A stretch of DNA of 64,000 nt from Paramecium tetraurelia (taxonomy: Eukaryota; Ciliophora; Oligohymenophorea; Peniculida; Parameciidae), in the NCBI RefSeq assembly GCF_000165425.1, contig NW_001799630.1:437734-501733 (forward strand). The letters are read 5' to 3'. The position numbers and the translations under genes were made by a program. The first letter of the stretch is position 1. Each line of letters starts with the position of its first letter. Below, in pieces: positions 1 through 64,000 of the stretch. Below the pieces are notes generated by a model. It did not search any database and had not been told where the DNA came from. It worked only from the letters and a program-made list of their open reading frames with translations.

Positions 1-3000
1 TAAATCCACTTGTGGGTAATCCATAATATCTTTGATATTATAATAGGTTGAACCAGAAATGTCGCATAATTTTTCATAAAGCACATCAAAATAATTGTGG
101 ACTACTCCTTAATAATAAATATTATCAAAACTGATAGATTGATAATTGGCTACTGAAGAATTTAAGGCTAAGGAACAAAAAACAACTAATGCTGTTTCAA
201 GTCTTAAAGCATCATCTTAATATGCAAAATCAGTATAAAATCTAAATGATATTTCATCTTCAAATTATGATTAAAAATTTAAATAATCTATTGAATTCAT
301 AGCAGAATTGAAATCAATAACAGAGGAAGCTGACATTGATATATCATTTGCTATTTCAGTAATATTATACGTGTACAGATTGGCAGAATAAATAGCCAAA
401 TCTAAAACTCTAGAAGTTAATCTATTGATTTCAATCAGCTAATTGTTTATTTATTATAAGATATTGACGTCTATCCTATAATCATTGAATTATTGAGAAC
501 AAAAGTATTGTTGCAAACTTGTCATAGCCAAAATGAATACAATCCATAAAGATGAATAAATCTTAAAAGTTGTTATTTCTTGATGTTTATGATGAGTTTA
601 TAAAGCAATTTGAATTATATTAGCAGAATTATTATAAGTAAATAATTTGTAATCATCCTCATCTTCAAAATCATTTCCTTAATTTCTGAATAATGAATTA
701 TACTCTTCTTCTTCCTCTAAGATTTATAAAAATAATTATTCCTAATCCTCATTAATACTTACAATTTAGCCATTAATGTATCTCTTTGTGAGAATGCCTC
801 CAGCTAAATTAATTGAAGGAACACTCTCAGTTTCTTCATTACATTATTTAAATAAATCTCTAATTTCATCTAATTGTGGGTTCTCGTACAAATCTTGCAT
901 ATACCTCAATAAATTAGTATCTACTTCTTAATTATCTTAATTTCTAAGAGCAGCTTAACTGTCTGAACTCATATTACCCAAATTTGGTACTTTTTGTTAA
1001 GAAGTGGCTTTCATTATTTATTCTGATTCTGGATTACTAATACTTCCTGTACGTTATACTCCTTTTTTTAACATATATTTAAGATTTGCTTCATTTTTTT
1101 CAATCTTATCAAGTCGAACTACATAAAATCCAGTGCGTTCACTTTTCTTCTATTCTTCATCACTATCATTTGGATTGAAGACTGGTAAAATAGTTTCTTT
1201 TACTTAGCAATTGAAGTAATAGAAGCCATCTTTATTTGGGATTTTAGAGAAGACATCTTTAGCATTTTTAGTCAAAACATCAGGGATATAATCATTCAAT
1301 TTTATCTTGTCTACCAAATTTTTCAATTCTAATTCAAAGTACGTTATAGCACCTGAAGACATTTCTATTATCTATGTAAATTTGTCAACCACAAAATATA
1401 TTTAAGTTTTTAGTGTTGCTTCTGATTTGAAGGTTGCAATATATACAAGGGAATCTAAATGTAATGTTACTTAATAAGTTAATGGAAAAAGGTATCCATT
1501 TTTGTGTTTAAATAATCTATTCTAATCTACTTCAAGATATTCGCTTTATATCCCTATTTCTTATCTTAAATTAAGTACAAAATTATCAAAGAAGTTACTC
1601 ATGTATTTATCATGATTCTCTGCATATTTTTAAGGCATTAAAACATTTATCTTCTTTCCTATTATCTCTTCTTTAGAGTATCCAAAGTAAACTGTAAATA
1701 ATGAATTCATTTATAATATATTACCTGGATCTGACTTCTTAGCACTTGCATAAATGAATGGGATTTAATCAGTTTCAAAATTTATCATATCTTTACGGCC
1801 TAATTAGTTTTTCTTTAGATGTTCTTTTAATTATTTTGCCTTATTTAATTAATTGATTCCTCCCTTAGAGTCATTCATAACATGAATCATAAAATTACCA
1901 AATACTTACATCGTGTATGGCATATTTGAATTTATTTTTTACATATTTTCATAATTCTCTTTTGCTTCATTAGTTACTCTACTAATTCTAGCACCAATAT
2001 TCATTAATCTCCCTAAATCAGGTTGGTCTTCCTTTAATTCTATCCAAAATTCCTTATGTAAATTTGCAGAAAACTTCATTTTCTCTTCACATAAAGACAA
2101 GTAATTTTTAAATGCGATTGCATTAACAATATCATCATCTTCCTCCTATTAAGAATTAATCCCTTTACTCTTAATATCTTTTTGATATCGATAAATAATA
2201 AACTATTAATAAAGAGCTGGTTTAGTATATTGAGCAAGCTCAAATTATTCTAAAGCTTTCTATTTATTGTTTCTTCTTTCTATCAAAAATAGTCCATAAA
2301 AGATTCTTAAATAAGTTGAATTTGGAAACTTTTTTAAACCCTATACAAACATTCTATCCAATTCTTAAATTAGCCCTCTAATTATTTCATTAATATCGTT
2401 TTAATTTCCTGACTTTCTTTATTTTAATTTAGTTTTTAAAGGACAGTCATCATAATTACAAGTCTCTTTGTGTTTTTCTATATATCCAATAAGCAACATA
2501 TAGGAATTTCTATCTTTCTCTTGATTTTATATCAGTTGCAATACATATCTGATATGACTCCAAATTTACTCTCCACTCCTAAATTTTGTTTAAGATTTAA
2601 TCAGAGTTTCAATTTTCGATTTTTTCGTCAGCAACATAATGCTAATAATAAACGGAACGCCAATCAACCAGGCAATAAATCCTCCAGTAAATTCAGTAGA
2701 TTCCAATATTTTACAAACTAACAACATAAAACAAGCCCATAAATACAGTGTGCTGCAAATACAATAGAATAACCCAACCTAAAAATCATAGTAAGGATCG
2801 TTAAAATTATATTGTTTAAATAACCAAAGTGATAAAACAAAAGAAGTTATAACCATAATCCATGCTTATTCAGGATAGTTCGGTCTAAGTAAACTAAACA
2901 TTAATTAGCAAGTAATTTTATTTGTAATAAAGGCCACTTCCCCATTGGAATCCTATCTTGCAGATCTATCATTAGTATTCATAGCTGGTTCAAAAAATGC

Positions 3001-3660
3001 ATATGCAACAATACTGCATATTATTGAAAATATTACGATGAATGTAAGATCTATAATTGCGTGAAAAGTGTGCCAATTTTACCAACATTCGACAAAGATA
3101 TTATTGTAACCATATATTATATATTTTCCTGTATCTGGATCTACATAGCATTATAAAATGGAAGTTAAGGTCTCTGTGATAGGTAAAAATCCTACAGTTA
3201 CCACAAAGGAAGTAATCTGTTTTAATAATAATAAGGGCCAGAGCCAATAAAATCGATTACGAGAAAACGAATAGGAAACATAAATAATGTCTAGAATGAT
3301 CAACAAAATAAAAAATAACAATATGTAAACAGTCAATAAAAGAGAATCATACGTTAAACTTGGAATGTAATTACTTATTTGTAATAGGTTTTATACTTGA
3401 GTGACAAACGCCATAAAAGTGTCTTACTTCCAAAGGTAATAGATTGTAACATAAAATGGAAATTGATGCATCTGAAAATAATCAAGAGCATTAAAAAAAT
3501 AGAATCCAAACATTCCCCCTTCTTCATCTTCGCTATTACGAATAACAAATAGAACTTGAAAGGTAGTTAATTTTAATTATTCTAAATAATAATCAATACC
3601 TCTCTTTTAGTTGCCCAACAATATAGCATCTTCTATTCCCTATTTTTCTTAATCTTACAT
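1..3660 (-). CDS. Polytopic PAS-domain membrane protein of the TmcB type, 3' end cut by the window
   Basis: The frame is open with the ciliate code from ATG at 3660 to the left edge (about 1,220 residues in the window). It starts MQDQEKQGIEDAILLGNQKR. Roughly residues 105-320 hold several hydrophobic segments (for example LLLTVYILLFFILLIILDI). A helical stretch rich in Leu/Lys/Tyr follows, like the TPR-type region of TmcB/TmcC proteins, and then a PAS motif near residue 650 (GYSKEEIIGKKINVLMPQ). Another membrane segment lies near residue 1,040 (FKIYSSLWIVFILAM), so a second membrane block follows the cytosolic part. This order (membrane, TPR-like, PAS, acidic linker, membrane) is that of the large ciliate and Dictyostelium 'tiny macrocysts' family. 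It is probably a sensory or signalling membrane protein; no ligand or enzyme domain is visible. The true stop lies outside the window. Confidence 0.78.
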
Positions 3661-4688
3661 ATATATCAATATAAATAAAGAAAATAATAGTATTACTTTT
3701 CTTTATTTTTATTTATTTTTTAAAAAATATGGTTATTGATATATTTATAATTTCCTCTTAATATAAATCTATATATGTTTTACAAAGATGACATTCATCA
3801 AAAAACTATTACAATCAATATATAATTTTCAATCATATAATAAATTAAGGGTTCATAAAAAAGACTCAAAAGGCTCAAACTCTTTCTTAGATTAGTATAA
3901 ATAATGTACAAAATAATATATTTATGTAATATAGTTATTTATTTGACTTTCTTCATTATTTTTATTTCATTAGTTAATTTTTGCTAATGAACTTTCTAAA
4001 ATTTTGGAAATTCTTATTTTAGAAACTGAAATCTAAAATATCAGCTTTTGAGATATCGTCATTTTTATAGGTTTCCGCTTACATCTCGCAACGGCATACT
4101 CATCCTTTTTATTATTTAATAAATTTAAACATATAGGTGCTACCTTAATAAATTGATAGTTATCAGACTGAAATGAAATAAACTTCATATTTCATGAAAA
4201 AAATTTCAAGGAATGTATTTAAGAAAATAGCTCCATATTTTTATTATTTTGTCAAGACTTAATTCTCCTTATTTTTTTCTTTAATTTTACACTCTCTACC
4301 TAAAGTGGGGAGTAAATCCTAAATAATATTCTCTACTAAATTTATGATTAATGGATAGAAATGGTTTTCTGCTTTCAGATTCAATAGAATAACTAAAACT
4401 AATCCTAAGCAAAGTTATCAAAACTGAAATTGACATTGCTCCTTCCACTTCAAAGGAATTGAATATTAGACTTCAAATTTTATTCATTTATAAATAACAT
4501 ATAATATATTATTGGTTTTATTTTAAACTGAATATCATATTAACCGAAAACTAAAGCTTTGAAAATCTTCTTAACTTTTGTTTCTTAACGAAACTACTTT
4601 GACGATTATCATAGTGTGTATTTTAATGAGAAATGCAAATGATTATAAAATAATAATTTTAACTAATATTTAAGTAATTTCATTCCAT
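3661..4688. other. Intergenic, AT-rich
   Basis: About 1 kb between the start of the PAS membrane gene and the stop of the coiled-coil gene. All frames are broken by TGA at short intervals and I see no domain, tRNA or repeat. It must hold the promoter of the PAS gene near 3661-3760 and the 3' end of the downstream gene near 4680. Confidence 0.5.
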
Positions 4689-7600
4689 TCAACTGCAATT
4701 TATTCTTTCAGTAATAACATTATTGATCATATTAAAGATTTAATTTACGTCTAATTAATCTGGATTCATAAATAATGTCTCAAATCTATCCAAATCTTTA
4801 TTATTTGATTTTTTAACTGTGCTTACTGAAATATTTGGTTCTAAAAATTCTTCAAGGTCTTCAGGTCCTAAATTTAAGATGTTCATAGACTCTGAAAACT
4901 TAGATATGTTTTTAGGTTTATTTTCTCCTTTTATGCAAACCTTTGCCTGATTACCTTTATTTAATTCCATATAGTTTTCTCTATATATACGCTTCAAAAG
5001 GAATATTAACATATTAACTTAATTCTCATACTTCTTGCTTCCTATTTTTCCCTATTCATTTTTTCTCATTTCCTTTTCTAAAAATAAAATAATTTATTAC
5101 CTAATTCTGATACAGTCTATGCATATTTAGAAGCATAATCATTCTTATAAATTTCAAATTCATTAGATTTCTCATCAAACTTTTACCTAAAGTGTTTTAT
5201 TGCTTAGTCTTTTCTATTAATTTCTTCTTTTAGTTTCTTAACCTATTATAATAAATCTTGTTTTTCAGCATCATTGGGTTTTTGATTTGAAAGTTAATCT
5301 ATTTTATCCTTTAATTCTTTTATGTTAGTATCCTTTCTTGTATTATCTTGTTTAAGTTGCTTATTCTTTTCTTACAAGTTCTTAATTTCATCTTAGACTT
5401 ACTTCTCTTAAACTTTCATTTGATCATATTTCTCTTTGAATTCTTTGAAATTGCTATTTTGTCTCTCATTATCTTTATTAACTCTTTTTAATTTGTCATT
5501 CTCTGTTTATAAATCTTCATTCTATTTTTTTAACTTTTCAACAACCTGCTTTTGATCTTCTCTGTCTCCTCTAAATTAATCAGCCACATCTTTTTTCCTT
5601 TAAATTTCATCTTTTAATTAATTAATAATTGAATCTTTCTAAGTGATAATTTCATTAAGAGCCTAAACCTTATCTTCTGGTACAAATTTATTTTGGACTT
5701 GGTTTAATTCGTTTATGATTTTTTGATTTTCTTACTTGTATTGCTTCTGAAGCTCTGAAATTGTTTAATCTCTATTCTTAAGCAAGTCTTATAAATGAGA
5801 ATTCGATTAATTAACCTTTTTTAATTCTGACTCATAAATCAAATTAGCTTATTTCAATTGATCAATCTTTTATTCAGCAAGTTTTAATTAGATTTTATAT
5901 TAATTGGATTTAACTTCAACCTCTGCAACCTTACCTTGTTGTAATAACAATGTAATAGGTACTTATTCTTCGCATTTCTGTTTTTCTGCCTAAATTTATT
6001 TAGTTGTAGTTGGTTTTTTGAGACTGGGAATCTTAGGTTTATGTTTTTCAACTTATTTTGTCAAGTTTTAATTTTCTGTTTAAAGAACATTTAGTTTATC
6101 AGATAATTCTTTGATTTATTGTTTCTATTGATTGATTGTCTACTGTAACTATTTGTTCTTCTCGTTATTTTATTTCTATTTCTACATATTTTATGCAAGT
6201 TAGACAACATTTTCATGATATGATTGAATCAATTCCTTAAACCATTATTATTCTTTGGTTGGGTTCAAACTTTTTTTATAGGCATCATTCTAATTAAAAT
6301 ATTAATTTTATCGACATTACAATTCTTACATATCTTAATTGAACTTCTCACTTATCAATTCCATTGTATTATTTTATCTTTCTATAATTTCCTCGTATAT
6401 TTCCTTTTGATTAACAATCTCAGTATTAATTTTTTATATTATCTCATTATTTTCTTCATTATCTTTAATCAACACATCAATTTTCTATCTAAGTTCTTAG
6501 ATCAATTGTTTTCTCGATGTTTCAACTTCTTGATAATTTGTTTTCATTTACTCAATTTCAAAGTTTTATATATAGCATTTCTCATTGATTTCTCTTCTTT
6601 CATTTGTTAATAGCTTAGTCTATTCTTGGTAAACTTAGTTCTATTCTTCCCTTATATTGAGTTCCAATTTGAGTTTGTGTAATTCAGAATTCTTTTATTC
6701 AAGAGTTTTTTTGAAATCATCATTAATATAGCTTAATTTAATTTCCATTTATTCAAGATTTCCTTGTTATTATTATACAAGAGAAGCATAGTCTTGAATT
6801 TATGAACTCAAATTATCAATCTAATAATCCTTTTCTTAGAGCTGATTTATTATTTTGTCTCTCTCTAGTCTCATTTCAATCATAGTTTTCTTGAGTTCAT
6901 TTAAATCATCTGCCAGAACAGGTTACTATTATGCGTAAAAGTCTTTTGTTTATCCTTATTGTAAATATGTGCTTTTGGCTTTCAGTTGATTAAAATCAAA
7001 TTCGGTTTACATTTTTGATTGTCTAGTTTTATTTAACTCTGATTCCAATTCTCTAATTTTCTACATATATAAATCAGAGATTTTTCTTTCTTCCTCAATA
7101 TTATTTAGAGTAGGTGCTACTGTTTTATCTACTGAAGAATTATTGCTTCTACTGTTTTTTCTCTATTTGTCCTTTTACTTTTAATTTTAAACTAATTTTT
7201 CAATTTTATCTTACATACTCCTAACCTCTCTAATCAAAGCTTCCTCTCTTTAAGCATACTAATCTCTTTAGACTTTGAGTTGATCTTGTGCCAATAAATA
7301 CTGCTATTCTAATGATTTATTATCCATCAGTAATTAATCAATAGATGCTTTATGCTATTGGCATAATTTATTCATTTCTAATTGTAATTCACTTTAAGTA
7401 ATTGATTTCTCTTTCATAATATTATTAATTTAATCTTAAAGACATAATTATCTATCTTACAATTACTTTTCAAGGTTGTCTCTTCTTTAAAATTCAACAT
7501 CTGTTTTTTCTTTGAGAATAATGAATTCACTTTTTGTTTTTTCAATATCAATTGAATTTTATTGATTAACCTTTTAGAGTTTTTGATTTTTGAATTGTAA

Positions 7601-9213
7601 TTCTTACATCTATTCTTCCTATTGAGATAATTATTGTATCTTTTAATCAAGTTTAAATTGAGTTTCTTTTAATTGAGTATTTGTAATTTCATTTTCTTTT
7701 TTTAAGTCATTGATTATTTTTTTTAATTTTTATGCATCATCTTAATATGCCACAATTTCATTTTCATAACTGCTTTACAATTTGCCTATTTCTTTTTCCC
7801 ATCTTTTTCTGGCTTCTTCTTTTACATCCTATAAACTACTAGCTTATTTTAGCGTTTATTCGAGAGCATAAATCTAAGACTCATATTCTAATCTTTCTTT
7901 TTTAATTAATTCATCCTGTTCTTTTAATTTTTTGATTTCTTATTTTAATTTCTCATTTTCTCTTTGACTTTTCCATAATTCGTCTCCCAAATATCCAGCT
8001 TATTTGGTTTATTCATCAACCTACTTTTCCAGTATTTAAGATTTGGATAATGTATCATTGCATCTTTTTTCTAATTCCTTCTTTGACTTTTCTAATATTT
8101 GATACTCTTTTTTTAATAGATCATCTGTATGATTTTTAGATTAATTTGATGAAAAATTTTAACTTGATCCTTATTACTGAATAAGCATTTCCTCCAAATG
8201 AGCATTTTCTTCAAGTAACTTCTCCTCTCTTAATTTCAGTTGAGTGATACGAGCATTTAATCTATTGACTAGTTCATCCCTAGTTTCTTCAACTCTGATA
8301 TTTGAATTCTATAATCCACTATCATTTAATCTTTTTGCAATAACTTCAATTTCTTCATTCATTTGTCTATTAATCGACTCTAACTTCTTATTTTAATCAA
8401 CTACAGATTCATATTTCCTATATAACATCACATAACTTTCCCTCTCAGGTTAATGCTGATTGAAATATTACTCTCGTGCTTGATAGTCTTAGATTTTCAT
8501 CTATAACTTTTCATTCTCCTTCACTAGTTCTTTGAGCTGATCTTTGGTATTGCTGTTGAATTGTTGCTTCTATATTTGCATTCTTAAGTTTTCAATTTCT
8601 CTATCTTTTTCTTCGATCATTAATAAGACCCTTTGACTCCTGAATTCATTGTCCTACCTTTCCTATTCGATTAATTGATTCAATAACTCCTTGATAGAAT
8701 TACCATCCATCTCTTAGTTCATAAATTGTTCTAATGCATCATTAAGCAACTGGTTTTATTAAGTTAGATAGTTGACTCTTTATTGAAGTATTTTATTTTC
8801 TTCTGCATTAAACTATTCACTTCTAACATTGCCAAATGTCTCTAAATTTCCAAATCCTGGCGATGTGATTGTCCTATTTTGAATATCTTAATCAATGTAT
8901 TAATCCAAACGGTCAGAATCACATTCAAAAGTAACAGCAATTCTACAATCCAAATTATCTCCTTTTATGTAAATAAAGTCCTCTTGAGCTTCAACATTCC
9001 TTAATTTAACAGTTACTACAGTTGCTTCTCCAGGAAGTAGTTGAAGGGCAGTTGGGGCTATTTCGTAATTTTTGAAAAGTCTGAATGCAAAATTAAGCAC
9101 AACCTTCCTATTGTTCTTGACAGTAATCTAATAATTATATTTTTGTGTACTGTCTTTTCTTATCCAATTTTTTAAAATTTCAAATGTTTTGGTGTAATTT
9201 CAACGTCTGTCAT
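4689..9213 (-). CDS. MSP/ASH-like N-terminal domain followed by a ~1,400-residue coiled coil
   Basis: ATG at 9213, TGA at 4689-4691, about 1,490 residues. Two introns are clear: 9128-9150 (23 nt) and 5078-5100 (23 nt); splicing both is required for one frame. Residues 1-85 form a beta-rich module beginning MTDVEITPKHLKFQKIGQEK, then TITVKNNRKVVLNFAFRLF and LLPGEATVVTVKLRN. This is the pattern of MSP/ASH (ASPM-SPD2-Hydin) immunoglobulin-like domains of ciliary and centrosomal proteins. Almost everything after it is heptad-like, Gln/Glu/Lys/Leu-rich coiled coil, with a short Ser/Thr/Asp-rich tail. ASH plus long coiled coil suggests a basal body, ciliary or cytoskeletal scaffold; that location is inference. 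No catalytic motif was seen. I could not assign it to a named family. Confidence 0.8.
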
Positions 9214-9248
9214 AAATTTTGTATTATATATATTTTATTTTATAATTA

Positions 9249-11325
<2,077 letters not shown>

Positions 11326-11974
11326 GAAATTAAAAAGATATTTTAATTATTTTTATTCTTTAAAATAGTTTTCCCAAAGAGTAGGTGAATGTTTTGTCAC
11401 TTCCATTTAACATATATTCTGATTACTAAGAACTCAAGTTTATGATCTCTACATTAAATAGTTCCCCTAACTTCAGGTTAAAGCTTAAAGTATCGATAAA
11501 TCAATAATCCAAAAATAGCAAATATTATCATCTGGTATTGCAGTAAATGCATTTAACTCATAATATATCAATGTGTCATATTGTCATATTGTCAAATTCA
11601 CCAAGCCTCTAGAGTAGAAGAAGTCTTCATCTTATTTCAACAATTAACTTATATTCTTAAAATAAAACTCAAGTACTCCTGTAATTGCTCTTTCAGACAC
11701 AAACAGCGCAATAAATATATCATTTGAAGTAATTATATATTAGTTCCAAAATTCTATATAATGACTTAGAAGATTAATTTAATCATAATTTGAATAACTA
11801 TTGTAGTATATTCTTTAAATAGTAAACTAATTTAATTAAACTTATTAGTAACTAAAATAGAATCCCTTATTTTTTCATTTGTAGATGTAATTAGTTATGG
11901 AAGAGGAATAGAAGTAATAGCTAGATTAGATCATGTTTGAGAGTTCATTTAATTATGAAATATATTTTATTATG
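11326..11974. other. Gap with an interrupted coding-like minus-strand frame
   Basis: Between the SDHA start and the stop of the RasGAP-VPS9 gene. On the minus strand, from about 11830 to 11480, one frame reads like protein (for example IFIALFVSERAITGVLEFYF and KQDEDFFYSRGLVNLTI). A TGA at about 11592 then interrupts it, and a further coding-like stretch follows (YDTLIYYELNAFTAIPDDN). No GT...AG intron of normal size removes the TGA. It could be a small gene with a sequence error or a decaying gene; I recognise no domain. An 8-bp tandem duplication (acaatatg twice on the minus strand) lies exactly at the interruption. Confidence 0.35.
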
Positions 11975-14900
11975 TCAATTTATAATATTTTCATATGCTC
12001 CTTATAATTAAGTCGATGAAAATGGGTAGGTGGAATTCTTCCAACGATCAAAGTTGAATAAAGATTAGATTATATTCAAATTTGTTTTCATAAATTTAGG
12101 ACATGCTTAAGCAACTAAATAAATAAAAACTGGCAGTGTTCCATCTTAGCCAGGATTATCATCGATTCCAGATATCTTCAATAACTAAGTTGTGTTACTC
12201 AAACAATCCGAAATCATTTGTAATTTCTCAATAGGAGTCATTACTTAATCAATCTATCTAAAAGCTAATCACATTATATCAATATATACATTCACTCATT
12301 TTCTATAACATAGGCAATTCTGATAAGCAAATCTTAACTTCTTATTATTCTTCTAGGTGCTTCAATTTCTATTGACATTACTCGATAAAATGCTAATCTT
12401 CTTTAATCTCGTTAATGGTACAATATTTCATCATAATTCTGCGTACAATTGACTTTTCTACTGTTTCAAAACATAAATCAACATATTGATTATTTTTTTT
12501 TAGGTTTTAATTTTATGGGAAAAATGATTATTATTATAACTTTTCCTCCACTAACTTCATATAGTTCTAAAACAGTTTTGAGACTCTAAAAGATTAGAAT
12601 ATTTATATATTACTTCTCTATGTAATCCTAATCTCCTTCTAAGGCAAGTTGCAAATGCTTCAATCCACTTAATATATCGATAAAGTCTCTTATACTCTAA
12701 AATGGCAATTCCAACTATAATTAATTCAGATCTGCTCCATTCACAATCTATAAAAATTATTACTTTTCGTTATCCTTTGGATCTAAGGATTTAGTTTTAG
12801 ATGAGTCTTAAATTGGAATCAAATTCATTTATCCATGCCTAAAATTCAACAAACATGGAATCTTAATATTTTTTAAAAAATGGGTTAATTTTTTTTTTAA
12901 CTCAATTGTTTTTAACATTTTGTTCAAAGATTTAATTTCATTTCTCTCAGTTTTAAGTTGAGTTATAATTTTCAGGAATGCTTCTAACATTGCCTTTTGT
13001 TCTATATAAGAAACAAAGAGTACTTACGATTTTTAGCATAAGTAACTTTCTAATCAAATTCTTAAATCATTTCTTGGCATAAAAGTGATAGATTATTGCT
13101 AGTGTATTGATTTGGAATCATCTTATAAATAGAAAGCAAATAATTCGCATATAATTAAGGCGAAATATTCTCATACTGTTTAATTACTTACCCCTTATTT
13201 TCATAAGACTAAATTACATAACTTAAATTACATCTTTATACATATATATTAGATTGTCAAAGCTGAGAATTATATTGTTCCTTAATTTAGCCAAAAGGGA
13301 TATTCTTTCAATGGAAATTAAAAATTAAGCAACAACTTATTTGGCTTTTGAAATAAACAACAGTTCTTCTTTGTCTTAAGCGCTGAACTTCTCTGTGAAT
13401 TTAAAAGCAATATCAATATAATTGACATTATACAGATCAGATAGTCTATGTACTGCAAAATGCATATTATTTGCAGGTACTTTCTAACCTTTCCATTGAA
13501 CAACATTATTCATATAATCACTTCCCAATTTCAAATTATATCGCATTATATTCTCTGCCAATTCCCTTAGATCTGTGTATCTGGTTAGTTGTTTACCTCC
13601 TAATGAACCATCAATCCTTGATTTTGATATTGAATTTAATAAAATTTATAAATCTGAAATGGAGAGTAAATAGGAGATGAAGGGTTTGTCAGTTTTTTCT
13701 TTGATATAAAAATTCAATTGAGTTTGAGGGAGTTCAATTAATCCTTTGAAATAATTTAAAACATTTTCACTTGTTAATGTAATTTTGAGACCCTCAATTA
13801 TTTCTCCCTTCCAGACATTCAATAGGATTTTACTCACTACTGCAATATTATTAGTTTGGTATTATGATGACTCTAATTATTATTAATTAAGAAACATCGC
13901 TGTGAATTCAGGTAAAACCCATTTATTGATCAGGAATTGAATTAGCAAACTAAATAGTTCCTCTTATTTATAAGATTAATAAAGGACTTTAAAGATTTGG
14001 TACTACAGTCTAAATAAGGCTCTCATTATAAAGGGTAGATTATGTAAACTATTTATGATGTTGTCACAAATCGAGTTAACAATCATCTCAGTCACTTTGC
14101 GTCTATCATATAATATCTTAGCTGTTTCCTCTACTAATTATGGGTCTACTAACCTCTATAATGGTGTTTGACAATATGATTAAATTGAGGGACTAATTTA
14201 TTCAATTATTTCATTAAGTAACGAGTCAGGAATTTTAGTTCTTCTCACATTCTCATAAACATTAATATCTTTATTCTCTTGTGTTCCCTGCATTAAAATG
14301 GGAAGAATATTAAACATTATTTTCCTTGCTTTATTCTCCTGTTTTAATTTCAGTAGTTTTGCAGACTCTTTGCTTTCTTTCAATTTCAACTACTATTCAT
14401 AAATACTATTATTCATATTGACATATAATACATCTTAGGATTTAATTCTAACTCTTCTTTCACATTCATTAGTAAGTTTAATGCTTATCCACATATTTAC
14501 TGTATATATGATTAACATAATGGTCCTTTGCTGAATCCTATAAGAAATTTGCAAACTAGATTGGTTTTATCTTGAAACAACTCTAATGGATTTTTAAGAT
14601 TGATTAATTCTAATTTTAAGAGTTCGCTTAATAATTTAAAAACTCCTTCTTAAAGGCCAGCCCCTACAATGGGATCATAAAGGAATGTTAGAATATCAAA
14701 TATAAACTCATCCAAATTATGAGCACCAATATCCAAAGATGAGTGAATCAATTACGCAAAAAGTTCTTGGTTTTCCATCAACAGAAATAAAAACTTTTGT
14801 ATCTCAAAATGAACATTCTCAAATTTGTACCCTAATAAACATTGTATTTGATTATAATTATTTGTTTATTGTTGATTGTACAATCTACGCAAGTCCTTAT

Positions 14901-15395
14901 ATCGAAGCTACGTCTTGTAATACTTCTCCACTGTATTCAAGAGAATCTAAATGCGCTCATTCTTAGTTTCATTTTCTAATTTGCAATTGCCACAAAAGTA
15001 CCCTTATTAAGCAAATTATATTGCAATTAAAGATTCTCCTATAAGCAATTCCATTGAAGAATTGTATCTGAATTAAATGATTGCCTTTTTGATAGCTTAA
15101 GATGATTCGAATCTTTTATCTGTGCAATACTCACATCACTTTGGTCCTCCTGCATTTCGAACATTTCTTTATATAATCTGATTTAATTTTAATTTATTAA
15201 AGCCTAACTAACAATATTCTCCAAATATTCACTTGGTTCCTATTCAAAATAATGAATAGTATTACTATTGAAGACATCGCCTATTTTTAGAAACCTTATC
15301 TTTTTGGATATTCTCTGAAATAAAAATTCAAATATGCAGAAATAATAAATTTCATTCTACATAATGTTAGAAGTATTGCAAACCCTTATATCCAT
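11975..15395 (-). CDS. RasGAP-like plus VPS9-domain protein (GAPVD1/GAPex-5-like Rab5-type exchange factor)
   Basis: TGA at 11975-11977; the ATG at 15395 is the best in-frame start but a later start is possible. About 1,130 residues. The N-terminal half is helical and matches a RasGAP fold in layout: LVCKFLIGFSKGPLCQSYI, then TAKILYDRRKVTEMIVNSI, LHNLPFIMRALFRLQYQIFK and INKWVLPEFTAMFLN, followed by NIAVVSKILLNVWKG. The C-terminal end is a VPS9 domain: TPIEKLQMISDCLSNTTQLL, then GQDGTLPVFIYLVAQACPKF with the Asp expected to drive nucleotide release, and a Tyr in STYPFSSTQLQGAYENII. RasGAP followed by VPS9 is the architecture of animal GAPVD1, which activates Rab5-type GTPases in endocytosis. 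One clear intron is 14976-15001 (26 nt). Substrates here are inference; the RasGAP call is weaker than the VPS9 call. Confidence 0.72.
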
Positions 15396-15780
15396 ATTGA
15401 AGCAGTAAGAAATTTAAAATCTGAAACTGGATATAAATATAATTAACGATTTTTTTAATTGAAAAGAGTTTTAAATCTACTAGATCTAATAAGTGAAGAA
15501 AAATTAGATAATTTTGATTTATTAATATGATAATTTATTTATTTTGAAAATTCTAAAATATTATGGGGTATTTGGATATATACATTTAGCATTTTTAAGT
15601 TTAGTATATGAAGATTTATTTGAATTTCTAAAAAGTACAAAATTGCAAGAAAATAAATTTACGGAATGTTCCTTTTCTAATTCTTTAAACGATTTAATGA
15701 TATTGATAATAATACACTTTCTTAGTCTCCTTCTACTAAAAAAGTGTATTATTCATTTTAAAAAATAAATTGATTAATTT
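15396..15780. promoter_or_regulatory. Divergent intergenic region
   Basis: 385 bp between the RasGAP-VPS9 start (minus) and the coiled-coil gene start (plus). It is very AT-rich. A 74-codon open frame at 15544-15768 lacks an ATG start and shows no family features, so I treat it as chance. The region must serve as a promoter for both genes. Confidence 0.45.
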
Positions 15781-17008
15781 ATGTTATTGACAAGAGAAAA
15801 TATTGAATTTTATACTCAAAGGAGAAAACAATATTGTGAAGACTTCTTAAAGCTAACGAATCAATTCAAACCAAAATTAGAGTTATTATAAAAAAAATTG
15901 ATCGCTTCAAAGTAGGGAATAGATGGCCCTAGTAAATCAATTCCTCATTAACAAAAGATCAAAAAAGTCAATAAGGTTTTAGCATCTCTATCGAAATCTA
16001 AAGAAGTTCAAAGCAAGATTGATAAAGAAATGATTCGTTGTTCATGTCAATATAAATTGGATGAAGTTCCTAATTGCAAGTATTGAATAATGTAAATTTA
16101 GTTTCAATTACTCATAAACTTGTAATAAGATACAATAGGCAATGATACCTTTGATACAAAATCTTCAAATTTAGATTAAGGATAAGCAAGAGGAGATTAT
16201 TGGCGATTAAGATTGTGCTGATTTGTATATAAAAGTAAGTTAAACAACTTTATTAAGAGAGATGAGTTCCAAAAGATGAAGCACAAATCAAAGAGATTGC
16301 AATAGATTATAGAGAAATTGTAGATAATGGAGTTAAAACAAGAAGAAAAGGTGTATCGAGAAAGTATTAAGAAATTGGAGAAATTTGATCAAGCTGAAGA
16401 TTATGATGAAACTCTACCATATTCCAAGAAGGCTCTAATGTCAAAAAGGAAACTAGAAGCACAAATATTACTGGATGAAGAAAGAAATTAGAGAAAGTAG
16501 TTTGAAAATGAAAGGATTTAAGAAGCTATCGAGGAATAGAAATAAAAATATCAATCTTTAGATAATAAGATAAAAACCCATTATCGAAAAATGGGCCTAT
16601 AGAAGAGAAAATTAGAAAGTATGAGTGACCTTAGAGAATACATAAACGATTGTAGAACCAATTCATAAATAAAATTGGATTTACAAAATAATTAAAAACA
16701 ATAGTAACTAAAAAGCATTTTAAATGCTGATAAAAAATTTTCAATAACATTATTTTCAACCCAAATGAATTCTTAAAATATAACGTATTATTTACTATTT
16801 ATAATTAAGTCCTATTGCTGGTGAGCTTAATGGGTTAACTGCTCCCATCATAAGCAATGTTAATACTCAAAGGACTATAATAAATAATTTTGGAAAGAAA
16901 ACATCTCAAAATTTCAACAAGATAAAGAGAAGATATCATACCCTAGGATAAAGATTAGAAAATGGATCCAATTTTGATTTTTAAGATAATAAATTAATCT
17001 TATTATGA
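15781..17008 (+). CDS. Coiled-coil protein of unknown function
   Basis: ATG at 15781, TGA at 17006-17008, about 385 residues after removal of three introns: 16080-16101 (22 nt), 16235-16257 (23 nt) and 16785-16809 (25 nt). Each intron restores a frame that would otherwise hit TGA. The N-terminus MLLTRENIEFYTQRRKQYCE is followed by Lys-rich sequence and then a long charged coiled coil (about residues 160-310, for example ERIQEAIEEQKQKYQSLDNK). A short Cys-containing stretch IRCSCQYKLDEVPNC lies near residue 95. The tail is basic and polar. I recognise no family. Its TGA directly abuts the stop of the next gene on the other strand: the two read TGA|TCA. Confidence 0.75.
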
Positions 17009-18532
17009 TCATGATTATTAAATTTGACACTTCAGACAATTAACTGATTGATTTGTTGGAAAAACTACCAAGTAGATTTCTAAACAATTCATACAATATC
17101 TATAACTTGGGATTGAGATTCTAGGTGGGTGAAATTAATAACCATGACATTATGTGCAAGGATAAGCTTTGTTACAACATGAGAAAATTGGAATAGTGTT
17201 GCAAGGTAATCTGTGAGGACAATCTTAAGAGTATAAAGTGTGTGGAAATGTTCTTAATTATTTTTCTCTTTCAATTTCTTTCTCTTTTTTCTTCAACTCT
17301 TCTTTTAATTTGATTTATTCTAGTTCTTTTTATTTTTATTCTTTTTTTATTTGAATTAATTGTTATTTCTAAATTTCTGTCTATTTTTTTGCTTCCTCTT
17401 ATTTTTGAACTTCAATCTTCCTTTCTTCTTCTTAAACTTCATTCATTATCAATTAAAAAGGCTTAAATTGTTCAAGATACTTTTCCTGTTTTTATGCTAA
17501 AATCTAGAGTTTTTATTATGCATATTCTTTTCTTTATTTTGAATCAATAATTTAGATTTTGTTATTGTCTCCTAAGGCTGTGTTTAATTCAAATTCTAAT
17601 TGTTCTCTGAAATCATTCCAAGATTATTGAACTTAATCACCTTTTGATGTAAGATACTTTTCAGATTCGTTGATAATGTATTCAACTTCGGACAGATGTT
17701 TACCTTAAATAAAACTTAAACTCTCTGTAAGTTCTTCTTAGGTCATGTCAAAGATATTTTTGCTGCTCAAGTAGTTTACTCTATTTTGAAGATCTCTTTC
17801 TAAAGGTTGCCAAGACAATTCCTCATCAATTGATTTGATTACATTATCTTCTATCTATTATAATCTTTCTTAAACATTTATTCTCAATTTCTCGAAAAAG
17901 GTTCTTACTTAAGTAATTTTATCAGGAACTCGCATAATCTAATTACAGAGATCATCAAACTAAGATATAATCAAATATTGTATTTACTTGTTGTCGTCTG
18001 TCATCGAATATTTTGCAAAATGTTTATATTTCCATATTTTGAGATGCATGATTACCATGTTATTCAATTTAACAATAAGAACAACCTAACCTATTATCTG
18101 CTTCACAATTTGGATATTGACAAATGAAGACCATCTTATTCTTCTCATGAGAAGTTTTGGTGCAAATAGCTTCCATTTTCAGTCCTAACATTTTGATGAT
18201 CGATCGTTCATGCATAGATTGAAGTTATTGCTTTGATATGATTTGAGAAGGTCTTTTTTACAAAGTTCTAGTTGGAGAAGGAGGATAAGGAAATGTTTTA
18301 GAGCTAATTATTGACTCATATCTCACCTAACAGACTGACAATGACCAACAGGACTATTAGAACTACGAAATGATTATTATGATTTCGACATTTCTAACTG
18401 CAGTTGGCTGCCAGTCATCTGGTCTTGAGTTTAATTTGCTTTCTTTTTAGGGCTTGATGAGTTTTATGAATTCAATGAGCTTCTCCTTAGATATTGCGGT
18501 GTTTTAGCATATTTAAGTTAGGATTTTTGCAT
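17009..18532 (-). CDS. Zinc-finger protein with B-box-like and C-terminal Cys/His clusters and a central coiled coil
   Basis: ATG at 18532, TGA at 17009-17011, about 490 residues. Introns: 18304-18326 (23 nt) and 17960-17987 (28 nt). The first 110 residues are Ser/Gln/Lys-rich (KTPQYLRRSSLNSQNSSS) and look disordered. A B-box-like Cys/His cluster follows: HEKNKMVFICQYPNCEADNR then LGCSYCQIEQHGNHASQNM. A long Glu/Lys/Gln coiled coil comes next. The C-terminus is a second cluster: QDCPHRLPCNTIPIFSCCNK, AYPCTQCHGYQFH, YRYCMNCL and NCLKCQ. Two metal-binding ends flanking a coiled coil suggest a TRIM-like scaffold; no RING-type catalytic arrangement is certain. An antisense open frame over its 3' end (from 17011) is a shadow: the minus strand holds the Cys/His pattern. 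Confidence 0.78.
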
Positions 18533-18559
18533 ATTAATTTAATTTGCGGTCGATTTGAG
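18533..18559. promoter_or_regulatory. 27-bp divergent promoter gap
   Basis: Only 27 bp separate the start codons of the zinc-finger gene (minus, 18532) and the CLU gene (plus, 18560), both chosen because the protein families or composition start there. If right, the transcription signals of each gene must overlap the other gene's 5' end. Confidence 0.55.
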
Positions 18560-21500
18560 ATGAAACAAACAAAAGAAGAAAGTGTAAAATTGTATTTAGA
18601 CTTCTATGACAAATATACTTGGCCCCTAGAGATAGCTGAGACTTTACTAGAAGTCAGACAATATCTTACAGAATCCACAATATTGTCCCTCTTTCAAAAT
18701 TTCTACTTTTCTCATAAAGGATAGCGAATCAATGAATACAGTGAATTTTCCATTCCAGATGGAGGAAAGTTGCAAGTTTTATTAGGTACAGGTTTTCAAC
18801 AATCAAATAGATGAGTTTAATGAAAGAACAGCCCGATTCCATTTAAGAAGAGTCTAAGAAATTATTGCCAATCTCTCGCATTATCAATATCTTTGCAAGG
18901 GAAAAAATTAAAATGAAGATTCATTATCACTTAAAGAAATAGGGGATTTGCAATTAAATGACATCCTCCAACCAGCTATCAAACCAACTTTACTCTTAAA
19001 TGATGACAATAAGGCTATTAAATAGAACGTGTAATAATTGGGGCTGTCCTCTTTCAATCCCCCTCCTCTTTCGCGAAAATTAAAGGGTATTGGACACAAC
19101 AATAATTAGGTGATCTCTTTTATATTGTCCTTAAAACCATTGAATCAGTTGAACTAATAATAACAGCCTCCAATTTAGGGTTTTATGTCAATAGTTCCTA
19201 AGGGAGAACATTTGAGTCAACCCAAAAAAGCGATTGCTACTACAATTTGATAGATTTGATTGTGGATCACAGTCCCTCATTTAAGTAAAACGATCCATTT
19301 ACATAAATTTAGAAAGGAATTAATCAATGCAATCCCAGAGTAATAAGAACCTGCATTACCAGCTACAATAAAATATAATCATAAATGGTTATCAGTACAA
19401 GAGGTTCCTTTGACTTTAGATCATTAAAGAAGTGAGAGTTGGGCCTTGGATTTACACGGATTTGATGTCTCAAGTTTGAGAGATTGGAATGAAGAATTGC
19501 AAGTCTTTCGTTCATTGCCTAAAATGGATTTAATTTAAAAATTGAATAGAGACAAAGCTTTATCTAAGGTTTATGGAGATTTTGTAGAAGCTGCAGTAAG
19601 AGGAGCTTGTGCTGTTGTTGATAAAATTATCCAACCTTTAAATCCCATGGATATCGAATGCTAATAAGTTTACGTTTATAATCAGATATTCTTTAGTTTT
19701 GCTATGGAAACACCAGAAGATTTTAGAGTATTTAAAATTATATAAATTAAAGTAAGAAAGTGGTCCTGATGCTACACCAACAGTCTCAACAACTAATTGC
19801 GATTTTAGAAATTTGTAGATTCTCCATAAATTAGACATTCCTGGATTAAGTGTTTTGAATACTTGTTTAGTTGATTATAAAGGGAGACGAGTTATTGCAT
19901 AGTCTATTATACCAGGAATTCTCAATAGTGATCATAGCAATTGCACTTAATATGGCTCAATTGATGATGGAAAGACCATTCAAAAATCTGAAGAATTTCA
20001 CAAGGTCATGTCAAAAACATGTGAATTCTTCCATCTTGAAACTGATATTGTATTTCTTGATGGCAACCAACAAAAATACTCCATGGCTGGAAGCATAGAA
20101 GTCAAAGGTATCATGGGATCAGATAAAAGAATGTATTTACTCGATCTCCTAAGATTATCTCCTAGAGATTATAATTATTAGGGTGATAATAATTAATGTT
20201 GTGTGTTAAGATATGAGTTACTTTAAAATTATTGGGTTGTTAACACTATTTAAAAAATTAAATAAAATAACAGTGATGACCCAAAAACATAACAAGAAGC
20301 ATATTAGAACATCTAAAATCTATTGATTGGCAATCCAAAAGAAGGATTAAAATTAAATCCAGCTTTGGGTACTAAGACAATATTATAATCATCAGAGAAA
20401 TTGACATAATAGGAGGAGGATTTAAAAAAATTGGCTACATTCCTATTAAATTAAGCAATTCCTCAATTGATTTAAGAATTATCATAACCAGAAACATCAA
20501 GACACTCAGATCTCAGTATTTCAGACATTTTTCATTCTCATGGAGTAAACATGAGATATCTAGGAAAAGTAATTAGTTTTATTCGCTCCGAAGAGTAACC
20601 CTCTTTAAGACTTACTTTGGAAAGAGTGGTCTTTGCTAAGACTTTGAAACACATCTTTAGAGAATCAATGAGAAAAGCTCCACAGAACCAATTATCTTAA
20701 GTTTTGTGTCATCTTTTAAATATCATTTTCTCAAATTCAAATCCTTCTGTTGCTAATAATAAATAGGAAGATAAGAAGAAAAAGAAGAAAAACAAAAACA
20801 AAAGTACTTAAAATGGCGATAAACCTCACTTTAAATGTTTAATTCAAGCAAATAATTATTAATATCCCACGTATTAAGAGGTTTGGGATTAAATTAATAA
20901 GATAGCAGAAGCAAGATATCAACACAAAATAGACTCATCTATATTGAATAAGAAGGGGTTCCATAAATTATCTTGTTTAAGAGAATTGTGTTAATAAATA
21001 GGATTACAATTGGTTGCTCGAGACTACCATGATTTCTAACCTTCTGATATTGTGGGAATACAGCCAATAATCAAGTTCATAGAATAAGTATCAGAAGATG
21101 CTAAAAATAATATAGAAATTGGTCAAAAGTACATGCTTGAACATTAAAATCTTCATCAAGCATTAGAATCTTATCTTACAGCATCTCAAATAATATTAAA
21201 TTTACATGGTTAGATGCATAAAGAATTAGCAAACTGTTATTCCAAGATTTCAGCAGTCTATTTGAGAAAATAGGAATATGATGCAGCCATACATTTCCAA
21301 AAGCAAGCCATTTAAATTTATACAACAATTTATGGTTATGATCACCCTTTGACTGTCTAAGCCATTACAGCTTTGTCTTTATATTATTTTTCCACTAAAA
21401 ATTATAAAGAAGCATTCAATCATATGTTGCATACCTTATACCTAGCCAATTTGATTGGAGGGGAAGGCTAAGAAGTGTTTAATCAATATACAAATTTGTC

Positions 21501-22142
21501 CTTGCTTTATTCAGAAAGTGGTTAACATTAAAGTGCTCTTAATTGTTTATTTGAAGGACTAGAGAAGTGTGAATCATTATTTAAATCCTTTTAAGGGCAA
21601 GAAACTTAACAGTATAAATTAAGAGTATCTGGATATTATTCAGCAATTGCCTTAGAACACGGCGAAATTGGAGACTTCTAAAAGGCAGTTGAATTCTAAG
21701 AAAGAGCGTCTGATCTATTAAAGAGAGTAATTAAATGTATTAACACTAGACACTCAAACCAGAAGACACAAGAGTCAAAGAAGCAGATGCTCTATTAGCT
21801 AACTTAAAAAAGGCTTTGAATGAAAAAAGAAAGGACACTCAATAATCAAATTTAGGTATTAGTATCTTTTATATAATCAATAGACAGCAGAAGATAATTT
21901 GGTACCAATCGCAATTAGTAATTAAAAACAGAATAGTAAACCTAATAAATTTCAGAGGAAACATATATAGAAAGTGATAAGGTATTAATAATCTAAAATA
22001 ATAGGAAAGAGAAGCTTTATTATAAAAATTAAGAGCAGCAAAATAAAGCATGAAATTCAAGAATAAGAATTAAATGGATATCAATCGATACATTCTTGCC
22101 TAATAACTTTATAGACAATAACAGTAATAATAAAAAGAATGA
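18560..22142 (+). CDS. Clustered mitochondria protein homologue (CLU/CluA)
   Basis: ATG at 18560, TGA at 22140-22142, about 1,135 residues after splicing seven introns: 18786-18810, 19087-19109, 19285-19312, 19728-19752, 21727-21749, 21856-21883 and 21982-22004. CLU proteins act in the cytosol, bind mRNAs for mitochondrial proteins and keep mitochondria dispersed. The N-terminus carries the beta-grasp-like module (ERTARFHLRRVQEIIANLSH marks its end). The CLU core follows (NPPPLSRKLKGDLFYIVLKT, LDLHGFDVSSLRDWNEELQ, KVYGDFVEAAVRGACAVVDK), with a Lys-rich linker (KKKKKNKNKS-like) and a TPR region at the C-terminus (HQALESYLTASQIILNLHG, DEAIHF-type repeats such as YDAAIHFQKQAIQIYTTIYG). Length and domain order match the family. 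The start was chosen because the family begins here and upstream plus-strand frames belong to the divergent gene. Confidence 0.93.
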
Positions 22143-22197
22143 ATGATAACTGTGATTATTATGTATTTGTTTAATATTATTTATTAATTATAATCAC

Positions 22198-23549
22198 TCA
22201 TCCTTGTGGATTCTAATATAAATTTGTTGGCACTTTAGGACTTTTAAAATAGACTTGATAGAAGTTAATCTTTCTTAAGAATTGCATCAGTGGAATAATT
22301 AAATCTGAATGTAACTTATAACTAATATGATCCATGTCTTCTGCCAAATGTAATATACATATTTGAGCTTAGCAATTTTCTATTTATACTAATAAACTTT
22401 ACCCTATAATCTTTAGGCTTATTAATAAGGTATCATATCGTCTTTCTTCCCATGCAAAATAAAAGTTGGAGATGTGACATCATTTATATTTTGTAAATTG
22501 TTGAATCTTTGTCTAATCAAATGCTGCACCCATGTTCCTACAAACCTAATATAATCCCGAACCGCATCCTTCAGAGAGGTAAATGGAGACATTAAAACCA
22601 AACAACCAGGCTTGTGTTTGCTTGCCAAGTAAGTTGCAGGACCTGAGCCTATGGATCTTCCAAAAATCATAATTGAGTTTTCTTCGTATCCTATTTTTTT
22701 TGTCAAATAGTTATAAACATAATCGGCATCATTTTATATGGCTTCAGCAGAAGTTTAAACATTGTTGTATTTTCCATACCCTGGATATTCTACTGCCAAA
22801 ACTGAAATCTTTTCTTACTATGATATAGTGATACTTACAAAACATTACGAAGATGTATCAAAAATGCATATGATTATGTGATGTCTTCGGCATTCCCGTG
22901 AAAATACACAATGATATTTGATGAATTCTCATATTTAATAAGCAAACAAGGGATGTATCCAATAATGCTTCCATCTCTTTTGCATAATTTTTTCTATTAT
23001 AAGATTATATCCGATTTTTAATTGAATTGAAGGAAATGAGGAGAACTTCTACTTGTAGTTTCTCTTTTTTTAGCGCGCATGAACTAATTTTATTAAATGC
23101 TGCTAATTTTTGTTTTTCCGATGTTGTAAACAGATTCCTAATTTAATTTTGATAATTTGTCATGTAAATCATCTTCATAATCGACTAAATCGAATTCTGG
23201 TGATCCTATTTCCTTTTCTTAATACTCAAAATTTTCAACTAAATTTTATTAATCAGCTAGACCTCTGTGGATATTTGGGAATTAAGGTATTGGTTGTTTT
23301 TAAAAATCTCTATCATTTTATAAATTTTTACTATTAATCATCTATCAAGGCTAATTATTCTTCTTCTGCTTGTTGAGTGGACTGTTTCACAAAGACAACT
23401 AAATTTTTCTTTGTTTTTCTTTTGACATAATTCTAAAAATTAGGATAAAGTGCTGAATGCTTTGGTATCCATAAGATTCTACCCTCATCAAAGTGCCCAA
23501 TATCTAACGTTTCTTTAGGAGCAGGAAAGAAAATGAAATCCAAGTCCAT
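22198..23549 (-). CDS. Alpha/beta hydrolase of the ABHD17 (FAM108) type
   Basis: ATG at 23549, TGA at 22198-22200, about 425 residues. Introns: 23310-23331, about 22809-22834 and 22380-22402. The second could instead be a 17-nt intron ending at CATAG; both keep the frame, and 26 nt fits the genome better. ABHD17 enzymes remove palmitate from membrane proteins. Seen here: the oxyanion motif YFHGNAED, AVEYPGYGKY, nucleophile motif GRSIGSGPA (Ser in GxSxG), PFTSLKDAV, Asp in ILHGKKDDMIPY and His in AEDMDHISY. Animal ABHD17 proteins start with a Cys cluster that anchors them to membranes. This one starts MDLDFIFFPAPKETLDIG with no cysteines, and has about 120 extra residues before the hydrolase core. 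Membrane targeting may therefore differ. Confidence 0.88.
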
Positions 23550-24158
23550 TTAGTTATTTAATAATAATTAAACATTAAAACTGACCTTATTAATTTTGTC
23601 AGCAACCTGAATTGACTTTTAAATGAGAATTTAAATAATCGTTAGAAAATATCAATATTTCATATTGAATTGGCTTTATTTTATTTGTTATTCAATACTT
23701 GAATAAACCTAAATAAATTTGTATTATGAGAATATGTTGAACTATTCTCTAAAGCTATATAATTATTCATTTAATCAAAATGAATATTAAGATATAAAAA
23801 TATTTGTTTTTTAATTTGAGTTAGAAGTTCAAAGAATAATTAAAGAAAAAAGACTTGAGAAATCAACTAACATAAAAAGGTCTATGTAATGGTAATAATT
23901 TAATTACAAGGATAACCTAAATATTAATTATTATTATTATATTTGAATTAATATCAAAATAGCAAACGAATTCACTCCTTTTACAATTTGATCATTAAAC
24001 ATTAGGCATGTTAATATTATTCTTTATTTTTATTATGTTAATATAACCTATATGCTATAATTCATAAATTTGTTATCCTCGTTATTATATGTTCGTGTTC
24101 ACATATTAAACAAATTTCTTGTTTAATATTGGTTATTTCGTAATATTTGATAAAATAA
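23550..24158. promoter_or_regulatory. Divergent intergenic region
   Basis: 609 bp between the ABHD17-like gene (minus) and the aminotransferase (plus). AT-rich, no domain or RNA gene seen. It presumably holds promoters for both genes. Confidence 0.45.
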
Positions 24159-25429
24159 ATGATAAAAGCTTCAGAATTTTTGCTAAGTTAAAATCAAGCA
24201 TTATTGGCCAATTTTTCCGAGCTAAGAGCAGACCCTAATCATGCTAAACCAATGATCTAATTTATGAAAGGGGATCCAACTGAATTTGGGCACGAGCATT
24301 GCAAGATGAGTTAGATAGGCTATGATATCGTTAAATCTGAGATACCTAAATCTTAAAATCACTCTTATTGTCATTCAACAGGAACTCAAGTAATGTTTAA
24401 ATTAACAATAGCCTGCCAAACAAGCAGTGGCTAAACATTTTGGACATGGAAAGAATATTACAGAAAATGAAGTAATAATAACGCAAGGAGTGAATTAAGG
24501 ATTGTTTTATTGTTTGTTGGGTATTTGTGATCCTGGTTAAAATATCCTTGTTCCTGAAATAGGGTTTCCCTTTTTTGATGGAATTGCCTAAGCATATTAA
24601 GTTGAGGTATAATAGATGACGTATTATTTTAGGTCAGAAAATATAAATTATAATCAGATAATAATTGGTAAATTGATTTTGAGGATTTGAATAGCAAATT
24701 AGATGTCAACACAAAGTTTTTATATGTGATTAACCCTTCCAATCCTTGCGGTTCTGTATTCTCCAAGGAACATGTTTAGGAAATAATTAATTGGGCAAAT
24801 TAGAATCATGTATTAATAGTTGCTGATGAAATATATTATGGAATGTCCTTTGGAGATTTTGTTTCCTTTGGTGAATTGGCAGATGAAGGTCCTATCATTT
24901 GTTTGGGAGGAATGGACAAGTTATTCTTCACTCCAGGGTGGTAAGTATCATGGATGATATTTTATGATAAAAACAATCATGCAGATGCAATAAAATAAGC
25001 AATGTTTAATTTATGTCAATTGTTATTGCATGCAAATGTATTTGTCATGAATTCTCTACCTTAAATTCTAGATCAATTAACAATATTTTATGCCAGAGAT
25101 AAGATGATACATTTCAAAGAAAATCATGATTTTTTAATTTAAGAATTAAATCAAATAAGAGGTTTCAAATGTATACCTGCTTAAGGAACAATTTATTTAG
25201 CTGTTCTAATTGATTTGGAAGTATTAAAAGTTAAAAATGATACTGAATTTGCTAAAAAATTACTTTTAGATTAGAATTTAATGCTATTGCCTTTATCTTG
25301 GAATGGAACCGATAAGTATTAAGGAGTAAGGTAATAATTTTAAATATAAAAAGAATGCTTACCATAGCAACTAAAGATGTTTATATCGAAATGATCGCAA
25401 GATTAAAAGAGTTTGTAAGCAGATTGTGA
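24159..25429 (+). CDS. PLP-dependent class I/II aminotransferase, tyrosine aminotransferase-like
   Basis: ATG at 24159, TGA at 25427-25429, about 400 residues after introns 24390-24411, 24607-24632 and 25331-25353. The fold-type I landmarks are present: [38 protein letters not shown] with the PLP-contacting Asn, [13 protein letters not shown] with Asp and Tyr, and the Schiff-base Lys in [13 protein letters not shown]. The closest layout is tyrosine/alanine-type aminotransferase, because of [11 protein letters not shown] and the PGWQVSW turn. The usual Arg that binds the substrate carboxylate is expected near GVRMLTIA. It probably transfers the amino group from an aromatic or neutral amino acid to 2-oxoglutarate; exact specificity cannot be read from the sequence. 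Confidence 0.9.
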
Positions 25430-25733
25430 ATTTATTTACATTTATATTCAGGTTTGATAATCATTATCTTATTATTTCAATTCAAATTGAAAAGTACATG
25501 TTTCTAAGGTATAAGTTCATAAAAAAGAACATATACAAGAAAATAAAAATTATCAAAGAATAAAAATATAATAGAAAAAAGCATGCAATCTTCAAAGAGT
25601 TGTTAAAGAGTCTGTATTTTATTTTCTAAAATCTTGTCTAAAGACCTTAAACAGATAATATAAAAATAAATTTAACACATCTAATTTCAATTGTCAATCA
25701 TAAAATAATTAAATTACACATAAATTATTTATA
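25430..25733. other. Convergent intergenic region
   Basis: 304 bp, very AT-rich, between two convergent genes. No feature seen beyond what must be 3' ends. Confidence 0.4.
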
Positions 25734-27159
25734 TCATTCTTACTTATAAAATTATGCTATTATTTAAATAACATTTATAAATGCAACAACTAGGCTATCT
25801 GTTGATCTATCATAATATAACAATACTGGCCATATGGGTAAAGAAAGAAGCTTGATTATTTATTAATTTTTTACATATATCTACAAAAGACGAGAGAATA
25901 TTAAATTCTACTAATGGATGTGTTAAGTAATAAACAATGTAACTATACTTAATAGACATACTGTAATATTGAAATTTTCTAGATTGTATTTATATTGAAA
26001 TAACTAGTGCAAAAGCAAAGGTGAGTATGATATAAGCAAGTCAAATATTTATTTCCCTGCAAATGCTTAGACATAAAGTTTAATGTTGAAATTCATTTCA
26101 GTATCGAATAAGAATAGCATTAATAACAATTTGTAATACCTAATTATTTAATCTTTATACCACTTCTATGTTATAAATAGTCCAACAACCACTAATATAT
26201 ATCTTAAATATGTGACTTGTTACTCCTATTCAATTATAAGTAATGCTAAATATACTAAACTAATAACAATATATGTATAAATGTAAATTTCTGTTTGGGC
26301 TTCAAATGCATATATCAATAATGGAATATACAACAATGTTAATTATTTTGTGCTAATTTAATAATTAATATGATGTACTTATGGTTTTATGAATCAAAAA
26401 TGTAAAAGCTTAAAAATATTATTAAATTATGATAGATTCCATACTCGTAATCAAGGTAAGTGATGATGAACTATTCAGCCAAAAAACTATAAGAATAGAT
26501 CTTTTGTTCATTTATGAAATTCGGTAATATTGCTACAGTCAACATTGCTCTAATATCGAAATTCAATAAGCATAACATAAATTTGATTGATGAGATGACT
26601 ATTTTGAACAGAGTTGTATTATAATCTGATTTATAATAATATTATAAGAAAGCAGTATTTAACAATTATGCAGTGTCTTTTGAATAGTTAACATTCTAGT
26701 ACAATTGTATTTTGGTATTGCTATATAACACAAAGTTATACAGCCAATATGAAAATATTCATATTTTTTAAGGCTCTGCGCATTTTATTTGATAACATTT
26801 TAAATGTGAATGCTATGATGATTGTCGATCTATGCATTATATGAACTTCTTGGAGGAGGAATTGGCTTTTTCGGTAATCGTTTGATAATATCGCTATTGA
26901 TTAAATCTGTTAGAATTAAATAGGGGATGATTCCCACACTCACCATATCAAAATTCAAAATGGTCAATACCACTTAAAATGGAATGATCATCCATAAGCT
27001 TTTAGGAAATAATTGGTCGCTACTGGTATACATACATGCATAAAGACTGCTTATGACTGCCATAATGCATAAGAAATAGAGCACTCCTTATTCATAGATG
27101 AATTAAGCAAACATTCCCAAAATTATTTGCCCTGGTATTGCATATAATTGTATATACAT
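25734..27159 (-). CDS. Polytopic membrane protein with internally repeated segments, unknown function
   Basis: ATG at 27159, TGA at 25734-25736, about 465 residues. One intron is clear (26353-26378, 26 nt). A one-base change is also needed at the T-run read from 26752-26755: TTTTT instead of TTTT would join KKYEYF to SYWLYNFVLYS. The protein is hydrophobic throughout (for example IILGMFAQFIYEQGVLYFLC and FNITVCLLSIVTLFITQHI). Three segments resemble one another: VVLTILNFDMVSVGIIPYLI, FMLCLLNFDIRAMLTVAILP and LLLMLFLFDTEMNFNIKLYV. That suggests an internally duplicated membrane unit. Charged loops such as KRLPKKPIPPPRSS face one side. I do not recognise the family. It lies 13 bp downstream of the ubiquitin-like gene, in the same direction. 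Confidence 0.62.
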
Positions 27160-27172
27160 TATATTTATTAAA

Positions 27173-27561
27173 TCACTTCTTCATTCTAATTTCTATGATT
27201 GATTAATCCTTTAAATTTTGAATGTCATTCAAAGAGAAGAATTCTGGCATTATCTTTCCTTAGAAAAACAGGTCCTAAATTATTTTAATCCTAATTGCTA
27301 TACAAAATCGTTTCTTCCGCAGTCTATTTTTTCAGCCACGCATTTCTTAGCCCATTCAACATCTTATCCAACTTTAAACTAACTTATTATGAGATTATAA
27401 GTTTTACCTCTAAATCATAATAGGTCTCCCCCAATTGAAATTTTAACTAGCTCATTCAATATATATAATACCTTGATGCTTTATCCAGCAAATAAATCAT
27501 TTTCTTATTCAAAAGTCATTACATTAGCATTTTAAAAATTAAGACTGAAACCCTTAGACAT
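27173..27561 (-). CDS. Small ubiquitin-like fold protein
   Basis: ATG at 27561, TGA at 27173-27175; three introns in about 390 bp (27447-27471, 27379-27407, 27275-27303). Spliced product about 101 residues. The core reads like a ubiquitin-like beta-grasp: KLKFQLGETYYDLEFKVGQD, then VEWAKKCVAEKIDCGRNDFD and LFFQGKIMPEFFSLNDIQNL, ending DQSIIEIRMKK. The stretch LFFQGKIM...SLNDIQNL aligns with the LIFAGKQL...LSDYNI part of ubiquitin. There is no C-terminal Gly-Gly, so it is probably a non-conjugated UBL adaptor, preceded by a 25-residue N-terminal extension. Function unknown. The three introns agree in making this the only consistent frame. Confidence 0.7.
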
Positions 27562-27622
27562 TTTCTATATTTATTAATATCATAATGCAATTCAAAAAGA
27601 ATGTTAACAATTAAAATCAATC

Positions 27623-28048
27623 TCATTATTAGCAACTTATCATTTACGATAACAGTAGTGATTTCATTCTAATTAAGAACCTTTCCATCTTGTCTATAGT
27701 CGATTTTATTTCTTGGCAATTTTATAATTGTCTAAAAATGAACCCCTTATTTGCTTATTATATAGACTCATTTATAAACTATTCAAGCAACCCTTTAAGA
27801 TGCAAGTTTACTTCAGGAACTGATTTTTTCATTTTGCCATTCTTCTTAATTTTTCTCCTTAGAATCTATTATCCATTTTCTACAAGTTCAAAACGATTAT
27901 TTTGTTATGTAGCTTTTAAATGCTATTTAAGTTATTTCTTTTATGAGGAAAACTCGTATGCAGGGTCTATATACTAGGTTTTCCAATAACATTGTTCATT
28001 AGCACATTGGCTATCTCCATCATCAATTCCGATTAAGTAATTTTTCAT
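27623..28048 (-). CDS. Small basic protein of unknown function
   Basis: ATG at 28048, TGA at 27623-27625, 141 residues in one uninterrupted ciliate-code frame. It starts MKNYLIGIDDGDSQCANEQC and continues with a Tyr/Trp motif (YWKTQYIDPAYEF), a Lys-rich middle (RRKIKKNGKMKK) and an amphipathic tail (DKMERFLIRMKSLLL). The continuous frame, plausible start and polar composition support a real gene. No domain recognised. The plus-strand open frame over the same DNA (27690-27977) is hydrophobic and is taken as a shadow. Confidence 0.6.
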
Positions 28049-29258
28049 CTTTTCAATTTTAAACTTTATTTTTATTTTAAATTAGCACTTTAAAACTCTT
28101 TGTTATTTATTTCTACAGAAAAAAGATTATTCAAAGAAACAATTTTTTTTTGGATATGAATAATTTAATAAATATGGACATTTTCAGAAAATAATACAGA
28201 GTGTTTTTATTTTTATTCTTTACTTATATTTTACATAAAAATTATTTATAATTTATGATTCTAAAAGTGAAACATTATATAATCTCTTAAGAAATGTCTC
28301 TGTGTTTTCAAATAAGAAATTAGTACAAAAATAATCGTAATAATAATTAAATTATTTTTCATAAAGGCTTTAATATAAAATAGAAATAGCATTTCAATCT
28401 TATATCTCAGTCGCTTGAATATTTTTATGCTTAGCATTTAAATAAGGTCTTAATATTATTGATTAATGAAGATATAGATTATTCTGTCCTTGATAATTTC
28501 TTTCAACATTTAATATTTATTTAAATTTACAATCTTAAAGGGTTTATTATAGGAGTGCATCTTCCCTATTATTCTTATGAGAAATTAGACTTTATTTATC
28601 ATAAAGAGACATCTGATGTAAAATTTCATAAAGATTCATTAAGAAATCAAACATAAATTTGAAAATTTAGAATGTAGTATTATTTTATAAAGTTAAACCT
28701 ATTGTATTTTGAAGACTGATATCAGAACCATTGAAATTAATTAAATATCCTTTTAAACTACTCCTTATTCTGTATCTCATTTAAAAAAATAAATTAATAG
28801 ATGAGATATAATTACAATTTATGAATTTAGATAAAATTATTAAGAAAATAAAAATTGAAAAAAATTCTAATTTTTAAACTGAGTATGATTAAGAAAATAG
28901 ATAACTAGTTAGTTATCCATTAGAGCATTCGAATATTAGTAAAATATTTCTATTTTTTAAAACATTATACTTGCTTTCTTCCCAAAAATATTATGGAATT
29001 CAATATTATCGATTTAACTAAAGGTCAAATTGATTATAATATGATGTTTATAATTCTTTTGAACAACTTTGAAAGATTATTATTCAACAATATTATTATA
29101 TTTAGGGAGAAAATATAATATTGATAAATAAATTTATACCTCTCTTATTGGTTGAATAAATTCTTTGGTCTGAATTATAAAATAGATGGAGATTTTGAAA
29201 TTAGAAAATTATGATTAGTTCAGTCTTTATTTTATTAATAATTATTTTAACGAATAGA
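28049..29258. other. Intergenic, AT-rich, with one short plus-strand open frame
   Basis: About 1.2 kb. Mostly TGA-broken AT-rich sequence. At 28821-29033 a 70-codon frame with ATG and TGA reads MNLDKIIKKIKIEKNSNFQT then EYDQENRQLVSYPLEHSNI. It looks protein-like but matches no domain I know and may be a relic. The promoter of the B-box gene is expected at about 29150-29258. Confidence 0.4.
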
Positions 29259-31096
29259 ATGAGTTCTTAATCAATTTCATCTTCAGATTTATCAGATTCA
29301 GATGAAATGACTTTCATAAAAAGTGATTAAGAAAGAATATTAAAAAATTCAAACATATTAAAGAATGATAATAATGAAAGCAAGAGTTGTTAAAGGCATC
29401 CAAATAAAAAAGTAATTTATTGTTAAAATTTAGGCAAAATTTTATGTCTAACAAAATAGTGGTTAATTGTTTTGTTCAAAATGTGCTTTAAATTTAGCGT
29501 TATAAGGCCTTTAGATAGAAGAAACATAAGAGGGAGAGTTGGAAATGTAAAGGAAAGATAAAATCAATAATTTTTAGAAAGATTTACATCAGGCTCTTTA
29601 ATAATGTGAATAACAATTAGTTAACTTGAATGATACTAGAGATAAATTAATAAGATAATGGGAAGAATAGAATATTAATTGTGAAGAATTTTTTAATGTG
29701 GTTCAAAAGACAATTAATTAGTTAAGGTAAACATACTAGCAGAAATTCCAAAATGACTATACAAGTTCTTAAAATCAAGTTTAGGAGTAAGTAGAGAATA
29801 TAAAGCAATTAATATAATAGTTGAAACAATTTTCCATTGATATTTTTACAAATCATGATAACATAGTTAAAAAAATGGAAATGAAACCTTTTGATGAGAT
29901 TATGCTAAAATATTAAAAAAAAGTAGATGAAGTAAATTGTCAATTATTTAATAATCAATATTAAGTATCTTTAAAGTAACTAAATATTGATTAAAATTAA
30001 ATTCTAACTTTTATGAATAAAATGTGTTATAATTTGCTACTTAAAAATGATACCTTTGAATATCATTAAAAAACTATGACTAGTTAACAAAATTTTGAAT
30101 GTAATTTATCTAATAATTAAAAATATCTTGAGTTAATTGAAAATGAGGAAATTCACAATCCTATCTCTACTATGAATAATATGCAATTGCAATCTCCAAT
30201 TCGTTCATAATTTAGTAAGTTTGATTCTATAAATTCAAATCCTGTCAGAAGTAATGCAAACACACCTGAAAGCTGGAAATAAAAGCCAAGTTTGAGAAGA
30301 GATAACATAACACCAAGCGATAAAATCTCGTATTAAAATAGTTCTCGTGTTTTGGAGTAGGTTAGTTCAAAAAAAGCCCTACAAAAATAATTAATTGATA
30401 AATACTCTTATTAATATAATGAAAAATAGAAAACTACAACTGATTATGAAAGAATAAGTGAAAAATCTTGTTCAATATTAAATAACAATCTAAGTTGTTT
30501 TCAAATATAAAAATTTCTAAAAGAAGCTGAAAGAGGCAGTCTTGAAGACAGATAATTAACTCCAAAATAAAAAGTGATTCCTGCTAGTAAATCGATTATT
30601 TATAGTCAAAACTACAATAATTAAATTAAAAATAATTCGAATTAAAGATGTATTTATATTAATGTTAAGTCTAGCTTAGTAAAATTTGATATAAAATTAT
30701 ATCCATAAGTAATAATATGGTTCAGTTCCGAATTTAAAATAAGCTTCTCAATAGTAATAACAGAGCGACCCTGTATAATTCCATCGACACCAGGAAGGAC
30801 ATTTAAGGTCTAAATCAAAATAAATTAAACCTTAATCAATTGAATAGGATAGTAAAAGACAATTTATTATGAATGCTGGAGTCAATTCAGTAACATTGCT
30901 TTAAAATGAAGACACCTTAAAAGATAAAATATTAAAAGAATTATGTAGTCATCCAACTGAATCCATTTATGGTCAAGTATTAAAAAATCATCAATAAAAA
31001 CTAAAAAATTATAGACCAACAAGCAAAGAAAATATTGAATGGACTTCTTAGAAAAATAGAACAATAGGATAAAATACAAATAAGAAATTATTATGA
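29259..31096 (+). CDS. B-box-type zinc-finger, coiled-coil protein
   Basis: ATG at 29259, TGA at 31094-31096, about 595 residues; introns 29412-29433 (22 nt) and 30650-30674 (25 nt). After a Ser/Asp-rich start, residues 40-75 carry a degenerate B-box: SCQRHPNKKAKFYVQQNSGQ then LFCSKCALNLALQG, giving CxxH and CxxC pairs. A coiled coil follows (QKDLHQALQQCEQQLVNLND, TRDKLIRQWEEQNINCEEFF). The C-terminal half is low-complexity, rich in Ser, Asn, Gln and Pro (TPESWKQKPSLRRDNITPSD). The order B-box then coiled coil is TRIM-like without a RING finger and is common in ciliates. Role unknown; probably a scaffold. The final intron is supported because only removal of 25 nt links the two long frames. 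Confidence 0.75.
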
Positions 31097-31990
31097 TTTA
31101 TAAATTTCAAAATAAATCTCCAAGTATTCTTTATTATTTTCACACTATTTTCTGATTCTCTTTAAAAAGTTGAAAGATTTTAAAAATAAATATTGTTTGT
31201 CTAAAATAATTCTTTTTTGATTTCCATAATCTTTTCTTTTATTATAATAACATTACTACAAAAATTAAAATTTCACTCTGGTTTTAGGTATATTAGTAAT
31301 ACTATCTAATTTAAAAAATAATGACTTTTTATTTCTGTTTGCATCTAATTTCTAAAAATCAAAAGGAATTAACTTTTAAAATAAAAAATCACAACAACCT
31401 AACAAATCTATAGATTTTATAAGAAGATTATAAGGAAAATCGAAGATATAGTATAAGTATTGTGAATAATATTAAATAAGATAATGGAGGTATTATAGAT
31501 GGAAAATTTGAAGGGCAAAAACAATTGATAAAATGGTGTTGTAATATATTATGGAAACTTTATGGATGGATCGAAATAAGGAAAAAAAAAAGAACTTATT
31601 ATCTACCTTTGTCATAATATTCTTTTATTTTAGATTTGAAGTAAAATTGTAAAAAGGTTGTTAAAGTGATATAAATATTTTCTTATTAGAGATTAATTAT
31701 TTAATATTTTGTAGAATAAATCAAATATCATACTTGAAATTTTTCTATTGAATGAAGCAATAATTTTAGAGTATTTGTAAGGGTGTTTTTAATTTTTCAA
31801 TTCACCTTAAACTTAATATTATTTTATTTTTAGTAATTATTTTATTGTAAATACTTTAATTCGTAAAGTAATAAAGTAATTAATATTTTCTGATGGATCA
31901 TCATTTGTAAAACATATAAAAAATGAATACACAATTTCAAGAACTTTAAATTATAAATTTATAGTAACTTAATCTATTTATAAGATAAAA
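31097..31990. pseudogene. Intergenic with a MORN-repeat relic on the plus strand
   Basis: About 0.9 kb with no intact gene. At roughly 31476-31600 the plus strand encodes two fragments of MORN-type repeats in different frames: DNGGIIDGKFEGQKQ, then after a one-base shift NGVVIYYGNFMDGSKQGKK. The G-x-Y/I-x-G-x-F-x-x-G-K spacing is that of MORN motifs. No start or further repeats are seen, so it looks like a decayed gene fragment. Confidence 0.4.
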
Positions 31991-32817
31991 ATGCTTAGTT
32001 TGATTAAGATGAAAGAATTTTCTATATCTTTTAGGAATAAATGCCAGGGGTGTTCTATATAGCAATATACAAAGAAGAAAGTTTGATAATGATGCTGCAG
32101 TGTAAGGTTATTATATTAAAATCAGATTTTATGCTGCCTAGGTTGTTCTTTTTCTTGAATATTTGCATTCAAACCGTATATTATATCGGAGTTTGAATTC
32201 ATAGCATTTAATGATTGGATCTGATGATTACCTAAGATAAATTGTTTTTATTTTACAGTATTACACGAAAGAAAAAGAACAGCTTCATCTATAGGGCATA
32301 TAGAGTATTCTGCTCCAGAAGTTTTAGATAATTTAGGTAAAATAATTATGTAACATAAGGACACACATTCTCCTCTGATTGGTGGTCATTGGGAGTGCTC
32401 ATTTTTGAAATGTTGGATAGACTGCGTCCTTTTGAGAGGGGTGAAGATGATCTTTTTGATCTTCTCAGAAAAATTCAATATGGATAATACAAAATGCATA
32501 ATTATTTTTCAAAGTAAATAATTAATTCCTTATCAAAAAATTTGATTTACAACTTGTTATAAGTTAAACCATGGGATAGGGTTGGAAATCTTAGAGGAGG
32601 AATAAATGATATCCAAAACCATATGGTTTAAGAATATTGATTGGAAAAATTAGTACAAAAACAAATGAATCCTCCATTTATACCAAATATTGAGTAAAGA
32701 ATTTATATATAACCAAGTGTAGGAGATATTTCTCATTATTTAAGATATAATGAAAGTGAAAAGTTACTTTTATCTGAACGACAAGTATGGGATCCTTTTG
32801 CAATATGTAATAGTTGA
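31991..32817 (+). pseudogene. Decayed AGC-type protein kinase gene
   Basis: The plus strand carries most of an AGC kinase catalytic lobe in pieces. Fragments in order: FYAAQVVLFLEYLHSNRILY, RSLNSQHLMIGSDDYLRQIV, SIGHIEYSAPEVL, FSSDWWSLGVLIFEMLDRLR, PWDRVGNLRGGINDIQNH and LVQKQMNPPFIPN. The HRD motif has become YRSLN and DFG is not recognisable. Frames shift before the APE region and again around 32630, where NIDW and EKL lie in different frames with TGA between. A 23-nt intron is still recognisable within GTAAAA...CATAAG (about 32338-32360). The N-lobe cannot be reconstructed. Multiple lesions plus loss of catalytic residues indicate a pseudogene, perhaps from a whole-genome-duplication copy. 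Confidence 0.72.
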
Positions 32818-33488
32818 AATATTCTAAATAAACAAAAATCAAGATATAAAATAATTATTAATTCTTCTTACTAATGAATAATAATTCTTGAATGTACTAA
32901 TCGATTTTGTATAAGTCAGTCATAATAGTTTATCAATTTATCCTAGTGTAATTTTAAGAAAAAAATGATTAAAAATTTAGTAGATAATTTTTGAATTTTA
33001 ATAGAATATTTGGAAACTCTAATTAAAACAATTATAATTATTCTTAATATATTTGAATTAAATTTTTAATAATCATGAATTCAATTTACTAGTCATACCA
33101 TATAAAGACATAGAAAAGTTCACCCATAATAACTGGATAAGTGAATAAATTTAGTATAATTATATGCCTTGTTGATGTTAAAATGAAAAACTTCAAATTC
33201 CAATCAAGAGCCTGGTAAGAATAATTTGGTATATTTGGTTTTCTTATACAAGATTTGATATTCATTTTCTTATACAAATTAAACCTCTTTATTCAACATC
33301 TCTTGGCAAGTCTAATAGTAAATGCGTTAAAGAATTTTTATGATAAGGACAAAAAAAAATCTTAATTTATTTATTAATAAATAATAAAAGGATATTGATA
33401 TTTATTTAATCTATTTATTTCCAAGATAAATAAACAGCATAAATAAGATCGAAAGTCTTGTAAAATATATTAATAAAATATTGTAGAA
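32818..33488. other. Intergenic, AT-rich
   Basis: About 670 bp between the kinase relic and the PiggyBac-like gene. No domain, RNA gene or repeat seen. The promoter of the PiggyBac-like gene should lie in its last 100 bp. Confidence 0.4.
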
Positions 33489-35700
33489 ATGAAACAGGAA
33501 GCTCTGAGCAATTCAGTAGCTTAGATAAGTGGAAATTCTTAATCAACTCAAATGCTAGAAGAGATAGAAAAATATAATTGTTATTGGAAATAGGAAATTA
33601 TTTTGAGTGATTGTGAAGAATAGTTTATTCAAATTGCATCTGATGATGAAAGAGATTGTGCTGCGACAATAAACTTTGGAAAAGCTGTTAATATTTAATA
33701 AGCGGATATTAATTAAATAACAGAGATCTTAAACTATTTAGATACGCCATAGCTAAAGATGACTTCTTTATAGAGTCCTTAAAATGTTTTGAACTATTTT
33801 TTGCCAAGTAGTTTTGTATCTACACTTACGGAGATGATCAATCATTATCTTTTAACGGTGTTATAGGAGGATCTAAAACAATAACAATAATAAACGCAAT
33901 AAATTTATCACAAGAAGAAATATAAAGAAGCTGAGATTTAATTTTATTTAGGGTTACAAATTTTATTTGGAGTTTATAGATTTCCATAATTGGATGATTA
34001 TTGGAATGCTGAGTCTTGGTTAAGAGGAGGAGTAGAAGTTACAATGCCAATAGGTAGATTTAAGTTTGTGGATCTTCATATTTTTTCATATTTTGATGAA
34101 GTATAAAGAGCAAAGTTATAATTGGAAGTTAGAAAGTTTTCTAAGAAATTAAAAGCACTTTATAATCCTGATTAAGAGTTAATAGTGGTAGAGTAAAATC
34201 AAAAAGCATACAATGCATACTACATTTTTGACTATGATAGCTCTTAAATTATAGATTTATTGGTAGTGTGCAACAATGTGAAAAATGAAGACAGAATTAA
34301 TAGAGTAATGAGGATGCTCTACAAGTATTCAAATCAAAATCATGTTACATACATAATGTTCTATCTGAGTTTGGAAAGGATAATTCAATTAGTGGATTAA
34401 TCCATATTTCCAGTTATTCGTTACAAGAACATAACTCATAATTTAATTCAAATGCTCCAGGACGGAGACTACCAGCTGGATTAATTATTTTTAGTTAAAT
34501 AAGGCACTTAAGTGGATGTTTTCCCTTAAAGACGCCTGATATCAAGTAGACATTATATGACTTCCTATGAAAAAATCTAAGAGTAATTGCAAGAACATAT
34601 AATAAATCTTTAGCAATTTCGAAGTAACTTTTATTAATCGTCGTAATTAAATAATACTGAGAGTTTCCATTAACTAAGAATTGAATTTGAGGAATATTTC
34701 GAAATTATGATTCATAATACCTTCTTACTAATTCAACAAACATCTCCATCTTAATACAGACATGATCTAGCTAAAGTTCTTCTGAATGAAAAGGGATAAC
34801 AGATTGAGAGAGATCGTAATGAAGCCAAACGAAAACTAAATGTCACATACAAAGAAAATTCCTCGAATACAGATCATTTGTCCTTTGGATTGTAAAGACA
34901 GTATGCCGATCAATTTCATACACCAATACCTTAAAAACAAGAAGATACCTTCAAATATTGTTTAGTTTGTATGAAATTTGAAGGTTTGACCAAACCATAT
35001 TATAGATGTCAATTATGTGAAAAAATATTGAATGTAAATAAGATTTTTTTATGTCCTTTTCCTTGTTTTGAATTATTTCATAAGAATCCAAGCGATTTCG
35101 TGGATTGCGATATGAAAATGCTTGAACCCCTTGGAGATGGAGTATATTTTAAGAATGAATCCACTATGCAACTAGTTAGTAATGGATAAGAAGAAGATGC
35201 TAGTGGGAAAAAAAGAAAATATAATAAACCTCCACCTAGAACCTATTGGTCATTCAATAAAGAGATTTATAGATAAGCAAATATCAATGATGATCAAAAT
35301 TTGAATGACATCTTAAATACTTTTAAAAAACCCTAAGCAACCTGCTCCTTCACCTAATTTGCTATAGCCTATTGTCCCTTAAATAAAATAGTAATAGAAA
35401 TCAACTTTGGGGCACAAAAAGGATATGAAAGATATTGATTATCTTTTAAATTAAGAAAAAGAGTAAAAGGATAAGTTAATGAAGGAAATGTAGGAAAGGG
35501 ACAAATAATTACAAGAACAATACTTTTAATAGCAATATGAGAAATAATTGTAAAGAGAATTGGAAACAAAAAAGAGCAAAAAGGCCCAAAAGGAAAGTGA
35601 AAAGAAGAAACAGTTAGAAGAACAACTAAAGAACGTTAGTCCTCTTGAGAAGTTCATGGAACAAATAAATAGGAGAGCTAAGGTAGAGGATGTTGAATGA
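33489..35700 (+). CDS. Domesticated PiggyBac transposase-like protein (PiggyMac-like, PgmL-type)
   Basis: ATG at 33489, TGA at 35698-35700, about 737 residues, no intron. Residues 140-200 match the start of the PiggyBac transposase domain: EIQFYLGLQILFGVYRFPQL, DDYWNAESWLRGG and MPIGRFKFVDLHIFSYFDE. A cysteine-rich domain typical of PiggyBac C-termini lies near residues 490-535: YCLVCMKFEG, YYRCQLCEK, FLCPFPCFELFHKNP. A Lys/Glu coiled-coil tail follows (KDKLMKEMQERDKQLQEQ). The usual first catalytic Asp region (VDE...) reads LIVVEQNQKAYNAY and the second (DNxF) reads IMFYLSLERI, so the catalytic triad looks lost. In Paramecium, PiggyMac cuts internal eliminated sequences and needs PgmL partners without catalytic residues; this gene fits that class. 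A one-base surplus in AAAAAACCC at 35325-35333 must be removed to connect the coiled-coil tail. No terminal inverted repeats were seen. Confidence 0.82.
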
Positions 35701-35780
35701 TATTTTATTGGCAATTATTGATATATATATAATTAGCATTAGTTTATTTAAGAAATACTGAATTTTTGTATATAATATTA

Positions 35781-36101
35781 TCATCTATTGTAGAATAGAC
35801 CTCCATAATTCCTAGAATATCCATTAGTAGTGCTTTTGCTATGATAATCATTCAAAACATAATTGCTTTTTTTTAATCCTGATTAAACAGCTACGGTAGG
35901 GTCGTATTATTTCAATACTCCTAATTCTTTTAATTTATAGACATTTTATTCGAGTAGTTTATTGTTTATGATCAAATTTGCGTCTTCTAAGATTGAATCT
36001 AATATGTCTCCTTATTTCCTGTTTAAATAGCTTCTACTAGATTGATTCTCAACAATCAAGGTATCTTTTAACTTCTTGAATGCAGGATTTGAATTGGCCA
36101 T
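35781..36101 (-). CDS. Small protein of unknown function
   Basis: ATG at 36101, TGA at 35781-35783, 106 residues in a single frame. Sequence features: MANSNPAFKKLKDTLIVENQ, SSRSYLNRKQGDILDSILED, a short helical stretch NNKLLEQNVYKLKELGVLKQ and a Tyr/Asn/Gly-rich end (GYSRNYGGLFYNR). It looks like a small cytosolic adaptor. It begins 79 bp after the stop of the K+ channel gene on the same strand. No family recognised. Confidence 0.65.
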
Positions 36102-36179
36102 AGAACAAGACCTTCGATTATTTATTTATAAATAAGGCAGTTTCTCTTAGGAAGATTACATTAAATTAATTATTCAAAA

Positions 36180-38828
36180 TCATTTCGCTGAAATTGGTTT
36201 AAAATATAATGCAGTTGCCCTCTTTTTTTTCTTATGGTTTTCGGCCTCCTTCTACGGACTTATTATTTGATTATCTCTAAGGATATATTGGCGGTATTTC
36301 CTTGATATTTATTATAAAATTATTACTTTATAAATTCATAAGGAAATGTTAGAAAGAGACTTAATTACTTCCACTATTCAAAGAATTTTAAGTTTATTTT
36401 TGTGGTTTTGAATAGCCAGGCCGAATTGAATTGTGGATAATAATACTTGAAATTCTTAATACAATCTATTTCTAAATTAGCTCTTTAATTCAATTTTAAC
36501 CTTAAGTCTCCTAATAATATTTTATCACTTTCTCTCAAATTATCATCATCAAATTCTCTAAGAGTGTGTAGTTCCAATGGCTAATTAATCTAGTTTGGAT
36601 GATGTAATTTTTATCGTATTTACTTGATATTTAAGGCTTACCTATTAGAAAATTATTTTTTTGTCATGTTTTGCATTTATTAAAAGTAATTTGAATGAGT
36701 AGCTTTCCATGATTCTTTCATTTCGAATTCAGAAGAATCTGATGATTCTATTGTTGGAATAGTCAACTAAATCTTATCCAAATTATCATTTTATTTAAGT
36801 TCTTTAAAAACAGCTCTTCTTTTTCTTTCATGCTTTCTTTTATAAAACTTTCTATTTTATTATTAAGGATATTGATGTTTCTTGATGACTGCATCTTTGT
36901 CTGGATTAAATGTGAGCAAAGGACATTATTAAATAGTATGTTAAAGACTTTTACAGGAGTAGCAATCCATGCCAAAATATGATTTGTTAAAGATAAGTTA
37001 TTCTTTCAATTAACAATATTATTCATGATCTTCTGAGTATTGTGAAAGTACTTTCATAAAGTCTTTTTTAGTGATGAAAACCAATTTACTGAATGCAACA
37101 GACGTATACCTTAATGATGGAATATCATCAAACATAAACTCTCTTAATCCAAAGTTATCACCTGCCTAGAGGGTGGCTAATCTGAGTCTATTATTTCTAA
37201 AATATGTTCCTATAGATCCTCTTTCTATGAAGAACAAACAAGGTTAATCAAATGGAACAGTTTTACAAGGAGTAAGTGTTATTGATTAAACGTGCTTCAA
37301 ACATTCGGCTTTAAATTCATGAGAAAAGTAGTCATTAAATAATTTACAACCTTTGACTATTATAGAGTTGGCCTCAAAGATGAGGTTTTCTTAAAGATCT
37401 TGAGATAATTAACCTATTATATCCTTAACTTCTAAGTTTTCCTCCAATTTTTGTTCTTTCCAATAAAATGTTAAATATTCTCTTATTTCATATTTGAGTT
37501 GATTAGAAATATTCACACTCTTCATATAAGTATTAATGGCTCTCATTTTGCGAATGTGATCCTCACTTTTTTCATTCAATTTCGAATAAACATTCCAGAT
37601 TGCTGACACTGTATATGACAATTGTAAAGTTGAGCAAACCATAAATCCTATGGTCACTAATCTTTCGTAGATATCTAATAAGATTTGTAAATTATTTACT
37701 TTTTGGAACAACATCTCCGTATCCTACAGTAAACATAGTAACTGATGAAAAATAAAATGCTGTGATATATTAATCAGTGTAGGGGGCATCAGTCAATCCA
37801 TTCGACTTTATCCATGAATCTTAAGCAATTTCTTAAATTCCAACAAAATACCATATGCAACTAAATAAATGTTCCAGTAAGAAGAGAAACATCACAAGTT
37901 TAATCTATATTAAATTATTTGTTTACCAGATCTAATAGTAATGAAGTAGTCTCTGAATAATCCTAGCTGTTTTATAGTCTCTAAAAGACTCGAATTATAT
38001 TTTATAATTAGATAATGATTCCTAAAATACTAATCACACTCCTCACATAGTTATACTCTCGAAGTGACTAGTTTTTATAATCGATATAATTGTTTTATTC
38101 ACTTATTTCTTGTGCAAGAACTAGAACTAATGTCACAACACAAAAAATATCATATATGAAACCATTCCTTATGTAATTACGAGCTACTTTATAATGATTC
38201 GTTATTAAATATCCTTTCTCATAAAAAGATGTGATAAAGTTCAATAAAATATCAAAGATCAATAAAGATGTGGACACCTGCAATGTCCATAAGAGTTAAT
38301 TGTAAAGCAGTTTGTTATTGAAAGCTGTCTCATACGGTATAGCAAACAAAAGGTAGAATCTGATAAATGCAAGAAAGATATCCCATATTAATTTGAATTC
38401 ATTGTTTGGATTGATTATTGGAATCAGTTTAATTGATTTAGTTATTTTCTAAGCAATTTTTGATTTCTTAATTTCTCTCCATTTTCTGGTCAATTTTCTC
38501 TTCAATCTGGCGAATTTAGATTTGTTTACTTTTCCCCAAACTTGTCCAGTTTTCTATGACACTTTTCAAAATAATCATAATATTTCATACTAATAATATT
38601 CTTTTCGAGAAACATCTTTTATGATGTGATAATGAATTGGAGCAAGTTATTGATATTGTTTCTTGTTTTGAATGGCTTTATTCTTCATCCTAAATCCATA
38701 AAACTTAGCTCTCATTGATTAAAAAGCACTATGAATTTAACAAAGAAATCATACTTTCCACTAGTATTGACTTATTTAGTTAGTAATAGTTTATCTTCAA
38801 TTTTATAGGCCTCACTTTAGTCTAACAT
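36180..38828 (-). CDS. Voltage-type K+ channel with C-linker and cyclic-nucleotide-binding-like domain
   Basis: TGA at 36180-36182; start taken at ATG 38828 (MLDQSEAYKIEDKLLLTK). About 850 residues. Introns: 37675-37699 (25 nt), 36301-36326 (26 nt) and one of 26 nt near 38735. Transmembrane part: IWDIFLAFIRFYLLFAIPYE (S1), STSLLIFDILLNFITSF, IYDIFCVVTLVLVLAQEI. The pore is TAFYFSSVTMFTVGYGDVVP with the K+ filter TVGYGD. The C-linker includes IRKMRAINTYMKSVNISNQL and REYLTFYWKEQKLEEN. The CNBD-like part has GCKLFNDYFSHEFKAECLK and LQAGDNFGLREFMFDDIPS. The tail is basic and Gln-rich. This is the EAG/HCN-type family that is highly expanded in ciliates and sets membrane potential and swimming behaviour. 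The phosphate-cassette FGE reads FGL, so nucleotide binding is doubtful. Around 38560 the exon junction is not fully resolved. Confidence 0.86.
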
Positions 38829-38887
38829 ATTCGTAGCAGTTAATATAATATTATAAAAATTGAAAAGAATTAATTATTTATTTTAAT

Positions 38888-39798
38888 TCATTGCAATAGC
38901 CAATCAACTCTTAATGGAGACTTTAAACATTTTTAAGTACCTTTTAATGTGTACAATTCTGATCTTCCATCCCTTCCTTTCATATAAAATTCAACTATGT
39001 AATTTTCATCAGCCCTAATTGATAAAATATCTAAGTATAATTATGCTTTTGGAATATTCCTTTAGTGTCCACAAAGTTATAAAGATTCTCCCTGAAATTA
39101 GCATTTACTATATACAGTGATACAGGCTATATAATTGCTAATAAGTACCTCTATATTCATATCTATTGTCATATTTATAAGCACTTCTATAAAAATCTCT
39201 TTGTCTTGGTTCTGTTCTTTTTATTGAAGAAGAACCATACTAATTATCTGCATTACAATTATCTGGACTGTAGTTTGATGATTTTGCATCACATGGATCT
39301 GAATAAATACTTAAATAATATAATTTATTTTACTATAATTTGCTGATTACTTCTCTTAAGAACCTTCCTAACTCTTAATCGTTTGGGTTTTTTGGTATTG
39401 TCACACTCTAGCCTGTCAATGGAGGTCCTCTTCTACCGCTATGTCTTCCAGAATAATCATCTTCTCTCCCATGATGTTAATCTCTTCTACCATAGTCTTT
39501 CTGATAATATCCTGTATTTAAATATCTAACTCCCTCCTTTTAAAATTGCTGATTTTAGGAATCACTTTTCTCTTGTTGATGATATTGCTCTTCATTTCGA
39601 ACTTAAAGTTTTTATTAAATCTCTTCTTTCAAGATTTCTGCATCAATTTTTTATAATTATTATTATTTTCTAAAATTTTAAGACTCTTGAGCATTTGACT
39701 ATTATTTTTATACATTTTATTTGCTTTATTAAATTTCTTTTTATCTTTCCTCTTAATCTAGTTATTCTTTTTTACTCGAATAAATTTATTTTGGTTAA

Positions 39799-39876
<78 letters not shown>

Positions 39877-41967
39877 TATTAGTACAACTATTGTTATTAC
39901 TATTACTACTATTATTATTATTACAACTATTATTACTATTACAATTATTATTATTATTAATGCTATTACAATTTTTATACTTAATCTTATGATTTTTCAT
40001 AATCCTATTCTTCTTTTTAAATTGGCTACTAAATTATTGAATTTTATTTTTCTGTTTCATCCATATTTTATTAAGGTTACGGGTGACTATCTTCTGGCAT
40101 CAAAAAGGCCTCGCTAACAGATCCTGGTTATTCCTAATTAATTTCGTCATCTTTTTGAATATTTTCATCTTCGTCTGTAGAATATTCTAAATCATCTTAG
40201 TCAAATTAATCCTCTTCAACTTTTTGAATCAACTCAGTTGGCTACTTTAATCTTTTATGTATTTCTTTATACTGTATAGGTTTAACATCATAATATTTTT
40301 GTTGAGCTTCACAATGATCTTAAACTATATTTATTATTAGTAATAATTTACTCTAATCCAATATAAATGTCTTTTAAATATGATCTATGAATTCTCGAAA
40401 CAGTTACAAACATTACATGTCTGTAAATTCATTTTAAGAAGTAAATACCAGAACATAAGTTCTTCCAATAATATTCTAAATTTAATGAGAATCTAAAGTA
40501 TATAGGATAAACTTACAAACATTATCATTAATACTGTAAAAGGCTTCTAAATTTTCATTCTGTTCATTAATTATTAAAGAGTTAATGCTTTATTGTTTAT
40601 AAGTAATTCTTAGATATGACCCAATATACCCACCATGATTCATTTCTCTATTATTAATTTCAGAAGTAAATAACACTGTAAAATCATTCTAAACAACTGC
40701 TGTATTATCAAACATTTCAACGAATGGAGTATCCTAAAATTATTCATTAGATTTGAATTTAATTATTTAATCAGATTGCAATTGAAATGGCAATTATTTA
40801 AAAAAGTCTAATGAAACATCAGAACATTGCTGTTGAGGATTTTCACAGACGTTGTTTCTCTGGTGAATGATAAATATGCAATCTTAAAATACATGTTCAA
40901 TCAAATCACTTGAAGGAAATTTAGCAAACTATGAAGTAACAAATGAAAAAACAAAGACTTTTGAATCAGTCATACCAATAGTTATATAAGCCAAGTTGTC
41001 ATCTTCTTTGTAATTGATTACAATCCCATCCTCGCTTTCAAAAATTAGAATATGAATAAATCCTCTATTTTCTTATTAAAGAGTCACGATTAATCCACTT
41101 TGAGGATAATCAATAGTTTATTGGTGAGTTTCCATATTTTAAATAGGTATTCTCAACTCAAGGACTTTGTTATTCAAATTTTATGCTACAAAAACTTGAA
41201 GCCCAGGGTAGTTTTTCGTAAAATACTCATTATCCAAAGTTCCATTAATTATCTAATTGCCCAAATGATAATGTATAGGAGGATGATATAGGTCAGGCGT
41301 TTGAAAAGTTAAGCGTTCAAAATTATTATCCAAATTACATTTGATTTATTCTAACGAAATTGATGCGACCTTTTATTAGCAATATTCCTGGTCTTCTGAT
41401 TGACTGATGAAATGTACGAACCGCTTTAAAATCAACATAGCATCCCCTTTACCTCCCCATGATACTATATATATAAAGCCCATTTTCTCGAATTTATCTA
41501 CAGCATCCGTTTTACCAAAAGAAAATTCTCTCACCAAATTTTCTTTAGATATTAGCAAATGTCCTCCATCCTCTTCCTTATCAACAAAATATCCATTATA
41601 ACCATTATAGAGGTGAACAGAAGCAGTGGTTCTATTCTACTTTACTTTGAACTCCTAAATTGATAACCATTAAATTTCGCTAGCATCGCCTGCGAAGATG
41701 TAAGCATCAGTAAATCCCACCAAGAAATATGAGTTATTGCTTAAACTTGGTGAAGACTTATAACTTTATTAGATATCCAATGCGAAATGAGGTGATTGGC
41801 TAGTTAGTATATAAGGCATCGTACTCAGCAATTAAATAAACTTATTACTTCTAATTCTATTAATCAATCAAAAAGAATGTTTATTCTTCATAAAATAGGC
41901 GCAGTCCGCACAAAAAGTTCTCTGCATTTAACGAGTAAATAGCTTAGATTAAAAAAATTATAAACAT
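38888..41967 (-). CDS. Secreted or surface protein with a long polyglutamine tract
   Basis: ATG at 41967, TGA at 38888-38890, about 1,010 residues; introns 41824-41848 (25 nt) and 39127-39148 (22 nt). The N-terminus MFIIFLIQAIYSLNAENF is a signal peptide. Residues about 30-570 are a beta-rich ectodomain-like region (SNNSYFLVGFTDAYIFAGDA, FIYIVSWGGKGDAMLILKR). An acidic linker precedes a polyglutamine tract read from the (ATT)n repeat at 39799-39965, where each TAA/TAG is Gln. After it come a charged Gln/Glu/Lys segment, a Gly/Arg/Tyr-rich part (YYQKDYGRRDQHHG) and a short C-terminal domain with paired cysteines (CITVYSKCQFQGESLQLCG). The frame is continuous across the repeat. Function unknown. 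The stop lies 59 bp before the channel start. Confidence 0.75.
39799..39965. repeat. (ATT)n microsatellite inside a coding region
   Basis: About 24 pure ATT units (39799-39871) followed by about 95 bp of imperfect ATT/ACT/ATC units. On the minus strand, in the frame of the surrounding gene, it reads TAA/TAG/CAA/TTG and encodes mostly glutamine. The plus-strand Ile-rich and the other minus-strand Asn-rich frames are shadows. Confidence 0.92.
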
Positions 41968-42243
41968 TATTATATAAATAATTATAAAATATGACTAAGG
42001 AATTCCACCTTAATAAATTTTCTTTTGTTTGCTAAATCACAAAAAATCATCTCTTTTGAAGTGTAACTTTTGATTTATAACTTTTAATAAAATTCATAAA
42101 TCATCAGAGATAATTCGAGAATGCATCTTTAAATTCATTATTACGAATTGACCTTAAATTTGGGCCGTTGCCTCAATTATTAATAAGATTCTTATAATTA
42201 TAAAGATCAAATGTTCATAATTAATTTACTAATTTATTTATAT
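41968..42243. promoter_or_regulatory. Divergent intergenic region
   Basis: 276 bp between the secreted polyglutamine protein gene (minus) and the unknown gene at 42244 (plus). AT-rich; no other feature seen. Confidence 0.4.
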
Positions 42244-43839
42244 ATGAATTAATTCTGGAATAGTAAATTAAATACTTTAGGATATGTCAGAAATTATCAC
42301 TCTGATTTTGGTTCATCTAATATAATCAATCATACACTATATCATAAATATGCATCTTCTCAAAATTATTACTTCACAAAAGAAATTAATGATATTTTAA
42401 GTAAAAACAGAACCCCAGCAACAATTAAGTTTTATGTAACCAATTCATGAATAATTCAGGATGATATTCAATATTTAGAGAATGAGGAATGCATGTCCAG
42501 AGTGTATGATATTGATGATTACTAATCAAAAATTTAATTGCTGGTTGAGTTTTATAAATATCACCATGATTTGCCTCGTTTTACTGTGGAAGAAGAAATT
42601 ATCTAAATTTTGAATTTGTATTACGATAAAAAGAGAAAATTGGAGTTCTATAAAATATAGAGATAAATAGAATATGAAAATTAAAAGAATCCAGATAAAC
42701 CATAAAAAGGGATTGTTGGAGATTAGCCTATTGAATCTTAAAGCACTCCACAATCAGATATTAATGGAGACTCTACGATTAACAATAATGTAGAAAACAT
42801 TCTTTAAGATGTCCTTATATAGTAGAAAAACTAAAATTAAATTTCTCAATAAGATATAAGTTAAATTACAAAATTTTAGGATGACTAAAAGAGTGAAATT
42901 CAATAAATGCTTGATATTTTCAACCAAGGAAACCAAAAGAATATACAAAAATATTCCTTCTAAAAAAATAGTAGTCCCTCTTTTAATCAACTTCATAAAT
43001 TAAATGAGTAAATGTTAACTCAATCAAATCAAAAATAATATACTTTATACCAATAGAATGTTCGAATTCCTTTAACAACAAGACATCCATCTTCATCTCT
43101 AAGCAGAAATTTGAAAACATCATCTCATGAAAAAAAACTAGATAATAATTTTGCTTATTTATTTAATAAGTGTCCTTAAAGAAAAAGATAAACAATGGAA
43201 AATAAAAATGAAATCAAGAAAGAATTCAAGAAGTCAGTTCCAAATATAAAATCTTTGGGATTAAGAATCTTAGCATGTCTAAACTAAATAGAAAAGTACA
43301 AATAAAATACTAAATGCATATCATCACTAGATAACAAAGAAATTTAAAAGATTATATTTTCAGTTCATTCACCTGCTTATTCATCTAATATGAATCCTTA
43401 TAAAGGTTCATCAACTCATTCCATTAAAATATCTCAGTAAGTTAATACATAAGATGATTATGTAATTAATTAAAGCCCAATTAATTTTCACACTACTTAA
43501 ACTCCAAGATCTAATTAGGATGGTTCTAAGCTAGTAAAAAGACATTTCTTAGAGTAAAAACAAAAAGATAACCTAAAAAAGCTCATGGTTTATAAGAAGG
43601 ATAACAACATCAAAACTCAAAAAGATTTACGTTTAATCCCAAAACTTAATCTTAATAGAGTTAATAACTTGAATGTTAACTCATGTTGTAACACTCTTCG
43701 AATAAATGGATTAAATCAAAATAGTACTAATCAGCTAACACCTAAGTCTTTCACCTTTAGATCCAGAATAAATAACATAATAAATTAGTAAATAAAAACA
43801 ATCTAAAATAATTATGTAAAGAACTCAGTCAAACAATGA
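42244..43839 (+). CDS. Low-complexity Gln/Asn/Ser-rich protein of unknown function
   Basis: ATG at 42244, TGA at 43837-43839, about 522 residues; one intron 42436-42459 (24 nt, carrying an in-frame TGA, which supports its removal). The first 130 residues look folded: KLNTLGYVRNYHSDFGSSNI, QNYYFTKEINDILSKNRTPA, DDIQYLENEECMSRVYDIDD and LLVEFYKYHHDLPRFTVEEE. The rest is Gln/Asn/Ser-rich and basic (KYSFQKNSSPSFNQLHKLNE). This N-terminal pattern may define a ciliate-specific family; I cannot name it. No membrane segment, no catalytic motif. Confidence 0.68.
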
Positions 43840-44923
43840 TCGTTTATAATGTGTTATTAAATAAATTCAATTTTGAAAGATTATAGTAAAATTAGTAACT
43901 CCATAATATTAAAGAATTGGATTTCTGGATTATACTATCTATTGTTCAGTCCAGTTGTTTATAATTTGAATTTATGAATCATTTTTATTATTTTAATTTG
44001 AATATAATCTTAAAATAGATTCATAATCTCTTATGATTAATTTAAGGATTATACGTTTAAGAAGGATTATAATCATATTGATTTATTTTACAATTCATGA
44101 TACTAATTTGTAATTGAGTAAATAAAGAACCAATGTTAGCTTTGGTATAAATAAAATTTCCAAATACAGACTTCAGATTTTTCATTTATAAATTGATTAC
44201 TTTCTGGAAATAATTAGTGAATCATTCCAAAATTCAAATTTGGATTCAAAAATTTATTAAATATTATAAGCAAGATAATTTATCTATTTTTCAAATTTAT
44301 TGAATTCATTTAATGAGAGTAATCAAAAAATTATTGTTCTGTTGGATGAATTAAATGGTATTAGATAATTTTATTATTTATTTATATAAAAAATTTTTCT
44401 AAGAATTCCAAAAAAATAGGAATGTTCTTTAAGCAATAGAACCATTTTTCTACTTTTAAATTATAACGCTTAACTTTTTAGAATCAAATGAATTTGAAGA
44501 ATAAGAGATAATTAGGATTGAAAACAAAAATGGCAAAACACAAAGTCAATATAAAAAACACTAATCTAAAATTTTAAAAGGGATTGTTTTTTATTAAATA
44601 TAATTTGATTTTGTAAGAAAAAGTAAGATTTAATAAAAAGCTAAAATTTATCTTTCCAGTATAATCATTAATTAACAAACCATTTATATATAATTTTATA
44701 GGCTTAATTATTCTTAAATATTTTCTTATTTTAATATATATATTTTTATGAGTAATTTAAACATTAAATATGATTTGAATATTTATGAACGGGTATTTTT
44801 CATAAATTTGATTAGGAATTAATCTCATATAATTGATTGCGTATTAATTATACCAGTGATTTCATTGTCTTATCCTGATCATAAATTCTAAGATTTGCAT
44901 AATAAAATTTATAAGATATTAAA
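43840..44923. other. Intergenic with a degenerate open frame
   Basis: About 1.1 kb. From about 44042 to the TGA at 44489-44491 the plus strand is open in one frame (about 150 codons) with partly protein-like content (IDYFLEIISESFQNSNLDSK, NQKIIVLLDELNGIRQFY), but no ATG lies in frame at its beginning. It may be a decayed gene or the 3' part of an unresolved one. The last 150 bp should hold the CDPK promoter. Confidence 0.35.
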
Positions 44924-46453
44924 ATGGGTTCTTGTTCTTCGCGACAAATGAAATAATAGATGAAAGCAAAAATATAGGAATCTAAACAAAAATAATCATA
45001 ATCAGCTACTCCAAACAGGCAAACAACTAAAATAAATAGTATAAGATCACAATCTAGACACAATACACATACAGCAATATAGTCTCAGAATGATTTGAAC
45101 CAGTTAGGCTATAGTTTGAAAAACATAAATTTCTTTCTAATCTATAGAAACACAAATTTTTCTTCCTTCTATAGCTTACTCAAGAAAGAGGATAAAGATA
45201 ACCCGTTTACAACTATCCAACATAATAATGCTGGGACTGTGAGAATAATAAAGAGTTACAAATCCACAGATTCAAAATATATAGCTTAATTACTCAAATA
45301 TTAACTTGTACATTTTTTTTCTAAATTAGCATCATCCAAATTTGATATAATAGTTTGAAATATATGAGGAATAATAGAAATATCATGTGGCAGAGGAGAA
45401 TAACAACAAAATAGTCGTGCTAAATTAAAAAACATTTAATGATGAAAAGGAAATTGCTTTTATTTTTAATTAGATAGTTGAGGTTATTGAATATCTACAT
45501 CACTAAAATTTAACGCATGGACATTTGACAATGGAATGCTTTGCTCTATTTGGTGATTAATACATCAAGTTATATGATTTATTTCATTTATTTATGAAGA
45601 AAAAGCCAACTCTAGAAGAAACACACTATTTACCACCAGAATATTTTGATAATTAAGAATATTCCGAAGAAAGGGATATTTGGTCTTTGGGGATAATTTT
45701 ATATAATTTACTATATCACAACTCTCCTTATGAATCTAACATAGCAAGTTTGCTTAAATTTGATATAAAAGCATCAAATATTTCATATTAAAATAAAATA
45801 TCAGAAGAAGCTATATCTTTATTATAATAAATATTAGAAAAGAATCCAAAAAAAAGAATTAGGATAAGTGAAATAACAAAACATCCCTGGTTTAAAAAGT
45901 AATAGGTTTTCTTAGATGATGATCATATTAGAGAGACTTTGTAAAGATTAAGATTATCAAAGAAACTTAATATTTTATAGGTTTACTTACTTAAATTTAT
46001 AATTAATAATTATCCACCTGACAAATTAAGAGAAATATACTCTGTATTTCGATCACTTGATTTAGATAATGATGGATTTTTCAGCATTTCAGAACTAATC
46101 ACTTCCTACACTGAATATGTTGAAGATTCTGAAAATACTAAAATTATATGCATGAATATATTTTAAAAGGTAGATATGGATAAGGATAAAAAAATCACTT
46201 TTTAGGAGTTCATTTTGTATGCTTTTGATCGAAAAGAGTTAATTGAAGAAGAAGTGATTACCACAAGTTTCAAATTACTAAAAAATAAAAAGAATTTTAT
46301 TACTGCTGAAACATTGGCAGTTTAGTACACTTTAGATAAAGAATATTTTACAGACATGATGAATGAGCATTTGAAAAAAGATTATGTATTAATTATCTTA
46401 TAATTTAGATCACTTTAAAAAGCTTTAAAGAACTTATGAATAAAATAGTTTGA
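44924..46453 (+). CDS. CDPK-like pseudokinase with EF-hands and N-myristoylation signal
   Basis: ATG at 44924, TGA at 46451-46453, about 494 residues; introns 45308-45329 (22 nt) and 46386-46408 (23 nt). The start MGSCSSRQMK is a classic myristoylation/palmitoylation signal. The kinase fold is clear (YSLLKK..., QLHHPNLIQQFEIYEEQQ, VEVIEYLHHQNLTHGHLTME, RDIWSLGIILYNLLYHNSPY, KRIRISEITKHPWFKKQ), but the catalytic residues are gone: no VAIK Lys (TDSKYIAQ), HRD is THGHL, DFG is YDLFH. A CDPK-type autoinhibitory/CLD part follows (QRLRLSKKLNILQVYLLKF). EF-hands: DLDNDGFFSISE and DMDKDKKITFQE have complete loops; two more are degenerate. It probably acts as a calcium-regulated membrane scaffold rather than an enzyme. 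That role is inference; the residue losses are seen. Confidence 0.86.
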
Positions 46454-46589
46454 CTGAAGATTTATGATTCAATAGATGTATGATTAAATTATATAGATTA
46501 TTATAATATAATTCTCTTTACTCTCTGCATAATAGGTTTGTAAAAGCAAACCTAAATTTTAGTTACTTAGATGATCATAATTATATAAA

Positions 46590-47804
46590 TCAATCTAAGC
46601 AAATCATCCAGAGTGTTTTTAATAATTAATCTGCGGTTTTCCTTTTATCTACATCTCTTTCTAAACAACCTATCAACACCTCAACAATCTCTTCGTCGGC
46701 TGATTAAATATGCAGATCTTATTTTTTTATTTTCATTTGTAATTCTTTTTCTGTATGACCACTAAAGGGAAACTTATTAAACAATAAAGCGTAGAGTACC
46801 ACTCCACAACTCCAGATATCAGTTATCTCATTGTATCTTGGATTTGGAGGGAGCATTTCTGGACTCATGTAAGAAGGAGTTCCATATGTTGTGTTAATGT
46901 ACCCATCTACTTCAGTAGCAAAACCAAAATCAATCAGTTTGATCTCTCTTTATAGTTATGTTTAATTTACTTTTATGCATTTATTAAAATGTTATCCAAT
47001 TTGATATCTCTATGAACTATTTTTTTATTGTGTAAATAACTAACAGCCTTTAATAGTTAAAAGAAAACTAATTGAATCTCAAATTCTGAAAGATTTTTAA
47101 CCTTTTTCAATGATTGATCGCCTCCATATTCCATTATTAAATTAATCTAGTGTATGTTAAGACTGAAAAATTACATTTTTATTAGACTCTACAACTTTAA
47201 TTAGACGGATTATATTCTTGTGATTGCATTATCTAAGAATTTGAATTTCTTTAGCTACTGCACGAGCACGTTAAGGATCATACAATCTTTCTTTAGAATA
47301 CACTTTTATTGCCACAACCTCACCATGCACCTTATGCACTCCCTTTCTGACAATCGCATAAGAACCCTAACCAATAACTTCCTAGATTTCATATTCATCT
47401 AAAGTGACCAATTTTTTTTAAGGTTTTAACTCAATTAGAGGTGATTCCTTTATATCTAATTTTTCACTTGTTAGTTTCTTTACCATTTATGGTGCATTTG
47501 AATTTGATCTAATTTAAACTACTGATTTAACAGGTTCCATTCTTTATTTCTTAATAACTTTATTTTCTTCTTTATTTTATCTAGGTGAAGTAGGAGCTTG
47601 CTTTGGCTTCAATAGCAAATTTGATAAAACAGGCAGTCTTGGTTTCATGTGTACTTTTTTTGGCCGAATTTCTGTATTTTCAGTTTGATCCTCTTAGATT
47701 ATTTTGTTGTCTATGCTTATTTATTTGGTTTTAGCATCTGGTCTCTTCAAAATTTCTGGAAGGGTTGTGAATTTAAGATATGAATCATTAGTAAGTTGCC
47801 ACAT
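46590..47804 (-). CDS. Serine/threonine protein kinase, CAMK/AMPK-like, active-site residues intact
   Basis: ATG at 47804, TGA at 46590-46592, about 387 residues; introns 47147-47174 (28 nt) and 46948-46970 (23 nt). About 120 residues of basic, Pro/Lys-rich leader (KPKQAPTSPRQNKEENK) precede the kinase domain. Motifs: YEIQEVIGQGSYAIVRKGVH (Gly loop), EVVAIKVYSKE (VAIK Lys), ILRQCNHKNIIRLIKVVES, YLHNKKIVHRDIKLDNILIN (HRD), IKLIDFGFATEVD (DFG), YGTPSYMSPEMLPP (activation segment and APE), DIWSCGVVLYALLFNKFPF. The domain closes with ERDVDKRKTADQLLK. No regulatory domain follows. Subfamily assignment is only by motif style. Confidence 0.92.
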
Positions 47805-48446
47805 TATAAATTTAATAAAATATAATAATAAATTTTCATTAGTTCTCTAAATTTAATCAAATTTAGATGATAATCCAAGAATTATATTAATAGACTGATA
47901 AAATTTAAGAAAATAGTAGAAACACAAAAATAATTAATTTTCTTCATTCATTTAGATAAGGGTGATCTGATTACTCTAGTTATGAGCTATAAGACAAGTT
48001 TCAGGTGTAATACTGCTACAAAGTTTAATATTTAGTTTAAAAATAAAATAGCGAGAAGGAAATCAGGATAAACCATGAATGTTAAATTAATTCGACCATT
48101 GATAAAGTTAGAAATAATTAGGATTAGAATAAAAATAAAATGTAAGAGTAAATATAACTTAATATTATAATTAATTTTTTAACTTGTAATACTATAAATA
48201 ATCAAAAGTAATTGGAGCATCTTTTACAACTTTAATAAACTTTAGATTATAAGCAATAACTATAAAAGAGATCTATTCTATATAATGATTAATTTATCTA
48301 TTTCTATTTCTAATTGTTAATAAATTTTTCTCAAATTTACTTAAATATTTTAAAATTAAAAAGCAAGAGATATATAAATTGAAGAATAAGAAGAATGATT
48401 TCCATGTATTTATTAATTAATATAAAATGAAATATGTAAAAAGAAA
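47805..48446. other. Intergenic
   Basis: 642 bp between the kinase start and the ABCG stop (same strand). AT-rich, TGA-broken in all frames, nothing recognised besides the expected kinase promoter next to 47805. Confidence 0.4.
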
Positions 48447-50471
48447 TCAATTTTAGTTATTCACAATCTACATGGATTCAGGTGATCTTAGCTTTGGTTT
48501 TTCAGGACTTGAAATGAGATGAAGAGCTAAATAGGCAAACAATCTAATTCCAACAGCCAACCCTATTAAAACATAACAGCATTCCCATTTAGATAGAGTG
48601 ATTGATAACATTTCGACAGGATTGCATTATTATCCAGGCATACATTCATATATAACATCGTCAAACTCATTCTATTAATAATAAGATAATTATTTTACAA
48701 TGACTGAAGCTTCAAATCCATATTTAAACATTGATAAATATGTGAATGGATAGAAAATGTATGGAATATTATCTTAGTTCACAAAAAATCCTCCTAATAT
48801 CATAAAAGGAATAACTAAAGCAGGTACTAATGCAGTAGCTACTTCTATTTTTGGTATTATTGTTGATAAAAGTAATCCATATGACACTGCATATTGATAT
48901 GTTAAGAATTAAATTAATATTAACATGAAGAATTTTCCTACATTAATATCACTTAATCCAATAACATAATAGACAATGATTACACAAAGAGATGGATATA
49001 AAATCTAGAATGGAAATTCTGCCAAAGATCTTGCCCAAAAGAATGAATGAACACTGTAAGTTTTGTTTATTCTTTCTCTTAAAAACAAAGGTCTTTCCAT
49101 TGAGAACGTATGAAGAGCACCTTAGATACCTCCAAATGCATTAGCTGTACAAATAAAGAAGAGAGCTCCAAAACGATTTTATAACCCTTCATTATAATTT
49201 CCTAACTATAAAATTAAATTAAATATAGTACATCAGAATAAACTAGCATGAGCATGATTGCATTAACTATTGATTAAAATATTTTTAATTTCACATCCAT
49301 AGGATTTCTAATTTCATTTAAAAACGATCTTTAGTAGATCAAAACAAATTGTTAAATAAATCCGATATGAAATCCAGTATCATTTTCTTTGATCACAGCA
49401 GACTCACTTGATTGCAATTCTCTGATCATATTAGAAGAGTTATAATTATTGATAAACTATTTAAGTCTTTCTTCAAATTCTTCTTTGATTTTAGCTTCAT
49501 CAAAATCGTCAGATTCTCCTGCCTATATTTTTTCAACTAAAAGTCCTTCTTCATTCATTAATTTCATAAAGTAATCAGATGGGTTTGAAAAATTGGGACA
49601 TTAAAAGCCCATATTTCCAAAATAATTAATGGCTTATTCAGCATCTCCTTAATAGATTATGTTTCCTCTGACTAAAAGCATAAGTCTGTCGAAATTGTTA
49701 AAGATTTCAGATGAAGGTTGATGAATGGTACTGACAATAGTTCTTCCATTCTTTGCTAACCTTTTCAACAGATCAATAACTTATAAGGCAGTCGAAGAAT
49801 CTAAACCAGTAGTTGGTTCATCAAGAAAGATCAAACTTGGATTTGTCAATAGTTCTACACCAATACTTGCTCTTTTTCTTTCTCCTCCTGATACACCTCT
49901 GATTTAGGTATTTCCCACTCTTGTGTCTGCACACTTAGTAATACCCAACTCTCTGATCAAAGCTTCAACTCTTTAATGTTTTTCTTCCTGAGATATTGTT
50001 AATCTCATATTGGCTGAAAAGTAAAAGGCCTCTAAAAGTATTTAAGGGTATTGTACCTCTTGGAGAGAATGTTGCAAGCAATATATCGTCTTACATAACA
50101 TATGCCATTTGATCATTGAATTTGTCAATATCATCTATTCTTTTTCCATTCAGCATCAATTCTCCAGAAATTTGTAAATTATCTGATATTAATCGACCAG
50201 ACAAAAAGTTTAAAAGAGTGGTTTTGCCTGATCCAGAAGGACCAAGAATTGCAGTGAAGTGTGCTGGTTTCATTACACCTTTGAGATTATTTAACAAACA
50301 CTTCTAAGTGCTAACCTATTGATAAATGGTGAATAAATGTACTTTTCCAACTTTAATAGTTGCATTAATTATGAGTTTATCCCATTCTAATTCAATTGGA
50401 GTAAATTTTCCTAATGAAAACTCAGCTCGATTATCTGTACTAACAAGGTTTTCCTCTCTATTTGCTAACAT
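48447..50471 (-). CDS. ABCG-type half transporter
   Basis: ATG at 50471, TGA at 48447-48449, about 645 residues. Introns 50032-50056 (25 nt) and 49206-49231 (26 nt) are clear; a 27-nt candidate at 50316-50342 keeps the frame either way. Order is nucleotide-binding domain then membrane domain, as in ABCG proteins. Walker [21 protein letters not shown]-loop region: DQMAYVMQDD. Signature: [20 protein letters not shown]. Walker [19 protein letters not shown]. Switch His: [14 protein letters not shown]. The C-terminal half has about six hydrophobic segments (for example [19 protein letters not shown]), with a luminal/extracellular loop holding YECMPGQQCNP before the last one. It must dimerise to work; the substrate (lipid or xenobiotic) cannot be inferred. 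Confidence 0.95.
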
Positions 50472-51037
50472 TTAATTGGGATAATACCATAGGTTTAAAG
50501 CTTATCTGTCATAAAAACTGATTGAATTTATTGTTCAAAAATATTATTATTAATCTTTAGAATATTAGAATTGATAAATTCTAAAATTTAGAATTCTTCA
50601 ATTCCTAGTATTAATATAAAACCTATTTTTATAATAATATAAATATTATAATCGAAGTTAACTATTAATTATAATACGAATTCTTTGAATTCTAAAATAC
50701 TTAAATTTCTCAATTATTTCAATTATCTCCACAAATAAATGCTTTAATCTCCCTTTCAATTTGAGTATTCTTTTGCCATTAAATAAATACTTTAGGCATT
50801 TCTCTCATTAGTTTTTTATATTCCTGAGATCAATTAGTTCTTTGTAATTACGAATTCTTATTGATAAAATTGAATGATGGATAAGTAATTTATTATTAAT
50901 GTTTGCAAAATAGTTGTTAATTTTATATTTAATGAATTCATAAAAAAAAATACTATGGCGAAGGAATTTCTATAAAATTATTGAAATCAAATATATTTTA
51001 TGTATAAATAGTTATATATATTAAATAAAATTTTAAT
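50472..51037. promoter_or_regulatory. Divergent intergenic region
   Basis: 566 bp between the ABCG gene (minus) and the TORTIFOLIA-like gene (plus). AT-rich and without recognised features. Confidence 0.4.
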
Positions 51038-53435
51038 ATGAATAGCAATACATTAAATAAATCGAGAAGGTTGTACAATACTTGCGACTCGAATTCGCAA
51101 TTGAGAACCATTCTATTAGCTTCTTTAGCTAAATTACAGTTACTATAATAATGTTATTGTTTAGTTCTCAAAGCACAGCTTAGACTGGTTATAGTGAGTT
51201 GAGGACTTTGATAGCATAATTGCAATAAAATCAATTTGTGATTTTAACGAATTTACTTGATTCCAATGACATTTCAAAATAAGCAAAAAAAGATTATATT
51301 AAAGTATTTGGTGTGTTAGCAGAAATAAGAGGTAGCGATATTTAAGAGTAGTTACCAAGAATTGTATAAATTATCAACAAAAGAATATAAGAAGGTAAAA
51401 TATACTTAGATTGGTCTAGGAGATTCCACATTTATTTAGGTGATATCAGATACCTTCGCAAACATCAATGAATTTACCATCTAAACATCACCAAATAAAT
51501 ACGACTTATTTTAATCAATTACAGAATTGCTATAGGCTAATTTTGTACACAATAACAGAGTAGCTCAATAAATTAGTGCTTAATCCCTATGCAGGATAAT
51601 TTAAACAACGGACTAATAATTAATGGAGATGATCTTTAAAACTTACACTTAGAAAACCTTAGAAATTTTAAAGTATGCATTCAAATCTAAAGTGTAATTA
51701 GATCTCCACATTGCAAAACTTAATAAGGTTTACTTGAGAGTCTGCTGAGTCTTATATTGACAGTAGAAGGAATCTTTGAACCATGTTTAGAGGATTGTGT
51801 ACATACTATCACCAATTGTTTGCATTCTGAAGAGTGGAACTCACGGTATTAGTTGTCCATATTCTAGAAAGTTTGCATTAGATATAATTTATTCGTTAAG
51901 CGTGATATTTCCTCATTATTTCAGAATAAATGAACAATTTGTCAATAAAATAGGAGAACTAAGATTTGACAAAATTAAACATGTAAGGGATGCAGCATAA
52001 GTAGCATTGTCATCCCTTAAAGATTCACGATCTCTATAATAATAATCAGCCAGAGAACATAAGTCAGTGTTTAAATCTAGTGCCAATAAAGGATTTTTTG
52101 AAAGAACATCAGATATATAAATTATTGAGAATAGACCAAGGGAAGAAGAAATCTCAAAATAGAAACCAACCTTTGCTGATATTCTTGTTAAAAATGAAAC
52201 CCATTCCTTTACACTTCCCAATTAATAGATGGGAAGCGATAAGAAAACATCCCCTGTGCAAATGCTAGCTGATTCCAATAAAAACCATTCTCCTTAATGT
52301 TCTGCCTTTATCTAAGCAGCTTAGCCTACTTACCATTTTAATATATCAGGATATAGCAATCAAAAGGAGAAGAAATATATAAATTAAAGTTAAGAGATTT
52401 CTAAATCCTAAATTTAGCTTGCCACTCCCCCTTAAAAGTAAATACAAGACAAACAAGATCTCTTAAAATTATATGATTCAGCCAAAGCCAAATAAAATGC
52501 CATCTTCGAATAAATTTTAAATTAAAAATTGTAAATTTCAGAACAAAACACACGTTCTGAAATGAACCTATTAAACAAAAGAATAGATAAAATTGAATAG
52601 CTGTTAGAAAGAATGTCAGAAACTATAGATAAAAAGTTAAATTCATAATAGAATTAGCAATTATAATAATAGTAACAAATTACATCTCAAAAATAAAAAG
52701 TAGTCCCTGTTGAATCGTATAAGGATTAGTTCATTCCTTGTTAAATACATGAAAATTAAAAATCTCTGAATCTCTAAAATTAAAATATGTTTGACTCTCT
52801 AAATGATGCTCCGAACACTAAAATGTAGGATATTTTTTTCATACAGTAAAAATCTTAATTCAACACTGAATCAAAACTTTAAGAATCTAATTTTGAACTA
52901 AATTCAGGAAAAATAAGTGATGCAGAAGGTAAATTTAGGGAAAATCATTAAAGATCAACTTCAGAAGCATCTCCTTTGAGAAACAAAGATCAATCTATTC
53001 TTACAACTGATAGTAAATAGACATAACAATAATTATCCTCTCCTATTATTCAAAATGCTAAAGTGATTGAATAACAAAAGGTTATGTAAAAAGTAGAGGA
53101 TTAATTAGATGTAAATTTATAGTGATTATTAGAAAAACAATATTAATGAAGCTTATTGTACCGCATTAACATCTTTAGATGACTAGATTATAATATCAAC
53201 TATGATGAAGACTGGACCTTGTACTGAGAGGCTAGATTCCACATAAGTTGAATATTTATTACACAAATTAAGAACATTAGATTGGATAGAAAATGCACTT
53301 CAACATCATCTTGCAAGAATGCCAGCAATTTTGTTAAAGTCAATATCTACATAATTAAATAATGTGTAATAAACTGACTAAGTTAAAAGAATTCAAGATA
53401 TGATTGAAAAGAAGAAGACTTAATCACAAGATTGA
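51038..53435 (+). CDS. TORTIFOLIA1/SPIRAL2-like HEAT-repeat microtubule-associated protein
   Basis: ATG at 51038, TGA at 53433-53435, about 760 residues; introns 51139-51164 (26 nt), 51395-51419 (25), 51673-51692 (20), 51846-51867 (22), 53111-53132 (22). The N-terminal ~290 residues are HEAT repeats (VILTNLLDSNDISKQAKKDY, SLCRIIQTTDQQLMEMIFK, IKHVRDAAQVALSSLKDSRS), as in TOG-like arrays. The middle is Ser/Gln/Lys-rich with a coiled-coil piece (MNLLNKRIDKIEQLLERMSE). The end resembles the C-terminal domain of plant TORTIFOLIA1/SPIRAL2: EAYCTALTSLDDQIIISTMM, KTGPCTERLDSTQVEYLLHK, WIENALQHHLARMPAIL. Plant members bind microtubules and protect minus ends. A role on cortical or ciliary microtubules is inference. 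Both ends matching the family makes the call fairly firm. Confidence 0.78.
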
Positions 53436-53718
53436 TATCGTCATTTTATTTTTTGCCCTTATTAGAATTTTATAATCCATTATTTTAACTTATTATATGT
53501 ATGAAATATTAAGTTGCATCAAAATCAAAACTTAACCTTATCAAGATTTAATATTCAGAAATATATATAATTTGAAATCCTCTAATATTTTTATTTTAAT
53601 CTCTTTTAATAAAAAAGTAGAACTAAATAAATAATTAACTGTTGGTCAAAAAGAATAATCTAATACTTTTATGAATAACATTAAAATATTTATTTAATTT
53701 GAACAAATATTTGAATTA
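53436..53718. other. Convergent intergenic region
   Basis: 283 bp between two convergent genes; AT-rich, nothing recognised. Confidence 0.4.
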
Positions 53719-55143
53719 TCATAGTTATTGCTATTCAAAATTCTATTAAGGTGATATTTTTGAATTTTATTTATTGGCTTAATCATTTTCTACTTAATTT
53801 AAACATAAATTAGGTTAACTAAATAAGAGAAAATCTTTAATAAGAAAAGCTTTGTTTTCTTCATCTGAATGTTCTTACGAATTTGATATCAATTCTTATT
53901 CAAAATCTTAATTAAGGTTTGTATTTGGTGGTTTTAAGAGAATTCCCAATGAATGACTTTCTTGTAACTTTTTACGACCAAAGTGATGCTAGAGAAACAT
54001 TTATATTCTTGAAAGTTCATAAATGATATTGATATATACAAGTCTTTTTTGGGCTTGTTCCACCAAAATAGAGCATGCCTTTTTATCTGAATCTGCTTTT
54101 GATTTGTGAAGTTATTTGTAATCAGTGAAATAAAAGCTTAAAACCTAATCGATAAAGCACTTGTCCAATATTTTTTCATTATAATATGAAACTATGTACT
54201 TCAACATCATTAGTACGTTAACAATTGAACCAACCTAGGCTAGCACTTCTCCTATCTTAGGATAAACAATATGCAATTCGTTTGAAATGGGATCAAGACG
54301 TAGAGTTATCGTAAAATAGGAGTCTATTTCTAAAAGATCTTGCCAAAGGCCTAAAGACGATGACGTTGTCAAAATTTATGCATCTTGAACAAAAGTTTCT
54401 TTTGTTAAAGACGCAAATAAAATTCCGTTATCAATAGATGCTTGAGCTTACTTGAAAGATATTTAACTTTACGTCGCTATTACTTTATCTAAAGAAAAAT
54501 AGTATGACTTTTTGAAAGTCTCGATTTATTAGGTTTATGAATTAAACTATTTTAAATTCAATTCAAATTAAAAGTAATTTACTGCAGATGTAAAAAAACT
54601 ATCTATTTCCGTTTCACTTGCACAACTCTAATTAGCAGATAAATATAATGGATTGCATTTCACAAAGACAATCATTAATTCTCTAACATTTATTCCTTTG
54701 CTAGATTAGGACAATCTCAACTGATTTAAGCCATACTTTTTAGTTCCAAAATTAGACAGCTTTTCATTCTAATTTAGAAATGAAAATTTTTAAGATTCTT
54801 GATCACTGTCAAAGTAAATGCCAATTGGAGTTATGATATTATTCTGTTAGCTAAAGGGATCGACTTATTTGTTCGAGTACTTCCAATAAGCAAATTCAAA
54901 AAGAGATTCATCTTCAAAGTATAATAACTCTGAAGTTTGATCAGCCATCATTGTATTAGTCAACTTTGGAAGTAAATTAAAAGAAATCCATTCATGTAAA
55001 ATGTATGCTAGATATCCAAAACTAGCTATCAAAATAATGAGAGATGTAATTCCTCCAATCAGAGATTTTTGGCTTTTTACATGGTAACTGATTTATTGTC
55101 GAAACTATACTCCGAAGATATCAATAAATGATATGTAATTCAT
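53719..55143 (-). CDS. Ciliate-type two-segment membrane protein, function unknown
   Basis: ATG at 55143, TGA at 53719-53721, about 474 residues, apparently intronless. It starts MNYISFIDIFGVQFRQQISY, then GGITSLIILIASFGYLAYIL as the first membrane segment and EWISFNLLPKLTN. A long, probably extracytosolic region follows (residues 60-290). A second membrane-proximal unit reads IVYPKIGEVLAQVGSIVNVL with MMLKYIVSYYNEKILDKCFI. The C-terminus is cytosolic and acidic. The pattern FG..F......K....GG..S and YPK...VLA..G is typical of a large family of putative transmembrane proteins expanded in Tetrahymena and Paramecium. No enzyme motif. The frame is clean over the whole length. Confidence 0.78.
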
Positions 55144-55417
55144 AAAATAAATAATATTCACGTTTCCTTAATTTTCAACAATTTATTTTTATCATTTAGG
55201 ATTTTTTTCAAACAAATTTAGTATATGATGTAATATTTAATTCTATAACGTATTATTGAAATATTCATTCCCACATTGACTTACTAATTTCAGAATCAAT
55301 TATATTGATCGAAAATATGGCAATGAATAGAAATATTAAATTCTTAAATAGAAAGTTAGAAGTTTTACAATCAAATATCAAAAATATTAATAATATGGAT
55401 AATTTAAATTAAATTGT
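55144..55417. other. Intergenic
   Basis: 274 bp between the two-segment membrane protein start and the FHA gene stop (both minus). Nothing recognised apart from the expected promoter near 55144. Confidence 0.4.
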
Positions 55418-56856
55418 TCACTTTTTCATGTCGTTGTTGTTGTTAATTTGAAATTGCTTTAAAATAAATAATATAAATTCTTACTCTCCCTTTAACCATA
55501 TTAATTTTCAATATAATACTCGGTACATTAATTTCTGCATCGTCTTTTACCTCTATTAAATCCGATTCTTGTCTATTTTACTTTTATTGTACTGTTTATA
55601 ATTAAACCTTTGTGCCATTTATAGAAGAAGAATCCTTAGTTCCGTCAAAAATGCCCCATGCTTTCAGACTTAAATAATTTTCAATTATACTTTTTTAAAT
55701 ATTGAAACCTACATTATTGCCTTGATACTGTATTAATTTTGATAACGAAATCGTTTACAGTCGATCTTCCTATAGTAATATCATTGGAATCCTGATTTTC
55801 TAAATGAAGAAAAATGTTTTAAATATTTTTTTTTATGTCCTCACTTTTGAATTCGATAGTAATAAAAGACACTTAGTATTCTTTAAGTTTATCATAAATG
55901 TCTTTCTATTCACTAGTTGTACTTTAAGAATCTTCAATGTCTCCTTATTATTAATATATATTCCAAAATTTCTTATGTAATTCAGGGTCGTTAAAATGAA
56001 TTTCATTTTTAGGGTTATTTAAGAGATTCAACTTTTTTAACAACCAAAAGAAATGATCATCTATTTCTTTTCCTTCCTCATTAAAAGATTGACAAAAGTT
56101 AACTTTAAAATTTGAATCGGTACCATAACAAAATATTTGATCTTATTTCATAATATAGGGTGTTTTATTGTTAATTAACAATGAAGTTCCGCCTAAACTA
56201 CCTAAATCTTAAATATAAACATGTCTTGGTTTACTAAAATAGGGAGATAAAGTACTCTAAAAATTAAGAAATGATAAACCTGGCTCTTGGAGGCAATGGA
56301 AAATTGGATTAGGTTCTAATGCTATCTAATGCTAATGTATAAATAAGTTTAAGTATAGGATCTTTTCTAAAGTAATCCTTGCAAACTAATTTACAATGAA
56401 TTTTTGAAATGTTTTTTTACTTTTCAAGCACTAAAATAATATTATAGAATAACTTATATCAAGAGGATTGACGTCCATAACATGAGATCTTCCTATAATG
56501 ATGTCTTCAGAGTCAGCAGTTTTAGGAGAGCCAATAAGACTATAAATTCCTTGTTAAATTACCCATCCTAATTTATGAAGTATTGAGTTGATGGTTCTAG
56601 AGTCGTTGGTTTGTTAGATCTTACACTAACTATAATATAGGGTTCAAGTTCATTCAATTCCGTGTTATTAATTGTAGTCGTTCTCTTTTAATGGTACTTA
56701 TCTAATTTAGGGTCTAGATTAATTTTAATTCTAATATTTTTAATTAGCTCGATTTAACTTCTAATTGATAATTTGGTTTGTTGGTATTTGAGGAGGAATT
56801 GGGAAAAGATCAACTTTAGCATTATCTACTTGATTAACGATTCCATCATTGTCCAT
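55418..56856 (-). CDS. Protein with two FHA-like domains
   Basis: ATG at 56856; introns 56731-56758 (28 nt), 56540-56562 (23 nt), 55669-55690 (22 nt) and a likely 28-nt one near 55456-55483, after which the stop is TGA at 55418-55420. Without the last intron the frame ends at 55371. About 445 residues. FHA 1: DIIIGRSHVMDVNP then RHVYIQDLGSLGGTSLLINN. FHA 2: NDITIGRSTVNDFVIKINT, VSRQQCRFQYL and SSSINGTKV. The GR..., SR.....F and NGT/GGTS motifs are the phosphothreonine-binding loops of FHA domains. FHA 1 lacks a clear S-R-x-H and has a longer insertion, so it may not bind phosphopeptides; FHA 2 looks functional but has Cys where His is common. Probably a phospho-dependent adaptor; partner unknown. 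Confidence 0.74.
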
Positions 56857-56893
56857 TTGATTAATGAACTATATTAATTATTTATTTAATTGA
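56857..56893. promoter_or_regulatory. 37-bp divergent promoter gap
   Basis: Only 37 bp separate the start codons of the FHA gene (minus, 56856) and the MIR-domain gene (plus, 56894). Both starts fit the proteins (M-D-N-D leader and a myristoylation signal respectively). Confidence 0.5.
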
Positions 56894-57658
56894 ATGGGTA
56901 ATTTGTGCAAAAAAGAACAAAATCCAAGTAGTTCTTATAGATCTTCAATTTACTATGAGCCAAGAAAAGGAATCTGTATAAAAGAGAACTTAATTGAGCG
57001 ATATCTGTTTGATCGACGATAAAGTCTTTTGGTACCAAGCCTGAGTAGGTAAATAATCAAAGAAGAACTTGGTCAAGAGACTGGTACACCAAAACTTGAT
57101 GATAGTTTACTCAAAGGCAGTCACTTTACATCTTGTACATCGAATTAAAGAGAAAGTTCTATTACTAATAACACAATCTAATTGTTAAATGTGAATTCTT
57201 AAGGAAATCTACACTCTCACAGAATTCGATATCCCAATTCTCGATTGAATGAGGTGATTTGCTGCAAAGATTGTGGTAATGATTATGACAATTGGACAGT
57301 CGAAAATGTGGATGATAATTTAGTTAAAGTACTCATTTGGCTTTTAAAATGATAGATATATCATCCTCTCACTAAATGCTACTTGAAAACTCAATAAAAG
57401 AGTAGTAATGGCTAAATCGATGTCGGAGGTGGTGAACAAGGTGATGCTTGGTAAATTGAAAAACTCAATGATAATAATATAAGTAACAAATCCTACAAAT
57501 TATGTTTAGAAATACGACACTAAGAGACTGGGTATTATTTGTAAACTAATCTCAATTAATACAAGCCTGAAGGTTAAATCATAGTTTCTTTGTTAAGTAT
57601 CGATTCTGGAAAACCTGATGATACTAGTACTCTTTGGAAAGTAATTGAAATTCAATGA
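56894..57658 (+). CDS. MIR-domain protein with an N-myristoylation signal
   Basis: ATG at 56894, TGA at 57656-57658, about 245 residues; one intron 57329-57355 (27 nt with an in-frame TGA). The C-terminal 130 residues form MIR repeats, as in SDF2, protein O-mannosyltransferases and IP3 receptors: NLHSHRIRYPNSRLNEVICC, NDYDNWTVE, HPLTKCYLKTQQ, GEQGDAWQIEKL, RHQETGYYLQTNLNQ and STLWKVIEIQ. SDF2-type proteins have an ER signal peptide; this one starts MGNLCKKEQN, a myristoylation/palmitoylation signal, and the first 90 residues are polar and Ser-rich. That points to the cytosolic face of a membrane rather than the ER lumen (inference). It ends 29 bp from the stop of the convergent small gene. 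Confidence 0.8.
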
Positions 57659-57687
57659 TAATGTTTATTTAATATCAAAAGTTGATT

Positions 57688-58075
57688 TCAACTTCTTCTC
57701 ATTCTTCTGTCTCTTTTTGATGGATCCTATCCGTTTCCAATGCAATTTTAATCTTAATATGTATAAATGTTAGGGAATGGTTATTTATCTTCAGCTTTTC
57801 TATTCTCTTCTGTCAGGTGATCAGCGAATTTCTAAGAAATATAAGAGTTCCAATTACTGTCAAATGTTTTCTTGCTTAATTGGCTGATGTTTCCTCCTTT
57901 TTCTATCCACTCAAATCAGTGTTAGGTAAGCATGATTCACCTTACAGATATATAAAATTATACCTGGTTTCATGGTTAAATTATGACCCAATTGATGTTT
58001 TGTGTGTCTTAAATGTTGATGTCTTGCTTGAATAACAAAAACAACTAATAATATGAGAATTATTTGTTTAATCAT
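57688..58075 (-). CDS. Small secreted protein
   Basis: ATG at 58075, TGA at 57688-57690, about 120 residues. The N-terminus MIKQIILILLVVFVIQARHQ is a signal peptide. An intron of 23 nt lies at about 57939-57961 (GTATAA...GTAAG). The mature part is His/Gln-rich then polar (ESCLPNTDLSGQKK, FADHLTEENRKAEDKQPFPN, QDQNCIGNGQDPSKRDRRMR). One base must be added to the A-run read from 57898-57902 to join SGQKK to GGNISQLSKKTFDSNWN; with it the protein is continuous. Two cysteines remain in the mature part. No family recognised. Confidence 0.58.
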
Positions 58076-58803
58076 TAATATATATATATTATTATTCTTA
58101 ATACAATTCAACTGTATTATGTAGGTATCAATTACTTTATGAATGATTAGACATCTTATTAAGTTCAATATTGCTAATCATTCTTAATTATTGGAGATTA
58201 CATATACAGTTAATTGAAACAAACAATCATCGAATTACTTATAAATCTTATCGCCTCTATTCTTGAATAAATCATAGGATTCAAAAATAGTTAAGAACCT
58301 GCATAGTTTCAGTTATTTTTGACTTTTTATATCAATTTATTCTCATCTTAATCCGTCTAAAAATATAGCTAATTAATTTTTAATTCCTCTAGTGATACCT
58401 TCCATTTAATTTTATGTCACTTTCTTAATGATCTATCTATAAAAATAGGTTTAGTTGATATTTTATAAATTGGTGAATCTCCTCCATTGTTGAATCCAAT
58501 GAAATTTTACACTTTTATGGTTCCTTAGTCATAAACTCCTACTTTTGATGATACTAGACTTGACAAATTTCCTAACTCAAATTGATTATGCATGAATTTT
58601 AGATAGCATTTAATTTTTAAATTTTATTAAACCATAAACTACTTCAATTGTTGAAAATGGATCAAAATTAATGATCAACCAAACCATTGTTAATTAAAAT
58701 CAAGGTCTAAGTTAAATATCTACTATTGAATTTCTAGCTTGCTTATAAATTGGATTATAAAATACTAGATTATTTTACTCTTATTAAAATTACATAAATA
58801 ATT
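58076..58803. other. Intergenic with an interrupted coding-like minus-strand frame
   Basis: 728 bp. On the minus strand from about 58675 to 58290 one frame is protein-like (CYLKFMHNQFELGNLSSLVS, QGTIKVQNFIGFNNGGDSPI, LEELKINQLYFQTDQDENK) but has an in-frame TGA at about 58424. No normal intron removes it. It may be a relic or a small gene with a sequence error. The promoter of the gamma-CA-like gene is expected just before 58804. Confidence 0.35.
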
Positions 58804-59902
58804 ATGTTCAAAGTCAAGATTCTCCAATTATTCGATTCCTTTGTATTAAATACTGTCGGCCCATACTATAGGAGAATTGGAAAAAGCTTGCTTTCCTAAG
58901 GAAACGACATGCTTGGAAGCGAAGCTAGTGATGATCGTTTAGTGTAGTGTTTGAGATAAGTGCAAACTAATGGTCAAACTCCCTAAATCAGCGATGCTTT
59001 ATTTACTGCCCCCAATTCTGTTTTGGTTGGAAATGTTATCTTGAAACAGAAGTACTCTTAGACATGTTCAACCTTAGCTCCTCTGTCTGGTATGGTGCCA
59101 CTTTACGTGCTGATCAAAATGCTATAACAGTAGGCAAGAATGCTTTAATTCAGGATAATGTCTATGTGAAAGCAACGTAACCAGTGACTTTAGGAAATAA
59201 CTCTTATGTAGGACCAAATTCAAATTTATAAGGATGTTTAATTGGCGATGATGCATTTATTGGAATGGGATCTACAATTAAATAAGGTGCTTCGGTGTAA
59301 GGAATCGTGGCTGCTGGATCCCTTGTACCAGAGGGCACTCAAATTAAATAAGGAGAGGTTTGGGCTGGATCTCCTGCCAAGTATTTAAGAGACATCACCC
59401 CTCAAGAATTGCAAATCCTTAGGGAGTACAAATAAGAATTATTGGAATTGGCATAAGTTCATGGCGAAGAAACATCCAAGAATTTCAGACAAGTATTTTC
59501 AAATTACATTCTAGGTTGTTATTGATACTGATGAGAGACTAATAAAATAATCAAGAGGAACTGAAGAAGAGGCTCTATAAAAAATAGCTGAATTGAACTT
59601 CCCTTTAGAATATGAAGATGAAGAATTTATTGAATAGAGAGTGTTTATGAAACAATAACCTCCCATGTTCATGGACTCTGAAAATCTTTTTAGTCAACAA
59701 GATTAATATGAATAAGATCTAAGTTAATTTTCTGAAAGTATTCATAAATCCAAAACTCCTAGATATGTAAAAATACAGTGAAGATTATTAAATTTATGAA
59801 GAGGCTAAAAAGTACTTTGAATCAAACCCATAAGCTAAAGCCAATCAATTCCAACCAAAAAATGAAATTCCTGACGAAAAACCATGGAGCAGAAAATATT
59901 GA
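58804..59902 (+). CDS. Gamma-carbonic-anhydrase-like mitochondrial protein lacking zinc ligands
   Basis: ATG at 58804, TGA at 59900-59902, about 350 residues; introns 59052-59077 (26 nt) and 59493-59514 (22 nt). The N-terminus MFKVKILQLFDSFVLNTVGP is followed by YYRRIGKSLLSQGNDMLG and could target mitochondria. The left-handed beta-helix hexapeptides are clear: SVWYGATLRADQNAITVGKN, NVYVKATQPVTLGNNSYVGP, NLQGCLIGDDAFIGMGSTIK and GEVWAGSPAKYLRDITPQEL. In active enzymes three His bind zinc; here those positions read VYVK, GPNS and LQGC, so all three are replaced. Gamma-CA-like proteins are structural subunits of mitochondrial complex I in plants and protists, which fits. A C-terminal extension ends EIPDEKPWSRKY. 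One A too many in the run at 59769-59773 must be dropped to reach that extension (then YVKYSEDYQIYEEAKKYFES). Confidence 0.88.
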
Positions 59903-61305
59903 TCTATTAAACATCAAATAAAATTTCATCAAAACTCCTTTGAACATTTAAATTATTATACCCTTAAAAATTAAAATAGAAAATTATGAATTCATTCATT
60001 GCCATTTTCTAAATATTGCGAATTATTTCTATTCATAATCATTAAAAATCAAAAGTAATAATTTAAATGTATCTATGCATAAAAAAAGAAAGGAGCAATT
60101 ATATGCAACTATTCTAATAAAAAGGGGAAGTATATTATTCAGTTTTTTCATTACTTTAAGAAAGATAATGAATTCTATACAACCGCAAAAACTAATTCAG
60201 TATGTAATGGCAAATTTATTATTATAGAATAAGTTTAAATTTATAAATCTAAATATTTACTTTAGTCTTATAATCACTAAAATAAAGGGGGGATTAATAG
60301 AAAATGGCAGACTTTATATTGTTTGAGGAATATAAATTAATAATAATAATCAAATTCCATATTATCATTTTAAGCTCCTAAATTCTTATGCTACTTTTTC
60401 CATTTCTGAATTATTTAGTGATTTCCAAAAAATCTATTTTTAAAGGAGCCAAACATGCATCAATAACATCTTATAAATCTATTGAAGTGTCGACTTTGAA
60501 TTTATTGAAGATTCTTCCAATAGATGATTTTTAAGGAATAAATCTAGATGCGTTATCATTTATAAAAAGAGAGTATCATTCAAATTATACACATTTCCAT
60601 ATTGCCAAATCATTTTCAAAGGAACACTCCACCATCGTTGATTTAATCTATAAATGAATCTTGGTCTTACTATGATTAAGCTATTATTGCTAAAAATGTT
60701 AATTCTGAAGAATACTTGGTAGAGATTCAAAATATGTTATTCTACTTCTTGTTTAGTAGTTAATTATCTTTTAAAAAGGGTGGATGAGCAGAACCACTCA
60801 CATAAGCAAACTTTACATTTGCATTGATCAATTCTTTCACATCATTAAAAGCAGTGTCTCTATTCATTTATTCATAAGTGCCTTGTTCCCCTCTAAATTA
60901 TTCAATATGAACTTAAGGGTTTAAACATTTAAGAATTAAATTAATAATCTTATATTGATCTATCATTAAGAATGATATCATTATCTAAAACTCCTACAAC
61001 ATTTATATATTAATTCTGGTTAAATAAAAGTTGAAATATTTATCATTTATAAAAATTGATAATGAAATTTGATCACTAAATACTTTAATTGAAAAATCAT
61101 TTATAGATGATAAAATACAATGGGTTTAATCTCAGCTATTTAGAAAAAACCATTACTATTTAATAACTTAATATTTAAATATACTCTTCTAAGAATAGAA
61201 TTTAACAAACATACAAGACAAAAGTAATTTATTTGTGTATATACAATACTATTAATAATAAATTCTATTAATGGAATTTTTGAAAACATTGATAAATCAA
61301 TACAT
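59903..61305. other. Intergenic with scattered minus-strand coding-like sequence
   Basis: 1.4 kb. On the minus strand at about 61020-60770 one frame reads HIEQFRGEQGTYEQMNRDTA and NANVKFAYVSGSAHPPFLKD. A second frame continues to about 60390 (IYRLNQRWWSVPLKMIWQYG, THLDLFLKNHLLEESSIN). I could not join them with normal introns and recognise no domain, so this is either an unresolved small gene or a relic. The rest is AT-rich. Confidence 0.35.
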
Positions 61306-62879
61306 CATTTATAATTATGAGGTGTAACCATGAAATTAACTAAACCAGTCTCCTGATCTTTTTTATATTTTCTAAATGCACTTGGACTGTAACCACCAAT
61401 TCCAAATTTACTGGTTGGGGATTTGTAGTCCTTTTAAATCTCAAAAGCTTCTCCAATATTGATTTCCAAATCCGAATCTTGAGTAGCTTATTAATTAAAT
61501 ATATATTTATCAGCATTTGCATCTAAAATTATTTTTGTAATTTACTAATTTTCTTCTATAATTGTGAAGCAATTGTATCAAGGGTTTTCTCTTTGCATTA
61601 AGTATATGGTTTTGTAATGACAATTGGCACAAAATTGGATTTACTTAAGGGATTATCATCCAAACCTAATTCTTCCTGATATGGATTTATAGGTTTCTAA
61701 AAGAATATCTATCTTGGAGTCAATACAGGGAAGGCCGGAGTCATTTACTGATTATTTGGACTGTTGTTTCCCTAATAATCGTAGATGTATTATTGATGAT
61801 AATTGTTAGAAGATTGCTACTAAGAATAATAATTAAAAAGTCTTTACTTCTTCATTATCCTGCTGGATTTCGAATTCATCTCGAATGATATTGAATAGTG
61901 GACCTTTTTTGGTTCTGATACATATATCTATGTAATCTTCTTTATCAATATGCTAGAAATGAGATGTAAATTCTACCACTTTCTTTTTTGCATTGAGTCT
62001 CGAGGATCTCTTGAGTGGAACATAGTTGCTAATTTCTTCGTATTTGTAATCACTAGTATAATCATCATCGTCATCATCATCATCAATTCTGCTTTTTCTC
62101 TTCTTATGATTTTTCTTCTTCAGTTTTAATCTGCTTTCTCTTTATTTTGTGTAGAGGGCACTTGATGATAATAATTACAAGAAAATACTTGAATTCCATA
62201 ATTTTGTCAATAAGTTATTTGAACTTGTCTTCATTGAATTGATTTATTTGAGATTTCTATTTGGATTAAGCAAATTCTAAGATGGAGTCTTAGAGTCCTT
62301 TACAAGCTTAACATAACCTTTTCATATGATCATCTTTTAATTCAGATGGATTTTTTTCTGCAAGTATGAAAATCTTAGACAATACTCCTGGCTTGATATC
62401 CTTGATCTGTTGGGTACCCTTTTCTTTGCTAAATATATAATCATGCCAATTACTGTTCTTATCTCCGATGAGTTTATTGATTCTCCTGAGACTTCTTCTT
62501 AAAGTGGAATAAAAATGGTTTTTTATTGCATTGTCTGTTCGCCCTGGTAACAGTTTCGCAATTTCTGCCTAAAAATTTTATTCAACATTTTATCATACCC
62601 ACTTATTGCCATGTTCTTTGTGAGCGACAAAGATCACTCTTTCTTCATTTTCACTCCAAGGCTCCTTATTGATTGTTGGATCAAGGTGATTGTGATAACG
62701 TTCTCTACATTACTTCCCAGACCTCCCAAATAATCCATACACTTCCTTCATCTTTTCAGCCACAATTGTCCACTTCTTAATTCCATACTGCTTTACTAAC
62801 TGTAGGATTGCAATATCCTCCTAAAATAAAGGAATCTAAAGGTACATACTTTTTAATTCCAAGCCTTTCTATCAGTCAT
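61306..62879 (-). CDS. Two-repeat (R2R3-type) Myb DNA-binding protein
   Basis: ATG at 62879, TGA at 61306-61308, about 475 residues after introns 62821-62849 (29 nt), 62569-62598 (30), 62161-62188 (28), 61820-61847 (28) and 61523-61545 (23). Two Myb repeats open the protein: first repeat KKWTIVAEKMKEVYGLFGRS with GKQCRERYHNHLDP; second EPWSENEERVIFVAHKEHGN, WAEIAKLLPGRTDNAIKNHF. These have the spaced Trp residues and the recognition-helix motifs (QCRERYHNHL, TDNAIKNHFYSTLRR) of animal c-Myb R2-R3. A basic region and a run of eight Asp (62060s) follow, then RTKKGPLFNIIRDEFEI and a Gln/Pro-rich part. The tail is KSPTSKFGIGGYSPSAF. Likely a nuclear transcription regulator; targets unknown. Confidence 0.9.
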
Positions 62880-63747
62880 ATTTAAATAATTAATTAAATA
62901 ACTTCATCCATTATTTCACTTAAAAAACAAAAAGAATACCCAAGAACTATCAGTATTTGATATTCTCAAAATATGTTTGATTTTATTCTAAAGAATAATA
63001 ATTCTATAAGCTCTTTTTATAAATCAAATATATTTCAATTTTGTTGAAATCAATTATCATTCCACAAGTTGATTTTTCAATATGATGAAAAAATTGTTGA
63101 AAATATGGATCAACATCAATAGTATATATAAAATAAGTCAATTATTATTTAATTCAAGTCTAGAACTCACTAATTTTATAAGTTAATTTTTTAGAGAGCC
63201 AGACTATATCAATTAATTTTAAACATAACCATACTAATTGAGAGATAGATAGAGAAATTCGTATTTAGTCTTTTGTTATTAGTGTCAATCACAAGCGTCC
63301 TTTATAATAATTCCAGTTTTAGAGTATTCTATTAAGATAGAGCAATTAATATAATTAACTATGATATATTATAAACTAAGAATCAATATATGTTATAAAC
63401 TAAACTGCATGAGGAAGTCAAATAATGCTAATTATAAATATATTTTTGTATTTGTTTCTATACATAACTGTTTCAATTTTGAATTTTTACAGTTTTTTTG
63501 ACATTCAAAACATTTAAAAGAATTTGATTAAATCAGAAGGGTGCTATAAATTTAATTATTAATCAATTCAGCATTGAAAATTACAACTGCAGACTAAAAT
63601 TGTTTTGATTGCCGTGAATTTCAACAAATTCAATATATTTATTTTCATTATTTCAACAATAAAATGATGTAAGTATAATGACACTCTCATCCAGTATATC
63701 AATTATTATTTTTTCAAAATAATCTATAAATTATTCATATAAACATT
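62880..63747. other. Intergenic, AT-rich
   Basis: 868 bp. No coding frame, RNA gene or repeat recognised. The Myb promoter should lie next to 62880. Confidence 0.4.
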
Positions 63748-64000
63748 TCAATCCAAATAAAGTTTACTAATAATTCCATTTAATGGTTTTGTGTCAACTT
63801 CTGATTGGTCATCACTCATTGAACTCACATTACCTGAAGATGAAGAACTTGTAACTTATTACTTACAAATGATAATTGAAAGTCCTCCCATTTTTTTCTA
63901 GTTTTAATTTTTTTCAAATATAGAATTTGAAGTTCCTTCTTTGCCCTCTGATATTGCTGGTAATTATCTTTCTGTTGCATTCTTATTTGTTGAATATACA
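63748..64000 (-). CDS. 3' end of an unknown gene, cut by the window
   Basis: TGA at 63748-63750; the frame is open from the right edge, 83 codons visible. The sequence is polar and Ser-rich: ATERQLPAISEGKEGTSNSI, then SSSSSGNVSSMSDDQSEVD and KPLNGIISKLYLD at the C-terminus. It looks like a disordered tail. The start is outside the window and no domain is visible. Confidence 0.55.

What the first reader, a model, noticed from the sequence alone, without database searches (positions are those of the whole stretch)
33489..35700. Catalytically degenerate PiggyBac-derived protein, a candidate partner in programmed DNA elimination
The transposase N-domain motifs and the C-terminal Cys-rich PiggyBac domain are present, but the first and second catalytic Asp positions read VVEQ and IMFYLSL. 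There are no terminal repeats, and a coiled-coil tail has been added. Paramecium uses PiggyMac plus non-catalytic PgmL proteins to excise internal eliminated sequences, so this is probably one of them or a new member.
Basis: partly seen in the sequence, partly recalled or inferred. Interest (0 to 1): 0.85.

Follow-up and report, generated by a model that had tools for sequence, protein, structure and literature searches.

The report
Paramecium PgmL3, a known excision partner
This is a gene for PgmL3, an already described inactive relative of a jumping-gene enzyme that helps Paramecium cut unwanted DNA out of its working genome; in this assembly its tail is out of frame, most likely through a sequencing error.

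Summary
The window lies in the Paramecium tetraurelia macronuclear assembly: two database proteins of that species sit on contigs with exactly the lengths of two contigs of this genome. Window 33489-35700 + encodes a piggyBac-derived protein (PF13843, 45.5 bits, cut-off 22.4). Its predicted core matches piggyBac (6x67, Foldseek E 1.2e-7), with no Asp at the expected triad places. It carries a PgmL-type Cys-rich domain and no convincing terminal repeats. Its copies, 81% on C2 and 50% on C108, form the published PGML3a/b/c trio (PMC6143343). So it is PGML3a or PGML3b, already known to be needed for IES excision.

One correction: the tail is not in frame with the core. A one-base length difference near 35331-35343 separates them. 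The tail is as constrained as the core (dN/dS 0.044 and 0.039), and polishing of this species' Sanger assembly removed 10,339 insertions of 1-2 nt, so an assembly error is likeliest. Reads were not seen.

Side lead outside the window: a family of about 346-370 aa proteins ending in a PgmL-type Cys-rich domain, without a PF13843 match, which the published PF13843 search would have missed.

The parts
33489..35700 (+). PGML3a or PGML3b gene, core plus tail
33489..35438 (+). open frame of the core as assembled, 649 aa; the homologous part ends at about 35339, the last 33 residues are out-of-frame reading
33774..34193 (+). DDE_Tnp_1_7 (PF13843) match, residues 96-235
34179..34196 (+). LIVVEQ, predicted first RNase H strand, no Asp; E235 kept in 8 of 8 PgmL3 rows
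34350..34373 (+). YIMFYLSL, end of predicted fourth strand and after, no Asp
34647..34676 (+). LNNTESFHQL, where the third triad residue is expected; no Asp, E391 kept in 8 of 8 PgmL3 rows
34959..35102 (+). Cys-rich domain of the PgmL type, residues 491-538
35331..35343 (+). stretch that holds the one-base length difference against the C2 copy and P0003
35341..35700 (+). C-terminal extension, Lys/Glu/Gln-rich, in the next frame; stop TGA 35698-35700

Best explanation
[quoted passage not shown] PGML3c is on C108). It encodes a domesticated piggyBac transposase whose active site is gone. Print places PgmL3 as a structural partner of the cutting subunit PiggyMac (Pgm): it is found in the new macronucleus, binds Pgm, keeps Pgm there and helps to set the cuts at the right TA of each internal eliminated sequence. 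Shown here: identity as PgmL3, absence of the triad Asp residues, a predicted RNase H-like core that matches piggyBac, duplication history, strong constraint. Shown in print and not here: expression in autogamy, binding to Pgm, IES retention after knock-down. Inferred: the one-base difference before the tail is an error of an unpolished assembly and the living gene makes the whole protein.
For: PF13843 match. Foldseek best PDB match piggyBac 6x67_C, E 1.2e-7. No Asp in the predicted triad places, as print says for PgmL3. Nine loci in the pattern 1+1+3+2+2, the published pattern. C2 copy 81% and C108 copy 50%, with collinear neighbours. C-terminal extension without a long N-terminal one, the layout given for PgmL3 alone. 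Genome is P. tetraurelia: contig lengths 224,907 and 328,795. dN/dS against C2 0.039 in the core, 0.044 in the tail. Error rate of the assembly.
Confidence: 0.95

Rival explanations
1. The frame difference is real: this copy of PGML3 has recently lost its C-terminal extension and makes a tail-less protein or has begun to decay, covered by the intact C2 copy.
For: The assembly reads so. The C2 copy is open throughout. In print the two copies are redundant: no phenotype with PGML3b alone, 30% viable progeny with PGML3a alone, none with both. The P. sonneborni relative P0004 also ends in what looks like an out-of-frame tail.
Against: The tail beyond the difference is as constrained as the core (dN/dS 0.044 and 0.039), and the window copy does not evolve faster than C2 (15-24 unique residues against 15-30 with six outgroups). 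Polishing of this species' Sanger assembly removed 10,339 insertions of 1-2 nt, about 0.3 expected in a gene of this size.
Confidence: 0.1
2. A short intron joins core and tail: removal of 31 bases at 35391 gives one open frame of 726 aa.
For: One of 8 GT..AG candidates of 18-36 bases between 35180 and 35470 does this.
Against: It would leave about 20 residues in the wrong frame and remove part of a stretch that is conserved with C2 and P0003; C2 needs no intron there. It ends in AAG, which from memory is unusual for Paramecium introns.
Confidence: 0.03
3. A mobile or recently mobile piggyBac element.
For: PF13843 match.
Against: No triad Asp, no convincing terminal repeats, collinear duplicates, dN/dS 0.04, relatives in four other species of the complex.
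Confidence: 0.005

Closest known systems
PgmL3a / PgmL3b of Paramecium tetraurelia (PMC6143343)
   Same: Same species, three-gene group from the same two duplications, no triad Asp, Cys-rich domain, C-terminal extension without a long N-terminal one
   Different: In this assembly the tail is one base out of frame; a or b undecided
PgmL3c (C108 here)
   Same: 50% identical, neighbours partly collinear
   Different: Older duplicate, separate branch of the tree; in print no phenotype on knock-down
PiggyMac (Pgm)
   Same: Domesticated piggyBac transposase with a Cys-rich domain and C-terminal extension
   Different: Pgm keeps the DDD triad and cuts; this protein has none of the three Asp
piggyBac transposase of Trichoplusia ni
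   Same: Predicted core aligns with 6x67
   Different: D268, D346 and D447 are needed there (PMC2533014 passages); none is kept here and no element ends were found

Membership tests
PgmL3 | DDE_Tnp_1_7 (PF13843) domain | tested here: met
   45.5 bits, cut-off 22.4
PgmL3 | No conserved Asp of the DDD triad | tested here: met
   No Asp in predicted strands 1 and 4 or at the third place; agrees with print
PgmL3 | Cys-rich domain with the Pgm-type order of Cys and His | tested here: met
   Alignment with other PgmL-like proteins; zf-Tnp_2 model itself under cut-off
PgmL3 | C-terminal extension rich in coiled coil, no N-terminal extension | tested here: inconclusive
   Extension present but out of frame; heptad test not clear (66 of 300 shuffles); PF13843 starts at residue 96
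PgmL3 | Group of three genes: two from the recent duplication, one from an earlier one | tested here: met
   C2 81%, C108 50%; collinear blocks, with a gap upstream of the gene
PgmL3 | Letter-for-letter match to the published PGML3a or PGML3b | not tested
   Accessions are in a supplement that could not be opened
PgmL3 | Induced in autogamy, binds Pgm, needed for IES excision | not testable with these tools
   Published for PgmL3
Active piggyBac transposase | DDD catalytic triad | tested here: not met
Active piggyBac transposase | Terminal inverted repeats flanking the gene | tested here: not met
   53 inverted pairs in 32700-36500, 25 listed, none listed that I judge to be element ends; short ends below the scan's reach are not excluded

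The most novel reading that the evidence does not exclude
Outside the window, P. tetraurelia carries a further, undescribed group of PgmL-like proteins: short (about 346-370 aa), with a predicted RNase H-like N-part in which no triad is recognised and a C-terminal Cys-rich domain of the PgmL type, in at least three paralogs (C10, C64, C229) plus a more divergent pair (C2, C211). They would be additional inactive subunits of the DNA-elimination machinery that the published PF13843-based search could not see.
Probability: 0.25. Interest if true: 0.55.

Novelty: already known. Interest (0 to 1): 0.14.

Why it matters
The gene is a studied case of a transposase turned into a structural host protein. 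What is useful here: this assembly shows the gene broken at its tail although the tail is under the same selection as the core, so automated annotation from it is likely to be wrong. The side lead matters more: if short proteins with a PgmL-type zinc finger belong to the excision machinery, the published list of its subunits is incomplete, and RNAi feeding could test that directly.

Tried and rejected
An intron as the cause of the frame change: one candidate exists (35391, 31 bases, ending AAG), but it would disturb a conserved stretch; held less likely than an assembly error.

A mobile piggyBac element: rejected.

Finding PGM in this genome: the PF13843 search, the PgmL2-like protein and the window's Cys-rich domain did not show it. 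PGM is published for this species, so I take this as a limit of the search or of the stored sequence, not as absence.

PDB by sequence: the window protein matched piggyBat at E 0.039 only; three other queries gave nothing useful, and the published Pgm zinc-finger structure was not among their matches.

Coiled coil by a home-made heptad test: inconclusive. Frame-breaking indels of four other window genes against C2 mixed real divergence with possible errors, so I drew no rate from them.

The weak hit C211:319513-319734: the translation I printed did not resemble the query; dropped.

The 1,085-aa length and D619 of the C160 gene match print only with one of three candidate introns and with the second Met as start; I chose these, so they weigh less than the 578 aa of C14, which is counted from the first Met.

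Papers: PMC6143343 seen as abstract and outline, passages and sections 5, 6, 8, 13 and 17. PMC8086355, PMC3464196, PMC9942806 and PMC2533014 seen as passages. All other titles were seen only in search listings. Supplements were not available.

Full report
WHAT WAS CLAIMED. A piggyBac-derived protein at 33489-35700 with a lost active site, a Cys-rich domain and a coiled-coil tail, perhaps one of the Paramecium PgmL proteins.

THE SEQUENCE. Read with TAA and TAG as Gln, an open frame runs from ATG 33489 to 35438 (649 aa). Pfam finds DDE_Tnp_1_7 at residues 96-235 (45.5 bits, cut-off 22.4, E 8.3e-12). A Cys-rich domain begins at Cys 491, with a Cys and His order shared with other PgmL-like proteins of this genome. 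A Lys/Glu/Gln-rich tail lies at 35341-35700, in the next frame.

THE ORGANISM. Two database proteins named 'Paramecium tetraurelia (macronuclear)' lie on contigs of 224,907 and 328,795 bases, the exact lengths of contigs C64 and C229 of this genome, which encode them. A third record, P0021, is listed on a 302,836-base contig, whereas the matching gene here is on C10 with 298,519 bases; I cannot explain that difference. Published numbers recur: 578 aa for the smallest PgmL (C14, from the first Met), and 1,085 aa with D619 for C160 with a chosen start and intron.

THE FAMILY. PF13843 gives eight loci in this genome (8 matches of 9 candidates), and a protein search adds C175. The nine fall into two singles (C14, C164), one triple (C211 = window, C2, C108) and two pairs (C160 with C175, C179 with C186). 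This is the published pattern of PGML1, 2, 3a/b/c, 4a/b, 5a/b (PMC6143343 section 5); which locus bears which name is my assignment. The window gene is in the triple: C2 at 81% and C108 at 50%. Neighbouring frames are collinear between window 27-42 kb and C2 601.6-627.8 kb, and some also match C108. Collinearity is interrupted just upstream of the gene, where C2 has about 13 kb against about 2 kb in the window. A tree of ten proteins puts the window and C2 copies with P0003 (P. pentaurelia) and P0004 (P. sonneborni), a fork drawn open at 92/96; C108 groups with octaurelia, primaurelia and the second sonneborni protein (97/99). So this is PGML3a or PGML3b. I could not tell which.

THE FRAME DIFFERENCE. 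Against C2 the window has one extra base near 35331-35343. P0003 reads straight through the same place, and C2 is open across it (735 aa). Beyond it the window still has the constraint of a coding gene in its own frame: dN/dS 0.044 in the tail and 0.039 in the core, dS 1.14 and 1.24. Relative-rate counts show no faster change in the window copy than in C2 (15-24 unique residues against 15-30, six outgroups). Arnaiz et al. 2012 report that polishing this species' Sanger assembly removed 10,339 insertions of 1-2 nt and filled 929 deletions (PMC3464196 passage). That is about one insertion per 7 kb, or 0.3 per gene of this size. I infer that this genome is the unpolished version, because its contig lengths are those of the database records; I did not see reads or the polished sequence. 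An assembly error is the likeliest cause. Against it stands that the related P. sonneborni record P0004 also seems to end out of frame.

HOW IT WORKS. From print: PGMLs are induced in autogamy, and tagged PgmL3a appears in the developing macronucleus (section 6). PgmLs co-precipitate with Pgm (section 8). Double knock-down of PGML3a and b left no sexual progeny (passage), and PGML knock-downs inhibit excision of 83% to 100% of IESs. Residual excision without PgmL1 or PgmL3 shows a bias to errors at TAs shifted by 10 bp, from which the authors propose that these two help to place the cuts (section 13). Print reports dN/dS of 0.02 to 0.11 between P. tetraurelia and P. octaurelia for the piggyBac orthologs (PMC9942806 passage). 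I adopt the published explanation; nothing in the sequence contradicts it.

A LEAD OUTSIDE THE WINDOW. A zf-Tnp_2 match on C10 (27.4 bits, cut-off 24; 1 match of 6 candidates) led to a family that I found without PF13843 matches (C10, C64 and C229 parts). Database proteins of the three are 346, 358 and 369 aa. The two introns that I proposed for C10 agree with P0021. An alignment-based search found 14 clusters, all in five species of the P. aurelia complex. The C-terminal 61-62 residues are better kept than the rest in all three tetraurelia/octaurelia pairs compared: 53 of 62 against 211 of 293, 49 of 61 against 221 of 295, 58 of 61 against 253 of 285. The model (mean pLDDT 50.3) shows an RNase H-like order of strands, but its closest folds are mostly Argonaute cores and piggyBac is not among the rows shown. 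The relation to PgmLs is firm only for the Cys-rich domain. A more divergent pair sits at C2:176792 and C211:105948. UniRef names beginning 'PiggyBac transposable el' are already attached to the three P. tetraurelia records. The published search used PF13843 on predicted proteins (section 17) and would have missed this family. Full-text searches for PgmL6, PiggyMac-like and Pgm-like (20 of 24 papers listed) and for Paramecium with PiggyBac, cysteine-rich domain and truncated piggyBac (9 papers) listed no paper whose title or shown abstract describes it. Supplements and subscription papers were not searched.

VERDICT.

Noticed in passing
G000 C10:139553-140776 + (L031), C64:106515-107642 - (L048), C229:148572-149676 - (L047): Short proteins (346-369 aa as annotated) with a C-terminal Cys-rich domain of the PgmL type and no PF13843 match; 14 relatives in five P. 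aurelia species. Possibly an undescribed PgmL-like group.
   Followed up: partly
G000 C2:176792-176920 + (L046) and C211:105948-106115 + (L058): A more divergent pair with a similar Cys-rich domain, downstream of a gene that looks like a potassium channel.
   Followed up: partly
window 34362-34364 (residue 292): Tyr in the window copy where the 7 other PgmL3 rows have Asp or Glu, just after the fourth predicted strand.
   Followed up: no
P0004, C-terminal end (P. sonneborni): The related P. sonneborni record also ends in a tail that looks out of frame, at another place than in the window; error or a tendency to lose the tail is not decided.
   Followed up: no
window 39012-41867 -: One open frame of 952 aa here, while the matching C2 stretch is split over several frames with many indels: one copy decaying, or errors on C2.
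   Followed up: no
window 31300-33200 against C2 605200-618000: Just upstream of the gene the C2 block is about 11 kb longer, without matching frames in the window.
   Followed up: no
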